Shown here in pieces: positions 1 through 64,000 of a stretch of 64,000 bases of DNA. Both the position numbers and the translations under genes were made by a program. The stretch is taken from the NCBI GenBank assembly GCA_016786665.1, contig JAEUVZ010000050.1:1-64000 (forward strand). Direction: 5' to 3'. The notes beneath the pieces are model-generated. The model searched no databases and had not been told where the DNA came from. It was given only the letters and a program-made list of their open reading frames with translations. The DNA is from Flavipsychrobacter sp. (GTDB lineage Bacteria; Bacteroidota; Bacteroidia; Chitinophagales; Chitinophagaceae). Positions within the stretch are counted from its first letter, which is position 1, and each line of letters begins with the position of its first letter.

Positions 1-1542
1 AAATCGCTCGGTAAATTCGGCGGTGATACCGACAACTGGATGTGGCCCCGCCATACGGCCGATTTTTCTATGTTCCGTGTGTACGCCGGTGCCGATAACG
101 AGCCCGCGGCATACTCCAGCGGCAACGTGCCATACAAGCCCAAACACTTCCTGCCGGTAGATGCCAGCGGGCAGAAGGAAGGGGACTATGCTATGATCAT
201 GGGTTATCCCGGCCGCACCAATCGCTACGAGGTATCCTATGGTGTAAAGCTCGCTATCGACGAGGTGAACCCATCCATCGTAAACATACGCGACAAGCGC
301 CTGGCCATCATGCGCAAGCACATGAAAGGCAACAAGGCAACATACCTGAAGCTGACTTCGCTCTATTCAAGAGTAGCTAACTACTGGAAATACTTCATAG
401 GCCAGACCGAGCAGCTGAAGCGCCTGGGTGTAGTAGCCCAGAAGCAGGAGGCGGAAGACGATTTTGCTATGTGGGCGCGCGAGCGTGATGTGAAGAACGG
501 CGACCTCATGGATGAATTTGAAACTATTTACGAAGATTATACCCCGTATGCCAAGCACGTGGTGTACTATGGAGAAGCCATACGCGCATCGGCGCTCACC
601 AAGCTGGCGGCCTCTATGGAGCCAATGTACAAGGCGATGAAGGACGGTAAAGACCAGGAAACCATCAGCAAGATGGCTGCCGAAATGGAGAAAGGCCTGA
701 AAGCGTTCTACAAGGAGTACGATGCTGGTACGGAAAAGGAACTCTTTGCGGAAATGACAAAGATGTTCTACAACAATGTACCCAAAGCGCAGCACCCTTC
801 TATCTACGAGGAAATACAAGGTAAGTACAAAGGAAACTATGCCGCGTATACCAATTATGTATTTGGTAAATCGTTTATGGCTAACCCGGCGAAATTGAAG
901 GCTTTCCTGAAAGCGCCTAAAATGGAGCAACTGGAAAGCGACCCGGCGTTTGTGTACGCTACCAGCTTCTCCTCCAACTACAACGGCAAGTACAAAGCTA
1001 AAGTGGACGAATTCAACAATACCAAGAAGGACCTGCACCGCCGCTACATCAAAGCGCTCATGAAGATGAACCCAGGTAAGAACTATTACCCGGATGCTAA
1101 CTCCACTATGCGCGTTACCTATGGTAAGGTAGATGGTTACAGCAGTTCCGAAGGCCGCAAGTTCAACTATTTCACCACGCTGGATCAGACAGTGGCCAAA
1201 TACAAACCAGGCAATGAAGAGTTCGATTTACCCAAAGAACTCATCGCACTGAACAAAAAACGCGACTACGGCGTTTGGGCGGATGCCGATGGGTCACTGC
1301 ACACTTGCTTTATTACCGATAACGATATCACCGGCGGTAACTCAGGCAGCCCTGTTATCAATGGCAATGGTGAACTGATAGGCCTCGCTTTTGATGGTAA
1401 CTGGGAAGCAATGAGTGGCGACATCGCCTTCGATAAAAAGTACAAAAGAACCATTTGCGTCGATATCCGTTTTGTGCTCTTCCTGGTAGAAAAGCTGGGT
1501 AAAGCCCCGAACATCATCAACGAAATGGAAGTATATAAGTAA
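1..1542 (+). CDS. S46 family dipeptidyl-peptidase (DPP7-like), 5' end missing
   Basis: This is the C-terminal 513 residues of an exported serine dipeptidyl-peptidase of family S46, which removes dipeptides from peptide N-termini in the periplasm. The reading frame is open from base 1, so the start and the catalytic His lie outside the window. Visible are the Asp-containing motif RHTADFSMF near the left edge and the nucleophile motif TGGNSGSPV near residue 447. Eighteen residues after the catalytic Ser is a Gly (FDGNW). From memory of the family, Gly at this site marks DPP7-type preference for hydrophobic P1 residues, whereas Arg marks the acidic-specific DPP11. It is followed by a good terminator. 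Family call sure, specificity inferred. Confidence 0.93.
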   Translation, partial: KSLGKFGGDTDNWMWPRHTADFSMFRVYAGADNEPAAYSSGNVPYKPKHFLPVDASGQKEGDYAMIMGYPGRTNRYEVSYGVKLAIDEVNPSIVNIRDKRLAIMRKHMKGNKATYLKLTSLYSRVANYWKYFIGQTEQLKRLGVVAQKQEAEDDFAMWARERDVKNGDLMDEFETIYEDYTPYAKHVVYYGEAIRASALTKLAASMEPMYKAMKDGKDQETISKMAAEMEKGLKAFYKEYDAGTEKELFAEMTKMFYNNVPKAQHPSIYEEIQGKYKGNYAAYTNYVFGKSFMANPAKLKAFLKAPKMEQLESDPAFVYATSFSSNYNGKYKAKVDEFNNTKKDLHRRYIKALMKMNPGKNYYPDANSTMRVTYGKVDGYSSSEGRKFNYFTTLDQTVAKYKPGNEEFDLPKELIALNKKRDYGVWADADGSLHTCFITDNDITGGNSGSPVINGNGELIGLAFDGNWEAMSGDIAFDKKYKRTICVDIRFVLFLVEKLGKAPNIINEMEVYK

Positions 1543-1570
1543 GTATTGGGAAGTACGCATTGTATATACT

Positions 1571-1598
1571 AAGGTCCTGGCTCTGCCGGGACCTTTTT
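1571..1598 (+). terminator. Rho-independent terminator after the S46 peptidase
   Basis: AAGGTCC pairs with GGACCTT, with an inner GGC/GCC stem around a TCT loop and one T-G wobble. The hairpin is followed by five T. It lies 29 bases after the stop codon. Confidence 0.8.
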
Positions 1599-1720
1599 CA
1601 TTCCGCCGGCGTCAGAAGCCGTCAAACATCTGTGAGCACAAATGAATAATAGTATTTTTGAGCGCGCTCTTTTATTATAATGTATAATAATTTATTACTT
1701 TAGAGGTACAACCGAACCTC

Positions 1721-3244
1721 ATGAGAAAGCTACTACCTTTTTTCATCCTCTTCCTTTCACTTTCTGCTGGTGCGCAGAACTGGAATATTATTACTCCCGG
1801 AATAAACCGGTACTTTACTAACGGTTTTCACTACCTCCACGGAATGCGAATTGATTCGGTGATAAATACGGGCACTGACCTGCATTATTACCCGTACAGA
1901 TCTTTGAGGCAGGGTGGCTGGGTGGCTCCCTCCGGCAGTTGGCTGGGAGAACGCATTGTCAGGAAGTCTGACGGAACACACTTGTTCTTCAACAAATGGA
2001 ATGATACCATTGTCATTAAGTCGAAAGCGAATGTTGGAGAAAGCTGGGTGTTCTATAGTGATAGTTCCGATGTCTATTACAACGCGGAAGTGACCGCATT
2101 GGATACGATGACAATCCTCGGCTCGCTAGACTCAGTAAGACGAATTGCAATTTCTGTATTCGATGGCAACACACAACTCACGGCAGACTCTTTTAATAGT
2201 GCTGAAATAATTTTAAGTAAGCAACACGGAGCGTACACGATAACCGATATGTATTCTTTTCCCTATCACGACCCGGATACGAACATTCTTCTTGGATGGG
2301 ATGCTTTTTTCAGGTATACACAGTATCAGGTTACAGTTCCATACATACTCAACTTCGGTCAGCTTCCTGCGCCCGGCCCGCTCAATTGCATTTTTAAACT
2401 TGTCGATTTTGTCAATCCGACTTACGCCCAACTCAATGACTGGAATGTGGGGGACATTTTTCAGCGCGAGCGCTGCTGGGTAGGCAGTGGAAGTGTTTCA
2501 GGGTGTGGCGGCGGAACGTATTTCCTCGATACCGTTGTTAGCAAAAATGTGACGTTTTATGGGGTTGAGTATTTATTGAAGGGCTGGACGGCGGGACGTC
2601 ATTCCCAGGGAAGTAACGGTCAATATTACGTGATGAGCCCATCTCAGCGTACTCTCTTCTTCTCTAATTCCGAACATCTCTTTCCCGATAATTTTATTCC
2701 AGAGGCCGTTGATTCTTCCGATATATGGCGTCAGTATTTTTATCACTATTTCCCTTCCGATACGTCTAATTGCTCTACCGGGCAGATGTATTATAAATCT
2801 TGGGACGGCTCCGGTATTTCCTGGGTTCAATATTTTGAATCTTACAAAAAAGGTATCGGTTTATTGCGCTTGAATGATTTCGATGCCTCCCAGGGGGCGA
2901 CAGTTTCAGACTCATCTATTATCTATATGGTCCGAAACGGTGTTGCCTGTGGTGCATTCGTGCTTCCCGACACCAGTATCCCTGTCAACGCAAGTGCACT
3001 GGCGCCAGTCGTACAGACGGTGAAAGTATACCCGAATCCTGCGTCCGGCTATTTGCAAATTGATGCATCGTTTGATAATTATGATATCAGCCTATATAAT
3101 GCTCTCGGGCAGCAAGTAATTCATAAGTCTGTCACACAATCTAGGTTAAGCATAGATTTATCGCAGTTACCCCAGGGTATGTATCATCTTCAGGTCACAG
3201 TGAAAGACGGCGTTGTTTTACACCATAAAATAGTACACAATTAA
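1721..3244 (+). CDS. T9SS-secreted protein with type A C-terminal sorting domain (copy 1)
   Basis: A 507-residue secreted protein of unknown function. It begins with a signal peptide (MRKLLPFFILFLSLSAGAQ) and ends with a typical T9SS type A sorting domain from about residue 430 (VKVYPNPASG, then LYNALGQQV, then LPQGMYHLQV and a final HHKIV). Such domains direct passage through the type IX secretion system and surface attachment or release. The 400-residue middle part has no motif I recognise; it contains a few Cys and many Tyr/Trp/Asp, as in beta-rich secreted domains. The next gene is a tandem paralogue with a near-identical signal-peptide coding sequence. It is more AT-rich than the housekeeping genes nearby. 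Confidence 0.85.
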   Translation: MRKLLPFFILFLSLSAGAQNWNIITPGINRYFTNGFHYLHGMRIDSVINTGTDLHYYPYRSLRQGGWVAPSGSWLGERIVRKSDGTHLFFNKWNDTIVIKSKANVGESWVFYSDSSDVYYNAEVTALDTMTILGSLDSVRRIAISVFDGNTQLTADSFNSAEIILSKQHGAYTITDMYSFPYHDPDTNILLGWDAFFRYTQYQVTVPYILNFGQLPAPGPLNCIFKLVDFVNPTYAQLNDWNVGDIFQRERCWVGSGSVSGCGGGTYFLDTVVSKNVTFYGVEYLLKGWTAGRHSQGSNGQYYVMSPSQRTLFFSNSEHLFPDNFIPEAVDSSDIWRQYFYHYFPSDTSNCSTGQMYYKSWDGSGISWVQYFESYKKGIGLLRLNDFDASQGATVSDSSIIYMVRNGVACGAFVLPDTSIPVNASALAPVVQTVKVYPNPASGYLQIDASFDNYDISLYNALGQQVIHKSVTQSRLSIDLSQLPQGMYHLQVTVKDGVVLHHKIVHN

Positions 3245-3254
3245 ACCCTACCTC

Positions 3255-4763
3255 ATGAAAAAGCTACTACCTTTTTTCATCATCTTCCTTTCACTCTCTG
3301 CCGGTGCGCAGAACTGGAACCCATTACGTCCTGGTGTCAATAATTATTTCACCAATGTACACAACTACCTCCTCGGTATGCGGATTGATTCGGTAATAGG
3401 GCAGGGAGCAGACATACACTATTATCCGTTCAGGTCATTGAGGGGCGATTTTTTCAATTTTACTGATTCAGGTAGCTGGTTAGGGAAAGATATTATCCGC
3501 CGGTCTAACGGCACCTTCCTGTTCCCTAACAGGTGGGGAGACACCATTGCAGTTAAAACGCTGGCTGCTGTGGGCGACACCTGGCAGTTTTTTCACGATA
3601 GCACCCCTGTCTATTATAATGCAGAAGTTGTTGCTGCAGATACTATGACTATTCTGGGCGTAGCAGACTCCATAAAAACCATCCGGTTGACAGCATACGA
3701 CAACGGAGTGCCGCTGCTTACAGACTCTTTTAATAACGCTGAATTGGTATTAAGCAAAGGACATGGTTTTTATAAAACAATGCACTTGTATCTTTTTCCC
3801 TTCCACAGTCCTGATAGTACGGGCATGGACTACGACCTTTACTTCTACCATTCGTTATTGTCTGATAGCATGGCGAGTTTTAATTATCCGGTGAGTGCAG
3901 GGCCTGCCGCTGGTATATTTACTCTTGCTAACTACATAGTGCCAACGGGAACAGTGTTGACTAACTGGAATGTTGGCGACGTACGGGAATACTCAATATG
4001 CGCAAATTATACATGGTTTGGATGCGATCCGCCTACATCGTATAAGTTGGATACGGTAATTTCTAAAACAATAACATCGGATACCGTCAGTTACGCGACA
4101 AATGGATGGTGGGCAGATTTTACCAATGTCTTGCAACAGTATTTTTATACAATGGAACCTTATCAGGACTCATTTAAGATCAACGATAATCCTTACTGGG
4201 CGCATAGCTCGGCTGTGATGCCTGAAGAGTTTAATAATGTCTATGTTAATATGGCCTATTACCCCTTTCGGTATTATGTAGAAAAGGACACCTCGTTTTG
4301 CATGGAAAGTCCGAAGTATTCAGTGCGCGCAACTTATTGGTTTAATTCCATGTCTGTTACCCATAAAGCAGGCCTTGGACAAGTACAGTTCCACTCACAA
4401 GGCTATGACGGCCAAGTTGCAGAGATCCGCGACACCACACTTATCTACTACAAACACAACGGCCAATCCTGCGGTAGCTTCGTTATGCCCGATACAGTGG
4501 CTCCTGTTTCCGTAGCCAGTCAGGGGCAGCCCTTGTTCGTGAAAGTGTATCCCAATCCGGTGACTGATATATTGAATGTGGAACTATCTGCGAACGCTTA
4601 CGATATTATACTCTGCAACTCACTCGGGCAGCAGGTGTTTAAGCGCACAGGCTGTACCGCGCGGCAACAAATAGACTTAACGTACTTTAGCCCGGGAATA
4701 TACCATCTACAGATGATAACTGAAGACAAGGCTACACTACACCACAAGGTCGTCCGCCACTAG
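3255..4763 (+). CDS. T9SS-secreted protein with type A C-terminal sorting domain (copy 2)
   Basis: A 502-residue paralogue of the gene before it, 10 bases downstream, so the two are probably co-transcribed. Both share the signal peptide, motifs such as GMRIDSVI, the phrase AVGDTWQFF (VGESWVFY in copy 1), DTMTILG, NWNVGD and the sorting domain (here from about residue 426, VKVYPNPVTD). The order of the motifs is the same throughout, so this is a full-length tandem duplication that has since diverged. The role of the central region is unknown. The last four bases, CTAG at 4760-4763, also carry the stop codon of the convergent DUF6438 gene. Confidence 0.85.
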   Translation: MKKLLPFFIIFLSLSAGAQNWNPLRPGVNNYFTNVHNYLLGMRIDSVIGQGADIHYYPFRSLRGDFFNFTDSGSWLGKDIIRRSNGTFLFPNRWGDTIAVKTLAAVGDTWQFFHDSTPVYYNAEVVAADTMTILGVADSIKTIRLTAYDNGVPLLTDSFNNAELVLSKGHGFYKTMHLYLFPFHSPDSTGMDYDLYFYHSLLSDSMASFNYPVSAGPAAGIFTLANYIVPTGTVLTNWNVGDVREYSICANYTWFGCDPPTSYKLDTVISKTITSDTVSYATNGWWADFTNVLQQYFYTMEPYQDSFKINDNPYWAHSSAVMPEEFNNVYVNMAYYPFRYYVEKDTSFCMESPKYSVRATYWFNSMSVTHKAGLGQVQFHSQGYDGQVAEIRDTTLIYYKHNGQSCGSFVMPDTVAPVSVASQGQPLFVKVYPNPVTDILNVELSANAYDIILCNSLGQQVFKRTGCTARQQIDLTYFSPGIYHLQMITEDKATLHHKVVRH

Positions 4764-5266
4764 TCTTTCTTAGGAGCGTCCGCCACCTTCTTCCAGCTAC
4801 CATCTATCGGCGCCAGTTTATCCATCCGCTCTCCCAGTCCCTGGAGGAATTTGGGGGCGAATGGAGAGTTGGCGTTGTTGATTGTCTTCTCTCCTTTGTC
4901 GCCGTAGTCTATACTATAGTTGAGGCCGGCCAGGTCGGGGATGGTTTTGTATTTCTCGGAGCAGGTATCTACCTGGTAGCGATTAAAGTTTGCGAATAGC
5001 TCTGCTACCTTTTCGCTGTCCAGTTTCTTCTCATAGGTTCCCTGGTAAGGCGCGTTGGTACGCCCGGTGTAGGTAGCCATGCCGTCAGCATCTATTTTCA
5101 GCAGGTAGTCCGGGCACTTGCCAAAGCAGGCGGTTCGGTGCATCTCTATAGAGCGGATGCCCGGAGCCTTGGTTTCCGTGCCGGCGGTAGCCGCTTTCTT
5201 CTGTTGTGCGCACGCGCCGAATATGCTGGCCGCAAGAACTAATCCACAAAAAATACTCCTGTTCAT
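4760..5266 (-). CDS. DUF6438 domain lipoprotein
   Basis: A predicted lipoprotein of 168 residues. The start is placed at the internal ATG at 5266, because it gives a classic lipoprotein signal (MNRSIFCGLVLAASIFGAC, lipid-modified Cys19). The longer frame would begin at 5293, inside a -7 promoter element (5291-5298). The mature part has the pattern MHRTACFGKCPDY followed by IDADG and YTGR, which matches my memory of DUF6438, a family of unknown function common in Bacteroidota. The two Cys in CFGKC may form a disulfide. The C-terminus is Lys/Asp-rich. It stands alone and converges on the T9SS pair with a 4-base overlap. Confidence 0.8.
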   Translation of the reverse strand: MNRSIFCGLVLAASIFGACAQQKKAATAGTETKAPGIRSIEMHRTACFGKCPDYLLKIDADGMATYTGRTNAPYQGTYEKKLDSEKVAELFANFNRYQVDTCSEKYKTIPDLAGLNYSIDYGDKGEKTINNANSPFAPKFLQGLGERMDKLAPIDGSWKKVADAPKKD

Positions 5267-5290
5267 TATTTTATATATTTTTCCGTGTCC

Positions 5291-5298
5291 CAAAGATA
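5291..5298 (-). promoter_or_regulatory. -7 promoter element (TATCTTTG) for the DUF6438 lipoprotein
   Basis: Reads TATCTTTG on the minus strand, a match to the Bacteroidota consensus TAnnTTTG. It sits 24 bases before the ATG at 5266 and argues against the longer start at 5293. No -33 element was found. Confidence 0.55.
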
Positions 5299-5320
5299 AC
5301 AGATTAACCTACGCTGTAAA

Positions 5321-6448
5321 ATGAATAATGCAAATATGCTGCCAACCGGTATAGACCAGGAAACTTTCTACCAGCTTGCTCTAACATTTGTGCCCGATGT
5401 GGGAGCCAAAACCGCACGGGCGCTCTACGAGCACTTCGGCACCGCTACCCATATTTTCAACGCGCCGCTCAAGGAGATAAAGGCGATAGCAGGCATAGAT
5501 GAAAAACGCTCTAAGGGATTCCGAGACGATGATGTACTCCGGAAAACCGAAGCGGAGCTGAACATTGTGGCCCGCCACGGAATTAACATATTAAACTATC
5601 GCAATGGTAACTACCCGGCCCGCCTGGCCCAGTGTGTAGACGCACCATTGATAGTGTACTACCGGGGCAACGCCAACCTGGATGCGCAGAAGATAGTAGC
5701 CATTGTTGGTACACGAAAGAGTACCGACTATGGTAACCGCCTGGTAGACGAACTGGTGGAGGGCCTGCGGGCGCATGAGGATATGCTCATTATAAGCGGA
5801 CTGGCTGCGGGGATTGATACCCTGGCGCATAGGAAGTGCGTGGAGCTGAATATACCTACCGTAGGCGTGCTTGGCCACGGCCTGGACCGCATGTACCCGG
5901 TGGCTAATAAAAAGCTGGCAAAAGAAATGATGGAGAACGGCGGACTCCTCACCGAGTTCCCTTTTGAGACGGTGCCCGATAAGGGAAAATTCCCGATGCG
6001 GAATAGGGTAGTGGCGGGCCTTGCCGATGTCACCATAGTGGTGGAAAGCGCTATATCCGGTGGAGCGCTCATTACCGCCCGCATGGCCAGCGGATACAAC
6101 CGCGATGTAGCGGCCTATCCCGGCCGGGTAAACGATAGCCGCTCCGCGGGCTGCAACAAACTTATCCGCACCAACATCGCGGGTATGATCACCTGCGCCG
6201 ACGACCTGCTGGACATGATGAACTGGGGCAAGAGCAAGTCAAAAGCCGTTCAAAAAGAACTCTTCATCAACCTCACTCCCGAAGAACAAAAGATTATAGA
6301 TATACTCCAAACCAAAGACCAGGTACACGCCGATGAACTCTATCACCAAACAGGCTACACCAGTTCCCAACTCGCCGCCACACTCCTCCAACTGGAAATG
6401 CAGGACCTTGTAAAATCCCTCCCCGGAAAATTCTATAGAATGAATTAG
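5321..6448 (+). CDS. dprA: DNA-processing protein DprA
   Basis: A 375-residue DprA, the cytoplasmic protein that binds incoming single-stranded DNA during natural transformation and loads RecA. Order of domains: helix-hairpin-helix-like N-terminus (VPDVGAKTARALYEHFG), then the Rossmann-like core with VGTRKSTDYG near residue 128, SGLAAGIDTLAH, GHGLDRMYP, a Gly-rich LLTEFPF segment, MRNRVVAGLAD and SGGALITA, and a C-terminal winged-helix domain (about residues 305-375). All core motifs are intact and the length is normal. It is the last gene before the first repeat array. Confidence 0.96.
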   Translation: MNNANMLPTGIDQETFYQLALTFVPDVGAKTARALYEHFGTATHIFNAPLKEIKAIAGIDEKRSKGFRDDDVLRKTEAELNIVARHGINILNYRNGNYPARLAQCVDAPLIVYYRGNANLDAQKIVAIVGTRKSTDYGNRLVDELVEGLRAHEDMLIISGLAAGIDTLAHRKCVELNIPTVGVLGHGLDRMYPVANKKLAKEMMENGGLLTEFPFETVPDKGKFPMRNRVVAGLADVTIVVESAISGGALITARMASGYNRDVAAYPGRVNDSRSAGCNKLIRTNIAGMITCADDLLDMMNWGKSKSKAVQKELFINLTPEEQKIIDILQTKDQVHADELYHQTGYTSSQLAATLLQLEMQDLVKSLPGKFYRMN

Positions 6449-6463
6449 CGCACAATCCCGTCA

Positions 6464-7083
6464 TTGCGAGAGGCCATTTGGTGTCCGTTGTCACTGCGAG
6501 GAAGCACGACGAAGCAGTCTAACCAGCTTCATTCAAACAAAACACAAGCAAATACCCCAACCGTCCTTGCGAGCGCAGCAACCTCCCCCCACGTTCTTGC
6601 CCAGCTGCTCAGCCACCACACACATACGCACACCACCAGGAAAGCCCCCTTCAGGGGGTTGGGGGCCGACCCCACACCAATCACCCCACACCCCAACCGT
6701 TGTCACTGCGAGGAAGCACGACGAAGCAGTCTAACCAGCTTCACTCAAACAAAACACAAGCACACCCCAACCGTCCTTGCGAGCACAGCGAAGCAACCTC
6801 ACCCCACGTTCTTGCCAACCAGCCCAGCCACCACACACATACACAAACCTGGAAAGGCCCCCTTCAGGGGGTTGGGGGCCGACCCTACACCCCACACCCC
6901 AACCGTTGTCACTGCGAGGAGGCACGACGAAGCAGTCTAACCAGCTTCAGGGAAATAAAACACAAGGAATACCCAACCGTCCTTGCGAGCACAGCGAAGC
7001 AACCTCACCCCACGTTCTTGCCCAGCTACCCAGCCACCACATACACAAACCTGGAAAAGCCCCTTTAGGGGGTTGGGGGCCGC
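6464..7083. repeat. Composite direct-repeat array, three modules of about 210 bp
   Basis: The 725 bases between dprA and rimO hold three tandem modules, starting near 6486, 6699 and 6905 (spacing 213 and 206), preceded by a partial element at 6464. Each module has three parts in the same order: element A (GTTGTCACTGCGAGGAAGC... ending GAAGCAGTCTAACC), element B (CCGTCCTTGCGAGC... ending GAAGCAACCTCACC, then CACGTTCTTGCC) and element C (a C5/G5 hairpin, CCCCCTTCAGGGGG, followed by TTGGGGGCC). A and B are variants of one family with the pattern TGCGAG-n-CGAAGCA. A solitary copy lies at 8503-8545. Open frames across the array are low-complexity artefacts. No transposase is present. Confidence 0.88.
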
Positions 7084-7103
7084 CTATACTCTAAAAGAAC
7101 TAC

Positions 7104-7132
7104 AAAAAAAGCCACGACTCTCGTCATGGCTT
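7104..7132 (-). terminator. Rho-independent terminator after rimO
   Basis: On the minus strand AAGCCATGAC pairs with GTCGTGGCTT (one wobble) around a GAGA loop, followed by seven T. It lies 42 bases beyond the rimO stop. Confidence 0.85.
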
Positions 7133-7173
7133 CAAATATTCTCCTGGAAATCCCTTAATCCATAAATCCCGGT

Positions 7174-8481
7174 TCACACTACCTCTCCCTCCAGGTCATA
7201 ATCATACGCCTTCGTTATCCGCACATTCACAAAATCACCTATCGGTAATTCTTCCTCGCTGGTGATGATTACCTCGTTATCCACCTCCACGCTGTCAAAC
7301 TCGGTGCGGGCAAGGTAACGCCCTGCTTCCAGTTTATCTACTATCACTTTGTATTCTTGTCCTATGCGCTCCTGGTTCTTCTCATAAGAGATTTCCTGCT
7401 GCACTTCCATTATCTCCTGTGCCCGTGCCTCCTTCTCTTCCGAGGTCAGCGTATCAGCAAGGTCATACGCGCTGGTGTTCTCCTCGTGCGAATAAGTGAA
7501 GATGCCCACACGGTCCAGCCTCACCTCTTCCAGGAACTGCTTCAGTTGCTCCACATCATCCCTCGTCTCACCCGGGAAGCCCGCTATCAGCGTACTGCGT
7601 ATCGCAATGCCCGGCACCTTATCCCTGATGGCAGCAACAAGGTCATATATTTCCTGTGTCTCCATCTGGCGCTTCATCGCTTTCAGCATGTTGCCCGATA
7701 TGTGCTGTAACGGCATATCCAAGTAGTTGCAGATATTATCCCGCTCGCGCATCACATCCAGTATATCCAGCGGAAACTTGCTGGGGTAGGCATAGTGCAG
7801 GCGTATCCAGTGCAGCCCCGGCACATCAGAAAGGTGCTTCAGCAGTTCGCTTAGTGCACGCTTCTTGTAGATATCCAGTCCGTAGTAGGTAAGTTCTTGC
7901 GCTATCAGCATTACTTCCTTCACCCCCATGCTCACCAGCTTCTTCGCTTCGGCCACTACTTCTTCTATCGTCTTGGAAACATGCCCGCCGCGCATCAGTG
8001 GTATCGCGCAGAAAGAGCACGTGCGGTTGCAGCCCTCCGATATCTTCAGGTAAGCATAGTGCTTCGGTGTAGCCAGCATGCGTTCACCTATCAGTTCCGC
8101 CTTATAGTCTGCGTTGAATTGTTTCAGTATCAGCGGCAGCTCCATCGTCCCGAACCAGGCATCCACTTCAGGTATCTCCTTCATCAGGTCGTGGCGGTAG
8201 CGCTCGCTCAGGCAGCCGGTAATATACACCTTATCCAGTTTGCCGTCACGCTTCAGCTCCACCTGCTCCAGTATGGTATTCACGCTTTCTTCCTTGGCCT
8301 TGTCTATAAAGCCGCAGGTATTTACCACCACTATGTTGTGGTCCAGCTTTTCGCTCTCATGCTTCACCTTTATGCCATTGGCACTCAGTTGGCCGCTCAG
8401 CACTTCACTATCCACCATGTTCTTGGAGCAACCAAGAGTGATGATATTCACCTTATCCTTCTTAAGCGTTCTGGTCTTCAA
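7174..8481 (-). CDS. rimO: Ribosomal protein S12 methylthiotransferase RimO
   Basis: A 435-residue radical-SAM enzyme that methylthiolates an Asp of ribosomal protein S12. The N-terminal MTTase domain has its three cluster Cys (C18 in LGCSKN, C56 in NTCGF, C90 in TGCLSE). The radical SAM triad is C151, C155 and C158 in EGCNRTCSFC. A TRAM-like domain forms the C-terminus from about residue 370. The start is TTG at 8481: there is an in-frame stop just upstream, no ATG nearby, and the resulting N-terminus (MKTRTLKKDKVNIITLG) looks like that of related RimO proteins. Single gene with its own terminator. Confidence 0.95.
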   Translation of the reverse strand: MKTRTLKKDKVNIITLGCSKNMVDSEVLSGQLSANGIKVKHESEKLDHNIVVVNTCGFIDKAKEESVNTILEQVELKRDGKLDKVYITGCLSERYRHDLMKEIPEVDAWFGTMELPLILKQFNADYKAELIGERMLATPKHYAYLKISEGCNRTCSFCAIPLMRGGHVSKTIEEVVAEAKKLVSMGVKEVMLIAQELTYYGLDIYKKRALSELLKHLSDVPGLHWIRLHYAYPSKFPLDILDVMRERDNICNYLDMPLQHISGNMLKAMKRQMETQEIYDLVAAIRDKVPGIAIRSTLIAGFPGETRDDVEQLKQFLEEVRLDRVGIFTYSHEENTSAYDLADTLTSEEKEARAQEIMEVQQEISYEKNQERIGQEYKVIVDKLEAGRYLARTEFDSVEVDNEVIITSEEELPIGDFVNVRITKAYDYDLEGEVV

Positions 8482-8502
8482 TATTCTTTATTTTATTTAT
8501 CA

Positions 8503-8545
8503 CGTCATTGCGAGGAACGAAGCAACCTCACGTAGTGCTCTTGCA
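8503..8545. repeat. Solitary copy of the TGCGAG-type repeat
   Basis: CGTCATTGCGAGGAACGAAG followed by CAACCTCACGTAGTGCTCTTGC, in the rimO-der gap. It matches element B of the array at 6464-7083, including the trailing CTTGC, but with a shorter centre. TTGC and GCAA can pair around GAGGAACGAA. Confidence 0.75.
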
Positions 8546-8588
8546 CTCACTTCAATGGACACACTGTCGTATTACCGAATTGTCAAAC

Positions 8589-9911
8589 CTACCCATTCTT
8601 CCTGAAGAACAACCTTATCGGCACCCCGCTAAAATTATAGTGTGCCCGTATTTTATTTTCCAGGAAGTTCTTGTAAGGTTCCTTCACCGCGTCAGGGAAG
8701 TTGGTATAGAATGCAAAGCTCGGCACCACCGTTGGTATCTGCATCATGTACTTTATCTTGATGGCATGGCCGCGCGTCATTGGCGCATTATACTTCTCTA
8801 TCTCTTTACCTATCTTCTCATTCAGTTCCGATGTCATGATGCGGCGCTTGCGGTTCTCATACACCTCTATCGCTTTTTCCATCGCCTGGAAGATACGCTG
8901 CTTCTCCGTAGCCGATATAAACAACACCGGCACGTCGGTGAATGGCGCTATCTTTTGCTTCAGTTCCTTTTCGTAGTCACGGGCGGTATTGGTTTCTTTC
9001 GATACGGTGTCCCATTTGTTCACCAGTACCACCACGCCCTTGCCTTTCCGCGTCGCCAGGCTGAAGATGTTCACATCCTGTGCCGTAATGCCCTTTTCGG
9101 CATCTATCAGCATCAGGCATACATCGGCCTCGTCCATAGCGCGTATGGCCCGTATTACCGAGTAGAACTCCAGGTCTTCGTTCACGCTCTTTTTCTTCCG
9201 CAGGCCCGCCGTGTCTATCAGTATAAATTCGCGGTTGAATAGTTTGTAGTGGGTATGTATGGTATCGCGCGTAGTACCCGCTATGTCCGATACTATCATG
9301 CGCTCTTCACCTATCAGCGCGTTCAGCAGGGTACTCTTGCCCGCATTGGGTTGGCCTATTATGGCAAATTTAGGCACTGCCTCTTCGCTGTCCCCTTCAT
9401 CATCGCCGTCTACCTCCGCAATGTGCGTGGTTACCTCGTCCAGCAGTTCCCCTGTTCCGCTTCCGGAAATGGACGAGATGAAAAACACCGGGTCAAGCCC
9501 CAGCGAGTAGAACTCAGTAGCCTCCAGCGCGCGGGTGGGGTTGTCCACCTTGTTCACCACCAGCAGTACCGGCTTGGTACTGCGGCGCAGCACGTCGGCC
9601 ATATCCTCGTCCTGGTCGGTAATGCCCGTGGCGCAGTCCACTACAAACAGTATCAGGTTGGCCTCATTCACGGCTATCTCCACCTGCTTCTTTATCTCCC
9701 GTTCAAATACATCTTCCGAGCGCGACACAAACCCGCCCGTATCTATTACGTTAAACGTCTTCCCGTTCCAGTCGGCAATGCCATACTGTCGGTCGCGGGT
9801 CACGCCCGCCACATCATCCACTATAGCCTTTCGCTGCTCCAGCAACCTGTTAAACAAGGTCGACTTTCCTACATTTGGCCTTCCCACGATGGCAACGGTA
9901 AATCCCGGCAT
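8589..9911 (-). CDS. der: Ribosome biogenesis GTPase Der (EngA)
   Basis: A 440-residue double GTPase needed for assembly of the 50S ribosomal subunit. Two G domains are visible: P-loop 1 GRPNVGKST (residues 10-18) with DTGG and NKVD, and P-loop 2 GQPNAGKST (186-194) with DTAG and NKWD. A KH-like domain forms the last 85 residues. The acidic linker between the G domains (DGDDEGDSEE, about 168-177) is typical. ATG start. A -7 promoter element lies 20 bases upstream. All motifs are intact. Confidence 0.97.
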   Translation of the reverse strand: MPGFTVAIVGRPNVGKSTLFNRLLEQRKAIVDDVAGVTRDRQYGIADWNGKTFNVIDTGGFVSRSEDVFEREIKKQVEIAVNEANLILFVVDCATGITDQDEDMADVLRRSTKPVLLVVNKVDNPTRALEATEFYSLGLDPVFFISSISGSGTGELLDEVTTHIAEVDGDDEGDSEEAVPKFAIIGQPNAGKSTLLNALIGEERMIVSDIAGTTRDTIHTHYKLFNREFILIDTAGLRKKKSVNEDLEFYSVIRAIRAMDEADVCLMLIDAEKGITAQDVNIFSLATRKGKGVVVLVNKWDTVSKETNTARDYEKELKQKIAPFTDVPVLFISATEKQRIFQAMEKAIEVYENRKRRIMTSELNEKIGKEIEKYNAPMTRGHAIKIKYMMQIPTVVPSFAFYTNFPDAVKEPYKNFLENKIRAHYNFSGVPIRLFFRKNG

Positions 9912-9931
9912 TAAAATTCAATTTTAGCGTG

Positions 9932-9939
9932 CAAAGGTA
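9932..9939 (-). promoter_or_regulatory. -7 promoter element (TACCTTTG) for der
   Basis: Matches TAnnTTTG on the minus strand, 20 bases upstream of the der ATG. No clear -33 element was seen. Confidence 0.5.
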
Positions 9940-10036
9940 CGCTTTTATATGCGGTTTTTGCCTATTTTATTGTGGTTTTTGTGTATTTGTTGTAGAGGGA
10001 GCAAGCCTACACAAATAGGAGCCCTCCTACCATAAT

Positions 10037-10609
10037 CATTCCTCCCTTGCGCCCCAGCGAAGGGGGTTAGGGGGATGTCCCTCACCGAATGAGCAAACAA
10101 TCCAAGCCATTCCCCCTTGCGCCCCAGCGAAGGGGGGTAGGGGGATGTCCCCACACCGAATGAGCAAGCAATCCAAGTCATTCCCCCTTGCGCCGAGCCT
10201 TGCGCGCCAGCGAAGGGGGTTAGGGGGATGTCCCACACCGAATGAGCAAGCAATCCAAGTCATTCCCCCTTGCGCCGAGCCTTGCGCGCCAGCGAAGGGG
10301 GTTAGGGGGATGTCCCACAGCGAATGAGCAAACAACCCAACACACTCCCCACGAGTAAAAAGCATAATCATTCCCCCTTGCGCCGAGCCTTGCGCGCCAG
10401 CGAAGGGGGTTAGGGGGATGTCCCACAGCGAATGAGCAAACACCCCAAGCCATTCCCCCTTGCGCCGAGCCTTGCGCGCCAGCGAAGGGGGTTAGGGGGA
10501 TGTCCCCACAGCGAATGAGCAATCACCCCAAGCCATTCCCCCTTGCGCCGAGCCTTGCGCGCCAGCGAAGGGGGTTAGGGGGATGTCCCACAGCGAATGA
10601 GCAAACACG
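10037..10609. repeat. Array of seven direct repeats with C5/G5 hairpins
   Basis: Seven copies start with CATTCC at 10037, 10108, 10179, 10261, 10369, 10451 and 10534. Each reads CATTCCCCCTTGCGCC, an optional 12-base insert (GAGCCTTGCGCG), then CCAGCGAAGGGGG, TTAGGGGGATGTCC and a spacer with CGAATGAGCAAAC. Copies 1 and 2 lack the insert; copies 3 to 7 have it. CCCCCTT can pair with AAGGGGG, or alternatively the C-run can pair with the second G-run. Unit lengths of 71, 82, 83 and 108 are not multiples of three, so the open frames across the array are not one repeat protein. The array ends where the DUF559 stop codon begins. Confidence 0.9.
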
Positions 10610-10990
10610 CTATCCCTTCTCCCCCCAAAGCTCCGCCACCTTCATCACCAATGCACTTACAACACCCTCCATATTTACCTTCACATCACGATCACAAAAG
10701 CGAATAAACTCCAAGCCACAATCCTCCAGTATTTCCTGGCGGCCCCTGTCATGCGCCTGCGCCTCCTCGCTATCATGACTACTTCCGTCAATCTCTATAG
10801 CAAGCCTCAATTCATGACAATAGAAATCAACAATATAAGCACCCACAGGAACCTGCCGGTGAAACTCGACACCCAATGCCCTCCTGCGGAGTCGCTTCCA
10901 CAGCAAGGCCTCGCTCAATGTACTTTCCTTCCGCAACTTGCGGGCAAGCTGTTTTAAGTGCTTTTGGTAGGGAACTATCTTATTCGCCAT
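10610..10990 (-). CDS. DUF559 domain protein (Vsr-like endonuclease fold)
   Basis: A 126-residue DUF559 protein. The family is thought to share the PD-(D/E)XK nuclease fold with very-short-patch repair endonucleases. Visible are the N-terminal basic helix (ARKLRKESTLSEALLW), the conserved RRRALGVEFHRQVPVG segment, and a likely active-site pair: Asp in IVDFYC and Glu/Asp in LAIEIDGSSH. ATG start at 10990. The stop codon at 10610 abuts the last unit of the repeat array, and a single inverted copy of the same repeat lies just upstream of the gene (11045-11108), so the gene is bracketed by inverted copies. Biochemical role unknown; a link to the repeats is inference. Confidence 0.85.
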   Translation of the reverse strand: MANKIVPYQKHLKQLARKLRKESTLSEALLWKRLRRRALGVEFHRQVPVGAYIVDFYCHELRLAIEIDGSSHDSEEAQAHDRGRQEILEDCGLEFIRFCDRDVKVNMEGVVSALVMKVAELWGEKG

Positions 10991-11044
10991 GCACTATGAA
11001 GATAAATCATAACATAGGCAGACTCGTAGATTTGTGGATAACAT

Positions 11045-11108
11045 GCTTCGGGTGGACATCCCCCTAACCCCCTTCGCCCGCTCACTAAGGCCTGCGCACA
11101 AAGGGGGA
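11045..11108. repeat. Inverted single copy of the 10037-10609 repeat
   Basis: On the minus strand it reads TTCCCCCTTTG, a diverged centre, then GCGAAGGGGG and TTAGGGGGATGTCC. It therefore belongs to the same family as the seven-copy array but points the other way, on the far side of the DUF559 gene. The bases from 11109 to 11265 hold no gene that I can support. Confidence 0.75.
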
Positions 11109-11265
11109 ATTATCGGTAAGATGCAAACGAACCCGGCAACACACAAACGCCCCCATCCCCGAACCATCATCTCGACCGAAGCGAAAGGCGACAGCCGGAG
11201 CGCAGAGAGAGCCGCCGGGATGCAGCGCCGCAGACAATAGAAGAACCCCAAAGCCTGTCAGGCAG

Positions 11266-11463
11266 CTACCTCGCCCTCATGGCCCGGATAAGTTTTTTAT
11301 TCCTTCTATCCGCTCGGCCATTTTGAAGTGATATCACTGCCCAGGCAGCCGCAGGAATCCAGCCTATGAGCGTAATTTGTAAAATCAGGCAGAGAATGCC
11401 CCGAAACAGTTTCCCTCTCAGTAAGAACGAAAGCCAGGGCAGGAAAATCGCGATAAGAGTCAT
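11266..11463 (-). CDS. YqaE/Pmp3-like small membrane protein
   Basis: A 65-residue membrane protein with two predicted helices (about residues 2-20 and 24-45) and a basic C-terminal tail. The phrase LFRGILCLILQITLIGWIP followed by AAAWAVISL resembles the YqaE/Pmp3 family, whose members have two helices joined by a short loop and are often stress-induced. The usual first helix with conserved Pro is only partly matched (FLPWLSFLL). ATG start. It is isolated between the repeat region and the AT-rich islet. Confidence 0.65.
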   Translation of the reverse strand: MTLIAIFLPWLSFLLRGKLFRGILCLILQITLIGWIPAAAWAVISLQNGRADRRNKKLIRAMRAR

Positions 11464-11795
11464 TGTGTTTGGATTTTTTGAGCGTTGCGTGCTTTGTAAA
11501 TATACGAATTAGAGTCGCCGATCCGGAGATCGGCAGCCGGTGCGACGTAGGTAAACTCTACGCCGAGCGGGGAACATCTGTGGCACTAGGTGTGGGTTGA
11601 AAAATGGCACAAGCACGCCGTGCTCAAAGCCGTGCTGCATGCATGCGCCAACAAGGATATAGGCAGCCGGTGCGCCGTAACACCTAAACAACTTAAATAG
11701 TAATCTAATCTAGTCGATAAATTAGCTAACTTGGTATATAAAATAGATAATGCAGTGTTTAGATTAAAATCGCTGCATGGTATATAACAATATTT
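11464..11795. other. Non-coding left flank of the AT-rich islet: hairpin and direct repeats
   Basis: No gene is supported in these 332 bases. They contain a perfect hairpin at 11517-11534 (GCCGATC, loop CGGA, GATCGGC) and an 18-base direct repeat, GGCAGCCGGTGCG(A/C)CGTA, at 11532-11549 and 11662-11679 with one mismatch. The last 100 bases are very AT-rich and probably hold the promoter of the next gene. Confidence 0.6.
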
Positions 11796-13370
11796 ATGAA
11801 TTTCAACGTTGATATTTGGGGAGATATTGTAAAGGGGATTATTGGAATTGTAATTGCAGTTTTTTTGCCCAAAAGAGTTTTCCTCTGCATAAGAGAATTA
11901 TTGCGTTACTTTTTTTATGCTACCGTTCGGCAGTGGAGAATTGCTGTTGTTGCCGTGTTCGGTGGGGTCGGTTTCTATTACTGGTTTCCTTATGAATTGA
12001 TAACACGCGTCTACGTTACAGGTATTTTTTGTACAACATTGGCGATTTGTTTCCTTGTTGAGTTAAGAAGGTTTTATATAAACTTGGCGGGCGAAGGTGC
12101 TCTTATAATCTATGGATGCTTTTCTAGCCGAGATAACGATTACCTAGTTGTCGATATAGACGCAGAGAGCATTAATGACATATTACAAAAGCAGTGCGAA
12201 AATCTTTCCTTGTCGAATAGCGCTTTCCGTGCGAAGCTTCCAGCACTAAAGTTTGTAGTGCTACCCCAATTCCTCCCCTTGTTGTTCGGTTACCGTGGTA
12301 CAAAGAAGTTTATTTCAAAGTTTATTTTAAGCAATAAACACATTAGTTCCCTTTACTTTGTTCGAAATATTAGCGATCAAAAACTGACTACCCTTCTAGC
12401 TTTTAGGCAGGAAAACTTCGCAAATCCTGAGTTGATGCGAGAAATACAGAATTTGCTGAATTCAATATCGAAAGACAACAAATTTGGTGTAAATGGCGTT
12501 GCAGAGATCAGTCTTAAATTATATGCACTTGTATTCAGCCAGATTTTTCTAGATGTATTGCTTGTTAACAAGCAGTACGGAAACGTCCAAACGATGTTAG
12601 ACGAATCTAGTAGACTTTTAGCTGATGTTAAAGATTTATTTAGTGTGAATCAGGCCGAAACTCCAGGTGCCATTCAGTTTTTCAATATTTGGAAATCGTA
12701 CATTGAGAGATATAGAGCGATACTATTGTTAGATCAAGGTGAGTTTCGTGGCGCGGTAAACTACATTATAAGTTCAATTAGCTTGAATCCATATTATCCA
12801 TATTTTAACTATGATAGTTTTAGAGATAACTATATTAGAAGGTATGGAATAGAGTTGTCGTACTCAATTCAAGAAGCAGCTGATGAACTTAAGGAGCCAA
12901 AAGATGTAGACTTTGATACTGCTAGAGACGACATCAGTAAGAATATTGTTTCTAAAGATGCCGAATTTAGCTACAAGATATTACTTGAGATAATTCACAG
13001 GGACGAAAAGAAACTTACTCATCGTCAGGTTGAGACTGAACTAATAAGAATTTCTCATGCTGATTCAGCAACAAAGTTAGCCGCTGCAGAAGTATTAAAG
13101 CACTTACCAGATGGGTCCGAAAAAGTTAATGAGATTTACCTGGGACGAATTGATAAAGCTGTTGAATTCCTTGAAAGTATTGTAAATCAAGACAAGGGAT
13201 TTTCGTTAATGCATGCAAAAATTGGCGCTCTTCTCTTGATGAAGGCACTTCAAAATGGAAGTGATGAAGACATGCTTGTAGCTGCTGAGAGATGGACACT
13301 CGGCATGCACTTCCTCACCGAACTCGGATTAAATAGTAAGTCGGCTACTTCAACGCCGGGCAATATATAA
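11796..13370 (+). CDS. Unrecognised membrane-anchored protein of an AT-rich islet
   Basis: A 524-residue protein that I do not recognise. The N-terminus has about three hydrophobic segments (roughly residues 11-33, 46-64 and 68-89). The remaining 430 residues are soluble, helix-rich and probably cytoplasmic. Stretches such as ALVFSQIFLDVLLVNKQYG and YRAILLLDQGEFRGAVNYI resemble TPR-like helical hairpins, but no regular repeat is clear. Codon use is distinctly AT-rich (many TTA, ATA and AGA codons) compared with neighbours, which suggests acquisition by transfer. It stands alone, with hairpin-bearing non-coding DNA on both sides. No catalytic motif was seen. A signalling or defence role would be speculation. 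Confidence 0.8.
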   Translation: MNFNVDIWGDIVKGIIGIVIAVFLPKRVFLCIRELLRYFFYATVRQWRIAVVAVFGGVGFYYWFPYELITRVYVTGIFCTTLAICFLVELRRFYINLAGEGALIIYGCFSSRDNDYLVVDIDAESINDILQKQCENLSLSNSAFRAKLPALKFVVLPQFLPLLFGYRGTKKFISKFILSNKHISSLYFVRNISDQKLTTLLAFRQENFANPELMREIQNLLNSISKDNKFGVNGVAEISLKLYALVFSQIFLDVLLVNKQYGNVQTMLDESSRLLADVKDLFSVNQAETPGAIQFFNIWKSYIERYRAILLLDQGEFRGAVNYIISSISLNPYYPYFNYDSFRDNYIRRYGIELSYSIQEAADELKEPKDVDFDTARDDISKNIVSKDAEFSYKILLEIIHRDEKKLTHRQVETELIRISHADSATKLAAAEVLKHLPDGSEKVNEIYLGRIDKAVEFLESIVNQDKGFSLMHAKIGALLLMKALQNGSDEDMLVAAERWTLGMHFLTELGLNSKSATSTPGNI

Positions 13371-13760
13371 GTATGTATTGAATGCTTGTCCGACATTAAA
13401 TAATTCAGGACGTTAATCTTAATTCCGCTGATATCTGTTCGATTAATTCAGCCCCGCTACCGCAAGTCTGCGACTTGTGGTAACAAATAACGGCAGTTTG
13501 CAACTGCCTTACTGATCAAGCTTCTTCGTCCCGCTTACCACCCACAAAATACAAACCCCACCTCACCCCCACAACCGCCAAACGACGGTACCCCGCAAAA
13601 AATCCCTGCCCGCATGTGCATATCATTTCTTGCTCCATAAAATCAATCTTAGTAAATTTGTATTGCAAGTATAAAATAAACAAAATCAACTATTTGCAAA
13701 CACACAAAAAAATACCCCGCCATCGGGCGGGGTAGTATCAGGAGTTTTTTAAGTCAGGGG
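13371..13760. other. Non-coding right flank of the islet with twin hairpins
   Basis: No gene is supported. At 13458-13482 an 11-bp stem (TACCGCAAGTC / GACTTGTGGTA, one wobble) encloses the loop TGC. At 13492-13508 a 7-bp stem (GGCAGTT / AACTGCC) encloses the same TGC loop. Nine bases separate the two. This paired-hairpin layout resembles REP/BIME-type elements. The rest is AT-rich, apart from the pdhB terminator at 13706-13734. Confidence 0.65.
13706..13734 (-). terminator. Rho-independent terminator after pdhB
   Basis: A perfect 9-bp stem TACCCCGCC / GGCGGGGTA around a 4-base loop, followed on the minus strand by seven T. It lies 27 bases past the pdhB stop. Confidence 0.9.
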
Positions 13761-14744
13761 TTACTTTACCATGTACATTACTTCCTTCACCAGCTTTACG
13801 GTGCGGGCCACGTCGGGGAGGTGGAGCGCTACCAGGTTGGGGGCGTAGTGCATGTTGGCATCAGCGGAGCAGATACGGCGGATAGGAGCATCCAGGTAGT
13901 CGAACGCTTCTTTTTGTACGCGGTAGCTGATCTCTGAAGAGATGCTGGCGAAGGGCCATTGCTCTTCTACTATCACCAGGCGGTTGGTTTTCTTTACCGA
14001 CTCCACTATCGTCTGCCAGTCCAGCGGACGGATGGTACGCAGGTCTATCACCTCGGCGCTGATACCTTCTTTGTGCAGTTCTTCCGCAGCGCCAAAGGCC
14101 ACCTTCATCATTTTGTTATACGATACGATGGTGACATCAGTGCCCTCGCGTTTTACATCCGCCTTACCTATGGGGATGAGGTATTCTTCTTCGGGTACAT
14201 CGCCCAGGTCGCCGTAGGCTACCTCGCTTTCCATAAATACCACCGGGTCCTCGTCGCGTATCGCCGATTTCATCAGCCCCTTAGCATCGTAGGGGTCTAT
14301 GGTAGAGATTACTTTCAGGCCCGGAACGTTGGCGTACCAGTTCTCAAAAGCCTGCGAGTGCTGCGCGCCCAGCTGCCCGGCAGAGCCGTTCGGCCCGCGG
14401 AATACGATGGGGCAGGTAAACTGGCCACCGCTCATGGAGAGCGTTTTGGCCGCGTGGTTCACTATCTGGTCCAGCGCCAGCTGCGCAAAGTTCCAGGTCA
14501 TGAACTCCACTATGGGGCGGGTATTGTTGGTAGCCGCACCTACGCCTATGGCGGCGAAGCCCAGCTCCGAGATGGGGGTATCTATCACCCGCTTCGGCCC
14601 GAATTCGTCCAGCATGCCCTGGCTTACCTTGTAGGCGCCGTTGTAGAGCGCTACTTCTTCTCCCATCAGGAATACGCGCTCATCGCGGCGCATTTCCTCT
14701 TCCATTGCTTCCCTGAGTGCCTGTCGTAATGGTATAGAACGCAT
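13761..14744 (-). CDS. pdhB: Pyruvate dehydrogenase E1 component, beta subunit
   Basis: A 327-residue E1-beta subunit of a 2-oxoacid dehydrogenase, most like pyruvate dehydrogenase. The E1 alpha2beta2 heterotetramer decarboxylates pyruvate with thiamine diphosphate. Motifs: GEEVALYNGAYKVSQG, DTPISELGFAAIGVG, a Gly-rich RGPNGSAGQLGAQHSQ segment and LRTIRPLD. ATG codons exist at 14756 and 14744; the second is preferred because related proteins begin close to MRxIxFRxAL. The alpha subunit is not adjacent. A near-consensus -7 element (TATCTTTA) lies at 14787-14794. A separate fused E1 gene is at 37499. Confidence 0.93.
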   Translation of the reverse strand: MRSIPLRQALREAMEEEMRRDERVFLMGEEVALYNGAYKVSQGMLDEFGPKRVIDTPISELGFAAIGVGAATNNTRPIVEFMTWNFAQLALDQIVNHAAKTLSMSGGQFTCPIVFRGPNGSAGQLGAQHSQAFENWYANVPGLKVISTIDPYDAKGLMKSAIRDEDPVVFMESEVAYGDLGDVPEEEYLIPIGKADVKREGTDVTIVSYNKMMKVAFGAAEELHKEGISAEVIDLRTIRPLDWQTIVESVKKTNRLVIVEEQWPFASISSEISYRVQKEAFDYLDAPIRRICSADANMHYAPNLVALHLPDVARTVKLVKEVMYMVK

Positions 14745-14828
14745 AAATTTTATCATTAATGTTTTTATTTTGAACCTATGGGCGCGTAAAGATAGTGATA
14801 AGTGATTATTATTTAAGGTCTGCCCCGG

Positions 14829-15347
14829 CTACTTATCTTTCCGGAAGCTGATGGTGCTGGTAAAGTCGTCGAGCGAGAAGCTCAGCGCCATAGAGTCGGC
14901 GGTGAGGGCTTCCACCTGAAGCGTGGTTTTGTCGCCCGCGCCTTTCAGCTTTATTTCGTCAAACAGCAGTTCGTTCCCTTCCACCAAAGACCAACTGGCG
15001 GAGTCTACCCGGCCCATCAGGTTAAAGACCACCACGCCATCGTTGCGGAACTCCAGGCGGGTAGCCTCCAGGTATTCTTTCTGTTGCTTCATCAGCAGGT
15101 CCATGGCCACGTTCTCCTCGCGTATCAGGCTGTCTATATTGCTGGAGCCGTAGAGTTCCAGTTCCTGCTCGGGGGTAGTGTTCTGGCCCACGGTATCCAG
15201 GAACTGGTCCCGTATTTTCAGCATCGAGTCCAGCGTGGGTATCTTCTGGTTTACGGCGTGCCAATTGCCGGTCAGCAGTTGCTCCCTTTTTTCAGTGCAG
15301 GCGGCCAGTGTTGCGGCGGCCAGTAATAGTACAGTCAGTTTCTTCAT
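14829..15347 (-). CDS. Putative lipoprotein with lipocalin-like features
   Basis: A 172-residue lipoprotein. The ATG at 15347 is chosen because it begins a clean lipoprotein signal (MKKLTVLLLAAATLAAC, Cys17) two bases after the previous gene; a longer frame would overlap that gene. The phrase LLTGNWHAVNQ at the mature start, and alternating beta-strand-like segments (RLEFRNDGVVVFNLMG, LQVEALTADSMALSF) ending in SFRK, recall lipocalin-like small lipoproteins of Bacteroidota. Weak resemblance only. It is the last gene of the BCCP-DUF4476-lipoprotein cluster. Confidence 0.7.
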   Translation of the reverse strand: MKKLTVLLLAAATLAACTEKREQLLTGNWHAVNQKIPTLDSMLKIRDQFLDTVGQNTTPEQELELYGSSNIDSLIREENVAMDLLMKQQKEYLEATRLEFRNDGVVVFNLMGRVDSASWSLVEGNELLFDEIKLKGAGDKTTLQVEALTADSMALSFSLDDFTSTISFRKDK

Positions 15348-15349
15348 CG

Positions 15350-16288
15350 TTATTCCAATATCAGCCGGAAATAGCCTTTCCATTCTTTAGAGGTGATAGC
15401 GCTTTCCAGCGAGGGGAAATTAGCCTGGTCGGTCACGCGGGGGTATATCTCTTTTAGGAAGGCGTATCGTTCGGGGTCGGTGGCCAGGGAGCGGGTGAGC
15501 AGCCTTACCTGTATAGAGGAGTAGCATTTGTCGGTCTGCTCCAGCAGGTATTTCAGGCGGTTGTTGTCACTTTTGCTTTTCGCCCGCTTCAGCACGTCTT
15601 CAAAGTCGCTGCGGGGCAGTGGCCGCGGGCAGTCGCTGTTGGCCACTGTTGGGGTAGTGGTGGCCGGCGCGCTGGTAGCTATCAGCGCGGTATCGCTGTT
15701 TACCGTGCGGTCCGGGTTCATTTCTATGTTGGGTATAAAGTCAGGCTCGCCATTAGCGGGTTTTTCCGGTGTTGTTTTGGTGGTGGGCCGGGGTTTAGGT
15801 TCCGGCTTTTTGGTGATGGTTACCGGCTTGGGTGTTACCGGTTTCGGGGTTACGGTTTTGGGTACAGGTGCGGGCTCGGTGTTGGCCTGCGCCACCGGCT
15901 GCCGGAATACGGGAACTACATCATCTTCCTCTGCGTTGCCGGGCATCAGGTAGAAGGCCTGCTGCAGGTCGTACAGGGCAAACACGCCCTCTTTCTTTAT
16001 CAGCATAAAGCCCCGGGAACCAAAGGCTGGTACGGTAATGGTAAAGGTCTCCGCCGGGTAGGCGTTCTGCTGAAAGAGTATTTCCACCTTTATGGGGCCG
16101 GGGGCCAGCTTGGGAATGATGCAGTAGTTCTTCCCGTAGCGGGGCTGCATTTCACCCTCCAGCTTCACGTAGAAGGGGGTCTGCTTGTCGCCCTGTATGT
16201 ACACGTACGATAAGCCTCCCGCCGCCACCGCCTGGTGAACGCTGCAAAGAGCCAGTAGGCAGGTTATGATAAATCCCTTCAGGCGCAT
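15350..16288 (-). CDS. Secreted DUF4476 domain protein
   Basis: A 312-residue exported protein. It has a signal peptide (MRLKGFIITCLLALCSVHQAVA) and a beta-rich N-terminal domain of about 110 residues (YIQGDKQTPFYVKLEGE, a segment common in such proteins). A Pro/Lys/Thr-rich linker follows (about 140-185, with PKPVTPKPVT repeats). The C-terminal domain from about residue 220 starts with DCPRPLPRSDFEDVLK and ends EWKGYFRLIL; the arrangement of Cys, Phe and Arg fits DUF4476. Function is unknown. It is 6 bases after the BCCP gene and 2 bases before the lipoprotein gene. Confidence 0.82.
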   Translation of the reverse strand: MRLKGFIITCLLALCSVHQAVAAGGLSYVYIQGDKQTPFYVKLEGEMQPRYGKNYCIIPKLAPGPIKVEILFQQNAYPAETFTITVPAFGSRGFMLIKKEGVFALYDLQQAFYLMPGNAEEDDVVPVFRQPVAQANTEPAPVPKTVTPKPVTPKPVTITKKPEPKPRPTTKTTPEKPANGEPDFIPNIEMNPDRTVNSDTALIATSAPATTTPTVANSDCPRPLPRSDFEDVLKRAKSKSDNNRLKYLLEQTDKCYSSIQVRLLTRSLATDPERYAFLKEIYPRVTDQANFPSLESAITSKEWKGYFRLILE

Positions 16289-16294
16289 AGTGTG

Positions 16295-16795
16295 TTATTC
16301 CATTTCTATAAGGATGGTCCCTTTTTCTACGGCTGTCCGCTCGTCTACTTTTATGGCTTTTACTGTGGCGGGCCCGCCCGCTTTCAGTACGTTCTCCATC
16401 TTCATGGCCTCCAGTATCAGCAGGCCGTCGCCTTTGTTTACCTGCTGGCCGGGCGTTACCAGTACCTTCAGTACCAGGCCGGGCATGGGGGCCTTTACCG
16501 GTTCTGCTTTCTTTAGGGCGGCCATATCCAGGCCCATGCTGGCCAGCAGCTGGTCTATCGGTTCCTTTACAGTTATGTGGTGGTTCTGGCCGTTGATGTT
16601 CAGTGTCAGCTCCTTCGCTTTGCGGTCGGCTTTTACCACCATGGCGGTATAGCTCCTGCCGTTCAGCAGTACGCTGATAAGCCCGTTAGGCTGGTATTGT
16701 ACGTCCAGCGATGCGGCAATGTCATTTATGGTCCAGCCTTCCTCAGTGTGGGCTATGGAGTAATCTTCTTTGGAGTTAACCTTTATACGGAGCAT
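16295..16795 (-). CDS. Biotin carboxyl carrier protein subunit
   Basis: A 166-residue biotin carrier. The C-terminal biotinyl domain (about 100-166) has the biotin site EAMKM with Lys132 and the flanking PMPGLV motif. The N-terminal half (NGRSYTAMV and LTLNINGQ) is the beta-rich linker typical of carriers associated with acyl-CoA carboxylases such as propionyl-CoA carboxylase, rather than AccB of the fatty-acid pathway. No carboxylase subunits are adjacent, so its partner lies elsewhere. First gene of a three-gene minus-strand cluster, with a -7 element 22 bases upstream. Confidence 0.9.
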   Translation of the reverse strand: MLRIKVNSKEDYSIAHTEEGWTINDIAASLDVQYQPNGLISVLLNGRSYTAMVVKADRKAKELTLNINGQNHHITVKEPIDQLLASMGLDMAALKKAEPVKAPMPGLVLKVLVTPGQQVNKGDGLLILEAMKMENVLKAGGPATVKAIKVDERTAVEKGTILIEME

Positions 16796-16817
16796 TAAAA
16801 AGTATGTGTCAGGGTAA

Positions 16818-16825
16818 CAAAAATA
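16818..16825 (-). promoter_or_regulatory. -7 promoter element (TATTTTTG) for the BCCP cluster
   Basis: Matches TAnnTTTG on the minus strand, 22 bases upstream of the BCCP ATG. Confidence 0.5.
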
Positions 16826-16953
16826 GGTAAATAAGCCGTTCTATCTTCATTTTACCCTTACATGGAATTATTCTCTGTTATGAAGCTTCCCCCTGCCGGT
16901 GGGATTGCGATACTGTGGTTTAAGTGTACTTTTAGCGCCTTATTATTTTTCAT

Positions 16954-19548
16954 ATGCGGTTCCTTATTCCGGCTTTGGCTTTGCTGCTCGTTATCTCATC
17001 CTGCAACCCTGCGCGCAGGGCTGTCCGCCGCGGGGAGGCGCAAAACCGCAACCTGCCGGAAATTGTGGTATCGGGCAGCGACCCGCGCTATACCTACCGG
17101 GCCACCACGCCGCTGGTGTGGGATATTACTCATACCCGTGTGGCGCTGTCGTTCAACTGGTTGGAGAAAACAGCGGATGGCGAGGTGTGGATAGACGCCC
17201 ATCCTTATGCGCAGGCGCAGGATACCCTGGTGCTGGATGCCAAAGGGATGAGTATAATGGCGGTGGAACTGGTGGCGCAGGGAACGGCCACGGCACGCCC
17301 CTATGTATATGAGAACAGCAAGCTGGCCATAGCCCTGGGCCGCAAGTACCTGCCATCGGAGCAAATACAGGTACATGTGCGCTACAAGGCGATGCCTTAC
17401 GGTAGCGGGAGCGGTGGCAGCGCCGCTATAACCGATGACCGCGGGCTCTACTTCATTAATACGGATGGTAAAGTGCCCGGTAAGCCCCGGCAGATATGGA
17501 CCCAGGGCGAAACAGAGGCCAACGCTCACTGGCTGCCGACCATAGACAAACCGAACGAGCGCTTCACGGTACAGGTGGAGCTGCTGGTGCCAGATACGAT
17601 GCAGACCCTCGGGAATGGGCTGCTGGTGCGTTCGGAGCCGGCGGGGAACGGACTGCGCCGCGATGTGTGGAAGATGGATAAAGAGATTCAGCCCTATGCT
17701 GTAATGCTGGCGATAGGCCGCTACGCCATAGTAAAGGATGCATGGAAGGATAAAGAGGTGAGCTACTATGTGGAGCCGGAGTATGAGCGCTATGCGCATA
17801 AGATGTTTCAGCACACACCCGAAATGATGGACTTTTTCTCCGCCATTACGGGGGTGCCGTTCCCCTGGCAAAAGTATGCGCAGGTGGTAGTGCGCGACTA
17901 TGTCTCGGGCGCTATGGAGAATACCTCCGCCAGTTTGTTTGGCGAATTCATGAACCAGGACTTCCGGGAGCTGGCCGATGAGAACAATGAGAATATCGTC
18001 TCGCACGAGTTGTTTCACCAGTGGTTTGGCGATTATGTAACGCAGGAATCGTGGTCGAACCTTACGGTGAGCGAATCGTTTGCCAACTATGGCGAGCAGC
18101 TTTGGCGCAACTTCAAATACGGAAAGGAGTCGGCCGACGAACTGGCGTATGCCGACAAGCAAAAGTACCTGTCGGCGCACCGGGGCAAAAGCCCTGCACT
18201 GGTGCGTTTCTATTATTCCGATAAGGAAGATATGTTCGACCGTATCTCGTATGAAAAGGGTGGGGCGGTATTGCACTACCTGCACGGCCTGCTGGGCGAT
18301 GAGCTGTTCTACAAAGCGATGAAGATATACCTGACGCGGAACGCGCTTACCGCCGTGGAGGCCACGCATTGGCGGCTGGCGGTGGAAGAGGCTACCGGCC
18401 AGGACTGGAATTGGTTCTTCAACCAGTTTTACCTGGCGGGCGGGCACCCTAACCTGGACGTAAAATATACCTACGACGATAAAGGGCAGAAGCTCTATGC
18501 CGAGGTGTCGGTTGTGCCTACGGATACCTCGGTAAGGTACCGGCTGCCGCTGGAGTCGATAGTATTGTATGGTGGCGAGAAGGCTACGGTAAGTTGGCAA
18601 CTGGAGCAGAAAAAGGAGGTATTTATCTATCCCTACCGCAACGGCGTGAAACCGGTGATAGTGGTGGATACCCGCGACTGGCTGCCAGGAACGGTAAAGG
18701 AAAATAAGACGATGGAGCAGTGGCTCACCCAGTATAATGCGGTGGAGACCTATGCGGCGCGACGGGCGGCAATAGACGCGGCCCTGCGGAATATAGAAGA
18801 CAACAGCAGCAGGAAGATAATAGACAACGCCCTGCTGGGCCGCTCTGACCTGCTGAAGGAGTACACCCTGGCCTCGCTGGCAGAGCAGAAGGGCAACTAT
18901 GCCGCCCGTTGGGGCAAAACGGTGGAGAGCCTTGCTGAAGCTGCGGAGCCGAACCGGGTGCGGGCAGAGGCACTCCGGCTGCTGGGCCGCTGGCAGGTAT
19001 ACGCGGCCAAAGAAAAAATGCTGGCTGCGGTAAGCGATAGCTCGTACCGGGTAGCGGGCGCCGCGCTCCTAGCCCTCAACCGGATTGCCGACGATACCGC
19101 ATACAGTATAGCCCGGGTATTGCTCTCGCAGCCAGTGAAGGCGGAACAAAAAGAAGCGGTGGAAGAGCTGGTAGCGGCAAAAGGGAATGCAGGGGATATA
19201 GAATACTTTGAGCAAAAAGCACAGCAGGTGTACGGGCGCGAAAAACTGGCCTTTGGCTACAGGCTTAGTTCTTACCTGGTGGCGGTTAACGAGCTGTCGG
19301 CTTTCTACCGGGCGCTCGATGTGCTTTCAGGCCTGGGAAAGGGCGAGGAGATAAAAGGCTACCGCCGGTATATCACCACCTTGCTCATAAATACATCCAG
19401 GAGTTTCGGCAGGAATGCGCTGGATAACGCCGTGAAGCGTAACCGGGTAAAAAGGGCGGTGGAAGAACTCATTTTGCTGGAAACAGATGAAGAAAGCAAA
19501 AAGTCGCTCCGCAAACTGGCCGACGAAGTATTTGCGGAAAAGAAGTGA
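16954..19548 (+). CDS. M1 family zinc aminopeptidase, lipoprotein
   Basis: An 864-residue gluzincin aminopeptidase. The N-terminus is a lipoprotein signal (MRFLIPALALLLVISSC, Cys17), so it probably sits in an envelope membrane. Catalytic features: the exopeptidase motif GAMEN (residues 319-323), the zinc motif HELFH (His351, His355, general base Glu352) and the third ligand Glu374 in VSESFANYGE. The N-terminal beta-saddle domain precedes and a helical C-terminal domain of about 300 residues follows. It would release N-terminal amino acids from peptides. The stop codon abuts the coaE stop codon of the opposite strand with no gap. Confidence 0.94.
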   Translation: MRFLIPALALLLVISSCNPARRAVRRGEAQNRNLPEIVVSGSDPRYTYRATTPLVWDITHTRVALSFNWLEKTADGEVWIDAHPYAQAQDTLVLDAKGMSIMAVELVAQGTATARPYVYENSKLAIALGRKYLPSEQIQVHVRYKAMPYGSGSGGSAAITDDRGLYFINTDGKVPGKPRQIWTQGETEANAHWLPTIDKPNERFTVQVELLVPDTMQTLGNGLLVRSEPAGNGLRRDVWKMDKEIQPYAVMLAIGRYAIVKDAWKDKEVSYYVEPEYERYAHKMFQHTPEMMDFFSAITGVPFPWQKYAQVVVRDYVSGAMENTSASLFGEFMNQDFRELADENNENIVSHELFHQWFGDYVTQESWSNLTVSESFANYGEQLWRNFKYGKESADELAYADKQKYLSAHRGKSPALVRFYYSDKEDMFDRISYEKGGAVLHYLHGLLGDELFYKAMKIYLTRNALTAVEATHWRLAVEEATGQDWNWFFNQFYLAGGHPNLDVKYTYDDKGQKLYAEVSVVPTDTSVRYRLPLESIVLYGGEKATVSWQLEQKKEVFIYPYRNGVKPVIVVDTRDWLPGTVKENKTMEQWLTQYNAVETYAARRAAIDAALRNIEDNSSRKIIDNALLGRSDLLKEYTLASLAEQKGNYAARWGKTVESLAEAAEPNRVRAEALRLLGRWQVYAAKEKMLAAVSDSSYRVAGAALLALNRIADDTAYSIARVLLSQPVKAEQKEAVEELVAAKGNAGDIEYFEQKAQQVYGREKLAFGYRLSSYLVAVNELSAFYRALDVLSGLGKGEEIKGYRRYITTLLINTSRSFGRNALDNAVKRNRVKRAVEELILLETDEESKKSLRKLADEVFAEKK

Positions 19549-20136
19549 TTACCGGGCTTTTTCCAGCAGCTTGTGATGCAGTTCCAGCACTTGTGGAATG
19601 ATGGCGGTGGTTTCGTCGTTGCGGATAACGTAGTCGCAGAGGGCCATTTTTTCTTCCTCGTTCATCTGGCGGGCCATGCGTTCTTTTATTTTCTCTACGG
19701 TAGTATGGTCGCGTTGCAGCAGCCTGCAGATGCGCAATGGCTCTGGGGCGTACACGCCTATCATTATGTCCATCTGGCTATTACTGCCTGTTTCAAAAAA
19801 GATAGCGGCTTCTTTTAGTGCGTACGGGGCTGCCTGCTCTTTCATCCAGCGGTCGGCAAGTGCTAGCGTAGCCGGGTGTACCAATGCGTTCATCTGCTGC
19901 AGCAGGCGGCTGTCGGCAAACACCTGCGCGGCTACACGGGTGCGGTCCATTTTTCCGTTTACGTACACATCGTCGCCCAGCAGTGCTTTTAGTCCCGCTA
20001 TTACTTGCGGGTCGTTTTCGGTAACTGAACGGGCGGCCGCGTCGGCATAAAAAACAGGTATGCCAAGTGTTTCAAACACCTGGCATACCGTTGATTTTCC
20101 TGAGCCAATGCCGCCGGTAATTCCTACTTTAAGCAT
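19549..20136 (-). CDS. coaE: Dephospho-CoA kinase
   Basis: A 195-residue CoaE, which phosphorylates dephospho-CoA in the last step of CoA synthesis. The P-loop is GGIGSGKST (residues 8-16), followed by YADAAARS and ending with a lid and C-terminal helix (RMARQMNEEEK and CDYVIRND). Normal length and ATG start. It lies 11 bases after yajC in the cluster nusB-DUF1573-yajC-coaE, an order I recall from other Bacteroidota. Confidence 0.94.
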   Translation of the reverse strand: MLKVGITGGIGSGKSTVCQVFETLGIPVFYADAAARSVTENDPQVIAGLKALLGDDVYVNGKMDRTRVAAQVFADSRLLQQMNALVHPATLALADRWMKEQAAPYALKEAAIFFETGSNSQMDIMIGVYAPEPLRICRLLQRDHTTVEKIKERMARQMNEEEKMALCDYVIRNDETTAIIPQVLELHHKLLEKAR

Positions 20137-20147
20137 GTGCCCGGTTA

Positions 20148-20513
20148 TTATGCTTTTGCTTCCGCTGTCGCAACCGTAGCGGTATTGTTCTTGCGGGCGG
20201 AGTTGGTCATTTCCATAGAGATGGCAGAGCGCTCAATGGTCATGAATGTATTCCGGCTGATTTCTATTTGCAGGGTGCCGTTGTCGTTAGCACGGGTTAT
20301 TTTCCCGTGTATTCCGGCAGTGGTCACTATATCCTCACCTACGGTGATGCTTTCTGAGAATTTCTTTTGCTCCTTGGCGCGCTTAGCTTGCGGGCGGATC
20401 ATAAAGAAGTACATAACGGCAATCATACCAACCATAAAGATGACGCCCATGCCTCCACCCATTGGAGACTGAGCCGGAGCTGCCTGTAATAAAACTGATA
20501 AATTCATGAACAT
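20148..20513 (-). CDS. yajC: Preprotein translocase subunit YajC
   Basis: A 121-residue YajC, the small subunit associated with SecDF. One transmembrane helix (about residues 22-41, FMVGMIAVMYFFMIRPQ) is followed by the conserved RPQAKRAKEQK stretch and the soluble beta domain (VGEDIVTTAGIHGKI). Two ATG codons are possible, at 20513 and 20507; the sequence does not decide between them. Part of the nusB cluster. Confidence 0.92.
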   Translation of the reverse strand: MFMNLSVLLQAAPAQSPMGGGMGVIFMVGMIAVMYFFMIRPQAKRAKEQKKFSESITVGEDIVTTAGIHGKITRANDNGTLQIEISRNTFMTIERSAISMEMTNSARKNNTATVATAEAKA

Positions 20514-20540
20514 GTATATTAATTAAGAAATTACTGCTTG

Positions 20541-21032
20541 CTATTTTTTGGCTTCCGCCACTTCTGCCTTTATCACCAGGTACTGCTCACCCCTGCGGGA
20601 GTTCGACTTGATGGTGATGTGTTTTTCCTGCTGCCCTGTCTTGCCCTGTGAGTTGAAGCGAACGGTCATTTTGCCCGTCTGTCCGGGAGCTACCGGGTCT
20701 TTGGGGTATTCCGGAACGGTACATCCGCAAGATGCGTTGGCGCTGGCGATGATGAGGGCGCTCTTACCGTTGTTGGTAAATTCGAACTCGTGCATCACTA
20801 CTTCCCCTTCTTTTATCTTACCGAAATCGTACACGCTGTCGGTAAAATCCATAGTGGCCATTTTTTCCAGGTCGGCCGGGTTTACTCCTTCCGCCGAACG
20901 GGGATTGGTGACCAGGTCGGTAGATATCTGGGTCGAATCTTTCTTTTCAGATGCGTTATTTCCGGCATCTTCGTTGCAGGAGGCCGCGCCTAATGCGATG
21001 GTTGCTGAGAATAATACAAAGTACTTTTTCAT
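20541..21032 (-). CDS. DUF1573 domain lipoprotein
   Basis: A 163-residue predicted lipoprotein: signal MKKYFVLFSATIALGAASC, Cys19, then a Ser/Lys/Asp-rich spacer. From about residue 65 it has the DUF1573 (immunoglobulin-like) domain: DFGKIKEGEVVMHEFEFTN, then the conserved ASCGCTVP, then PGQTGKMTVRFNS. The role is unknown; a structural envelope protein is likely. Its position between nusB and yajC is a conserved Bacteroidota arrangement. It has its own -7 element 9 bases upstream. Confidence 0.88.
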   Translation of the reverse strand: MKKYFVLFSATIALGAASCNEDAGNNASEKKDSTQISTDLVTNPRSAEGVNPADLEKMATMDFTDSVYDFGKIKEGEVVMHEFEFTNNGKSALIIASANASCGCTVPEYPKDPVAPGQTGKMTVRFNSQGKTGQQEKHITIKSNSRRGEQYLVIKAEVAEAKK

Positions 21033-21040
21033 AAGTAGTG

Positions 21041-21048
21041 CAAAAGTA
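21041..21048 (-). promoter_or_regulatory. -7 promoter element (TACTTTTG) for the DUF1573 gene
   Basis: Matches TAnnTTTG on the minus strand only 9 bases upstream of the ATG, so the transcript leader would be very short. Confidence 0.45.
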
Positions 21049-21061
21049 TGATTTAGAAGAT

Positions 21062-21997
21062 TTATTTACGATTTCGTTCTTCCTTTACTATTTTATTTTC
21101 TTTCACGAGGTCTTTCAGTATGTTATCCAGCACACCGTTCACGAACTGGCCGCTTTGGGGGGTGCTGTACATTTTTGCCACTTCAATATACTCGTTTATC
21201 GTCACTTTCGTCGGTATGGTAGGGAAGTACAGCATTTCGCATACGCCCATGCGCAGCACCAGCAGGTCTATCAGCGCTACGCGCTCGGCGTCCCAGTTGT
21301 TCAGTTTGGGCTGTATCAGGGTCATGCAAAATTCTTCCTTTTCCATAACCGTATGCAGCAGGTCGTGCGCATAATCCCTTTTTTCGGCCGAGATCAGGTT
21401 CAGGAAGTTTATTTTGAAGCTGCTTTTAAAGAAATTGTCCATCAGCATCACGGTCATGTCTTTATCATCTTCCCAGCCAGGTAGTTCGTCGGCAAAGTGC
21501 GACTGCATGTCCTCGTTCTCCAGTATCAGTTTGGTCCATATGTATTGCAGTATGGCCTTTTCCGATTTGGGGTCGCGTTGCTCCAGCGATACATACTGCT
21601 GGTATTCTTCGCTCTCCTGTAGCTGGAGGTACAGTTTCTTTATAGCGTCCTTATCCAGGTAGTGTTCTATCTTAGGTTCCTTTATCTTATCCTCAAAGGT
21701 CTTGTTGGAGAGGGTTTGCCACATAAACTCGTTACCGGCTATTTTGGTATTTACGGCAAGGTCGTCGGAGGTGGGCAGGTATTTAGATGCCCGTTTGTGC
21801 GCATCTGTTTCGGCGTAGCGTGCTACGGAAAAGACATACTGAATAGAGATGATAAAAAGGTCGAGCGCGCGGTTGAGTTTGTCGTTCAGAATTTCGGACC
21901 CCGTCTTTTTATCCTGTTCCGGTGTGCCTGGTTCCATTGCAGCAAGTGTATAAAGGGTCTGCATCACTTTCACCCGGATATTTCTACGACTAATCAT
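21062..21997 (-). CDS. nusB: Transcription antitermination factor NusB
   Basis: A 311-residue NusB, the factor that with NusE binds boxA RNA in rRNA antitermination. The N-terminal RRNIRVKVMQTLYTL and the C-terminal AERVALIDLLVLRMGVCEML, TIPTKVTINEYIEVAK and FVNGVLD segments are the family hallmarks. It is about twice the length of the E. coli protein, because of a long helical insertion between the N-terminal helix and the core; long NusB is usual in Bacteroidota. ATG start, with a -7 element 28 bases upstream. First gene of the nusB-DUF1573-yajC-coaE cluster. Confidence 0.93.
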   Translation of the reverse strand: MISRRNIRVKVMQTLYTLAAMEPGTPEQDKKTGSEILNDKLNRALDLFIISIQYVFSVARYAETDAHKRASKYLPTSDDLAVNTKIAGNEFMWQTLSNKTFEDKIKEPKIEHYLDKDAIKKLYLQLQESEEYQQYVSLEQRDPKSEKAILQYIWTKLILENEDMQSHFADELPGWEDDKDMTVMLMDNFFKSSFKINFLNLISAEKRDYAHDLLHTVMEKEEFCMTLIQPKLNNWDAERVALIDLLVLRMGVCEMLYFPTIPTKVTINEYIEVAKMYSTPQSGQFVNGVLDNILKDLVKENKIVKEERNRK

Positions 21998-22024
21998 ATG
22001 TTCTTAAAGAGCTGTTTCGCGGCG

Positions 22025-22032
22025 CAAAGATA
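22025..22032 (-). promoter_or_regulatory. -7 promoter element (TATCTTTG) for nusB
   Basis: Matches TAnnTTTG on the minus strand, 28 bases upstream of the nusB ATG. Confidence 0.55.
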
Positions 22033-22155
22033 GCTTTAAAACGGTTACTATAATAAATCAATTAGGCAGGCGTTAGTAAAAAGCGGTAAATACTTACTAT
22101 TTTTACGCACTTTATAAAAGTACATAAACTATTTACATAATACATATTCCTGATA

Positions 22156-23733
22156 ATGTCTGATTCTAAGAAAGCAATTATTATAGGTGCCGGCCCCGCA
22201 GGGCTGACTGCCGCATATGAGCTGCTGAAACGATCCCCTATCAAACCGGTTATACTGGAGAAGTCTGAGTACATAGGAGGTATATCCAAAACGGTGAATT
22301 ATAAAGGTAACCGTATAGATATAGGTGGGCACCGGTTTTTTTCCAAGTCGGACAGGGTGATGGAGTGGTGGATGAGCATGATGCCCATAGAGGATAAGGA
22401 CAGCGAAGCCTTTACCATCCACTATCAGAACAAAAGCCGCACGGTAGACCCTAAGAACTACAAGTCGGCCACGGATACCGATAACATAATGCTGGTGCGC
22501 AACCGGCTATCGCGTATCTACTACATGAAGCAATTTTTTGACTACCCGATAACACTCTCTCCTGAAACGCTGAAGAAGCTGGGCATGGCTAAGGTGTTTA
22601 AGATTGGTATGTCGTACATGAAATCCAGCTTATTCCCAATAAAGCACGAAAAATCGCTGGAAGACTTCTTTATCAATCGCTTTGGTAAGGAGCTATACCT
22701 TACCTTTTTTAAAGACTATACTGAAAAAGTGTGGGGCGTACCCTGCAACGAGATATCTCCGGAATGGGGTGCCCAGCGCATAAAGAAGCTGTCAATAGGC
22801 AAGGCGATACAGCATGCCCTGAAAAAACAATTCCAGTCTAAAGAAAGTAAATCGCTGGCGCAAAAAGATACGGAAACCAGCCTGATAGAGCGGTTCCTGT
22901 ATCCTAAACTGGGTCCTGGCCAGCTCTGGGAAATTGTGGCGGAAGACGTGCAGAAGAGCGGGGGAGAAGTACACCATCACCTGGATGTAGAAAAGATAGA
23001 GCATGCCAACAACCGCATCACCTCTGTGCAGGTTCGGAACAAGCAGACGGGCGCCGTGGAAAAATATGAAGGCGATTATTTCTTCTCTACTATGCCGGTG
23101 AAAGACCTGGTAAACGGGCTGGTGCCTGCTGCGCCACAGCACATACAGGAAATAGCCAACGGGTTGATGTACCGTGATTTTATGACCGTGGGCCTGCTGC
23201 TGAAGGAACTGAAAGTAAAAGATGAGACGGCCGCCAACAAACTGATAAAGGACAACTGGATATACATACAGGAGAGTGAAGTGAAAATGGGAAGGCTGCA
23301 GGTATTCAACAACTGGAGCCCTTACATGGTAAAGGAACAAGGAAATGTATGGATAGGCCTGGAATATTTCTGCTTTAAGGAAGATAAGGTGTGGAATATG
23401 CCCGACGCTGAATTTATAGCGCTGGCGATAGATGAACTGGCGCGCATAGGCATAATAGACAAAGCCAACGTACTGGATGCCACGCTGCTGCGCGAGGAGA
23501 AAACATACCCCGCTTACTTCGGTTCTTACGACCGTTTTGATGAGATAAAAGACTATATGAACCAGTTCGCTAACCTATTCCTGGTGGGGCGTAACGGTAT
23601 GCATAAGTACAACAACTCCGACCACTCCATGCTTACGGCTATGACGGCGGTGGATAACATCATCGCCGGTAGTGATGAGAAAGAGAACATCTGGGCCATT
23701 AATACCGAGCAGGAGTACCACGAAAAGAAATAA
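22156..23733 (+). CDS. FAD-dependent oxidoreductase (amine oxidase / UDP-galactopyranose mutase-like)
   Basis: A 525-residue flavoprotein. The N-terminal dinucleotide motif is [16 protein letters not shown] (residues 8-23), followed by an acidic ribose-binding residue (LEKSEYIGG) and the GGHRFFSK motif. The C-terminal FAD segment is [17 protein letters not shown]. The layout matches the NAD(P)/FAD-dependent oxidoreductases related to protoporphyrinogen oxidase and UDP-galactopyranose mutase, often found in surface-glycan loci. The substrate cannot be read from the sequence, and its neighbours give no pathway. It converges with ypfJ with a 4-base gap. Confidence 0.85.
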
Positions 23734-23737
23734 GGCT

Positions 23738-24580
23738 TTATAAGTCGCGCGCCTCAAAGGTATTGCCCTGGTTCATATCGCCGGTGGTGAACCCTTTGCG
23801 GAACCAGCGCATGCGCTGTTCCGATGTACCATGCGTGAAAGCATCGGGCACTACGCGCCCCTGGCTCTGCTGCTGCAGGCGGTCGTCGCCCACGGAACTG
23901 GCGGCATTGAGCGCTTCTTGTATATCTCCCTCTTCCAGTATATGATACATACGGTGTGCATGGTGCGCCCATACACCGGCAAAGAAGTCGGCCTGTAATT
24001 CCAGCTTTACCGACATCTGGTTGGCTTCCGTTTTGCTTACCTGCTGCATGTACTGCTGCGCTTTGCCGGAAATGCCCAGCTGGTTCTGCACGTGGTGGCC
24101 TATTTCGTGGGCTATTACATAGGCCAGCGGGAAATCTCCCGCCACGCCGAACTGCTTTTCCATATCGCGGAAAAATGATAGGTCCATGTACACCTTGTTG
24201 TCCAGGGGACAATAGAACGGCCCCATGCTGCTCCCCGCGTTACCGCAACCGGAGGAGGTCTGGAAGTCGAACACCTGTAGTACCGGCTTTTGATACGTCA
24301 GCCCGTTTACCCGGAAGAGGCTGTCCCATACCTCTTCGGTATAGGCCAGTACCTGGCTGGTGCGGTCTACCAATATATCCTCCTGCTGCTTTTCCGAAGC
24401 GGTTTTCTCTTGCCCGCCGCCGGAACCCGCACCTTGCATTACCTGCGATGGGTCTCCACCCAGCAGGTACACTATCAAGCCTATCACCAGGGCGCCGATA
24501 CCGCCACCCATTACCATTTTACCACCGCCACCACCACGGGCGTCTTCTACGTTGTCACTTCTGCGTCCGTTCCACCGCAT
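23738..24580 (-). CDS. ypfJ: YpfJ-type zinc metallopeptidase
   Basis: A 280-residue neutral zinc metallopeptidase of the YpfJ family. A Gly-rich basic N-terminus (MRWNGRRSDNVEDARGGGGG) precedes one transmembrane helix (about 25-42). The catalytic domain has HEIGHH (His158, Glu159, His162) and the family motif GCGNAGSSMGPFYCP with two Cys, near residues 111-125. The C-terminal RMRWFRKGF is also typical. Its physiological substrate is unknown. ATG start. Confidence 0.92.
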   Translation of the reverse strand: MRWNGRRSDNVEDARGGGGGKMVMGGGIGALVIGLIVYLLGGDPSQVMQGAGSGGGQEKTASEKQQEDILVDRTSQVLAYTEEVWDSLFRVNGLTYQKPVLQVFDFQTSSGCGNAGSSMGPFYCPLDNKVYMDLSFFRDMEKQFGVAGDFPLAYVIAHEIGHHVQNQLGISGKAQQYMQQVSKTEANQMSVKLELQADFFAGVWAHHAHRMYHILEEGDIQEALNAASSVGDDRLQQQSQGRVVPDAFTHGTSEQRMRWFRKGFTTGDMNQGNTFEARDL

Positions 24581-24612
24581 ATGTAGTTATTTTTATGAAT
24601 GTACTAAAAAAA

Positions 24613-25131
24613 TCATCCCCGTACCAGCTCCCAGAGAACCACGCCTATGCTCACCGAAATATTCAGCGAGTGCTTCGCACCCCATTGGGGAATCTCGATA
24701 CAGCCTTCGCAAATGGCCAGCGCTTCTTCGTTCACGCCGGCTACCTCGTTGCCAAACACCAGGGCCAGGGGTTGGCCGTCTGCCCGGAAGCTGTTCAGCA
24801 TAATGCTGTCGTGTACCTGTTCTACCGCGTACACCTTGTAGCCCTCTTGCTGCGCGGCCTTTATGGCGGCTGCCGTAGTGGGGAAGTGTCGCCAGGGAAC
24901 TGTTTCGGTAGCGCCGAGGGCGGTTTTGTGTATGTCCCTGTGCGGTGGCACCGGGGTGTAGCCACACAGGTAGATAGCGGCGGCGGAAAACGCATCCGCC
25001 GTGCGGAACGCTGAGCCGACATTGTGCATACTGCGCACGTCATCGAGTATAATGATGATGGGCTTCTTATCGCCCGAAAGGGCATTTTCCGGAGCCAGCC
25101 GCTCCAGCTCTTCCATTGATTTCTTTAACAC
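24613..25131 (-). CDS. SpoU/TrmH-family RNA 2'-O-methyltransferase
   Basis: A 172-residue SPOUT methyltransferase that uses S-adenosylmethionine to methylate RNA ribose. Motif 1 is LDDVRSMHNVGSAFRTADAF, motif 2 VFGNEVAGV and motif 3 IPQWGAKHSLNISVSIGVVLWEL, which form the knotted cofactor site. There is no N-terminal RNA-binding extension. The frame begins with GTG at 25131; the first ATG is at 25116. The GTG start keeps an N-terminus (MLKKSMEELERL) like that of relatives. The exact tRNA or rRNA target is not visible. Confidence 0.9.
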   Translation of the reverse strand: MLKKSMEELERLAPENALSGDKKPIIIILDDVRSMHNVGSAFRTADAFSAAAIYLCGYTPVPPHRDIHKTALGATETVPWRHFPTTAAAIKAAQQEGYKVYAVEQVHDSIMLNSFRADGQPLALVFGNEVAGVNEEALAICEGCIEIPQWGAKHSLNISVSIGVVLWELVRG

Positions 25132-25273
25132 TGCTTCCGTCTTTGATGATGAGCGCCGAAACTTAGCGCCGTGCTACTGCAAAAGAAATAATAATCGGCC
25201 GTTTATTTAGTACCGGCAAGCGCTTCATTTATTTTTTACTATTGTTGGGTTTCCAAATAAAGCAAAACGTCAT

Positions 25274-25281
25274 TATCTTTG
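25274..25281 (+). promoter_or_regulatory. -7 promoter element (TATCTTTG) for clpS
   Basis: Matches TAnnTTTG, 15 bases before the clpS ATG. Confidence 0.55.
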
Positions 25282-25296
25282 CAAAAAATATAGAAT

Positions 25297-25599
25297 ATGA
25301 TGGCCGGATGGGATATGCATAATAGCGTTCAGTGGCAAACCCAGGAACAGGAAGAACTGGATGTGCTGACCGAAGAAATGCACAACCTGATAGTATGGAA
25401 TGACGACGTGAATACATTCGACTGGGTTATAGAGTCGCTGATGTCCATTTGCGAACATTCATCGGAGCAGGCGGAACAGTGCTCTATCATCATCCATCAC
25501 AAGGGGAAGTGTGGCGTTAAGAAAGGTACATTCGATGTACTGCGCCCAATGGCCGAAGCCCTCATAGACCGGGGAATACAAGCCACTATAGACTACTAG
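25297..25599 (+). CDS. clpS: ATP-dependent Clp protease adaptor ClpS
   Basis: A 100-residue ClpS, which hands N-degron substrates to ClpAP/ClpCP. The conserved NDDVNTFDWVIESLM (related to the NDDxTPMEFV motif of other phyla) and the HHKGKCGVKKG segment are present; the variation is that usual in Bacteroidota. Two consecutive ATG codons open the gene. Monocistronic, with its own -7 element. Confidence 0.93.
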   Translation: MMAGWDMHNSVQWQTQEQEELDVLTEEMHNLIVWNDDVNTFDWVIESLMSICEHSSEQAEQCSIIIHHKGKCGVKKGTFDVLRPMAEALIDRGIQATIDY

Positions 25600-25657
25600 C
25601 CATCGGCTGAACCAAAAAATCCCTCTTTTTGCCCTTTTGCCTATGCCCGTAAGGCCT

Positions 25658-25665
25658 TACATTTG
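25658..25665 (+). promoter_or_regulatory. -33/-7 promoter for the DPP IV gene
   Basis: TACATTTG at 25658-25665 matches TAnnTTTG. A TTTG at 25636-25639 lies 18 bases upstream, a plausible -33 element. This is the best two-part promoter in the window. Confidence 0.6.
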
Positions 25666-25685
25666 AGGGTCTTAACTATTTGCAT

Positions 25686-27863
25686 ATGCGCCATACCTGG
25701 CTTTTTGTCTTGCTTTGTCTCTCCGTGGCGGCCACCGCCCAAACCTCCGGAAAGGAGATAACCCTGGAAGACGTTTTTAAAAAAGGCACCTTTAGCGTAA
25801 AGAGCGTGCCCGGCTTCAACGCTATGGCCGATGGGAAGCGCTATACCCAGATGAGCAACCAGGGCGGCAGGCAAGAGATAGAGGTGTATGAACTGGCTTC
25901 CGGCAAGAAGCTGAATACCCTGTTCGATAATTCCCTCCATCGGCCGGGAGGAAAGACCATTAGCGTTAGCGACTACACATTCAGCGATAACGAGCAGAAG
26001 ATGCTTCTTTTTGCCGATGGCGAGCATATATACCGCCACTCAGCGGTCTACAATGTATATGTTTTTGACCTGAAGGATAATACGGTGAAGCAGGTAGGCG
26101 ACCAGAAGATCATGCACGCTACGTTTTCACCCGATGGCAGCAAGGTGGCTTATGTGAAGGACAACAACCTGTACTACTACGACCTGGCCTCGGCCAATAC
26201 AGTAACCGTAACCAATGACGGTAAGTGGAACCATATAATAAACGGCAACTGTGACTGGGTGTATGAGGAAGAGTTTGGTTTTACCAAGGCATTCCAATGG
26301 TCGGCGGATGGCAGCTATATAGCTTATTACCGGTTTGACGAGTCGAAGGTGAAAGAATACACGATGGTGAAGTTCGACTCCCTGTATCCTACCCAGTACA
26401 CGTATAAATACCCTAAGGCGGGGGAAGACAACTCGGTAGTACAGATAAAATTGTACAGCCTGGCGGGAAAGACGACCACTACCGCCGATGTAGGCGCTAA
26501 CACCGATATATACATTCCGCGTATAAAGTGGACCAACGAAGCCTCATCGCTGTGCGTGTACCGGCTGAACCGTCTGCAGAATAAGCTGGAACTGCTGCTG
26601 ACCGACGCCGGCAACGGCCGCAGCCAGGTGATATATGAGGAGGAGAATCCCTACTATGTAGACATTAATGACAACCTGCAGTTCCTGCCCGATAATGCAT
26701 CGTTCATTTTCGATTCAGAAAGGAGTGGCTACACGCACTTGTATAAGTGGGACTGGAAGAAAAAGCAACTCACCGCACTCACCGATGGCAAGTATGACGT
26801 GGCATCGCTGGTAGGTATAGATAAAGCCAGTAAACTGGTTTATTACACAGCGGCGGTAGCCAGCCCGATGGACCGCCAGCTCTATGTGGTAGACTGGCAA
26901 GGCAAAAAACGCCGCCAGCTGACCAAAGAGCCAGGTATGCACGCGATAGTACCGTGTGAAGGTTACCAGTACTTCCTGGATAAGTATTCGGCGCTTAATA
27001 CACCACCGGTGGCCAGCCTGCTGGATGCCAATGGTAAAGTAGTGCGGGTGCTGGAAGAGAACCAGAAGCTGAAGGAGCGCATGGCCGAGTATAAACTGGG
27101 TAAGCTGTCGTTCACTACCGTAAAAGGCGCAATGGGCGACGACCTGAACGCCTGGATGATAACCCCGCCGGACTTTGACCCGGGGAAGAAGTATCCCGTG
27201 CTGATGTTCCAGTACAGCGGACCGGGCTCGCAGCAGGTGACGGATAAATTCCCGGTATCGTACTACTTCTGGCACCAGATGCTGGCACAGAAAGGCTACA
27301 TCATTGTATGTACCGATGGAACCGGTACGGGTATGCGCGGGCAGGAATTCAAAAAGAAGACCTACCTGCAACTAGGCAAGCTGGAAAGCGATGACCAGAT
27401 AGCGGCCGCCCGCTACCTGGGCTCTCTACCTTACGTAGACAAAGACCGCATAGGTATATGGGGCTGGAGCTATGGCGGCTTTATGAGCAGCACCTGCATA
27501 CTGAAAGGGAATGACGTGTTCAAAGCCGCGATAGCCGTGGCCCCGGTGACCAACTGGCGGTATTATGATAATATCTACACCGAGCGCTACATGCGCACCC
27601 CTGCGGAAAACCCCAATGGCTATGATGAGAACGCCCCGGAAAAAATGGCCTCGAAGCTGAAAGGCAAGTTCCTGCTGATACACGGCTCCGGTGACGATAA
27701 CGTACACTTCCAGAATGCAATGATGCTGGCTGAAGCGCTGATACAGAACAATAAGGAGTTTGACAGCGAATACTATCCTAACAAGGCACACGGTATTTCC
27801 GGCGGTAACAGCACCTTTCATTTGTTCAGCAGGATGACGAAGTTTATCTTAGCTAATCTATAG
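25686..27863 (+). CDS. S9 family prolyl dipeptidyl-peptidase (DPP IV)
   Basis: A 725-residue exported serine peptidase of the DPP IV type, which removes X-Pro dipeptides. A signal peptide (MRHTWLFVLLCLSVAATAQ) is followed by a beta-propeller domain with the substrate-amine-binding Glu pair in WVYEEEFGF and by the alpha/beta-hydrolase domain. The nucleophile is Ser595 in GWSYGG, the Asp lies in HGSGDDNVH and the His in NKAHGISG. The start is the ATG at 25686; a TTG two codons earlier is possible but unneeded. It is followed by the YihY gene 9 bases downstream. Confidence 0.95.
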   Translation: MRHTWLFVLLCLSVAATAQTSGKEITLEDVFKKGTFSVKSVPGFNAMADGKRYTQMSNQGGRQEIEVYELASGKKLNTLFDNSLHRPGGKTISVSDYTFSDNEQKMLLFADGEHIYRHSAVYNVYVFDLKDNTVKQVGDQKIMHATFSPDGSKVAYVKDNNLYYYDLASANTVTVTNDGKWNHIINGNCDWVYEEEFGFTKAFQWSADGSYIAYYRFDESKVKEYTMVKFDSLYPTQYTYKYPKAGEDNSVVQIKLYSLAGKTTTTADVGANTDIYIPRIKWTNEASSLCVYRLNRLQNKLELLLTDAGNGRSQVIYEEENPYYVDINDNLQFLPDNASFIFDSERSGYTHLYKWDWKKKQLTALTDGKYDVASLVGIDKASKLVYYTAAVASPMDRQLYVVDWQGKKRRQLTKEPGMHAIVPCEGYQYFLDKYSALNTPPVASLLDANGKVVRVLEENQKLKERMAEYKLGKLSFTTVKGAMGDDLNAWMITPPDFDPGKKYPVLMFQYSGPGSQQVTDKFPVSYYFWHQMLAQKGYIIVCTDGTGTGMRGQEFKKKTYLQLGKLESDDQIAAARYLGSLPYVDKDRIGIWGWSYGGFMSSTCILKGNDVFKAAIAVAPVTNWRYYDNIYTERYMRTPAENPNGYDENAPEKMASKLKGKFLLIHGSGDDNVHFQNAMMLAEALIQNNKEFDSEYYPNKAHGISGGNSTFHLFSRMTKFILANL

Positions 27864-27872
27864 TCCGATCGG

Positions 27873-28820
27873 ATGACGAGATTAGAAAGAATGATTGTGG
27901 AGTTGCCCCCTTTTCGCTTTATACGCAGTAAGGCTAAAAAGACATTCCCGCGAGGTTTTGAAGGACTGAGCCTGTACGAGGTGTGGTTCTTCTTTATTAA
28001 AGAGCTGAAGAACGTAAAGCTCAATGAGCGGGTGGCAGCCTCTACCTACAACTTTATGATGGCATTGCCGCCCAGCCTGCTGTTCCTGTTTTCCTTAATT
28101 CCTTATTTTCCGCTGAAGGGTGTGGAAGATACCATTGTGAGTACGCTGCGGCTTGTGCCGCTCAGCAAAGAAGTATCGCAAAGTATAGAGGGGTTCGTGC
28201 GGAGCTTTATCCATACGGAGCGCCGGGATTTGTTGTCGTTTGGTATCCTGCTGGTGTTGTTCTTCTCCTCCAACGGTATGATGGGGCTAATGCGCAGCTT
28301 TGACAAAAGCCTGCACCTGTACAAAACCCGTACCACCCTGCAACGCCGCTGGGCGGCTATTAAGCTCACCCTGCTGCTGATAGGCGTGGGCATCCTCTCC
28401 ATAGCCACCTTCATCCTGCAATCGCAGTTCATCAACAAGTATATACTCATGGTGTTCGATACCGTGTATATAGTAAAGGGGCTGAGCCTGCTGCTGCTGC
28501 TGTTCATCCTTTTCTGCACCATCTCCATTATCTACCGGTATGGGCCATCGCTCACCAATAAGTTCAAGTTTGTTTCAGCAGGCTCTATCCTCGCTACCGG
28601 GTTGATAGGTGTTGCCACTACGGTGTTCTTTTTCCTGGTAGACAACTTCCTGAACTACAACAAAATCTATGGCTCTATCGGTACCCTTATCGCCTTTATG
28701 ATATGGCTGTATATCATTACCATGATATTGCTGATAGGCTATGAGCTGAATGTAAGTATATTGATAGGGGTGGAGGAGAAGACCAAAAAGAAAAAAGAAG
28801 TGAATAGTAAAACCCCGTAA
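27873..28820 (+). CDS. YihY/BrkB family inner-membrane protein
   Basis: A 315-residue membrane protein of the YihY/virulence-factor BrkB family, with about six transmembrane helices (for example FMMALPPSLLFLFSLIPYF and LIGVGILSIATFIL) and the family phrases NERVAASTYNFMMALPP, SSNGMMGLMRSFD and YGSIGTLIAFMIWLY. The C-terminus is Lys-rich and cytoplasmic. Function is not established; it is no longer considered an RNase. Likely co-transcribed with the DPP IV gene. Confidence 0.92.
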   Translation: MTRLERMIVELPPFRFIRSKAKKTFPRGFEGLSLYEVWFFFIKELKNVKLNERVAASTYNFMMALPPSLLFLFSLIPYFPLKGVEDTIVSTLRLVPLSKEVSQSIEGFVRSFIHTERRDLLSFGILLVLFFSSNGMMGLMRSFDKSLHLYKTRTTLQRRWAAIKLTLLLIGVGILSIATFILQSQFINKYILMVFDTVYIVKGLSLLLLLFILFCTISIIYRYGPSLTNKFKFVSAGSILATGLIGVATTVFFFLVDNFLNYNKIYGSIGTLIAFMIWLYIITMILLIGYELNVSILIGVEEKTKKKKEVNSKTP

Positions 28821-28842
28821 CTTTATAAAAAACAGACTAAAG

Positions 28843-29457
28843 ATGAACATGAGAATGATGCTGGGACTGGCTGTAGCCGCTATGATTGCAGCACCGGCCC
28901 ATACCTTCGCCCAGGGCAAAGAAAGTATAGCGATAGGCACCAGCCTGCCTGCCGCTTCTGAAAAAATGAAATCGGTAGACGGAAAGAACATAACACTGAG
29001 CGGAGCCAACAAAGAAGGCCTGGTAGTGATGTTCTCCTGCAATACGTGCCCCTATGTAGTGAAGAGCCAGGCGCGCACCAAAGAGGTGATGAACTACGCT
29101 AAGGAAAAAGGCGTGGGCATGGTCATTATTAACTCTAACGAAGCAAAGAGGGGCGACGACGACTCCTACGACGCTATGAAGAAATACGCGAAGGCGCAGG
29201 GGTACGACGTACCCTATGTAGTAGATGAAAAATCGAAAGTAGCCGATGCGTTCGGGGCTAACCGTACCCCGGAAGTGTTCTTGTTTGATAAGAGCGGTAA
29301 GCTGGTGTACAAGGGCGCTATGGAAGATAACCCATCGAGCCCATCGGAGTCCAGGGAGTTGTACCTGCGCGATGCGATAGACCAGATGCTGGCGGGAAAG
29401 CCCGTACATACTAATACTACCAAGTCTGTGGGCTGCACCATAAAGCGCCTGCCATAA
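28843..29457 (+). CDS. Exported thioredoxin-like (redoxin) protein
   Basis: A 204-residue exported thioredoxin-fold protein. It has a signal peptide (MNMRMMLGLAVAAMIAAPAHTFA) and the active-site motif CNTCPY in VVMFSCNTCPYVVKSQ, the cis-Pro segment in ANRTPEVFLFD, and a late Cys (KSVGCTIKR). This layout is that of the AhpC/TSA or redoxin-type thiol proteins that Bacteroidota export. It is probably a periplasmic thiol-disulfide protein; the partner is unknown. A strong terminator follows. Confidence 0.9.
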   Translation: MNMRMMLGLAVAAMIAAPAHTFAQGKESIAIGTSLPAASEKMKSVDGKNITLSGANKEGLVVMFSCNTCPYVVKSQARTKEVMNYAKEKGVGMVIINSNEAKRGDDDSYDAMKKYAKAQGYDVPYVVDEKSKVADAFGANRTPEVFLFDKSGKLVYKGAMEDNPSSPSESRELYLRDAIDQMLAGKPVHTNTTKSVGCTIKRLP

Positions 29458-29482
29458 TATTACCCCGTTAAGTTCACAACGC

Positions 29483-29510
29483 AACGCCCCGGTTTACGGG
29501 GCGTTTTCTT
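29483..29510 (+). terminator. Rho-independent terminator after the thioredoxin-like gene
   Basis: A perfect 9-bp stem AACGCCCCG / CGGGGCGTT around GTTTA, followed by TTCTTTTT. It ends immediately before the miaE promoter element. Confidence 0.9.
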
Positions 29511-29515
29511 TTTCG

Positions 29516-29523
29516 TATTTTTG
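29516..29523 (+). promoter_or_regulatory. -7 promoter element (TATTTTTG) for miaE
   Basis: Matches TAnnTTTG, only 7 bases before the miaE ATG. Transcription would begin about at the start codon, so the mRNA may be leaderless. Confidence 0.5.
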
Positions 29524-29530
29524 CCACCCC

Positions 29531-30133
29531 ATGAGCACCACTGATAACTCTATACTGGGCCTGAAGATGCCATCTGACCCGCGCTGGGTAGACCTGGCGA
29601 GCATATCGCTGGAAGAAATACTGACCGACCACGCTTTCTGCGAGCAGAAGGCCGCCACGCAGTGCATCTCACTGATACAGCGTTATCCTGACCGGGTAGA
29701 ACTGGTGAACGCGCTGTCGCCCATAGTGACCGAAGAGTGGGGGCACTTTAGAATGGTATGGGCCGAAATGAAAAAGCGCGGCTATAGCCTGGGTAAGCAG
29801 CGCAAGGACGACTATGTGAACCTGCTGCTGCAAAACGAGCCGAAAAATATACCCGGCACCGACAAGCTACTGCATAAGCTGATGATATGCGCGCTGATAG
29901 AGGCGCGCAGTTGTGAGCGATTCCGCCTGTTGTCGGAAAACCTGGAAGAAGAGGCGCTGAGGAAGTTCTATTACAAATTCATGGTTTCGGAGGCGGGGCA
30001 CTATCGCTTGTTCATAGACCTTGCCGAGCAATACTACACCAAAGAGCAGGTGCGGCAAGCCTGGCAGCAGTGGCTGGATATTGAAACCACCATACTGCAG
30101 CAACTGGCCCCCCGTGGAGACCGCATGCACTAA
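29531..30133 (+). CDS. miaE: tRNA-(ms2io6A37) hydroxylase MiaE
   Basis: A 200-residue ferritin-like diiron enzyme that hydroxylates ms2i6A37 of tRNA. The iron-binding pattern is visible: Glu38 in AFCEQKA, Glu69 and His72 in EEWGH, a later Glu (EARSCERF) and a second ExxH (SEAGHYRLF). Length and motifs are normal. The gene is preceded closely by a -7 element and its stop overlaps the stop of a convergent small gene by 4 bases. Confidence 0.94.
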   Translation: MSTTDNSILGLKMPSDPRWVDLASISLEEILTDHAFCEQKAATQCISLIQRYPDRVELVNALSPIVTEEWGHFRMVWAEMKKRGYSLGKQRKDDYVNLLLQNEPKNIPGTDKLLHKLMICALIEARSCERFRLLSENLEEEALRKFYYKFMVSEAGHYRLFIDLAEQYYTKEQVRQAWQQWLDIETTILQQLAPRGDRMH

Positions 30134-30315
30134 GCCCGCTGGTCTTCTATTTCCAGTATACGGATAGCCTTTATTTTTCCTGTCTGCTTCAGTTCCCGCT
30201 GTTTAAATTCATAAGCGATGCTGTAAGCCGCCCGTTTATTGTCTGCCTTTACCTGTAGCGGTATCATGAGTGGTTTTCCCTGCGGGTTGCAGTAGTAAGC
30301 GTAATAAGATTTCAT
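30130..30315 (-). CDS. Small uncharacterised protein
   Basis: A 61-residue basic protein beginning MKSYYAYYCNPQGKPLMIPL. It has an ATG start, a Lys/Arg-rich helix (YSIAYEFKQRELKQTGK) and a final strand-like IKAIRILEIED. The pattern of an N-terminal beta segment, helix and beta strand is protein-like and codon use fits the genome, so I accept it. I recognise no family. It converges with miaE with a 4-base overlap of stop codons. Confidence 0.55.
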   Translation of the reverse strand: MKSYYAYYCNPQGKPLMIPLQVKADNKRAAYSIAYEFKQRELKQTGKIKAIRILEIEDQRA

Positions 30316-30439
30316 GTGTTTGTTGTTTTATATACACAAAATAACTGTGCTATTGTTGCGTATTTGTTAAGAGCCGGGGCGGAGTTATTATTTTAACATC
30401 TCTTTAAAATGTACTATATTTAAACAAAGCAGCTCTATA

Positions 30440-31714
30440 GTGAATTTCAACCGCCGAAACTTTCTCCGCTCCGCCGCCCTGCTGGCCGGCGCCACCATGT
30501 CCGAATTGGAAGCATTTGCCGCCCGGCAGGAAATCAGCGCCGCCGATGGCAACATAGACCCCAACGATGAAAAGTACTGGCGGAACGTGCGCCAGTTGTT
30601 CCCGCTTACGCGCGATATGGCGTACCTGAACAATGGTACCATGGGGCCATCGCCCTACCCGGTGATAGAAGCGGTACGCAGCGGAATGATGCACGAAGAC
30701 CAGGACGGCGTATATGGAGGATGGGAGGCTACAGCCGCCCGGCTGGCGGGATTTGTAGGCGCAAACGATGACGAAATAGCCCTGACACACAATGTGACCG
30801 ATGGCATAAATATAGCCTGCTGGGGACTGCCCCTGAAGAAAGGCGACGAAGTAATACTAACCACCCATGAGCACGTAGGCAATGCCTTCCCCTGGCTGAA
30901 CCGCCAGAAGCTGGATGGTATTGTGATAAAAACCTTTTCCCCGGGCGCTACGGCTGATGAAACGCTCAACCGCATCAATGCGCTCATCACCCGCAATACG
31001 CGGGTGATAGCCGCACCGCATATACCCTGCACACAGGGGCAAGTGCTGCCCGTGAAGGAGATATGCCAACTGGCGAAAGAGAAGGGTATTTTCAGCTTTG
31101 TAGACGGGGCGCATGGCCCCGGTATGCTGCTGCTGGACCTGCACGATATGGGCTGCGATATGTACGCTACCTGCTCGCACAAGTGGATGCTGGGCCCTAA
31201 GGGAACGGGATTCCTGTATGTGCGCAAAGACTTCCAGGACACGTTGCAGACCTACTTTGTGGGCGGAGGGAGCGACAACGCAAAATGGAATATGGCCGCC
31301 AACCCGGTAGTAATGGGTGAATACGCCCCGTCGGCGCACCGGTATTACGGCGGCACACAGTCTTCAGGACTCTATAAGGGGGTAGTTGCCGCTATTGACT
31401 TTATAGAGACCATAGGGATGCATAACATCCATAACCGTATCCGTACATTGGGGAAATACACCCAGGACCGGCTGCTGGAACTGGATGGCAAAGTAGAACT
31501 GCTGACACCTACGGAGGAGCGATCGAGGTGCGCTGTTAATGGGTTCCGGATAAAAGGGGTAGAGTACTCCAGGTTTTATGAAACGTGCGCCACCAATAAA
31601 ATACGCATCCGCTCGGTGGCGGAGAACGGTTTGAATTCGCTGCGCGTATCTACGCATATCTACAATAATAAAGACGAAGTGGATATGCTGATAGACCTGG
31701 TAAAGAAGGCGTAG
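30440..31714 (+). CDS. Class V aminotransferase-fold PLP enzyme with Tat signal
   Basis: A 424-residue fold-type I PLP enzyme like isopenicillin-N epimerases and cysteine desulfurases. The N-terminus (NFNRRNFLRSAALLAGA) is a twin-arginine signal; it requires the GTG start at 30440, since the first ATG (30497) would remove it and no upstream ATG is in frame. PLP features: NNGTMGPSPYP, the Asp in FVDGAHGPG, and the Schiff-base Lys in CSHKWMLGPKGTGF. The conserved active-site Cys loop of cysteine desulfurases is not evident, so an epimerase or lyase role is more likely. Export of a PLP enzyme is unusual. Confidence 0.88.
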   Translation: MNFNRRNFLRSAALLAGATMSELEAFAARQEISAADGNIDPNDEKYWRNVRQLFPLTRDMAYLNNGTMGPSPYPVIEAVRSGMMHEDQDGVYGGWEATAARLAGFVGANDDEIALTHNVTDGINIACWGLPLKKGDEVILTTHEHVGNAFPWLNRQKLDGIVIKTFSPGATADETLNRINALITRNTRVIAAPHIPCTQGQVLPVKEICQLAKEKGIFSFVDGAHGPGMLLLDLHDMGCDMYATCSHKWMLGPKGTGFLYVRKDFQDTLQTYFVGGGSDNAKWNMAANPVVMGEYAPSAHRYYGGTQSSGLYKGVVAAIDFIETIGMHNIHNRIRTLGKYTQDRLLELDGKVELLTPTEERSRCAVNGFRIKGVEYSRFYETCATNKIRIRSVAENGLNSLRVSTHIYNNKDEVDMLIDLVKKA

Positions 31715-31719
31715 CCTTA

Positions 31720-32094
31720 TCAGCCGCACAGCATTACATAGGCGCCCGCAGGGTCTTGCACCAGGCAATACAGCTTGCCGTCGTTGCCCATTTTGCGTTT
31801 TTCGCCTATTATCTTTCCCCCGGAGCTGATGCATTCTTCCAGGCTTTTATCCAGGTTGGCCACGCTCACGTACATGATCCATTGCGGCGGCAGGTAGGCG
31901 TTGCCGCCCCGCGCATGGCAAATGCCCGCCTGGGTATTACCCCCGGCATCGTTCATGCAGTAGTCGTTATAGTCGCCCATGCTCAGCGGCACTATATCCC
32001 AGCCCAGCACTTTATGATAAAACGCACTGACTGCGGTAGCATCGGGCACGGTCAGGTCGTGCCAGAGTATCTGTCCCGGTTGATTGTTTTCCAT
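31720..32094 (-). CDS. VOC (glyoxalase-like) family protein
   Basis: A 124-residue protein of the vicinal-oxygen-chelate superfamily. It has two beta-alpha-beta-beta-beta units (IWHDLTVPDATAVSAFYHKVLGW and YVSVANLDKSLEECISSGGK) and ends LVQDPAGAYVMLCG. Such small single-domain VOC proteins often bind a metal or an antibiotic, but the activity cannot be told. It lies five bases after the convergent PLP-enzyme gene and five bases downstream of the M28 peptidase gene on the same strand. Confidence 0.85.
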   Translation of the reverse strand: MENNQPGQILWHDLTVPDATAVSAFYHKVLGWDIVPLSMGDYNDYCMNDAGGNTQAGICHARGGNAYLPPQWIMYVSVANLDKSLEECISSGGKIIGEKRKMGNDGKLYCLVQDPAGAYVMLCG

Positions 32095-32099
32095 GGTCG

Positions 32100-33653
<1,554 letters not shown>

Positions 33654-33675
33654 ACTGTGTATCTGCTTTTATATC

Positions 33676-34884
33676 TTAAAAATGCTCGTCGGAAGTCTCC
33701 AGGAACTTATTCTCTGATTTGAAGAACAGCAAGCCCACCATCATTAGCAGGCTGGTAACCACCACTACAAAGAACAGTATCCCTATGTCAAAGCTTTCCA
33801 GGCGTTTGTATTCCGGTATGTTGTAAAACAGGAGTATGGTTACAAGGCCGCGGGGCGATAATAGTATTTCCGGGAACAGGTTCGATTTCAGTATCAGGCG
33901 CAGGTAGAGGAACCGCACGATGATCAGGATGATTACTATCGCGCTGCCCAGTTGCCAAACGATGGGGTTGAGCAGCAGGCTCAGCTCTATGGAGTAGCCA
34001 AAGAGAATGAAGAAAAAGGTGCGTATAAGGAAAGAGGTTTCGGCGGTAATAGAGTGCATCTGCCCCACGATGGAAGACATATCCACACCCTCTATCAGCT
34101 TCCGGAGCCGGCCTATGAAGGCCAACTCACTGTTGTTGAGTATTAGCCCGAAGACCAGCACTATCAGCAGCGATGGCAGGTGTATCAGCTCTCCCGCTGA
34201 ATAAATGAATGTAAGAATGGCGAACAGGAGGAAGAACTTCAGGTTGATTTTTATTTTGGTAAGTATATAGATGAGCATGAGCGAAGCCAGGAGCGAAACG
34301 AGTATGGCGAGGCCAACGTTGCCCGTGAATATGGCCGCCGACCGGAAGCTCATCACATTCCGCATCAGCATGTAGTTAAACACCAGGATGCCAATGATAT
34401 CGGAGAAAGAAGACTCGTATATAATGAATTCCTTTTTGAGCGCCGGTAAGTGGCTGGTACTGGGTATGACGATGGCACTGCTGATAATGCTTAGCGGAAC
34501 GGCATAGATAAAGGCGTACTCGAACGATACATTCAGCCATTGCTGTATCAGGAAACCAATCCCAAATGCGGAGATAAGGAATATAATGAGTGCCGACAGG
34601 AACGAATCGCGGATAAGCGGGAGTTTGTCCCGGTTCACCTTTAGGTCCAGCGCCGCCTCCAGTACAATCATGATAAGCCCTATGGCCCCCAGTATCTTCA
34701 CCATCGACTGAACATCCTGCGGCACATAGCCGTAGTAGCCGGCCGTGTACCGGATGGCCAGCCCTGTGGCAATAAGAAGGAGTACGGAAGGGATACGCGT
34801 CTTACGACTAATTATATTGAAAATATAGCTAATAATAACTACGCTGCTCAATAGAATTATAATCGTGTACGTATGAAATACCAT
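33676..34884 (-). CDS. Cation:proton antiporter (CPA family)
   Basis: A 402-residue membrane protein with about 12 transmembrane helices. The opening segment (IIILLSSVVIISYIFNII, then RKTRIPSVLLLIATG) and the core SSAIVIPSTSHL followed by SSFSDIIGIL match the Na+/H+ exchanger domain, including the Asp in the predicted ion-binding helix (SDIIG). It lacks a regulatory C-terminal domain. The ion and direction cannot be settled. It lies 22 bases upstream of the M28 gene on the same strand. Confidence 0.87.
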   Translation of the reverse strand: MVFHTYTIIILLSSVVIISYIFNIISRKTRIPSVLLLIATGLAIRYTAGYYGYVPQDVQSMVKILGAIGLIMIVLEAALDLKVNRDKLPLIRDSFLSALIIFLISAFGIGFLIQQWLNVSFEYAFIYAVPLSIISSAIVIPSTSHLPALKKEFIIYESSFSDIIGILVFNYMLMRNVMSFRSAAIFTGNVGLAILVSLLASLMLIYILTKIKINLKFFLLFAILTFIYSAGELIHLPSLLIVLVFGLILNNSELAFIGRLRKLIEGVDMSSIVGQMHSITAETSFLIRTFFFILFGYSIELSLLLNPIVWQLGSAIVIILIIVRFLYLRLILKSNLFPEILLSPRGLVTILLFYNIPEYKRLESFDIGILFFVVVVTSLLMMVGLLFFKSENKFLETSDEHF

Positions 34885-34955
34885 TCTTCGCTCTCCTTTT
34901 ACCGGACAATATAACGAAATATTGCCGTTGGGGTGTTGGGAGTGGGGATAAATAA

Positions 34956-34981
34956 TAAGCGCCGCCTTCCGGCAGCGCTTA
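34956..34981 (-). terminator. Probable terminator after the GldM-C-like gene
   Basis: TAAGCGC-C-GCC pairs with GGC-A-GCGCTTA (one mismatch) around TTCC. On the minus strand it is followed by a T-rich but broken tail (TTATTATTTATCC). Confidence 0.5.
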
Positions 34982-35004
34982 CAGGTATTTCAGTATTGTT
35001 ATGT

Positions 35005-35373
35005 CTATTCTACTACGTAATTAACGGAAGCCGCTTTAAACTCCTTTCCTGAGCTAACAGTAACGTTATCAATGAATATCATGTCGCCGGCTTTCAGTTT
35101 TTTCACCACATCCAGTTCGCGGTCGGAGAGCATATTACCGGTTAGCTCAAAAGGCCCGATGAGGTCGCCATCTTTCATTTTAAACGAAATGGCAAATGCC
35201 GTTACCGTAGAGGGAGTAGGGCTGGCGGCAACCTTCGGTTCGGCCAGGATGGCGCTTACGTTAATGGTTTTATTGGCGTCGTTGGCCAGCAAAGCTTTGA
35301 AATTTACCGTGTTTTGGGCATAGGAAACCATGCCGCTTGCTACAAGTATAGATGAAAGGATCAATTTTTTCAT
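35005..35373 (-). CDS. Small exported protein resembling the GldM C-terminal domain
   Basis: A 122-residue exported protein: signal MKKLILSSILVASGMVSYAQ, then one beta-rich domain. The core pattern AFAISFKMKDG, TGNMLSDRELDVVKKLKAGD, IFIDNV, and a final strand fits, by eye, the last domain of the T9SS/gliding protein GldM (strand, then a Thr/Leu-Ser-Asp-Arg/Lys helix, then a Lys-x-Gly turn and a strand). GldM itself is about 500 residues with a membrane helix, so this is a stand-alone relative, not GldM. Function unknown. ATG start. Confidence 0.7.
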   Translation of the reverse strand: MKKLILSSILVASGMVSYAQNTVNFKALLANDANKTINVSAILAEPKVAASPTPSTVTAFAISFKMKDGDLIGPFELTGNMLSDRELDVVKKLKAGDMIFIDNVTVSSGKEFKAASVNYVVE

Positions 35374-35430
35374 AGTACGAATATATGCATTTTTGTATTA
35401 AAATTTAATATTAAACTGTGCGGCGCGTTA

Positions 35431-35438
35431 TATCTTTG
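35431..35438 (+). promoter_or_regulatory. -7 promoter element (TATCTTTG) for the CNNM/CorC gene
   Basis: Matches TAnnTTTG upstream of both possible start codons of the next gene. Confidence 0.5.
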
Positions 35439-35510
35439 TGGCCCGGTGTTAATAAGTATACAGCAGCACACAGCTAAATGTACTATATTTACGCATCCGC
35501 ATACACCAAT

Positions 35511-36827
35511 ATGGTATTCGAAATAATACTTACTTTATTCCTTGTTTTCCTGAATGGGTTCTTTGTCGCCGCAGAATTTGCTATTGTGAAGGTTCGCTCT
35601 TCGCAAATTGACATCCGTACCAACGTAAATAAGACTGTTTCCGCCGCCGCGAAGAACGTAATTAATCACCTGGACGCTTACCTGGCGGCTACGCAGCTGG
35701 GTATTACCCTGGCCAGTCTTGGGCTTGGCTGGGTGGGTGAGGAGGTAACTACCGCCCTGCTCATCAAGATGTTTGATGCGTTCGGTTTTTCGCTGAATGA
35801 AGCGACCGCCCATAAGCTGGCGGTACCATTCGCTTTTGCCACTATTACCGTGTTGCACATAGTGTTTGGTGAACTGGCGCCTAAGTCGATAGCTATTCGC
35901 TACCCGGCATCGGTCACTTTTGGGGTGGCGCTGCCGCTGCGCGTTTTCTACTTTATCTTCCGTCCGTTTATCTGGGCCCTCAATGGATTTGCGAATTTCC
36001 TGCTGCGGATAATAGGGGTGAAGACCATTCATGGCAACGAGATACACTCTGAGGAAGAGCTGAAAATGATCATTACCGAGAGCGAAGAAGGCGGTGCGAT
36101 AGAGCAGACCGAGCGGGAAATGATACAGAATGTATTTGACTTTGACGACCGCCGCGTGTGGGACATTCTCAACCAGCGCAAGAACATATCCGCGCTTTCT
36201 GCCGACATGTCGCTGCCTGATATGATTTCTTTTGCCGTGCAGGAAGGTTACTCCCGCTACCCGGTCTACGAAGGGGATATTGACAACATTAAGGGCATTA
36301 TCTACACCAAAGACCTGATGAAGATAATGGCCAGCGGCAATACCGACCAGTCCATAACGCCGCTCATCCGCAGTGCCTACTTCATACCCGAAAGCAAGAA
36401 GATCAAGGACGTGCTGCGCGACCTGCAGCGCCGCCATATGCAAATGGCCATAGTAACCAGCGAAGTGGGCGAGGTAGCCGGCATTGTTACCATGGAGGAT
36501 ATACTGGAAGAACTGGTAGGCGAGATACAGGATGAGTACGACAACGAGAAGCCATACGTAGAAAAGACCAGCGACACTACTTTCTGGGTGAACGCCCACT
36601 ACAAAATATCGGACATCAACAAGTACATCCCTTACCGGTTTGAGGAAAGCGAGCACTACGATACATTGTCGGGCTACATTACTTATATGTACCAGGGCGA
36701 TATACGGGAAGGCAGCCAGATAAGGCTGGGCCGCTACGATATTACCATCCTGAAAATGTACCGCAACTCGCCAGAAGCAGTAGAGCTTAAAATAGCTGAT
36801 GCGGCGGAGAGCGATGATGAAGATTAA
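35511..36827 (+). CDS. Hemolysin-family CNNM/CorC-type transporter (DUF21-CBS-CorC_HlyC)
   Basis: A 438-residue membrane protein of the CNNM/CorC family, implicated in Mg2+ or other divalent cation efflux. Domains in order: DUF21 with about four helices (starting VFEIILTLFLVFLNGFFVAAEFAIV), two CBS domains (about 205-325, with MPDMI-like MSLPDMISFAVQEGYSRYPVY and the IVTMEDILEELVGEI segment) and a C-terminal CorC_HlyC domain. The ATG at 35511 is preferred to that at 35478, because relatives start at this Met directly before the first helix; the longer form would add eleven polar residues. Confidence 0.92.
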   Translation: MVFEIILTLFLVFLNGFFVAAEFAIVKVRSSQIDIRTNVNKTVSAAAKNVINHLDAYLAATQLGITLASLGLGWVGEEVTTALLIKMFDAFGFSLNEATAHKLAVPFAFATITVLHIVFGELAPKSIAIRYPASVTFGVALPLRVFYFIFRPFIWALNGFANFLLRIIGVKTIHGNEIHSEEELKMIITESEEGGAIEQTEREMIQNVFDFDDRRVWDILNQRKNISALSADMSLPDMISFAVQEGYSRYPVYEGDIDNIKGIIYTKDLMKIMASGNTDQSITPLIRSAYFIPESKKIKDVLRDLQRRHMQMAIVTSEVGEVAGIVTMEDILEELVGEIQDEYDNEKPYVEKTSDTTFWVNAHYKISDINKYIPYRFEESEHYDTLSGYITYMYQGDIREGSQIRLGRYDITILKMYRNSPEAVELKIADAAESDDED

Positions 36828-36861
36828 TTATTGCCGATTTTCCCGTATTTTCACTTTCACC

Positions 36862-37494
36862 ATGTTACGTAGCTGGCTCATACTATTCCTTTGCGCCTCT
36901 TTTTGTTCCTGCATCCGGGACAATAAGATAGATACCGTAGAGAAATCGCTTATATGGCCTTTGAAAAAAGGAAATACCTGGGTGTACCGCGGTATTTCGG
37001 GTTACGCGGACGGTGGCAGCAACGATACTACCAGCCTGGTGCTGGAGGCAGACAGTTCCATGTATGTAGACGGAAACGAATTCATGTCGCTGAAAGGCGA
37101 CTATGAACATTGGTACCGGAGTGCGAAAGCGGAAGTGTGGATGTCGAACACGGATGGGAGCCAGGTACGGCCCATAGCGCGCAATACCGGGAGCTCCGTA
37201 GTGATATCGGAAGAGACGGGTACCTTCAACTACTTTATGGGGGCGGCGACCTTTACCGGCACGCTTACCCGCACTACCGACCCCAGCATTATAGCCATCA
37301 GGGACTATATATGTACCAGCACCATAGAAGAGTATAAAAACGAAAGCGGTACCGTAGTGCAGAAGCGGATAGTCTATTATTCGTCCAACAAAGGCCCTAT
37401 CTGCTTTAAATACTATTGCAACCGCGAGTCTCCCGGCAGTGGCGATATCTACCAGGCCCTGGTGTATACCATAGAGGATATTACCTTATTGTAG
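36862..37494 (+). CDS. Uncharacterised putative lipoprotein
   Basis: A 210-residue exported protein. The start at 36862 is chosen because it gives a signal peptide at once (MLRSWLILFLCASFCSC), with Cys17 as a possible lipidation site although the lipobox (FCSC) is poor. The body is beta-rich (NTWVYRGISGYADGG, EFMSLKGDYEHWY, TFNYFMGAATFTG) and contains Cys late in the chain. I recognise no family. It follows the CNNM gene by 34 bases and may be co-transcribed. Confidence 0.7.
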   Translation: MLRSWLILFLCASFCSCIRDNKIDTVEKSLIWPLKKGNTWVYRGISGYADGGSNDTTSLVLEADSSMYVDGNEFMSLKGDYEHWYRSAKAEVWMSNTDGSQVRPIARNTGSSVVISEETGTFNYFMGAATFTGTLTRTTDPSIIAIRDYICTSTIEEYKNESGTVVQKRIVYYSSNKGPICFKYYCNRESPGSGDIYQALVYTIEDITLL

Positions 37495-37498
37495 TTAC

Positions 37499-39553
37499 TT
37501 AGTAATTCAGCAACCATTCAATTTTAGCGGCTACCTTTTCGGCACTTGGGAGCATTTCTGCTTCCAGCAGCATATTCATGGGTACGGCGGGCAGGTCGAG
37601 CGCGCCAATGGTTTGCACGGGAGCATCCAGGTAGCTGAAACAATTCTGGGCTATCCGGCCGGCCAGCGCCTCGCAGAACGAGTTGCGCAGTTGCTCCTCG
37701 GTAAGCACGATGCATTTGCCGTGTTTCTTAACCGTGTTGTATATCAGTTCTTCGTCCAGCGGGTATATGGTGCGGACATCTATTACTTCCACGGCCCCCG
37801 GGAATTCCTTCGCTGCGTTCTTCGCCCAATACACGCCCATACCGTAGGTAATGATACACAGCGACGCGCCATTTTCGATGGCTTCATCGCTGGCTTCCAG
37901 TGCTACGGCACCTTTGCCCATAGGCAGAATATAATCCCGGTCAGGTTCGGGCATCATTGCTTCCTGCGTGCCGGGCACTTTGCTCCAGTACAGGCCTTTG
38001 TGCTCCAGCATCACTACCGGGTTCGGGTCGTGGAAGGCTGCTTTCATCAGGCCTTTTATATCGGCGGCGTTGCTGGGGTAGGCTATTTTTATGCCCTTAA
38101 TGGTGGCCAGTGTGCTTTCCACGCTGCCGCTGTGGTAGGGGCCGCCACCGCCATATGCACCTATCGGCACGCGAATGATGCACGATATAGGAAACTTACC
38201 ACAGGTGAGGTAGCAGGATTTGCTTATTTCCGTCACCAACTGGTTGATGCCGGGGTAAATATAGTCGGCAAACTGCACTTCTACGATGGGCTTCAGACCT
38301 ACGGCGCTCATGCCCACGGTAGAACCGATTATGTAGGCTTCCTGTATGGCTGTATTGAATACGCGGTTGTCTCCAAACTTGTCGGCCAGGGTAGCTGCTT
38401 CGCGGAACACACCGCCCAGCCTCCGGCCCACGTCCTGCCCGTAGAAGAGTGCTTCCGGGTGGTCTTGCAGCAGTTCTTCCACCGCATGGAGCGCGGCGTC
38501 TACCATTACTACTTTCTCTTTTCCGGCAGGTGTCCTGGTGCCGGTTTCTTCCGTTATCTTGTTAGGGGCGAATATATGGTCGCTAACCGTAGCCGGGTCC
38601 GGGTCGGCCGCTGATACGGCAAATCCAAACTCAGATTCTACGTAGGTTTTTTCTTCTTCTTCTATTTTATCCAGTGCCGCTTCGGTAACGCCCTTCATTT
38701 GCAGCAGCGACTTGCGGAGTTTTGGCCCCGGGTCGTCTACACCGTGCTTTTCCAGGTCCTCGGTGGTGCGGTACCACTCTTTGCGCACGCCGGAAGTATG
38801 GTGGCCCAGCAAGGGCACTTTGGCGTGTACCAGTATCGGTTTGCGCTCGCGGCGCACCCAGTCGATGGTGTATTCCATCGTTTTGTACGAATCAATGAAA
38901 TCGCTGCCATTGAGGCGTACCCGCTCCATTCCCTTAAAGCCTGCCGCAAACTCGTAGGCATCCATGGTGCGCGCCTCATCACTGCTTACCGAAATACCCC
39001 AGTCGTTGTCCTGCACCAGGTATATGATAGGCAGCTGGTGCAGCACCGCAAACTGGAAAGCCTCGCTTACCTCGCCCTCCGTAACACTGCCATCGCCCAG
39101 TGAGCAAACCACAACAGGTGGAATAGGGTGGTCTTTCAGCTTTTGTTTTTCTATGTATTGTATTCCCTGGGCCACACCGGTGGTGGGTACCGCCTGCATG
39201 CCCGTGGCGCTGCTCTGGTGTATGATTTTCGGGAAATTCTCGCGGCGGCTGTTGGGGTGGTTGTAATATTCCCGACCGCCGGTAAAGGGGTCTTCGCCTT
39301 TAGCCAGCAATTGCAGCATCAGCTCGTAGGGGCGGTAACCCATACCCAGCATCAGGCTCTCATCGCGGTAATAGGGGCTTACGTAGTCGCAGGGCTTCAG
39401 GAGCATGCCGGTAGCCAGTTGTATGGCCTCGTGCCCCCTGGAGGTGCTGTGTACGTATTTACAAACTTGCCTGTTGGCATCATATGTTTCCGCCATTGCT
39501 TTGGCAGTCATCATCAGCCTATAGGCTTTCAGCATTAAGTCTTTAGAGAGCAT
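37499..39553 (-). CDS. Fused 2-oxoacid dehydrogenase E1 alpha/beta
   Basis: A 684-residue single-chain E1 of a 2-oxoacid dehydrogenase complex, most like the branched-chain type. The alpha half (about 1-330) has the thiamine-diphosphate motif GDGSVTEGEVSEAF with the downstream DNDWGIS, the phosphorylation-loop-like region (HTSGVRKEWY) and RGHEAIQLATG. The beta half (about 345-684) has GQDVGRRLGGVF, a Gly-rich GAYGGGGPYHSG and DVRTIYPLDEE. The separate pdhB at 13761 shows that the genome holds two E1 systems. ATG start, -7 element 26 bases upstream. Substrate is inferred. Confidence 0.92.
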   Translation of the reverse strand: MLSKDLMLKAYRLMMTAKAMAETYDANRQVCKYVHSTSRGHEAIQLATGMLLKPCDYVSPYYRDESLMLGMGYRPYELMLQLLAKGEDPFTGGREYYNHPNSRRENFPKIIHQSSATGMQAVPTTGVAQGIQYIEKQKLKDHPIPPVVVCSLGDGSVTEGEVSEAFQFAVLHQLPIIYLVQDNDWGISVSSDEARTMDAYEFAAGFKGMERVRLNGSDFIDSYKTMEYTIDWVRRERKPILVHAKVPLLGHHTSGVRKEWYRTTEDLEKHGVDDPGPKLRKSLLQMKGVTEAALDKIEEEEKTYVESEFGFAVSAADPDPATVSDHIFAPNKITEETGTRTPAGKEKVVMVDAALHAVEELLQDHPEALFYGQDVGRRLGGVFREAATLADKFGDNRVFNTAIQEAYIIGSTVGMSAVGLKPIVEVQFADYIYPGINQLVTEISKSCYLTCGKFPISCIIRVPIGAYGGGGPYHSGSVESTLATIKGIKIAYPSNAADIKGLMKAAFHDPNPVVMLEHKGLYWSKVPGTQEAMMPEPDRDYILPMGKGAVALEASDEAIENGASLCIITYGMGVYWAKNAAKEFPGAVEVIDVRTIYPLDEELIYNTVKKHGKCIVLTEEQLRNSFCEALAGRIAQNCFSYLDAPVQTIGALDLPAVPMNMLLEAEMLPSAEKVAAKIEWLLNY

Positions 39554-39578
39554 AGCTTATTTTCCCCGGAATAGCCCG

Positions 39579-39586
39579 CAAATGTA
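39579..39586 (-). promoter_or_regulatory. -7 promoter element (TACATTTG) for the fused E1 gene
   Basis: Matches TAnnTTTG on the minus strand, 26 bases upstream of the ATG. Confidence 0.5.
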
Positions 39587-39718
39587 AGTCCTAAAACCCG
39601 AAAAAACACAGACATTCATAAGCTTTGTAATGTATGGAGCGTTCAGTAGCAATCAGCCACTTTTGTGCGGGGCTTTACTTATCTTTCGGGTTCTATTTCC
39701 TTTAGAAGCAATAACCTT

Positions 39719-39726
39719 TATTTTTG
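39719..39726 (+). promoter_or_regulatory. -7 promoter element (TATTTTTG) for the YfhO gene
   Basis: Matches TAnnTTTG, 18 bases before the ATG. It probably drives the YfhO-acyltransferase-flippase-channel run. Confidence 0.5.
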
Positions 39727-39744
39727 TTTCGTTAAACAGCAATT

Positions 39745-42294
39745 ATGCCTTCATTCGATTTTAAGAAAGATCTGTTACCACATTTGCTTATTGTAGCCGG
39801 GCTGGCACTGTTCGCCCTTATATACAGCTATCCTGCGCTGCAGGGCAAGGTACTCTATCAGCACGATAACGTATCGTGGAAGTCTATGGCCCACGAAGCG
39901 ATGGACTATGCCGAAAAGCACCCGGACGAAGAGGTGTACTGGAGCAACAGCATGTTTGGGGGTATGCCCTCATACACGCACTATATGGCTCCCTCCAAGA
40001 ACTATATATCGCAGATAGAAAAGGCGATACAGTCAGTACTGCCCAAGCCTGCCTACTTCTTTTTCATTGCCATGCTGGGCTTTTATATCCTTATGCACGT
40101 GCTGCGCGTCAATCGCTGGCTGGGGGTAATAGGTGCGGTCGCGTATGCGTTTGCCAGCTATAATCCGCAGATAATTGCCGCCGGCCACGAAACCAAGATG
40201 CTATCGGTGGGGTACATGCCGGCCGTGATGGCGGGTATATTGCTGCTTTATCGGGGCAAGTACCTGTCGGGGGCGGCGCTTACGGGCATTGCCCTGGGCC
40301 TTATGGCCGGCAACGCCCACTGGCAAATGGTGTATTACCTGCTTATTGTAATCTTGTTTATGGTAGTGGCCCTGTTCGTGTTAGCGATAAGGGAAGGTAA
40401 GCTGAAACAGTTTTTTATCGCTTCGGGTATTGCCCTGGCGGTCTCCGCCTTAGGTGCGGGTACCAATATGCAGGCGCTGCTCAGTACCATGGAGTATAGC
40501 AAGCACACGATGCGCGGCGGACAAAGCGAGCTCACCGCCGGCCACGATGCCAACAAAAAAAGCGGCGGCCTTGACAAAGATTACGCCTTCCGCTGGAGCC
40601 TGGGCATGGGGGAAACTTTCTGCCTGCTTATCCCCGACCTGTATGGGGGCGCCTCGGAACCCATAGGCCCGGAATCTAAAACGTATGAGAAAGCCGGCGA
40701 GGTGGGTATTCCTCCCCAGGGTGCCGAACAAATATCTTACAGCTTTACCCGCTATTGGGGTAATCAAACCTTCCTGTCGGGCCCGGTATATTTTGGCGCT
40801 ATTATCTGCTTATTGTTTGTGCTGAGCCTGTTTGTCATCCGCAGCCCGCACAAGTGGTGGATGGCAGCGGTATCGTTACTGGCAATCATGATGGCGTGGG
40901 GCAGCAACTTCTCCGGGTTTAACTATTTCCTGTTCGATAACCTGCCCGGGCTCAACAAGTTCCGTACACCCACCATTATCCTTACTATACCGCAGTTGCT
41001 GTTCCCGGTAATGGGTATCTGGGCGCTGAACGATATAATAACGGAAAAGATAAGTGGCGCCGAGTTGTGGAAGAAGGTGAAAGTATCGGTGCTGATAGTG
41101 GGCGGCCTCTGCCTGGTGCTGGGCGTGTTCGGCAGCATGTTCTACGACTATAAAACGATGAGCGTGGTGGGCGCCTCCGGCGAAACCCGCGACGACATGG
41201 TGAAGAAGCAACTGACCGAGGCTATGGGCGGGAACAGCGGCTCTGTGAACTCGATATACAGTGCCGTGCTGGAAGACCGCGCCGGTATGGCCCGTAAGAG
41301 TGGCCTTACCAGTCTCTTCTTTGTAGTGGCGGCAGGAGCCGTGCTGTGGGCTTTCTCACAAAAGAAAATAAAAGCCAATGCATTGCTGGTGGTAATAGGT
41401 GTGCTGGTGCTGGCAGACCTGGTGCCGCAGGCCAACCGCTACCTGAATGAAGAGCGTAACTATAAGGAAGAAAGCGAGTATGAAGCAGAATTTTCGCCGC
41501 GCCCTGTAGATGCGCAGATACTGGCCGACCCCGACCCGTATTACCGCGTGCTGGATATGACTACCGACCCGTATAACGATGCGGTACCGGCATACCACCA
41601 CAAGCTGATAGGCGGGTATCACCCGGCGAAGCTGGAAATGTACCAGGACCTGATAGACCAGCAAATGAATGGGTCTAAATTCAACGGCCAGGTACTGAAC
41701 ATGCTGAATACCAAGTACCTGATAACGCAGGGGCAGAACGGCCCCGCCGCCCAGCAGAATCCCGGCGCTATGGGTAATGCTTGGTTTGTGAACGAAATAA
41801 AGTGGGTAGCATCGGCCGATGAAGAAATGAGCAGCCTGGATGCGCCTAACATTGGCACGCCCGATACCACAGGGCGTTCGTTCAACGCGGCTAATACCGC
41901 TGTTGTGCGCAATACATTTAAAGACAAGCTCGGCAGCTTTGTTCCCGGTAAGGACAGCACGGCGCGCGTGGTGCTGGATAAGTATGGCCTGAACAACATC
42001 AGCTACAAATCGCAGAACAGCAAGGAAGGTTTTGCCGTATTCTCTGATATCTACTACCCGAACGACTGGCATGCATACATAGATGGTAACGAAGTGCCGA
42101 TAGTGCGCACCAACTACGTACTGCGCGGCCTGAAGATACCGGCGGGAAGCCACAGCATAGAGTTCAAGTTCGTTTCTAAAGGCTTCCGCACCGGTGGAAC
42201 GGTGGCTATGCTGAGCAGTTTCCTTCTTTTCGGGCTGGGCTTGGTGGCTATCGCCATGGCGGTCCGGAATAAAGAACCTAAAAAGGAAGCGTAG
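39745..42294 (+). CDS. YfhO family membrane protein
   Basis: An 849-residue polytopic membrane protein of the YfhO family, large GT-C-like proteins in which an N-terminal block of about twelve helices precedes a soluble domain. Seen here: hydrophobic blocks from residue 12, the loop motif HDNVSWKSMAHEAMDYAEKH, YWSNSMFGGMPSY with Asp/Glu-rich surroundings, and a C-terminal external domain with FYYPNDWHAYIDGNE-like residues (YYPNDWHAYIDG) before a final helix. YfhO has been linked to glycosylation of lipoteichoic acid in Bacillus; its role in Bacteroidota is unproven. It starts a plus-strand run of surface genes. Confidence 0.88.
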   Translation: MPSFDFKKDLLPHLLIVAGLALFALIYSYPALQGKVLYQHDNVSWKSMAHEAMDYAEKHPDEEVYWSNSMFGGMPSYTHYMAPSKNYISQIEKAIQSVLPKPAYFFFIAMLGFYILMHVLRVNRWLGVIGAVAYAFASYNPQIIAAGHETKMLSVGYMPAVMAGILLLYRGKYLSGAALTGIALGLMAGNAHWQMVYYLLIVILFMVVALFVLAIREGKLKQFFIASGIALAVSALGAGTNMQALLSTMEYSKHTMRGGQSELTAGHDANKKSGGLDKDYAFRWSLGMGETFCLLIPDLYGGASEPIGPESKTYEKAGEVGIPPQGAEQISYSFTRYWGNQTFLSGPVYFGAIICLLFVLSLFVIRSPHKWWMAAVSLLAIMMAWGSNFSGFNYFLFDNLPGLNKFRTPTIILTIPQLLFPVMGIWALNDIITEKISGAELWKKVKVSVLIVGGLCLVLGVFGSMFYDYKTMSVVGASGETRDDMVKKQLTEAMGGNSGSVNSIYSAVLEDRAGMARKSGLTSLFFVVAAGAVLWAFSQKKIKANALLVVIGVLVLADLVPQANRYLNEERNYKEESEYEAEFSPRPVDAQILADPDPYYRVLDMTTDPYNDAVPAYHHKLIGGYHPAKLEMYQDLIDQQMNGSKFNGQVLNMLNTKYLITQGQNGPAAQQNPGAMGNAWFVNEIKWVASADEEMSSLDAPNIGTPDTTGRSFNAANTAVVRNTFKDKLGSFVPGKDSTARVVLDKYGLNNISYKSQNSKEGFAVFSDIYYPNDWHAYIDGNEVPIVRTNYVLRGLKIPAGSHSIEFKFVSKGFRTGGTVAMLSSFLLFGLGLVAIAMAVRNKEPKKEA

Positions 42295-42297
42295 TAT

Positions 42298-42834
42298 ATG
42301 AGCCAGCCTTCGTCCAGCCTTTTTCGAAGAATGTTCCGGTTGAGGAGTGACGTTGGTATCAGCTTCTACCTGGCGGACTTTTTGTTCCGGCGCATTATGC
42401 GCCAGAATGCCGGTACCCGCTGGGCGGTGCATCATACCAGTACCATCCATACCCCCGAGCGCATTATAAGGGGTAAGGAGGTGTATCCCGGAGACTCGCC
42501 GAATGTGTACATCAACGCCGCTAATGGTATTTCCATAGGGGACTATACCAATATTGGCCCCGCTGTAGGTTTGGTATCCACCAATCACGACTTTGTGAAC
42601 AATGGCCTGCACCAGCAGGCGGCGCCTATTACCATAGGCCGGTTTTGCTGGCTGGGAATGGGAGCGGTGGTGCTGCCGGGCGTAACGCTGGGCGATTTTA
42701 CCATAGTGGGAGCCGGGGCGGTGGTTACCAAAAGTTTTAGTGAAGGATATTGTGTTATTGCCGGCAATCCCGCCAAAGTAATCAAACAATTAAACCGTAC
42801 AGAGTGTGACGCTTTTGCCCAAAGCAAAAACTGA
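42298..42834 (+). CDS. Hexapeptide-repeat acyltransferase
   Basis: A 178-residue left-handed beta-helix acyltransferase of the LbetaH family (xenobiotic/maltose O-acetyltransferase-like). The hexapeptide turns are visible from about residue 68 (YINAANGISIGDYTNIGP, then ITIGRFCWLGMGAVVLPGV). The catalytic His is in STNHDF, and the C-terminus ends VIAGNPAKVIK. It probably acetylates a sugar of a surface glycan. It lies 3 bases after YfhO and overlaps the flippase gene by 29 bases, which supports one operon. Confidence 0.88.
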   Translation: MSQPSSSLFRRMFRLRSDVGISFYLADFLFRRIMRQNAGTRWAVHHTSTIHTPERIIRGKEVYPGDSPNVYINAANGISIGDYTNIGPAVGLVSTNHDFVNNGLHQQAAPITIGRFCWLGMGAVVLPGVTLGDFTIVGAGAVVTKSFSEGYCVIAGNPAKVIKQLNRTECDAFAQSKN

Positions 42835-44254
42835 TGTTTTTTTCAGTAACTCGGTGTTCATCTTCCTTACCCGGTTCTTCCCGGTATTGGCGGCGCTACT
42901 GGTGCAGGTTTATTATTCGCGCCAGTTGTCGGCCGGGCTGTATGGCAGCTACCAGAATTTCTGGGTGCAGTTGTTTGTCTTTGCTGCGGTAGCGTGTGCG
43001 GGGCTGCATGTATTCGTTATTACTTATCCAGCCGATTTTCTTATCCGCCTGCTGCACCGCCTGAAGGCGCGTACCTACATCTGTTTCCTGCTCTGGATAT
43101 TGGCGGCCTGCTGCGGCTTTGCGTGGTTGCAGTCGGGCAGGGGATACGGAGCGGCCATACCCTTCCTGTTCCTGCTGGTGCATGTTGGCAGCGCCATTGC
43201 CGAAGCTTTCCTTATTTCGTTCCGGCGCTTAAGGGTGCTATCGTTGGTGAACCTGGTATATGCATCGCTGTTTATCTACCTGCATTTTAGTATGCCCGGC
43301 GGCGGGTTTTCGGTACAGTCGCTTTTTTTTAATGTCCTGTTTTTGGCAGTGGCCAGGCTTGTGGTGTACCTGTTGCTGGCCTACCGCTATTATGCAGCGC
43401 ATAAGGCTGCGGCGCTGGCCACGGAAACAGTTACCTCCGGTGTTACATCACTATGGATACACCTGGGCTTGTACGATATGCTGCAGATACTGGCCCGCTG
43501 GACCGATAAGTTTGTGATTGGTTTCCTGTTTACCGAAGCGGTATCGGGCGTGTATTTTAATGGTTCGGTAGATATACCCTTCCTGCCTATTATATTGGGT
43601 GCGGCCGGCAGCGCGGTACTGATACAGCTTGCCGGCAGCAAGCAAACAGGGGAGCCGGCCTATACCTTACTGCTGGCGCACAAGTCGTCCCGCTTCCTTT
43701 CGGCCATTGTTTTTCCCCTCTTCTTTTTCTTCGTGCTGTTCCGGCAAGAGTTGTTCCAGGTGCTGTTTACCAGCAAGTTCAGTTCTGCCGTTCCCATATT
43801 CCTCGCTTCGTGCATGGCTATACCCGTGCGGGCGTACAGCTTCACCACTATTTTGCAAAACCGGGGCAAGGGCGCGCTGATAAATGCCGGGGCGCTGCTG
43901 GATTTGGTAGTAGCGCTGGCTTTACTGTATCCCCTGTACCTGTGGCTGGGGCTGGCGGGCATTGCCCTTAGTTTTTCCCTGGCCACTTACGTGCAGGCGG
44001 GCTTTTACCTGTACCACACATCCCGCCTGCTGGGGGTGTCGGTAATGGCTTTGGTACCGTATGGTAACTGGCTCATCAAGCTGGTAGTTTTTGGCGGGGT
44101 ACTAAGCGCCCTACGTTTCTTAGCCACGCAGGCGTTGGCGCCGCTCAGCGCATTAGCAATGGGGGCCGTTGCCACGGCGGCTATGGTACTGCTGGCGCTG
44201 GTGATAGAATTAAGGAATAAAAAAAATAACTATGCAGCGCAAAGTGCCGGTTGA
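42806..44254 (+). CDS. Oligosaccharide flippase-like membrane protein
   Basis: A 482-residue MATE/Wzx-like membrane protein with about twelve helices, of the kind that flips lipid-linked oligosaccharides. The N-terminal SVFIFLTRFFPVLAALLVQ and YYSRQLSAGLYGSYQ segments match the polysaccharide biosynthesis protein family. The frame starts with GTG at 42806, inside the acyltransferase gene (29-base overlap); there is no ATG in frame close by. The last bases overlap the channel gene by 23. Substrate unknown; the adjacent acyltransferase and YfhO point to a surface glycan. Confidence 0.82.
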   Translation: MTLLPKAKTDVFFSNSVFIFLTRFFPVLAALLVQVYYSRQLSAGLYGSYQNFWVQLFVFAAVACAGLHVFVITYPADFLIRLLHRLKARTYICFLLWILAACCGFAWLQSGRGYGAAIPFLFLLVHVGSAIAEAFLISFRRLRVLSLVNLVYASLFIYLHFSMPGGGFSVQSLFFNVLFLAVARLVVYLLLAYRYYAAHKAAALATETVTSGVTSLWIHLGLYDMLQILARWTDKFVIGFLFTEAVSGVYFNGSVDIPFLPIILGAAGSAVLIQLAGSKQTGEPAYTLLLAHKSSRFLSAIVFPLFFFFVLFRQELFQVLFTSKFSSAVPIFLASCMAIPVRAYSFTTILQNRGKGALINAGALLDLVVALALLYPLYLWLGLAGIALSFSLATYVQAGFYLYHTSRLLGVSVMALVPYGNWLIKLVVFGGVLSALRFLATQALAPLSALAMGAVATAAMVLLALVIELRNKKNNYAAQSAG

Positions 44255-45218
44255 CACCCACATCGACAACACGGGATTTGGGTCTAACAGCAATATGGAA
44301 GGCGCCCGCCTCACCAACAAAGACGGGAGCATCAATATGATAAAAACGGGATTGCCTTTCATTACCCGTTTAAGTATCTATCATTCATTGCTGCGCATGC
44401 CGCGGTTCCGGTTCTGGGCCATGATATTGCTTTTTTATACTACGGTCAACCTGTTCTTTGCCGCTATTTATTACGCAATAGGGGTAGACCAGCTGGCCGG
44501 CGGCACACTGGGCGAATCAGTTTTCGCCCGCTTTATGAAGGCTTTCTTTTTCAGCTCTCAAACGCTTACGACCGTGGGCTACGGGCACGTATCGCCGGAA
44601 GGCATGGTAGCCAACCTGGTCGCTTCCTGCGAGGCTTTTATAGGTATACTGGCGTTTGCGGTGGTAACAGGGCTGGTTTACGGGCGTTTTACGCGCCCCA
44701 GGGCATTCATCCTGTTCAGTAACAATATGCTCGTATCCCCATACAAAGGCGGTAGAGCTATCATGTTTCGCCTGGCGACGTACAAGAATAATCACCTGAC
44801 TGATGCGGAAGCTACCGTAACCGCAGCAATACACACTAGGGAAGAAGGGAAAGAGACAACCAAATTTTACTCACTGAAATTGGAAATCACCCGGCTCAAC
44901 TCCCTGGCCCTGAGTTGGACGATTGTACACCCATTAAATGAAGAGAGCCCGTTATACAGCTATAGTCATGAACAGTTGATGGCGGGTAAACTGGAACTGA
45001 TGGTAACCGTAAAGGCATTCGACGACCACTTTTCCAATACCGTACAGCAACGCACTTCTTACACCGCGGCAGAACTGGTTTACGGAGCCAAATTCCGCCC
45101 GATGTTTGAGCGGGCGGCGGCCGGCGCTGCTACGGTGCTGCAACTGGATAAGATAAACGATTATGAGCGGGTGGCCTTAAATGAGGGCACGCTCGAAAGT
45201 TTAGGGGTAAAACCCTAA
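44232..45218 (+). CDS. KirBac-type inward-rectifier potassium channel
   Basis: A 328-residue bacterial Kir channel. Two transmembrane helices (about residues 61-83 and 127-149) flank the pore helix and the selectivity filter TTVGYGH (residues 113-119). A cytoplasmic beta-sandwich domain follows (about 155-310), with the RLATYKNNHLTDAEATV and EITRLNSLALSWTIVHPL strands typical of Kir. The filter Gly-Tyr-Gly is intact, so a K+-selective pore is expected. Overlaps the flippase gene by 23 bases; rocD follows 9 bases on but has its own -7 element. Confidence 0.92.
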   Translation: MQRKVPVDTHIDNTGFGSNSNMEGARLTNKDGSINMIKTGLPFITRLSIYHSLLRMPRFRFWAMILLFYTTVNLFFAAIYYAIGVDQLAGGTLGESVFARFMKAFFFSSQTLTTVGYGHVSPEGMVANLVASCEAFIGILAFAVVTGLVYGRFTRPRAFILFSNNMLVSPYKGGRAIMFRLATYKNNHLTDAEATVTAAIHTREEGKETTKFYSLKLEITRLNSLALSWTIVHPLNEESPLYSYSHEQLMAGKLELMVTVKAFDDHFSNTVQQRTSYTAAELVYGAKFRPMFERAAAGAATVLQLDKINDYERVALNEGTLESLGVKP

Positions 45219-45223
45219 TTTTG
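45216..45223 (+). promoter_or_regulatory. -7 promoter element (TAATTTTG) for rocD
   Basis: Matches TAnnTTTG, 4 bases before the rocD ATG and overlapping the end of the channel gene. It would give a leaderless transcript. Confidence 0.45.
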
Positions 45224-45227
45224 CCGC

Positions 45228-46463
45228 ATGTTGGCAACCACGAATGTATCTCCGCTTACTCAGAAATATTTAGACAGGGAAGAGCAATACGGCGCTCATA
45301 ATTACCACCCGCTACCCGTAGTGTTATCGCGCGGGGAAGGTGTTTTTGTGTATGATGTAGACAACAAACGGTATTTCGATTTCCTTTCCGGTTATTCCGC
45401 GGTGAACCAGGGGCATTGCCACCCGGCAATCATCAGCGCTCTGACCGAACAGGCACAGAAACTGACCCTTACTTCCCGCGCCTTTCACAGCGACCTGCTG
45501 GGGGAATATGCGGAGTACATCACTAAATACTTCGGATACGACAAAGTCCTCCCTATGAATACCGGGGTAGAAGGCGTGGAAACCGCCCTGAAACTGGCCC
45601 GCAAGTGGGGCTACGAGGTGAAGGGGGTGGAAGCCAACAAAGCCAAAATCATCGTCTGCTCCGAGAATTTTCACGGGCGCACGCTCAATGTAGTATCGTT
45701 CAGTACCGACCCCTCATCCACTACCAACTTCGGGCCCTTTATGCCCGGTTACGAAGTAGTGGCCTACAACGATCTGGCGGCGCTGGAGGCGGCCCTGCAA
45801 GATAAAAACGTAGTTGGCTTCCTGGTGGAACCTATACAGGGCGAAGCCGGTGTGGTGGTACCTGGTGAGGGTTACCTGGCTAAAGCAGCGGCCCTGTGCA
45901 AAAGCGCCCGGGTACTGTTTATCGCCGATGAAATACAGACAGGGCTTGCCCGTACCGGCAAAATGCTGGCGTGCGACCATGAGCAGGTACACCCGGATAT
46001 CCTGATACTGGGCAAGGCGCTGTCGGGTGGGGTATTGCCCATTGCGGCCGTGCTGGCCAACGATGAGATTATGCTCACCATCAAGCCGGGAGAGCACGGC
46101 TCTACCTATGGGGGTAATCCGCTGGCTTGTAAAGTAGCCATGGCCGCGCTGCAGGTGCTGAAAGACGAAAAAATGGCTGAGAATGCCGAGGCCCGCGGGC
46201 AGCAATTACGCGATGGGCTAAACGCGCTGAACCACCCTAACATTTCAACAGTAAGGGGCAAAGGTTTGCTGAACGCCATAGTGATCAATCATGCTAATAA
46301 GGATGCCGCATGGGACCTTTGCCTGCAACTGAAGGAAAACGGCTTGCTGGCTAAGCCTACCCATGGCGATAAAATACGTTTTGCTCCTCCGCTGGTCATT
46401 ACTGAGGCCCAGGTAGAAGAGTGCATTGATATCATCAGGCGCAGTTTATCGCATATAGAGTAG
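45228..46463 (+). CDS. rocD: Ornithine--oxo-acid transaminase
   Basis: A 411-residue class III PLP aminotransferase that converts ornithine and 2-oxoglutarate to glutamate semialdehyde and glutamate. The N-terminus [21 protein letters not shown] is characteristic of RocD, followed by [37 protein letters not shown] and the Schiff-base Lys263 in ILGKALSGG. The C-terminal GLLNAIVI and [14 protein letters not shown] are also typical. Full length, ATG start. Confidence 0.95.
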
Positions 46464-46529
46464 CAATCACTTAGAGGTTACGCTTCGCTAAAACTGGAAT
46501 CTTTACTGAATCGGGAAAAGGTACGGCAG

Positions 46530-46982
46530 TTATTTTTTTGCCTTCTTTCCTTTGGGCGGGTTCTTTTCCAGCCACTGGTCCATCTGTTCTTTTTCGTTGA
46601 TGGATACCGACAATTCTATTTTCCACTGGTCGTTCTTGTCCAGCTTCATCATATAGAAATAGTCACAGTTGTACACCGGCTGGTTGAGGCCGTCGTAATA
46701 TTTCCAGTTTACCGTTACCCGGGCCGTGCGGGCCGATACCGGGCGCTTGCTCCATATTTCAGGGCGTGCGTGTGTAATGCCGAACTGCTTGTAGAAGCCG
46801 GTACCCTGGTTAAATAATCCTTCCAGCTTGCTGGCCTCTGAGAACGTATTGCTGGAGTCGTCGGAGAGCAGGGTGCAGGGTATGGCGTAGTGCAGGGACA
46901 TGTGCTTGGAGTCGTAGTTCTCCAGGGCGTGGGCGTATCGTTCAAAAAAGTCGTTTATAGCTTGAAAAGCAGTGTCGTTCAT
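46530..46982 (-). CDS. NTF2-like fold protein
   Basis: A 150-residue protein with an N-terminal helix (AINDFFERYAHALENYD) and beta strands (VTVNWKYYDG, YFYMMKLDKNDQWKIELSVS) that suggest an NTF2/SnoaL-like alpha+beta cone fold, with a Lys-rich tail. No catalytic residues can be named. It lacks a signal peptide, so it is presumably cytoplasmic. It diverges from pyrR. ATG start. Confidence 0.72.
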   Translation of the reverse strand: MNDTAFQAINDFFERYAHALENYDSKHMSLHYAIPCTLLSDDSSNTFSEASKLEGLFNQGTGFYKQFGITHARPEIWSKRPVSARTARVTVNWKYYDGLNQPVYNCDYFYMMKLDKNDQWKIELSVSINEKEQMDQWLEKNPPKGKKAKK

Positions 46983-47088
46983 CTTATTTCCCGTATTTCT
47001 GCCCGCGAAACTAAGAATTATGCTACGGCTACCGGTTCCCGGATAAACATTTTTCCTGCGTTAATTCGTTATTCAGGGTCTTATTTTT

Positions 47089-47096
47089 TATTTTTG
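47089..47096 (+). promoter_or_regulatory. -7 promoter element (TATTTTTG) for pyrR
   Basis: Matches TAnnTTTG, 18 bases before the TTG start of pyrR, and helps to place that start. Confidence 0.5.
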
Positions 47097-47114
47097 CCGG
47101 CAAACAAGGCTCAT

Positions 47115-47642
47115 TTGAAGACCCTTCTTGATAATAATCAACTGAACATCACGCTGCAGCGCCTGTCACATCAGTTAGTTGAAAATCACCTCAATTTCAA
47201 TAATACAGCTATTATAGGTATCCAACCCAGGGGGATATTGCTTTCCGACAGGATAGCAACGCTGGTGAAAGGCATAACCGGGAGGAACGATGTGGAGTAC
47301 GGCAAGGTAGACATTACCTTCTACCGTGACGATGTGCACCAGGGAGGTCTGCACCTGCCGCAGGATACAGTTATCGACTTCAGCATAGAAGGCAAGGATG
47401 TGATACTGATAGATGATGTGCTGCATACAGGCCGCACAATACGCTCAGCGATGGATGCATTGCTTGATTTCGGGCGGCCCAACCGGATAGAGTTGCTGGT
47501 GCTGATAGACCGTCGCTTCAGCCGGGAGCTGCCCATACAGCCCGACTACGTGGGGCGTACCATTGATACCATCATAACGCAGAAAGTGAAAGTGAACTGG
47601 ATAGAACAGGATGGTAAAGATGAGGTGGTGTTGATTGATTAG
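47115..47642 (+). CDS. pyrR: PyrR-type uracil phosphoribosyltransferase / pyrimidine regulator
   Basis: A 175-residue PyrR. In Firmicutes PyrR binds pyr mRNA and also makes UMP from uracil and PRPP. The phosphoribosyltransferase fold is visible: IGIQPRGILLSDRIA, VDITFYRDD and the PRPP loop VILIDDVLHTGRTIRSAMDAL. The open frame extends further upstream into the divergent NTF2-like gene, so the start is set at TTG 47115 (KTLLDNNQLNITLQRL), which gives the normal length and sits 18 bases after a -7 element. Followed by pyrB, as in other genomes. Confidence 0.93.
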   Translation: MKTLLDNNQLNITLQRLSHQLVENHLNFNNTAIIGIQPRGILLSDRIATLVKGITGRNDVEYGKVDITFYRDDVHQGGLHLPQDTVIDFSIEGKDVILIDDVLHTGRTIRSAMDALLDFGRPNRIELLVLIDRRFSRELPIQPDYVGRTIDTIITQKVKVNWIEQDGKDEVVLID

Positions 47643-47644
47643 CG

Positions 47645-47724
47645 GTAGATAGTAGATAGTAGGTAGTAGGTAGTAGATAGTAGATAGTAGATAGTAGGTG
47701 ATAGTTAATAGTAGGTGATAGTTA
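47645..47724. repeat. Heptanucleotide tandem repeat between pyrR and pyrB
   Basis: Eight heptamers, GTAGATA or GTAGGTA (order A A G G A A A, then GTAGGTG), run from 47645 to 47700. They are followed by a degenerate part in which GTAGGTGATAGTTA is repeated partly. The array is AT-rich and without hairpin or coding potential. It lies 3 bases after the pyrR stop and about 33 bases before the pyrB ATG. Confidence 0.85.
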
Positions 47725-47756
47725 AAAATAGAGTAGCATAAAAGAAAAAATAGTAC

Positions 47757-48689
47757 ATGTCATTATCTGTAAAACATCTGTTAGGCATCAAGGAACTGCA
47801 ACCGCAGGATATTGAGCTTATTTTCCGCACGGCAGACACGTTCAAGCAGGTATTGCAGCGGCAGATAAAGAAAGTGCCCGCGCTCCGCGACACTACTATC
47901 GCCAATGTATTTTTTGAGAATTCCACCCGCACCCGTATATCTTTTGAGCTGGCGCAGAAGCGACTCAGTGCCGACACCATCAACTTTGCGGCTTCCAGTT
48001 CCTCGGTATCTAAAGGTGAGACCCTGATTGATACCGTTAACAATATACTGGCCATGAAGGTGGATATGGTAGTAATGCGCCACTCGGCCAGCGGTGCCCC
48101 CTGGTTCCTGGCCAACCACATAGACGCCAGCATCATCAACGCCGGCGACGGAACGAATGAACACCCTACCCAGGCATTGCTCGATGCCTTTTCCATCCGC
48201 GAGCGGCTGGGTGAGGTGAAAGGGAAAAGGGTAGCCATCATAGGCGATATCATGCACTCGCGCGTGGCGCTGAGCAATATCTACTGCCTGAACAAACTAG
48301 GCGCCGAAGTAATGGTGGCCGGTCCGCCAACACTGATACCAAAGCACATTCAAGACCTCGGTGTAAAAGTAGAGTACGATGTAAAGAAAGCCCTGGAGTG
48401 GGCCGATGTGGCCAACGTGCTCCGCATACAGCTGGAGCGCCAGCACAAGCCTCTGTTCTCTACACTTAGGGAATATGCTCTTTACTACGGCATCAACAAA
48501 TCGATGCTGGACAGCCTGAACAAAGAAATGGTCATCATGCACCCCGGCCCTATCAACAGGGGAGTGGAAATCAACTCCGATGTCGCCGACAGCAAACAAT
48601 CCATCATCCTCGACCAGGTGGAAAATGGAGTGGCCATCAGGATGGCGGTGATATATCTGCTTTCGGGTAAAGGGGAAATTGTCGAGTAA
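47757..48689 (+). CDS. pyrB: Aspartate carbamoyltransferase catalytic subunit
   Basis: A 310-residue PyrB, which condenses carbamoyl phosphate and aspartate in pyrimidine synthesis. The carbamoyl-phosphate site FENSTRTRISFE, the active-site loop SSSVSKGETLIDT, DGTNEHPTQALLD and the C-terminal MHPGPINRGVEI are intact. No regulatory subunit PyrI is adjacent. The gene follows pyrR across the heptamer repeat. Confidence 0.96.
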   Translation: MSLSVKHLLGIKELQPQDIELIFRTADTFKQVLQRQIKKVPALRDTTIANVFFENSTRTRISFELAQKRLSADTINFAASSSSVSKGETLIDTVNNILAMKVDMVVMRHSASGAPWFLANHIDASIINAGDGTNEHPTQALLDAFSIRERLGEVKGKRVAIIGDIMHSRVALSNIYCLNKLGAEVMVAGPPTLIPKHIQDLGVKVEYDVKKALEWADVANVLRIQLERQHKPLFSTLREYALYYGINKSMLDSLNKEMVIMHPGPINRGVEINSDVADSKQSIILDQVENGVAIRMAVIYLLSGKGEIVE

Positions 48690-48691
48690 TT

Positions 48692-49057
48692 ATGAGAAAA
48701 ATTTTTCCGTTACGTTTGTTCTTTTTTATTGGCGTAGCAATTTTTTTCGTTGGCGCTCTATTTCGTATTCAGCATTGGCCCTATGGCTCAACTATAGTAT
48801 GGATAGGGCTTTTATTTGAAGTTGTTTTTTTTCTCCTGGTCTTTGTTGAAATGTTGATGTCGAAAAAAGCATCGTCGGGAACAAAGCTCATTTGGATGGT
48901 AACATACCTTATCTGCCTGTCGGCAAGTTGGTGGTTTATTTCCACACTTTCCATGTTAGCCTGGGTAGTATTAGGCCTTGTTTATTTGCGGATAGGTAGG
49001 GCAAAATTTCTATTCACCCGCAGCAAATTGGAGCAAATCCAATTTGACTCAATATGA
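48692..49057 (+). CDS. GldL-like small membrane protein
   Basis: A 121-residue protein with four predicted helices. The first two match the membrane part of the T9SS motor protein GldL: GALFRIQHWP, then IGLLFEVVFFLLVFVEML. From memory of Flavobacterium johnsoniae GldL (Lys27, Glu49, Glu59), the equivalent residues here are Arg25, Glu43 and Glu53, with the same 10-residue spacing of the two Glu. Unlike GldL it lacks the long soluble C-terminus and has two extra helices. No gldM or gldK/N gene is adjacent. It starts 2 bases after pyrB, so it may be co-transcribed with it. Confidence 0.75.
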   Translation: MRKIFPLRLFFFIGVAIFFVGALFRIQHWPYGSTIVWIGLLFEVVFFLLVFVEMLMSKKASSGTKLIWMVTYLICLSASWWFISTLSMLAWVVLGLVYLRIGRAKFLFTRSKLEQIQFDSI

Positions 49058-49088
49058 TAAGCACAGGGCATTAAGTCGTATATAATAC

Positions 49089-49096
49089 TATCTTTG
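49089..49096 (+). promoter_or_regulatory. -7 promoter element (TATCTTTG) for accD
   Basis: Matches TAnnTTTG, 42 bases before the accD ATG. Confidence 0.5.
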
Positions 49097-49138
49097 CACC
49101 GTATTTAGCAATATAATTGTTTACCAATATTTTGATAT

Positions 49139-50023
49139 ATGTCTACCTGGTTTCGCCGAGTTAGAAAGAATATCCTTACCAGTACCCAGGAGAAGAAAGA
49201 AGCTCCTGATGGCATCTGGCACAAATGCCCTGAGTGTAAAACAACCCACACGAAAAAAGAACTGGAAGACCACTTCTACGTCTGTCCTAAATGTAACTAC
49301 CACAACCGCATCAATTCAGCGGAGTATTTTGATATCATCTTTGACGAAGGAGCATACGAAGTTCACTTCGAAAATATAGTACCGAAAGACAAACTGGGCT
49401 TCGTAGACATGAAGCCATACGATAAGCGCCTCGTTGAAGCCCAGGCATCTACAGGGCTGAAAGACGCTATGACCGTTGGGGTAGGTAAGGTAAACGGCCA
49501 GGGACTGGTAATAGCCTGTATGAATTTCAACTTCATCGGTGGTTCTATGGGCTCGGTAGTGGGAGAGAAGATAGCGCGCGGTATAGACTATGCCATACAG
49601 CACAAGCTTCCGTTCATGATCATCTCCAAGAGTGGCGGCGCGCGTATGATGGAAAGCGCTTTCTCGCTGATGCAGATGGCGAAAACCTCCGCTAAACTCA
49701 CCCAGCTGGCCAAGGCCGGCTTGCCTTATATTTCGTTTATGACCGACCCTACTACGGGCGGTGTTACCGCTTCGTACGCTATGCTGGGCGATATCAATAT
49801 TGCCGAACCGAAGGCATTGATTGGTTTCGCCGGTCCGCGCGTGATAAAGGAAACCATAAAGAAAGACTTGCCCGCCGGTTTCCAGCGTTCAGAGTTTTTG
49901 CTGGATCATGGTTTCCTCGATTTCATTGTAGAGCGCCAGAACCTGAAGCAGAAACTTTCCGGTGTTATCAGTTGGTTTATGAACAATCCCGTGCAGGAGC
50001 CTGTAAGCGCGGCAGCGGAATAA
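49139..50023 (+). CDS. accD: Acetyl-CoA carboxylase carboxyltransferase subunit beta
   Basis: A 294-residue AccD, the beta subunit of the carboxyltransferase that makes malonyl-CoA. The N-terminal zinc ribbon (CPEC ... CPKC, about residues 28-56) is intact. The crotonase-like core has GSVVGEKIARGIDYA, SKSGGARMMES, TDPTTGGVTASYA, and IGFAGPRVI. Full length, ATG start. Confidence 0.96.
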   Translation: MSTWFRRVRKNILTSTQEKKEAPDGIWHKCPECKTTHTKKELEDHFYVCPKCNYHNRINSAEYFDIIFDEGAYEVHFENIVPKDKLGFVDMKPYDKRLVEAQASTGLKDAMTVGVGKVNGQGLVIACMNFNFIGGSMGSVVGEKIARGIDYAIQHKLPFMIISKSGGARMMESAFSLMQMAKTSAKLTQLAKAGLPYISFMTDPTTGGVTASYAMLGDINIAEPKALIGFAGPRVIKETIKKDLPAGFQRSEFLLDHGFLDFIVERQNLKQKLSGVISWFMNNPVQEPVSAAAE

Positions 50024-50096
50024 GGTAGCTTTAAAACGTAGACAAGCATTCAAAGCATTAGCTCCTGCGGTATGATTTTAGCGCAGGCATACAGAC

Positions 50097-50546
50097 ATGG
50101 CTGAAAAAGTGTACATAAAAAACCGCCCGGCTACTTTTGAGTATGCGATAGAGGATAAGTTGACGGCTGGTATCATGCTTACCGGCTCGGAAATAAAGTC
50201 TATCCGTAACAGCAAGGTGAGCTTTAACGACAGCTATTGCATCTTTGATAAAGGAGAGCTCTGGATAAAAAGCCTGCACATAGCGGAGTATGTAAACGCC
50301 GGCTATGCGGGCCACGACCCTATTAGGGAGCGCAAGCTGCTGCTCAATAAGAAAGAGCTGGCTAAATGGGCCAATAAAGTAAGAGAAAAGGGGCTGACAA
50401 TAGTGCCCCTGGCGGTATTCATCAACGATGCCGGCTATGCAAAAGTAGAGATAGGCCTCGGCAAGGGTAAAAAATTACACGACAAGCGCGAGACCATCAA
50501 AAACCGAGACATAGACAAAGAAATCAAGCGCCACCTGAACAGGTAA
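50097..50546 (+). CDS. smpB: SsrA-binding protein SmpB
   Basis: A 149-residue SmpB, the partner of tmRNA in rescue of stalled ribosomes. The beta-barrel core has LTGSEIKSIRNSKVSF, HIAEYVNAGYAGHDP, RERKLLLNKKEL and IVPLAVFINDAGYAKVEIG. The basic C-terminal tail (GKKLHDKRETIK...RHLNR) that inserts in the ribosome is present. No tmRNA gene was found in the window. Confidence 0.96.
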   Translation: MAEKVYIKNRPATFEYAIEDKLTAGIMLTGSEIKSIRNSKVSFNDSYCIFDKGELWIKSLHIAEYVNAGYAGHDPIRERKLLLNKKELAKWANKVREKGLTIVPLAVFINDAGYAKVEIGLGKGKKLHDKRETIKNRDIDKEIKRHLNR

Positions 50547-50548
50547 GC

Positions 50549-51874
50549 CTATTCCACTTCTTCCGTAAAGCGTATTCCGTGATGAGCCAGCTCTGTTAAT
50601 ATGGGCCGGTATACCGATGGCATATTGGGTATCAGTACGCCTATGGGTTTTGCTATCTTGTTGGTCAGTACCAGCTTCGCCAGTATAGCCATGGGCAAGC
50701 CTACGGTTTTCGCCATAGCGGAGTGGTTGGCGTTTTCGCCCTTTATCACCATAGCACTGGTCAGCTTGTTCTTCTTCCCTTTGTGCAGGTATTCCACTTC
50801 GTGTTGCATCACCACCATGTCTTTGTCTTCCGGAGCCATTTCCCATTTTTCCAGTAGTAGCGTCAGCAATATGTCTGCCGAGGATGCACTACCGTTCCCG
50901 ATGGGCTTTTCGTCAAATATGCCGAGCCACTGGAGCATCCCCATTATCTTATCATCGCTTCTTATCTGCAGCAGGTCTGCCGCGTGCTGCTGAATGGTAC
51001 CACCCTGGTGCCCGGTTTTTGCTTTCACCCACGATGCGTAGGTGAGGCCGGTTGTGTCATAGTTGTCCTTTTCGTCTGTCAGTCTCAGTTCTGCCAGGGC
51101 GCTCCATCCTTTTACGAAAGAGGGGTGTCGCAGCGTAGCCCGCAGGAACGTTTTTATTTCGGGTACGTCATAAACGTTCAGGTAGCTTAGCGAGTCCCTG
51201 TTGGGGTAGTAGGAGAATGTTCCGTGACCGGCTACCTTTATTTTCCGGGTGCTGTCAAACATCTTGGCGTAGGGCACGTCCACATTCCTGCCGTTTTGCA
51301 GAAAGCGCGCACCGGCCGCACCGGCTACTACTATATTCCTCGGGTTCCAGCTGAACTTATAGTGCCAGGGGTTGTTGTCCGACTCCGGCGCTATCAGTCC
51401 GCCGCAGTACGATTTAAAGGAGGTTATTACAGCGGCCACCCTTTGTATACTGTGTATTATCTGGCTGGCGGTCATGTGGTCTATGCCAGGGTCCAGGCCC
51501 ATCTCGCACATAAACATCAGCCCGGCTTCCCGCACGTCTTTATCCATCTCTTTCATCTCCGGGGAGATGTAAGACGATGTGATGAGATTCTTTTTATGCT
51601 TCAGGCAATCCTTGGCCAGGTGGATATGCAGGTGTGGGGGCATCAGAGATACCACCAGGTCTGCACGCGCTACCAATGGCTCGCGTTGCGAAGCCTGCGT
51701 AATATCAATAACAGCTTTTTCGGCATAGGGGCTGTTCCCTGTTTTCCCGGTAATGGCATCGGCGCTTCCATCTGCAACAATCACTTTCCATTTGTTGCGC
51801 GAAGCATTCGATAGTAAGTACTGAATAAGGTAGATAGAGGATTTACCGGCGCCTGCAACCAGTATTGTCTTCAT
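50549..51874 (-). CDS. Saccharopine dehydrogenase family protein
   Basis: A 441-residue NAD(P)-dependent protein. The N-terminal dinucleotide motif is VAGAGKSSIYLIQYLL (VAGAGK at 5-10), followed by the catalytic-domain segments LMPPHLHIHLAKDCLKHKKN, SSYISPEMKEMD and EMGLDPGIDHMTA. This matches saccharopine dehydrogenase (NADP+, L-glutamate-forming) and related carboxynorspermidine enzymes. The reaction is uncertain; lysine pathway genes are not adjacent. ATG start; a -7 element lies 45 bases upstream. It abuts smpB (2-base gap, convergent). Confidence 0.9.
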   Translation of the reverse strand: MKTILVAGAGKSSIYLIQYLLSNASRNKWKVIVADGSADAITGKTGNSPYAEKAVIDITQASQREPLVARADLVVSLMPPHLHIHLAKDCLKHKKNLITSSYISPEMKEMDKDVREAGLMFMCEMGLDPGIDHMTASQIIHSIQRVAAVITSFKSYCGGLIAPESDNNPWHYKFSWNPRNIVVAGAAGARFLQNGRNVDVPYAKMFDSTRKIKVAGHGTFSYYPNRDSLSYLNVYDVPEIKTFLRATLRHPSFVKGWSALAELRLTDEKDNYDTTGLTYASWVKAKTGHQGGTIQQHAADLLQIRSDDKIMGMLQWLGIFDEKPIGNGSASSADILLTLLLEKWEMAPEDKDMVVMQHEVEYLHKGKKNKLTSAMVIKGENANHSAMAKTVGLPMAILAKLVLTNKIAKPIGVLIPNMPSVYRPILTELAHHGIRFTEEVE

Positions 51875-51918
51875 TTATTTCTTTTAAAAAATGACACAAT
51901 ATTCACTCTAATAATGCC

Positions 51919-51926
51919 CAAAAGTA
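51919..51926 (-). promoter_or_regulatory. -7 promoter element (TACTTTTG) for the saccharopine dehydrogenase gene
   Basis: Matches TAnnTTTG on the minus strand, 45 bases upstream of the ATG. Confidence 0.4.
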
Positions 51927-52000
51927 ATAGTATTGTTGGCTTATTCTAAAACACAAATCTAATATTATTTATTTACATACCTATTAATTATCATTCAATT

Positions 52001-52435
52001 ATGCCTGCAATTTGGAAACAATATCACTTTTCTATAGATGATTTGAACAAACTGGCCAAGGGTACTTTAGCGGAAACACTTGAAATTAAATTCGTTGAGT
52101 TTGGTGAAGACTACCTGAAGGCCACTTTACCCGTAGACAACCGTACGCGTCAGCCCTATGGTTTGCTGCACGGCGGAGCTTCTGCGGCGCTGGCGGAAAC
52201 AGTAGGCAGTGTAGCTTCCTCGCTCTGCATAGATAAGGAAAAACAAACCTGTGTAGGGATAGAGATCAATTGCAACCATATCAGGGGCAAATCGGACGGT
52301 ATGGTAACGGCTACATGCCGCCCATTTCATATAGGGGCCACTACACATGTGTGGGATATACGGATAGAGGATGAGCGGGGCAAGCTGGTCTGTATTTCCC
52401 GGCTTACGGTGGCTGTGTTAGGCAAGGCCCGGTAG
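52001..52435 (+). CDS. Hotdog-fold thioesterase (PaaI/MenI-like)
   Basis: A 144-residue hotdog thioesterase. The central LLHGGASAALAETVGSVAS carries the acidic catalytic residue in a PaaI/YdiI-type context (HGGxxxxLAE), and the final strands are VGIEINCNHIRGKSDG and THVWDIRIEDERG. MenI-like enzymes of this group cleave 1,4-dihydroxy-2-naphthoyl-CoA, but the substrate is not decided here and no menaquinone genes are adjacent. ATG start. Confidence 0.85.
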   Translation: MPAIWKQYHFSIDDLNKLAKGTLAETLEIKFVEFGEDYLKATLPVDNRTRQPYGLLHGGASAALAETVGSVASSLCIDKEKQTCVGIEINCNHIRGKSDGMVTATCRPFHIGATTHVWDIRIEDERGKLVCISRLTVAVLGKAR

Positions 52436-52563
52436 GGCAGGTTGCGCACGGCGTTCCCGTGATGAAAATGCTATTTGCAAGCCCCGGGCTAAAATGTTAT
52501 CAACACCTTATCAACGCCCGTATTTTCGGGCTTTTTCGTGACCCTAAAGCCCTTATTTTTCCG

Positions 52564-52571
52564 TATATTTG
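52564..52571 (+). promoter_or_regulatory. -7 promoter element (TATATTTG) for gyrA
   Basis: Matches TAnnTTTG, 24 bases before the gyrA ATG. Confidence 0.5.
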
Positions 52572-52595
52572 CGCATCTTTTTCTAATCCCCATTT

Positions 52596-55268
52596 ATGGA
52601 TCAAAATAACCAGGATTTAACTCCGCAGGAGGAGCATAACGATACCAATAAAATCGTGCAGGTAAACATCGAAGAGCAGATGAAAACCGCCTATATCGAC
52701 TACTCAATGTCGGTGATAGTAGGCCGTGCACTGCCCGATGTGCGCGATGGCCTCAAGCCGGTGCACCGGCGTGTGCTGTTTGCCATGCACGAGCTGGGCA
52801 ATACGTTCAACAAGCCGTATAAGAAGTGCGCCCGTATAGTGGGTGAAGTGCTGGGTAAGTATCACCCGCACGGCGATAGCTCTGTGTACGATGCAATGGT
52901 GCGGATGGCACAGCCCTGGAGCATGCGCTACATGATGGTGGATGGCCAGGGTAACTACGGCTCACAGGATGGCGACGGCCCGGCCGCCATGCGTTATACC
53001 GAAGCCCGCCTGCAGCGCCTGGGTGAGGCCATGCTGGAAGACATAGAAAAAGAAACGGTAGACTTCACGCTCAACTTCGATGACTCGCTGGAGGAGCCTA
53101 CCGTGTTGCCTACCCGCATACCAACCCTGCTCGTGAATGGCTCATCGGGTATAGCCGTAGGTATGGCTACCAACATGATGCCGCATAACCTGACGGAGGT
53201 GATAGACGGATGTGTGGCATACATAGAAAACAAGGAAATAACTATAGACGAGCTGATGAAGTTCGTAAAGGCGCCCGATTTCCCAACGGGCGGTATCATC
53301 TATGGTATAGATGGCATTAAAGCCGGTATGCACACCGGGCGGGGCCGCGTAGTGCTGCGGGGTAAGGTAACGGTAGAAACCTTGAAGAATGGCAAAGAAC
53401 AAATCGTTATCACCGAGGTTCCATACCAGGTGAGCCGAGATGCCCTGGCTGAAAAGATTGGCTACCTGGTAAACAACAAGATTATTGAGGGCATCACCCA
53501 CGTTGCCAACGAATCGAATAAGGAAGGTACACGCGTAGTGGTAGAAATACGCCGCGATGCAGTAGCCCAGGTTATCATCAACCAACTGTACAAATACAGT
53601 GAACTGCAAACGTCCTATGGTATCAACAACGTAGCGCTGGTGGGTGGCCGTCCGCGTACACTGAACCTCAAAGACCTGATATCGGAGTTCGTATCCTTCC
53701 GTCACGACGTGGTGGTTCGCCGTACGCAGTACGAACTGCGCGAAGCGGAAAAACGCGCGCACATATTGGAAGGTTACCTGATAGCGCTCGATCACCTGGA
53801 TGAAGTGATAGCGCTCATCCGCGCGTCGGTAAACCCCGATGAAGCCAAGACGGGCCTTATTGAAAAATTTGGCATGTCGGAGATACAGGCTAAGGCGGTA
53901 CTGGAGCTGCGCCTTCAGCGCCTTACCGGCATGGAGCGCGATAAGATACGCGAAGAACATGCCGAGTTGATGAAGCTGATAGCACACCTGAAGGAAATAC
54001 TTTCCGATGAAGGGCTCCGCTACAATATCATCAGGGAAGAACTGCTGGACGTGCAGAAGAAATTTGGCGACGAGCGCAAGAGCGAGATACAGTACCTGGC
54101 CAATGAAATGCGCATTGAAGACCTGATAGAGGAAGAAGATGTGGTGATCACCGTTTCGCACTTAGGCTACATCAAGCGCACATCGTCGGATGAATACCGT
54201 TCACAGAAGCGGGGTGGCCGCGGAGCCATGGCGGGTCGCACGCGCGATGAAGACTTTATTGAGCACCTCTTTGTGGCGTCTACGCACCACACGCTCATGT
54301 TCTTTACCGAAAAAGGACGGTGCTACTGGCTGAAAGTGTATGAGATACCCGAAGGCGACAAAAACTCTAAGGGGCGTGCCATACAAAACCTGATACAGAT
54401 ACCGCAGGACGACAAGATACGCACCATTATAGATGTGCCGAAACTGGATGATAAGGAATATGTAGACGCGCACAGGGTAGTGCTGTGTACCAAGCAGGGC
54501 ATCATTAAGAAAACATGGCTGGAAGACTTTAGCCGCCCAAGGGCCAATGGTATAAACGCCATAACCATACAGGAAGGCGACCAGCTACTGGACGTGGCGC
54601 TCACGCAAGGCGACAGCTATGTAATGATGGCGGTGAAGTCGGGCAGGGCTATTTGCTTTGAAGAAAGCAAAGTGCGCGAAACAGGCCGCGGCGCTATCGG
54701 CGTATTTGGCATAGAACTGGATGAGAACAATGATGAAGTGATAGGTATGGCTTGCGTGTCTAAGAAAGACATGACGCAGAAGCAGATACTGGTGGTGTCG
54801 GAAAAAGGGCTGGGTAAGCGTACCCCGTTCCTGGAAGAAATGGCGGAAGGGGAGAATACCGATGATATGTCGAACATCATAACCCTGGCCGATGCGGAAG
54901 GAAAAGAAAGGAAGTATCAACTGGCGTACCGCATCACCAATCGCGGGGGCAAGGGGGTACGCACCATTAATATCACCCCCAAAACAGGCTCTTTGGTTGG
55001 CCTGATGGCAGTAGATAAACAGGATGACCTGATGATAACCTGCAAATCGGGCGTAACGATACGCATGAGCGTGGAAGCGATTCGCGAAGCGGGGCGCGCT
55101 ACGCAGGGCGTAAAGCTGATAAACATTGACGAAGGCGACCAGATTGCAGCTATCGCCCGTATAGAAGAGCAGGATGATGATGTAGCCGAGCCGACGGAAG
55201 AACAGGCAGGTGAAGATAAATTAACAGAAGATAACACAGGCGCTACCGGGGAAACCGCACCGGAATAA
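52596..55268 (+). CDS. gyrA: DNA gyrase subunit A
   Basis: An 890-residue GyrA, which cuts and rejoins DNA during negative supercoiling. The catalytic Tyr134 lies in [10 protein letters not shown], equivalent to Tyr122 of E. coli. The quinolone-binding residues are wild-type: Ser95 and Asp99 (E. coli Ser83 and Asp87) in HGDSSVYDA. The C-terminal beta-pinwheel domain begins with the GyrA box (QKRGGRG, about residue 537), and the tail is acidic ([17 protein letters not shown]). ATG start. Confidence 0.98.
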
Positions 55269-55313
55269 CGTCTGTATGAGTATCCATTTTTAATGAGTTA
55301 TTAAATAGAAGTC

Positions 55314-56588
55314 ATGAAAAAAATAGTGTTGACAGCCGCTGCAATACTGGGTATGGCCACTGCTTATGCGCAGAACGCAGCGATACAGACTGCTAAGAAT
55401 TACCTGAGGGAGAACGACTACGACAATGCCGTAAAGTACATTAACCAGGCACTGGACGACCCCAGCACCAAGGATAAGCCTAAAACGCATTTTGCCAAGG
55501 GCGATATCTACATGCAAATGTTCCTGGATACCGCTTACAAAACAGACCCTCCGGCCAAAAGGCTCCAGGCATACAAAGATGCCGGTGAAGCTTACCTGAA
55601 AGTGATAGAACTGGATGCCGACTACGAGCGAGAAGACATTAACGCGAAGCTGGCATCGATAGCAACCGTGTATTACAATGAGGCAGTGACCAGGTACAAG
55701 ACCTCCTCTTACCAGGATGCCTACAACCTGTTCAGCAAGGTAGGCCAGATTGATGCACTGGAAGGAGGAAAGCGGACCAAAGAGATAGTAAAGATTTTTC
55801 CGCCATACAGCGAGGTAGTGGTGAACTCCAAGGAAATGAAGGGCTACAGCGCCATGAGCCTTAACAAGTACGATGAAGCGCTGGCCGCGTTCAAAGAACT
55901 GAAGAATGCAGGAAAGGCGTCACCCACCTTGTATATCTCCATGTCCGATGCGTATGACAAGCTGGCCAAGCGCGACGAGCAGCTGGCTATTATACAGGAA
56001 GGACGGAAAGCATATCCTGATGATGCGAACCTGCGCAATGAAGAGATCAACTTCTACATTGCCACTGATCGTACCAGCGAACTGACTTCCAAATTGGAAG
56101 AGGCCGTAGCGGCAGACCCAAACAATGCCGACCTGCACCATACCCTGGCCAATATTTACAACAACATGGCCAACCCGAAATCGGGTAACAAGCCGGCGAA
56201 TGCCGCCGAATTGACCGCTAAGGCGGAAGCCAGCTATCAAAAAGCAATCACCGCCAAGCCGGACAATGCGGAATACAACTTCAACTTCAGCGTGCTGTAT
56301 TACATGCAGGCCTACGATGTGGTACAGGAGATGAACAAACTGGGCGAGACACCGGAAGAAATGAAAAAGTACAAAGCACTCACCGCCGAAAAGGACGCGC
56401 TCTTTACAAAAGCCCTTCCCTTTGCCGAGAAAGCCTACGATTTGCTGGACGGTCGTGCCGACAAACTTACCGGTAAGGAGAAAGAGGTATACATAAGTGT
56501 ACTGGGAGAACTGATGGAATTGTATGGCAAAATGAACAAGTCTGAACAATACGCAAAAATCAAAGCCAAGAAGGAAGCGTATAAGTAA
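55314..56588 (+). CDS. Exported tetratricopeptide-repeat protein
   Basis: A 424-residue exported protein: signal MKKIVLTAAAILGMATAYAQ, followed by TPR-like helical pairs (for example NDYDNAVKYINQAL, YDEALAAFKELKNAG, EASYQKAITAKPDNAEYNF). TPR domains mediate protein binding. It has no C-terminal sorting domain, so it is probably periplasmic or inner-membrane linked. It lies 45 bases after gyrA; a TPR gene next to gyrA is, as I recall, a conserved arrangement in Bacteroidota. A strong terminator follows. Confidence 0.88.
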   Translation: MKKIVLTAAAILGMATAYAQNAAIQTAKNYLRENDYDNAVKYINQALDDPSTKDKPKTHFAKGDIYMQMFLDTAYKTDPPAKRLQAYKDAGEAYLKVIELDADYEREDINAKLASIATVYYNEAVTRYKTSSYQDAYNLFSKVGQIDALEGGKRTKEIVKIFPPYSEVVVNSKEMKGYSAMSLNKYDEALAAFKELKNAGKASPTLYISMSDAYDKLAKRDEQLAIIQEGRKAYPDDANLRNEEINFYIATDRTSELTSKLEEAVAADPNNADLHHTLANIYNNMANPKSGNKPANAAELTAKAEASYQKAITAKPDNAEYNFNFSVLYYMQAYDVVQEMNKLGETPEEMKKYKALTAEKDALFTKALPFAEKAYDLLDGRADKLTGKEKEVYISVLGELMELYGKMNKSEQYAKIKAKKEAYK

Positions 56589-56608
56589 TAGTAAATAAAT
56601 TTTTGTAG

Positions 56609-56645
56609 TAAAGCGCCGCCTGTATAGGGCGGCGCTTTATTTTAC
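56609..56645 (+). terminator. Rho-independent terminator after the TPR gene
   Basis: A perfect 12-bp stem TAAAGCGCCGCC / GGCGGCGCTTTA with a 7-base loop, followed by TTTTA. Confidence 0.9.
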
Positions 56646-56687
56646 CAGGGTGCGGAAGCTGGTAAGCTATTATGTCTCTTCTATTTC

Positions 56688-56695
56688 TATATTTG
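56688..56695 (+). promoter_or_regulatory. -7 promoter element (TATATTTG) for the first bestrophin gene
   Basis: Matches TAnnTTTG, 19 bases before the ATG. Confidence 0.5.
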
Positions 56696-56714
56696 TACAA
56701 ATAACCACTCACGA

Positions 56715-57602
56715 ATGCGCGCATACAACCCTAAAGACTGGGTCAACATTATTTTCCAGGTACATAAGGCGGATACTATACGGAAGTTGTTTCCGTTGCT
56801 GCTGTTTGTAGCCGCTTATTCAGGGGTAGTCGCCTTTTTCGAAATTGAATACCTGAACCTTTCGGAGCATAACTGGCTGAAGAATATCCCTATGATGCAC
56901 AACCTGCTGGGTTTTGCCATATCGATGCTGCTGGTCTTCCGTACCAATACCGCTTACGACCGATGGTGGGAGGGCCGCAAGCTTTGGGGGGCGCTGGTAA
57001 ACAACAGCCGCAACCTGGCCATTAAGATGAATATCATGCTTCCGCGGGAGGACAAGGAAACGCGGGAGTTTTTCAATAAGACAATACCGCTGTATGCGCA
57101 GGTATTGAAATCGCACCTCCAGTCGGATGTAACGAGGTTTATGCTCGATGAGGTAGAGCACCCTGAGTTTGCCGCCATGGCAGGGGAGAAGCACGTACCC
57201 AACCAGGTGGCGCAGAAAATGATAGAGCGGGTAAATGAACTGTACAAAGAAGGCATTATTACCGGCGACCAGTTGATAGTGCTCAATGCCGAACTGCAAT
57301 CGTTCACCGATATTTGCGGGGCGTGTGAGCGGATTAAAAATACACCGATACCATACTCTTACAGCGCCTTCATTAAGAAGTTCATCCTGGTGTATGTTAT
57401 CACCTTACCGCTGGGCTATGTATTTTCGATGGGGTACCTGGTGATACCGGTAGTGTCGTTCATTTTTTATGTATTGGCGAGCCTGGAACTGGTAGCCGAG
57501 GAAATAGAAGACCCCTTTGGGATAGACCCCAACGACCTGCCCATGGAGAAAATATCGGAGAACATAGCGAAGCACGTAGGGGAGATACTGGCACCGCAGT
57601 AA
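56715..57602 (+). CDS. Bestrophin-family ion channel (copy 1)
   Basis: A 295-residue bestrophin-like membrane protein. Four helices are visible (the first two about 25-45 and 61-78). Family motifs are LLGFAISMLLVFRTNTAYDRWWEGRKLWG and PIPYSYSAFIKKFILVYVITLPLG, and the acidic EEIEDPFG in the C-terminus. Bestrophins form pentameric channels; bacterial members conduct cations. A second, only distantly similar copy lies at 61722 on the other strand. Confidence 0.92.
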   Translation: MRAYNPKDWVNIIFQVHKADTIRKLFPLLLFVAAYSGVVAFFEIEYLNLSEHNWLKNIPMMHNLLGFAISMLLVFRTNTAYDRWWEGRKLWGALVNNSRNLAIKMNIMLPREDKETREFFNKTIPLYAQVLKSHLQSDVTRFMLDEVEHPEFAAMAGEKHVPNQVAQKMIERVNELYKEGIITGDQLIVLNAELQSFTDICGACERIKNTPIPYSYSAFIKKFILVYVITLPLGYVFSMGYLVIPVVSFIFYVLASLELVAEEIEDPFGIDPNDLPMEKISENIAKHVGEILAPQ

Positions 57603-57684
57603 TAATAATAAAATTATTGTTAAGCAGATTTTAATCCAGTAGCGGATGGATGGGCTTATGCCTGGTGGGTGGATAAGTATCTAT

Positions 57685-58704
57685 CTATAATTCCTTCAGG
57701 CCTATCATGCGGTTCTTCTCCGGGTCCCAGACTTTCAGGCGGAAGCAGGCAATAATAGCCGGCAGCGAAAAGTAAGTAACCCGCGGAGCCTGTAATTCGG
57801 GCAGCGCATTCATCGCCTCCTCCAGCCGGTAAAAGGGAATCCGGGAATTGAGGTGGTGTACGTGGTGATAGCCTATATTGGCGGTACACCATTTCAGGAA
57901 AGGGTTCATCACCATGTAGCTGGAAGACTCCAGGGCGGCGTTCTCGTATTTCCAGTCGCAATTATCAGCAAAAGTTACATCAGGAAAATTGTGCTGGGCA
58001 TAGAACAGGTAGGCCCCTATGGCCGAAGAGACCAGGAACGGCACGAACATGGAAATCAGCCATACCTGCCAGCCGAAGAACACCACCACCAGGGTACTGA
58101 TAGTAAAGTGCAGGATAAGCGCCAGGAGCGAATCGTAGTGCTTGGAAGGAGAACTTAAAAACGAACTGACACACATGCCGAACATGAACATGCTGAAATA
58201 GCCCAGTATAATAGTGAGCGGGTGGCGAACGGCCAGGTAGGCGGTGCGCTCTTTCCGGGTCATGGAAAGGAATTTCTTCTTGCTGGCAATGGGGTACGAA
58301 CCGATGCTGGCGCTGAAGAGCTTGGAGTTATGGTTGTGGTGATAGTCGTGCGAGCGCTTCCAGATGCTGGGGGGCACCAGTACCAGTATGCCATACAGGT
58401 ACATAATAGCGCTGGCCAGTGGCGAGCGGTGCAGGATGGTATGATGCAGAAAATCGTGGTAGATAACAAACATGCGCACCATCAGCAACGCGGTAAGCAC
58501 GCTGAAGCAAAGCTGCACCGGTACTAAGGGAACCAGGAACGTTCCGGAAAGACTGCCCAGCAGCAGCAGCAGCGTAGTAACCAGGTACAGCCAGCTTTTC
58601 CGCTTGTCCTCGCGGGCAAACGGCTTCGTGGCAAGGATGAGTTCCTTGCCGTTGCGCCCGCTGATGGGCGTGAGTGGTTTGCTATGTGGCGTCGTGTCTG
58701 TCAC
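57685..58704 (-). CDS. Membrane fatty acid desaturase
   Basis: A 339-residue diiron desaturase. The three histidine boxes are present: HDFLHH (from His83), HDYHHNHN (from His119) and YHHVHH (about residue 275). Helices flank them in the usual pattern. The start is GTG at 58704, the same base as the last G of the TAG stop of the upstream LpxL-like gene (TAGTG), which suggests translational coupling. The pairing with an acyltransferase points to membrane-lipid or lipid A acyl-chain modification; the target is inferred. Confidence 0.9.
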   Translation of the reverse strand: MTDTTPHSKPLTPISGRNGKELILATKPFAREDKRKSWLYLVTTLLLLLGSLSGTFLVPLVPVQLCFSVLTALLMVRMFVIYHDFLHHTILHRSPLASAIMYLYGILVLVPPSIWKRSHDYHHNHNSKLFSASIGSYPIASKKKFLSMTRKERTAYLAVRHPLTIILGYFSMFMFGMCVSSFLSSPSKHYDSLLALILHFTISTLVVVFFGWQVWLISMFVPFLVSSAIGAYLFYAQHNFPDVTFADNCDWKYENAALESSSYMVMNPFLKWCTANIGYHHVHHLNSRIPFYRLEEAMNALPELQAPRVTYFSLPAIIACFRLKVWDPEKNRMIGLKEL

Positions 58705-59588
58705 TATACATCAGCTGGCCGCTTGTGTTTCCACCTCCTGTGCGACCAAAGCCAGGTTTCGGGTTGCAGCATTATATCCTTTTCCAGTCTGCGGGTATGC
58801 CGTTCAGATATTTCGCCGTCGGTGGTTTGTTTAGGGTCTTCCACCAGCATTTCTACATGCATTTCGTAGTAGCCCCGCTTCACCCGGCGCACATTGGAGT
58901 ACACTACGGGATAGCCTATTTTTCGTGCTATCACCTCCGTGCCTTTAAATACCGGGGTGTCCTGGTTAAGGAACATCGTCCAGTGGGCGCCCTGCAGGTT
59001 CGATGGGGTCTGGTCGGCGATAAAGGCGGTCGCATTCAGTTCCTCCCGGTTTTGGAGCATGTCTTTATAGGTATCCTTCATCGCAATGAGTTTGGTGCCA
59101 AAGGTCATACGCATCTTCCGGATGAGGTTATTGAATCGCTGGTCTTTCAGCGGGTGGTAGATAACATAAAGCTGGTGATGGAGCAGTAGGCTGAACGTGT
59201 TGCCCGCCCATTCCCAGTTGCCCTGGTGCCCCAGCACTAATATAATGCTCTTGTTCTCTGCCGATAGCCTTTCAAACAATTTTACCGAATCTTCGTCAAA
59301 GTAACAATGCTTCAGCATAGATTGTTTACTGATAGTCAGCGTCTTAAATGTTTCCAGGAACAGGTCGCAGAGGTATTTATAAAACTTCTTTCGGATGGCC
59401 TTTAGTTCCTCATCGGTCTTGTTGGGGAAGGAGTTTTTCAGGTTGGTCAGCACCACTTCTTTCCGGTAGCCTATCACATGATACAGCAGGAAATACACCC
59501 CATCAGAAACCAGGTACAATACCGGGAATGGCAACAAAGACAATAAATAAATGAACGGTAATGCTATGTAATATAAAATGGCTGACAC
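58704..59588 (-). CDS. LpxL/HtrB-like lysophospholipid or lipid A acyltransferase
   Basis: A 294-residue membrane-associated acyltransferase of the lipid A late-acyltransferase family. It has an N-terminal hydrophobic segment (about 3-27), the catalytic HxxxxE motif GHQGNWEW (His121, Glu126), then the PLKDQRFNNLIRKMR segment and the ADQTPSN motif. The frame starts with GTG at 59588. It is coupled to the desaturase by a TAGTG overlap. A -7-like element (TATCTTTA, 59608-59615) lies upstream. Confidence 0.9.
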   Translation of the reverse strand: MSAILYYIALPFIYLLSLLPFPVLYLVSDGVYFLLYHVIGYRKEVVLTNLKNSFPNKTDEELKAIRKKFYKYLCDLFLETFKTLTISKQSMLKHCYFDEDSVKLFERLSAENKSIILVLGHQGNWEWAGNTFSLLLHHQLYVIYHPLKDQRFNNLIRKMRMTFGTKLIAMKDTYKDMLQNREELNATAFIADQTPSNLQGAHWTMFLNQDTPVFKGTEVIARKIGYPVVYSNVRRVKRGYYEMHVEMLVEDPKQTTDGEISERHTRRLEKDIMLQPETWLWSHRRWKHKRPADV

Positions 59589-59742
59589 CCTACTGCTCTT
59601 GAATTCGTAAAGATAGAACGATATAGCGGAATTGCCTGAATAGTATTCACCAACATATCACCCAAGTGTAAATAAATGTGCCGATTCGCCGATAAAGAAC
59701 CCGCCTCCACCGAAATATGACCGCGGGAGGCAATAAGTGGCC

Positions 59743-59750
59743 TAACTTTG
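59743..59750 (+). promoter_or_regulatory. -7 promoter element (TAACTTTG) for the ABC exporter
   Basis: Matches TAnnTTTG, 23 bases before the ATG. Confidence 0.5.
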
Positions 59751-59773
59751 CAGGCAATTAAATTCAGATCAAT

Positions 59774-61636
59774 ATGGCCCGTCCACGGCACATGAGTGAT
59801 GGTAACGAGAAAGATGAAGCGCCCAAGCTTAAATTTACCAAAGAGAATATTAAAGAAAGCCTTGTTATATTCCGGTACATAAAGCCATACCGGCGCCAGT
59901 TCATTTCAGGGCTGGTGGTGATTGCCTTGTCGGCGCTTACCACTATGGCCTTCCCCAAGCTGCTCCAGGAACTGATAGATACCGTGAATCCTGACAAGTC
60001 TGCCGGGGGTATGAAGTTGCCCATGGGCGATTTTAATATAGTCGGGCACCTGCCCCTTACTTCGGGACAGATAGCCCTGGCTATGGTAGCGCTCCTCTGC
60101 GTACAGATGATTGTTTCTTATCTGCGTGTTTACTTCCTTACCTATGTAGGGGAGCACTCGGTGGCCGATATGCGCAAGCACGTGTACAGCAAAATGATCA
60201 CCATGAATATGGATTTCTTTGCCAAGCGCCGGGTAGGGGAATTAAGCAGCCGCATCCTGTCTGATATTACACAAATACAGGATACCATATCTACGATATT
60301 GCCCGAGATTCTCAGGGGCATCCTTACGCTGGTAATAGGCATGACGTTGATTTTTGTTATGTCTCACAAGCTGGGCTTGCTGATGCTTTCGGTAGTGCCG
60401 GTTATTGTATTGATTGCCATACTATTTAGTAAGGCTATCAAGAAGTACAGCCGTACCGCTCAAGACCAGCTGGCAGATACCGGCACCATACTGCAGGAGT
60501 CGCTCCAGGGCATCAACAATGTGAAATCGTTTACTAATGAATGGTATGAGATAAGGCGTTATAATCACTCTATAAATCAGTTAGTTAAGACTACTATTCA
60601 AACCGGAAGGTTTCGCGGGCTATTTATCGCTACTATGCTGTTTACCCTCTTCGGTACCATAGTATTGCTGGTGTGGTACAGTACCGGGCTGATGGAGGCC
60701 GGTGAGCTGACTTTTGGTAACCTGACGGCTTTTGTGGTGTACACCGTCTTTGTAGGAGGCACTATGGGGGGATTTGCAGATATGTTCAGCCAGCTGCAAA
60801 AAACCATGGGCGCTACCCAGCGCGTGCGAGAACTGCTGAAAGAGGAGAGCGAGGACATAACCCTGAAAGATATAGAGGTTAAAAGCCAATATAAGCTCAG
60901 CGGGAATGTACGGTTCGAGCATGTGGCCTTTACCTACCAAAGCCGGAAGGACAACCCCGTGCTGAAAGATATATCGCTGGAAGCGGCCAGCGGCCAGCAG
61001 ATAGCCATTGTGGGGCCCAGTGGTGCCGGCAAAAGTACCCTGATATCGCTTCTGCTGCATTATTATACCGCCGACAGCGGGCGCATTCTCTTTGACGATA
61101 AGGACATACGCGATATCCCTCTCACCCAGCTCCGGAAGCAGATGGCCCTGGTACCCCAGGATGTACTCCTGTTTGGTGGCACCATCCGGGAGAACATCGC
61201 CTATGGAAAGCCCAGCGCATCGGAAGAAGAAATTGAGGAAGCAGCCCGTAAAGCCAACGCCCACAAGTTCATTTCCGGCTTCCCGGAGAAGTACGATACT
61301 GTAGTAGGAGAGCGGGGCGTAAAACTTTCCGGTGGACAGCGCCAGCGTATTGCCATCGCCCGCGCTATACTAAAGGACCCGGCTATACTGATACTGGACG
61401 AAGCCACCAGTTCGCTGGACTCTGAATCGGAACAACAAGTTCAGGAAGCATTGTATAACTTAATGAAAAACAGGACTTCATTCGTTATTGCACACCGGCT
61501 TTCCACCATCCGCTCAGCGGATAAGATCATTGTGCTGGAAGGCGGGTATGTAAAAGAACAGGGAACCCATAGCCAGCTTCTGGATATACAAGATGGTCTC
61601 TATAAGAACTTGAACAGGCTTCAGGTAGAACTTTAG
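59774..61636 (+). CDS. ABC exporter, permease and ATPase fused (MsbA-like)
   Basis: A 620-residue half-transporter. The N-terminal membrane domain has six helices (about residues 40-340). The ATPase has Walker A GPSGAGKST (about 414-422), a Q-loop, the signature LSGGQRQR, Walker B ILILDEATSSLD and the H-loop His in VIAHRLSTI. Divergent transcription with the LpxL-like gene fits a lipid-export role, but homologues move many substrates. ATG start; a bidirectional terminator follows. Confidence 0.95.
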   Translation: MARPRHMSDGNEKDEAPKLKFTKENIKESLVIFRYIKPYRRQFISGLVVIALSALTTMAFPKLLQELIDTVNPDKSAGGMKLPMGDFNIVGHLPLTSGQIALAMVALLCVQMIVSYLRVYFLTYVGEHSVADMRKHVYSKMITMNMDFFAKRRVGELSSRILSDITQIQDTISTILPEILRGILTLVIGMTLIFVMSHKLGLLMLSVVPVIVLIAILFSKAIKKYSRTAQDQLADTGTILQESLQGINNVKSFTNEWYEIRRYNHSINQLVKTTIQTGRFRGLFIATMLFTLFGTIVLLVWYSTGLMEAGELTFGNLTAFVVYTVFVGGTMGGFADMFSQLQKTMGATQRVRELLKEESEDITLKDIEVKSQYKLSGNVRFEHVAFTYQSRKDNPVLKDISLEAASGQQIAIVGPSGAGKSTLISLLLHYYTADSGRILFDDKDIRDIPLTQLRKQMALVPQDVLLFGGTIRENIAYGKPSASEEEIEEAARKANAHKFISGFPEKYDTVVGERGVKLSGGQRQRIAIARAILKDPAILILDEATSSLDSESEQQVQEALYNLMKNRTSFVIAHRLSTIRSADKIIVLEGGYVKEQGTHSQLLDIQDGLYKNLNRLQVEL

Positions 61637-61650
61637 ATAAGGTGATGTAA

Positions 61651-61692
61651 CAAAAAATAAGGAGAGGTGACGAAAACCTCTCCTACTTTTAC
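61651..61692. terminator. Bidirectional terminator between ABC exporter and second bestrophin
   Basis: GGAGAGGT pairs with ACCTCTCC around GACGAAA. On the minus strand the hairpin is followed by TTATTTTTTG, and on the plus strand by TACTTTTA. Confidence 0.75.
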
Positions 61693-61721
61693 ACCTATTT
61701 GCCTATTTCGTCGCGCTTGCT

Positions 61722-62645
61722 CTACAGGATGTAGAACTGCCCGCGATGGCCAGACACTCTTTGCTGCTCCATTTTTTCCAGACCCTGGTGGTCTTTGAGC
61801 ATTTGTTTCAAATCTTTTTCAATATTGGTGGCGATGGTAGTCATCGGGGTATCCGTTGGTTTGTTCTCAAACGGATCCTGCAGATGTATCGCCATTTTCT
61901 CTATCAGGAGGAACGATGCCGCAACAGCCATAGCGAATGGTATGGTTAAATAACCAAAAAACGATATAAGGCAGAACGGCAGCAACAGGATAAAGAAGTG
62001 CATCGCCAGGTGAATGTACAGGCTATACGTAGACGGGAACACCGTATTCTTTATCCGCTCACACTTACCCATCGAGTCGCACAGCCGGCTGATAGTACTA
62101 TCTATTTCCACTTGCTGAAATTCGTTGATCCAACCCTGGTTCATAGCCCAAACCACATCGCGGGAGTGCAGTTCCAGTATACCTACCGGTACATTAGAAT
62201 AATTAGACAGGTATTCTATGTCCCGCTTGTTCAGGTATTTGTCCAGGTTCTCATAAGGGTCTTCACCCCGCAGTGAGCGGCCCAGGGCGTGGTTCCAGGC
62301 CATCTGGCGCTTCACTATCCGGTCCTGCAGGTGCTTTATCTCTTCCACATCTACCTGGCGCGACATATAGGTCAGTACCTGGCGGGCGAAGGAGCGGGAA
62401 TCGTTCACTATCGCACCCCATATAATACGGGCCTCCCACCAGCGCTCATAAGCCTGGTTCGACCGGAAACCCAGCAGCAGGGATATAACCGTACCCAATA
62501 TCATAGGTACGGAAATGGGTATAGAAAAATCTATATATCGCTCATGTATGAAAGTAATGGCAGCGGTATAAATCGATATCAAAATAATTTCATACTTGAT
62601 CTTCCCAAATACATACTTAAACGGAACTCCTTTCTTCAACAGCAT
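61722..62645 (-). CDS. Bestrophin-family ion channel (copy 2)
   Basis: A 307-residue bestrophin-like protein. Family motifs are LLGFRSNQAYERWWEARIIWGAIVN (about 60-85) and the PSTYSLYIHLAMHFFILLLPF helix, ending with the acidic IHLQDPFENKPTD. The ATG at 62645 is preferred to an upstream in-frame TTG (62660). Identity to copy 1 is limited to the family core, so the pair does not look like a recent duplication. Confidence 0.92.
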   Translation of the reverse strand: MLLKKGVPFKYVFGKIKYEIILISIYTAAITFIHERYIDFSIPISVPMILGTVISLLLGFRSNQAYERWWEARIIWGAIVNDSRSFARQVLTYMSRQVDVEEIKHLQDRIVKRQMAWNHALGRSLRGEDPYENLDKYLNKRDIEYLSNYSNVPVGILELHSRDVVWAMNQGWINEFQQVEIDSTISRLCDSMGKCERIKNTVFPSTYSLYIHLAMHFFILLLPFCLISFFGYLTIPFAMAVAASFLLIEKMAIHLQDPFENKPTDTPMTTIATNIEKDLKQMLKDHQGLEKMEQQRVSGHRGQFYIL

Positions 62646-62701
62646 ACACCAAAATTTCAATTGTGAATCAAGCCTTATCTATTAATCGCAGCCGGGCACA
62701 T

Positions 62702-63184
62702 TTAGTAGGTAGAAAGGAACAACTCAGATAGGGTAGACTCTTCAGTCACCTTCTTCGCTTTCGCATCTACGCTCAGGGCTAGTGTTTTAAACTTCGACTT
62801 CCGGATGAACGGAATAGTGTCGATGCTATACTTATATGTTTCTTTGTATTTGTGCTGGTCGTTGTAGATAATACAATCCACATTGTTCGCCTCCACAAAG
62901 TCATTGAACGCCAGCGGGCTGTTGCCATAGAAGAATAGGGTCTTCATCACTTTTATCTGCGATGAGTACTTGTTCTTCAGCACCTGGCAAGCGTCATTAT
63001 AATCATTGGTAATATAAGTGCTGGTAACCTTTTTCGACATGAACAGCAAATCGCTGATACTGTTGGCGACATACACCCCATGGAATAAAACGATTTCAAC
63101 CGGCTCACTAAATTGCTCCACCACACTGTGTATCACATTCAGAGAGGAGATACTGAAGTCGGTGGGAATTAATATCTTTTTCAT
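62702..63184 (-). CDS. Single-domain universal stress protein
   Basis: A 160-residue UspA-fold protein. The N-terminus MKKILIPTDFSISSLNVI is typical (beta strand, then PTDFS). The later Gly-x2-Gly-type nucleotide loop of ATP-binding Usp proteins is not evident. The start is ATG 63184; an upstream TTG (63193) is not needed. Many Bacteroidota Usp proteins are two-domain (about 270-280 residues), whereas this one has a single domain. It is 57 bases upstream of the second bestrophin gene on the same strand. Confidence 0.82.
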   Translation of the reverse strand: MKKILIPTDFSISSLNVIHSVVEQFSEPVEIVLFHGVYVANSISDLLFMSKKVTSTYITNDYNDACQVLKNKYSSQIKVMKTLFFYGNSPLAFNDFVEANNVDCIIYNDQHKYKETYKYSIDTIPFIRKSKFKTLALSVDAKAKKVTEESTLSELFLSTY

Positions 63185-63316
63185 ACACAACAATTTTATA
63201 GTTATCGTTCGATTTGGTACTACAAAATTGATGTATGTACATTAGCCCCCTTTAAAGGCTTAATGAGATGTTGCTTAGAATGTGGCTAGAAATCGATTAA
63301 AATCGCTATGCGTTTT

Positions 63317-64000
63317 CTAATCGTTTACTAATATGGGCAGGGTAATGTGTACCTCCGTGCCTACATTTTCCATCGATTCTACCAGTAGGTCGCCCTTGTG
63401 CATGCGGATGATATTACGTGCCAGCGGCAGCCCTATACCATACCCTTTGAACGGGATTGTGTTAGACGCCCGGAAGAAGGGGTCGTAGATATACGATATT
63501 TCGCGGGCCGGTATCCCCACGCCCGAGTCTTTCACTATTATGATCAGCCGTTCGTTGGTGGCGGCCAGCCCTACGATAACCGGTGCGTTGTTAGAGTATT
63601 TGCACCCGTTAAGTATTATATTACTGAGGGCCAGCTTCAGCAGTTGGGCGTTGCCCGATACTTTCAGCCGTTCCTCATCTTCGGGTATCAGGCTATAGTC
63701 TATATGTACCTGGTTGTTGGGGTTAATGTTATCCAGTTCTTCCTTCACCTCCCATATCAGCTCATCTATGCGTATTTCGTCCCATACCTGTTTCATCCCG
63801 TTAAAGCCCGTCTGGGCCAGGTTCAGCAGGCTGCGGATGATGTGCTGCAGTCGCTCCGCCTCCGACAGTATGGTATGGAGCGAGGCTTTTATCTCTTCAG
63901 GTTCGCGCTCGCGGCCCAGCGATAGCTCGGCCTCGCCTATGATCACGGTAAGCGGGGTACTCAGCTCGTGAGAGGCGTTGCTCACAAAGTTGTTCTGTGT
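63317..64000 (-). CDS. Sensor histidine kinase, 5' end missing
   Basis: The last 227 residues of a sensor histidine kinase; the frame runs off the right edge, so the sensor part is not seen. The phospho-acceptor box is FVSNASHELSTPLT, followed by the N box (NIILNGCKYSNN), G1 (DSGVGIP), the F box (DPFFRA) and G2 (GYGIGLPLARNI). All catalytic motifs are intact. The partner regulator is outside the window. Confidence 0.93.
   Translation of the reverse strand, partial: TQNNFVSNASHELSTPLTVIIGEAELSLGREREPEEIKASLHTILSEAERLQHIIRSLLNLAQTGFNGMKQVWDEIRIDELIWEVKEELDNINPNNQVHIDYSLIPEDEERLKVSGNAQLLKLALSNIILNGCKYSNNAPVIVGLAATNERLIIIVKDSGVGIPAREISYIYDPFFRASNTIPFKGYGIGLPLARNIIRMHKGDLLVESMENVGTEVHITLPILVND

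Follow-up and report, generated by a model that had tools for sequence, protein, structure and literature searches.

A candidate palindrome-bounded mobile element carrying a DUF559 nuclease gene

Hairpins or inverted repeats form the ends of a number of insertion sequences, including those of the IS200/IS605 type and others. The described systems nearest to the locus reported here are the REPtrons (TnpA-REP/RAYT) and the Rickettsia palindromic elements (RPEs). RPEs are approximately 150 bp long and carry a peptide ORF, and the available portion of the source names no nuclease for them (PMC10969869). A DUF559 gene has already been placed in the EDxHD family, in the intein section of PMC9403480, and a Caulobacter DUF559 protein has been described as Vsr-like and as acting with a cytosine methyltransferase (PMC12907096); both of these sources were accessible in part only. 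Searches of open-licence papers, some available only as excerpts, for DUF559 together with repeats, nuclease or in-frame insertion found no element of the kind described below, which is no proof of absence. Broader searches, also restricted to open-licence papers, found none among the matches listed.

We analysed a 64,000-nucleotide stretch of DNA from a Flavipsychrobacter genome, hereafter the window. In our view, the window probably contains a single copy of an autonomous mobile element that is bounded by palindromes and carries a DUF559 nuclease gene. The initial annotation had reported seven direct repeats on one side of a DUF559 gene and a single inverted copy upstream of it, and we confirmed this layout (Table 1). 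The gene between the repeats is indeed DUF559, matching Pfam PF04480 with an E-value of 6e-31; the only Pfam matches of the protein were DUF559, MTES_1575 and DUF2726. The copies on the 3′ side are 46–58 nt each and are spaced 71, 82, 82, 108, 83 and 82 nt from start to start, and the one copy on the 5′ side has the inverted orientation. The latter is present as annotated, but its limits are better drawn as in Table 1 than at 11045–11108. Similarly, the array is adjacent to the DUF559 stop codon but, contrary to what had been stated, does not touch it: its last base is 10608 and the stop codon, on the minus strand, occupies 10610–10612, so that one base lies in between.

Table 1. Positions in the window of the DUF559 gene, the surrounding repeat copies and the neighbouring der gene.
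Feature	Position	Strand	Basis
DUF559 gene, 126 aa, candidate nuclease of the element	10610..10990	-	ORF + PF04480 + model
Repeat copy 1, short loop form	10036..10082	+	
Repeat copy 2, short loop form	10107..10152	+	
Repeat copy 3, stem CCCCCTT..AAGGGGG + tag TTAGGGGGATGTCC	10178..10235	+	
Repeat copy 4	10260..10317	+	
Repeat copy 5	10368..10425	+	
Repeat copy 6	10450..10507	+	
Repeat copy 7; repeated spacer beyond extends to 10608	10533..10590	+	
Inverted single copy upstream of the DUF559 gene	11053..11111	-	
der (EngA) GTPase gene, left neighbour, context only, outside the element	8589..9911	-	

Every copy in the window comprises the stem and the tag listed for copy 3, the stem being shorter or imperfect in copy 1 and the tag of copy 2 carrying one substitution. 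Mean identity per column over the eight copies was 86%. The inverted copy is 80% complementary over 45 nt to five of the seven array copies and 100% complementary over 24 nt to copy 1, and its tag, like those of the array, points to the DUF559 gene. A 22-nt core, GAAGGGGGTTAGGGGGATGTCC, occurred eight times in the window at up to three mismatches and not at all in 100 shuffles. Folded as single-stranded DNA, the eight whole copies were only modestly better than shuffles (z −1.3 to −2.4). A search of window positions 8000–14000 against Rfam gave two matches, both under their cut-offs.

The DUF559 protein is a relative of I-Bth0305I, an EDxHD homing endonuclease; its relationship to Vsr is weaker. 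A profile of 12 relatives matched 3HRL (E 3e-29) and 3R3P, the catalytic domain of I-Bth0305I (E 6e-6). The model of the window protein (pLDDT 90.5) matched the same two structures (E 2e-6 and 3e-4, respectively), as well as PvuRts1I (E 7e-3); its match to Vsr had an E-value of 0.15 and a probability of 0.96. The protein contains E27, D55, E66, D68, H72 and D81. The first five of these are all kept in the 94 standalone copies and in 58 of 60 in-frame copies described below, although membership of the set required a profile match, so that the selection of copies favoured conservation. The fold and residues are those of an EDxHD/Vsr-like enzyme; the invariant E, D, H and D were assigned to EDxHD by eye.

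Repeats are concentrated beside DUF559 genes in other genomes as well. A DUF559 match was found in 54 of 119 genomes, and the relatives examined comprised 60 regions, namely nearly all short-frame matches at E <1e-19 (G053:C18 and G115:C129 were omitted) and 15 long-frame matches. At 49 standalone DUF559 genes, including both genes of the window's own genome, the density of self-repeated 16-mers within 0–250 bp was 0.135 upstream and 0.162 downstream. The enrichment near DUF559 genes that the initial annotation had proposed as a check was thus found: 13–16% at this distance versus 0.1–0.5% at 1–3 kb; the highest far bin was 0.020. The corresponding densities in the first 250 bp of the 15 long-frame loci were 0.037 and 0.021. 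A self-repeat lay within 500 bp of 27 of the 49 standalone genes, and at the other 22 the measure detected none; it counts only repeats inside one locus, and a pair of units in genome G067, described below, is invisible to it. In addition, at least 32 repeat bases were present in 29 of 80 gaps adjacent to DUF559 versus 26 of 232 other gaps at the same loci (p 2e-6). This effect was present for gaps of 100–300 and 300–600 bp and absent for those of 600–1200 bp (7 of 16 adjacent versus 5 of 10 other).

We also considered a wider set of named genomes, the best 80 of at least 582 relatives found with one FRRQH-type pattern; DUF559 was therefore unevenly sampled. These 80 were mostly from Bacteroidota, with further labels of Chloroflexi, Anaerolineae, Nitrospirae, Myxococcales, Alphaproteobacteria, Balneolaceae, a cyanobacterium, Turneriella and Stagnimonas. 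According to the 16-mer measure, self-repeats occurred within 500 bp of 38 of the 53 standalone genes among the 80 and not near the remaining 15. Densities were 0.244 and 0.224 at 0–250 bp versus 0.016–0.046 at 1–3 kb.

The two flanks of a DUF559 gene tend to match each other. An inverted match with a score of at least 14 linked the 5′ and 3′ flanks in 50 of 94 loci (the score was below 14 in 44), as compared with 0 of 72 far segments and 11 of 282 comparisons with flanks of other loci; a direct match of at least 14 was found in 44 of the 94. Within one genome, inverted matches at this score were found for 15 of 26 own pairs versus 9 of 80 pairs from different genes. Since own flanks match better than those of different genes, each DUF559 gene tends to have its own repeat. 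The test used 94 of 102 standalone loci, those with short flanks or long predicted genes being excluded. Truncated genes (L114–L117) were dropped here and from the gap comparison, and copies with a stop codon (L092, L109) were retained in the flank counts. The named and relatives sets overlap in at least three loci (L206 = L073, L230 = L050 and L263 = L131), the first of which was counted twice. Overall, these data support the REP/RAYT-like geometry proposed in the initial annotation, which recurs around DUF559 genes of other genomes. By eye, the tags face the gene in the window and in locus L088 and face outward in L083 and in many in-frame inserts; as their orientation varies, no single fixed pair of element ends fits all cases.

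Sixty of the 154 distinct DUF559 domains were classed as lying inside longer open frames, a placement that the initial annotation had not noticed. The host was recognised by Pfam and NCBIfam profiles in all eight proteins scanned. More specifically, the host profile surrounds DUF559 in LeuS, AroC, IleS, an Lhr-like helicase, HutU and MetH, and follows an N-terminal DUF559 in TrpA and HemD. A ninth host is the type I enzyme HsdR; two of these HsdR loci, L132 in G102 and L045 in G055, also contain an in-frame GIY-YIG domain (by Pfam and by eye, respectively), and several repeat-only stretches are in frame in L132, as judged by eye. Further hosts identified by eye, without a profile, include MetG, adenine deaminase, ArgB, CinA, a mutase fusion and type IIG enzymes, among others. 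In one of the 60 cases (L234), the frame consists largely of repeats and no host was recognised. We set aside assembly chimerism: in-frame copies occur in named isolates, such as those of Mucilaginibacter, Algoriphagus and Leeuwenhoekiella, and several genera share the sites in LeuS, AroC and MetH. Simple terminators were set aside as well, as they leave the in-frame copies unexplained.

On either side of many inserts the repeat encodes peptides, such as LTPNPSPKERG and APSPLERGQGGEV, and several inserts have terminal inverted repeats, CCTCACCCCTAACCCCTCTCC-AAA-GGAGAGGGG, mirrored at the opposite end. An inverted match of at least 12 between the flanks was found in 33 of the 58 in-frame inserts used, out of 60, versus 1 of 52 outward-shifted controls; no inverted repeat of 12 was found in the other 25. 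Matching dinucleotides were seen by eye outside the tags of several inserts, from which we claim no target rule. In 7 of 20 loci picked from places with the terminal-inverted-repeat (TIR) pattern, the repeat was part of an open frame longer than 340 codons. Solo repeats of some 12–15 codons are also in frame, for example in MetH and AlaS. The AlphaFold model of LeuS with its insert was uninformative (pLDDT 40.7), and the LeuS inserts of G003 and G004 differ with a dN of 0.14, dS not being computable. A SAM riboswitch lies ahead of a MetH gene carrying a DUF559 insert (L245, 2468–2589). Separately, the Der match is broken by a gap of ∼150 bp in G059 (C112:43507-44973) and of ∼200 bp in G021 (C17:75530-77026), in each case within one open frame (500 and 528 codons, respectively), which suggests an in-frame insert in Der itself.

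Occupancy of these sites is patchy. Among 118 genomes with a match, 14 have DUF559 in the LeuS loop between NWIGKSxGAE and TTRPDTIFG; some of the other matches are partial, and ten uninserted loops were compared. The search returned 25 of 26 LeuS loci, L182 falling outside the search expression. DUF559 occupies two LeuS sites in G017. In G094 (L178, site 1), the loop carries in frame a PBECR3 nuclease-like domain (Pfam E 2e-18), and a second nuclease family is thus found at a DUF559 site. We observed one MetH site in three states: empty in G052, with the repeat only in G060 and with a full DUF559 unit in G046. At an AlaS site, the window's own genome has no insert, and G047 and G011 have nothing but the repeat.

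The comparison of related genomes was possible at the genus level only, not at the strain level. DNA upstream of der that is common to ten relatives stops at window positions 9913–9965, around or just upstream of the der start. Beyond this boundary lie the element in the window, a DUF559 element in the other orientation in G053, and repeats only in G001. By eye, no such array was seen in the 330 bp examined of G002, G004, G009, G024, G030, G037 or G065, and G003 had one possible C/G-rich stem there. When an empty site was sought for L083, an element of G001, the four genus mates aligned with its right flank alone, starting at query position 2950–2975.

Two near-identical units were observed in G067, where a 484-bp unit is present in two copies that are 97.7% identical. 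The alignment ends at the end of the 3′ repeat (CCCCTTCAGGGGCGGGGGG), and the units precede two unrelated genes, a DUF58 gene and that of homoserine kinase. An ATG overlapping the DUF559 stop codon reads in frame through the repeat into either downstream gene, and the homoserine kinase profile starts at residue 22, after a 20-residue leader coded by the repeat. The other five matches in this genome all fall within its final 80 bases, which comprise the 3′ repeat and, in two of the matches, the last codons; here the bases are counted along the unit. On the left the boundary is fuzzier, with the alignment beginning ∼73 bp ahead of the start codon used; beyond that point the two copies carry separate but related repeats.

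Our data give good support to movement of the unit. That DUF559 is the mover is inferred; neither cleavage nor movement was observed directly. The repeats resemble the two ends of a mobile element and the relatives in other bacteria are often in frame within housekeeping genes, which makes the nuclease the best candidate for spreading them. The element would consist of inverted palindromic repeats, each a stem with a short G/C-rich tag, around a gene for a Vsr/EDxHD-like endonuclease. Such a unit would enter new places and leave or spread solo repeats, its placement being intergenic here and, in sister lineages, in frame within genes or at a gene start. By the most likely route, the nuclease would cut or nick its cognate repeat, as hairpin or duplex, and repair from another copy would bring the repeat, or the whole repeat–gene–repeat unit, into the break. 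Cognate bracketing, co-occurrence of repeats and DUF559, insertion in frame, the three states of a single site and the pair of near-identical units are shown by the data; we infer that DUF559 drives copying by cutting its cognate repeats and that the translated insert remains in the protein.

Alternatively, DUF559 may be a passenger that is carried along through its chance position between two repeats, while host repair, template switching or a different enzyme does the copying of repeats and units. We regard this as unlikely, although it retains some support. Most copies of the window repeat are solo: an 18-nt core matched 39 times at up to two mismatches in the whole genome (3.51 Mb; the reversed pattern gave 0 matches), and 8 of these copies bracket the window gene while 31 lie away from it, singly or in arrays, such as four clusters on contig 15 seen by eye between ordinary genes. 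Further, G043 lacks a DUF559 match but contains six TIR-type copies. Other nuclease domains also occupy the same kinds of site, namely PBECR3 in LeuS of G094 and GIY-YIG in HsdR. On the other hand, the same nuclease family accompanies such sites in several phyla, and its five putative catalytic residues are kept in 152 of 154 copies, subject to the selection noted above. Genomes with DUF559 are also richer in hairpins. The hairpin CCCCTCC..GGAGGGG had a mean of 6.5 and a median of 2 in the 45 genomes with DUF559 at E <1e-18 as compared with 0.53 and 0 in 74 others, and at least three copies were present in 21 of the 45 versus 5 of the 74 (Mann-Whitney p 1.6e-8 for the hairpin, without correction for kinship; one genome, G001, has 85 copies). 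Of the 22 genomes with the TIR-type pattern of in-frame inserts, 17 belong to these 45. In G043, two inverted TIR-type pairs span 244 and 272 bp end to end (C1:1566670-1566913 and 1129875-1130146; L275 and L276) and may be non-autonomous or decayed units.

The window-type core itself was found in 9 of the 119 genomes. The survey counted 36 copies in its own genome; 10, 4, 5 and 6 in four genus mates; 34 in G110; and 1, 1 and 2 in three others. The initial annotation would have been refuted by an abundance of the window repeat without DUF559. This was not seen: in G002, the one genus mate that lacks DUF559, 4 copies were counted, all of them with one mismatch, versus 36 here. In G001 and G100, the core lies on both sides of a DUF559 gene from the window's branch of the DUF559 tree, one of the two copies in G001 being inside the 3′ end of the gene. 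The tree is short and poorly starred (107 columns, 154 rows, 17 of 151 inner branches starred), and statements about lineages are therefore weak.

The repeats could also be REPs spread by a Y1 (HUH) RAYT transposase, with DUF559 merely among them. The geometry is like that of REPtrons, as given in the accessible part of PMC8266576, and Y1_Tnp is present in 86 of the 119 relatives. Nevertheless, the genome of the window has no match to PF01797 (Y1/RAYT transposase) despite its 39 repeat copies, and we set RAYT aside as the mover in this genome; the assembly is 98.7% complete but in 76 contigs, so that a gene may have been missed. The repeat consensus also lacks a GTAG tetranucleotide, and, as described above, matches are better between the two flanks of a given DUF559 gene than between flanks belonging to different genes. 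We accordingly consider this explanation improbable. The only further DUF559 gene found in the genome, on contig 65, is also bracketed, by a different repeat with stem CCTCCTAAAAACAGGAGG; a copy in the opposite orientation extends to the DUF559 stop codon. Other repeats were noted in passing. A different repeat of 206 nt forms a tandem array of 2.9 copies at window positions 6485–7083, and by eye its pieces surround the DUF559-type repeat on contigs 34, 66, 11 and 68. A heptamer tandem repeat, GTAGATA, occupies 47645–47725 (7.6 copies, with a degenerate continuation).

A third possibility is that DUF559 is a housekeeping or defence nuclease, acting in very short patch repair or in restriction of modified DNA, and that the repeats are incidental. 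Its fold is related to that of PvuRts1I and, weakly, Vsr; PADLOC gave a weak match to a methyl-directed restriction enzyme (E 1.6e-6); and the Caulobacter protein acts with a cytosine methyltransferase, according to the portion of PMC12907096 at hand. Such a function would not explain the bracketing by cognate inverted repeats, the insertion in LeuS, AroC or MetH, or the two near-identical units in one genome, and we find it very improbable as an account of the locus. Finally, that the in-frame cases are inteins or introns with a DUF559 endonuclease, removed from protein or RNA, is hardly tenable and was set aside: same-site occupancy is patchy as in inteins, and the available part of PMC9403480 mentions a DUF559 gene, assigned to EDxHD, in its section on inteins, but a Pfam scan (E 1e-6) detected no intein domain in eight host proteins, ten in-frame loci had no group I or II intron at Rfam gathering thresholds, only the SAM riboswitch, and the in-frame solo repeats are too short for self-splicing.

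If DUF559 does spread the palindromes, a family of unknown function in several phyla would gain, through its tie to repeats, a testable role. So would the G/C-rich palindromes that recur in the genomes examined, and RPE-like in-frame palindromes would gain a candidate enzyme. The extra domains in LeuS, AroC, MetH and other enzymes, which would otherwise pass for odd fusions, would be explained, and the element would provide a naturally occurring means of inserting sequence in frame into housekeeping genes.

Among known systems, IS200/IS605-type insertion sequences share with the element a single ORF with hairpin repeats at both ends, and a ∼0.5 kb unit occurs twice in one genome. They differ in that the window protein has no known transposase domain among its Pfam matches and that in-frame DUF559 inserts are tolerated in housekeeping genes. 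I-Bth0305I has a related fold (3R3P) and likewise occupies fixed sites patchily. By contrast, no intron or intein was found in the DUF559 loci scanned, the DUF559 element is bounded by palindromes and occupies many different genes, and the DUF559 protein, at 126 aa, lacks the long DNA-binding region of I-Bth0305I described in the accessible part of PMC3943268.

REPtrons and RPEs remain the nearest known kinds. Like REPtrons, the DUF559 loci have palindromic repeats in both orientations with one small nuclease gene between them, a cognate repeat for each gene and dispersed solo copies, and the expected bracketing was observed. The enzyme and the tag of REPtrons were looked for and not matched: the nuclease is DUF559, with a Vsr/EDxHD-like fold, rather than an HUH Y1 enzyme, PF01797 being absent as noted, and the window consensus carries TTAGGGGGATGTCC where GTAG would be expected beside the stem. 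Moreover, sister DUF559 elements enter coding genes in frame. In this they resemble RPEs, short palindromes found in frame in unrelated metabolic genes, so far as the excerpted text of PMC10969869 shows; this feature is met by relatives of the element and not by the window copy. DUF559 elements differ from RPEs in carrying a conserved nuclease gene between the repeats. On balance, we lean slightly towards a new class of element, neither transposon, intron nor intein, in which a Vsr/EDxHD-like nuclease gene flanked by palindromic repeats would copy itself into its own solo repeats and, in frame, into coding genes, and would survive within essential proteins through translation of insert and repeats as a tolerated loop.
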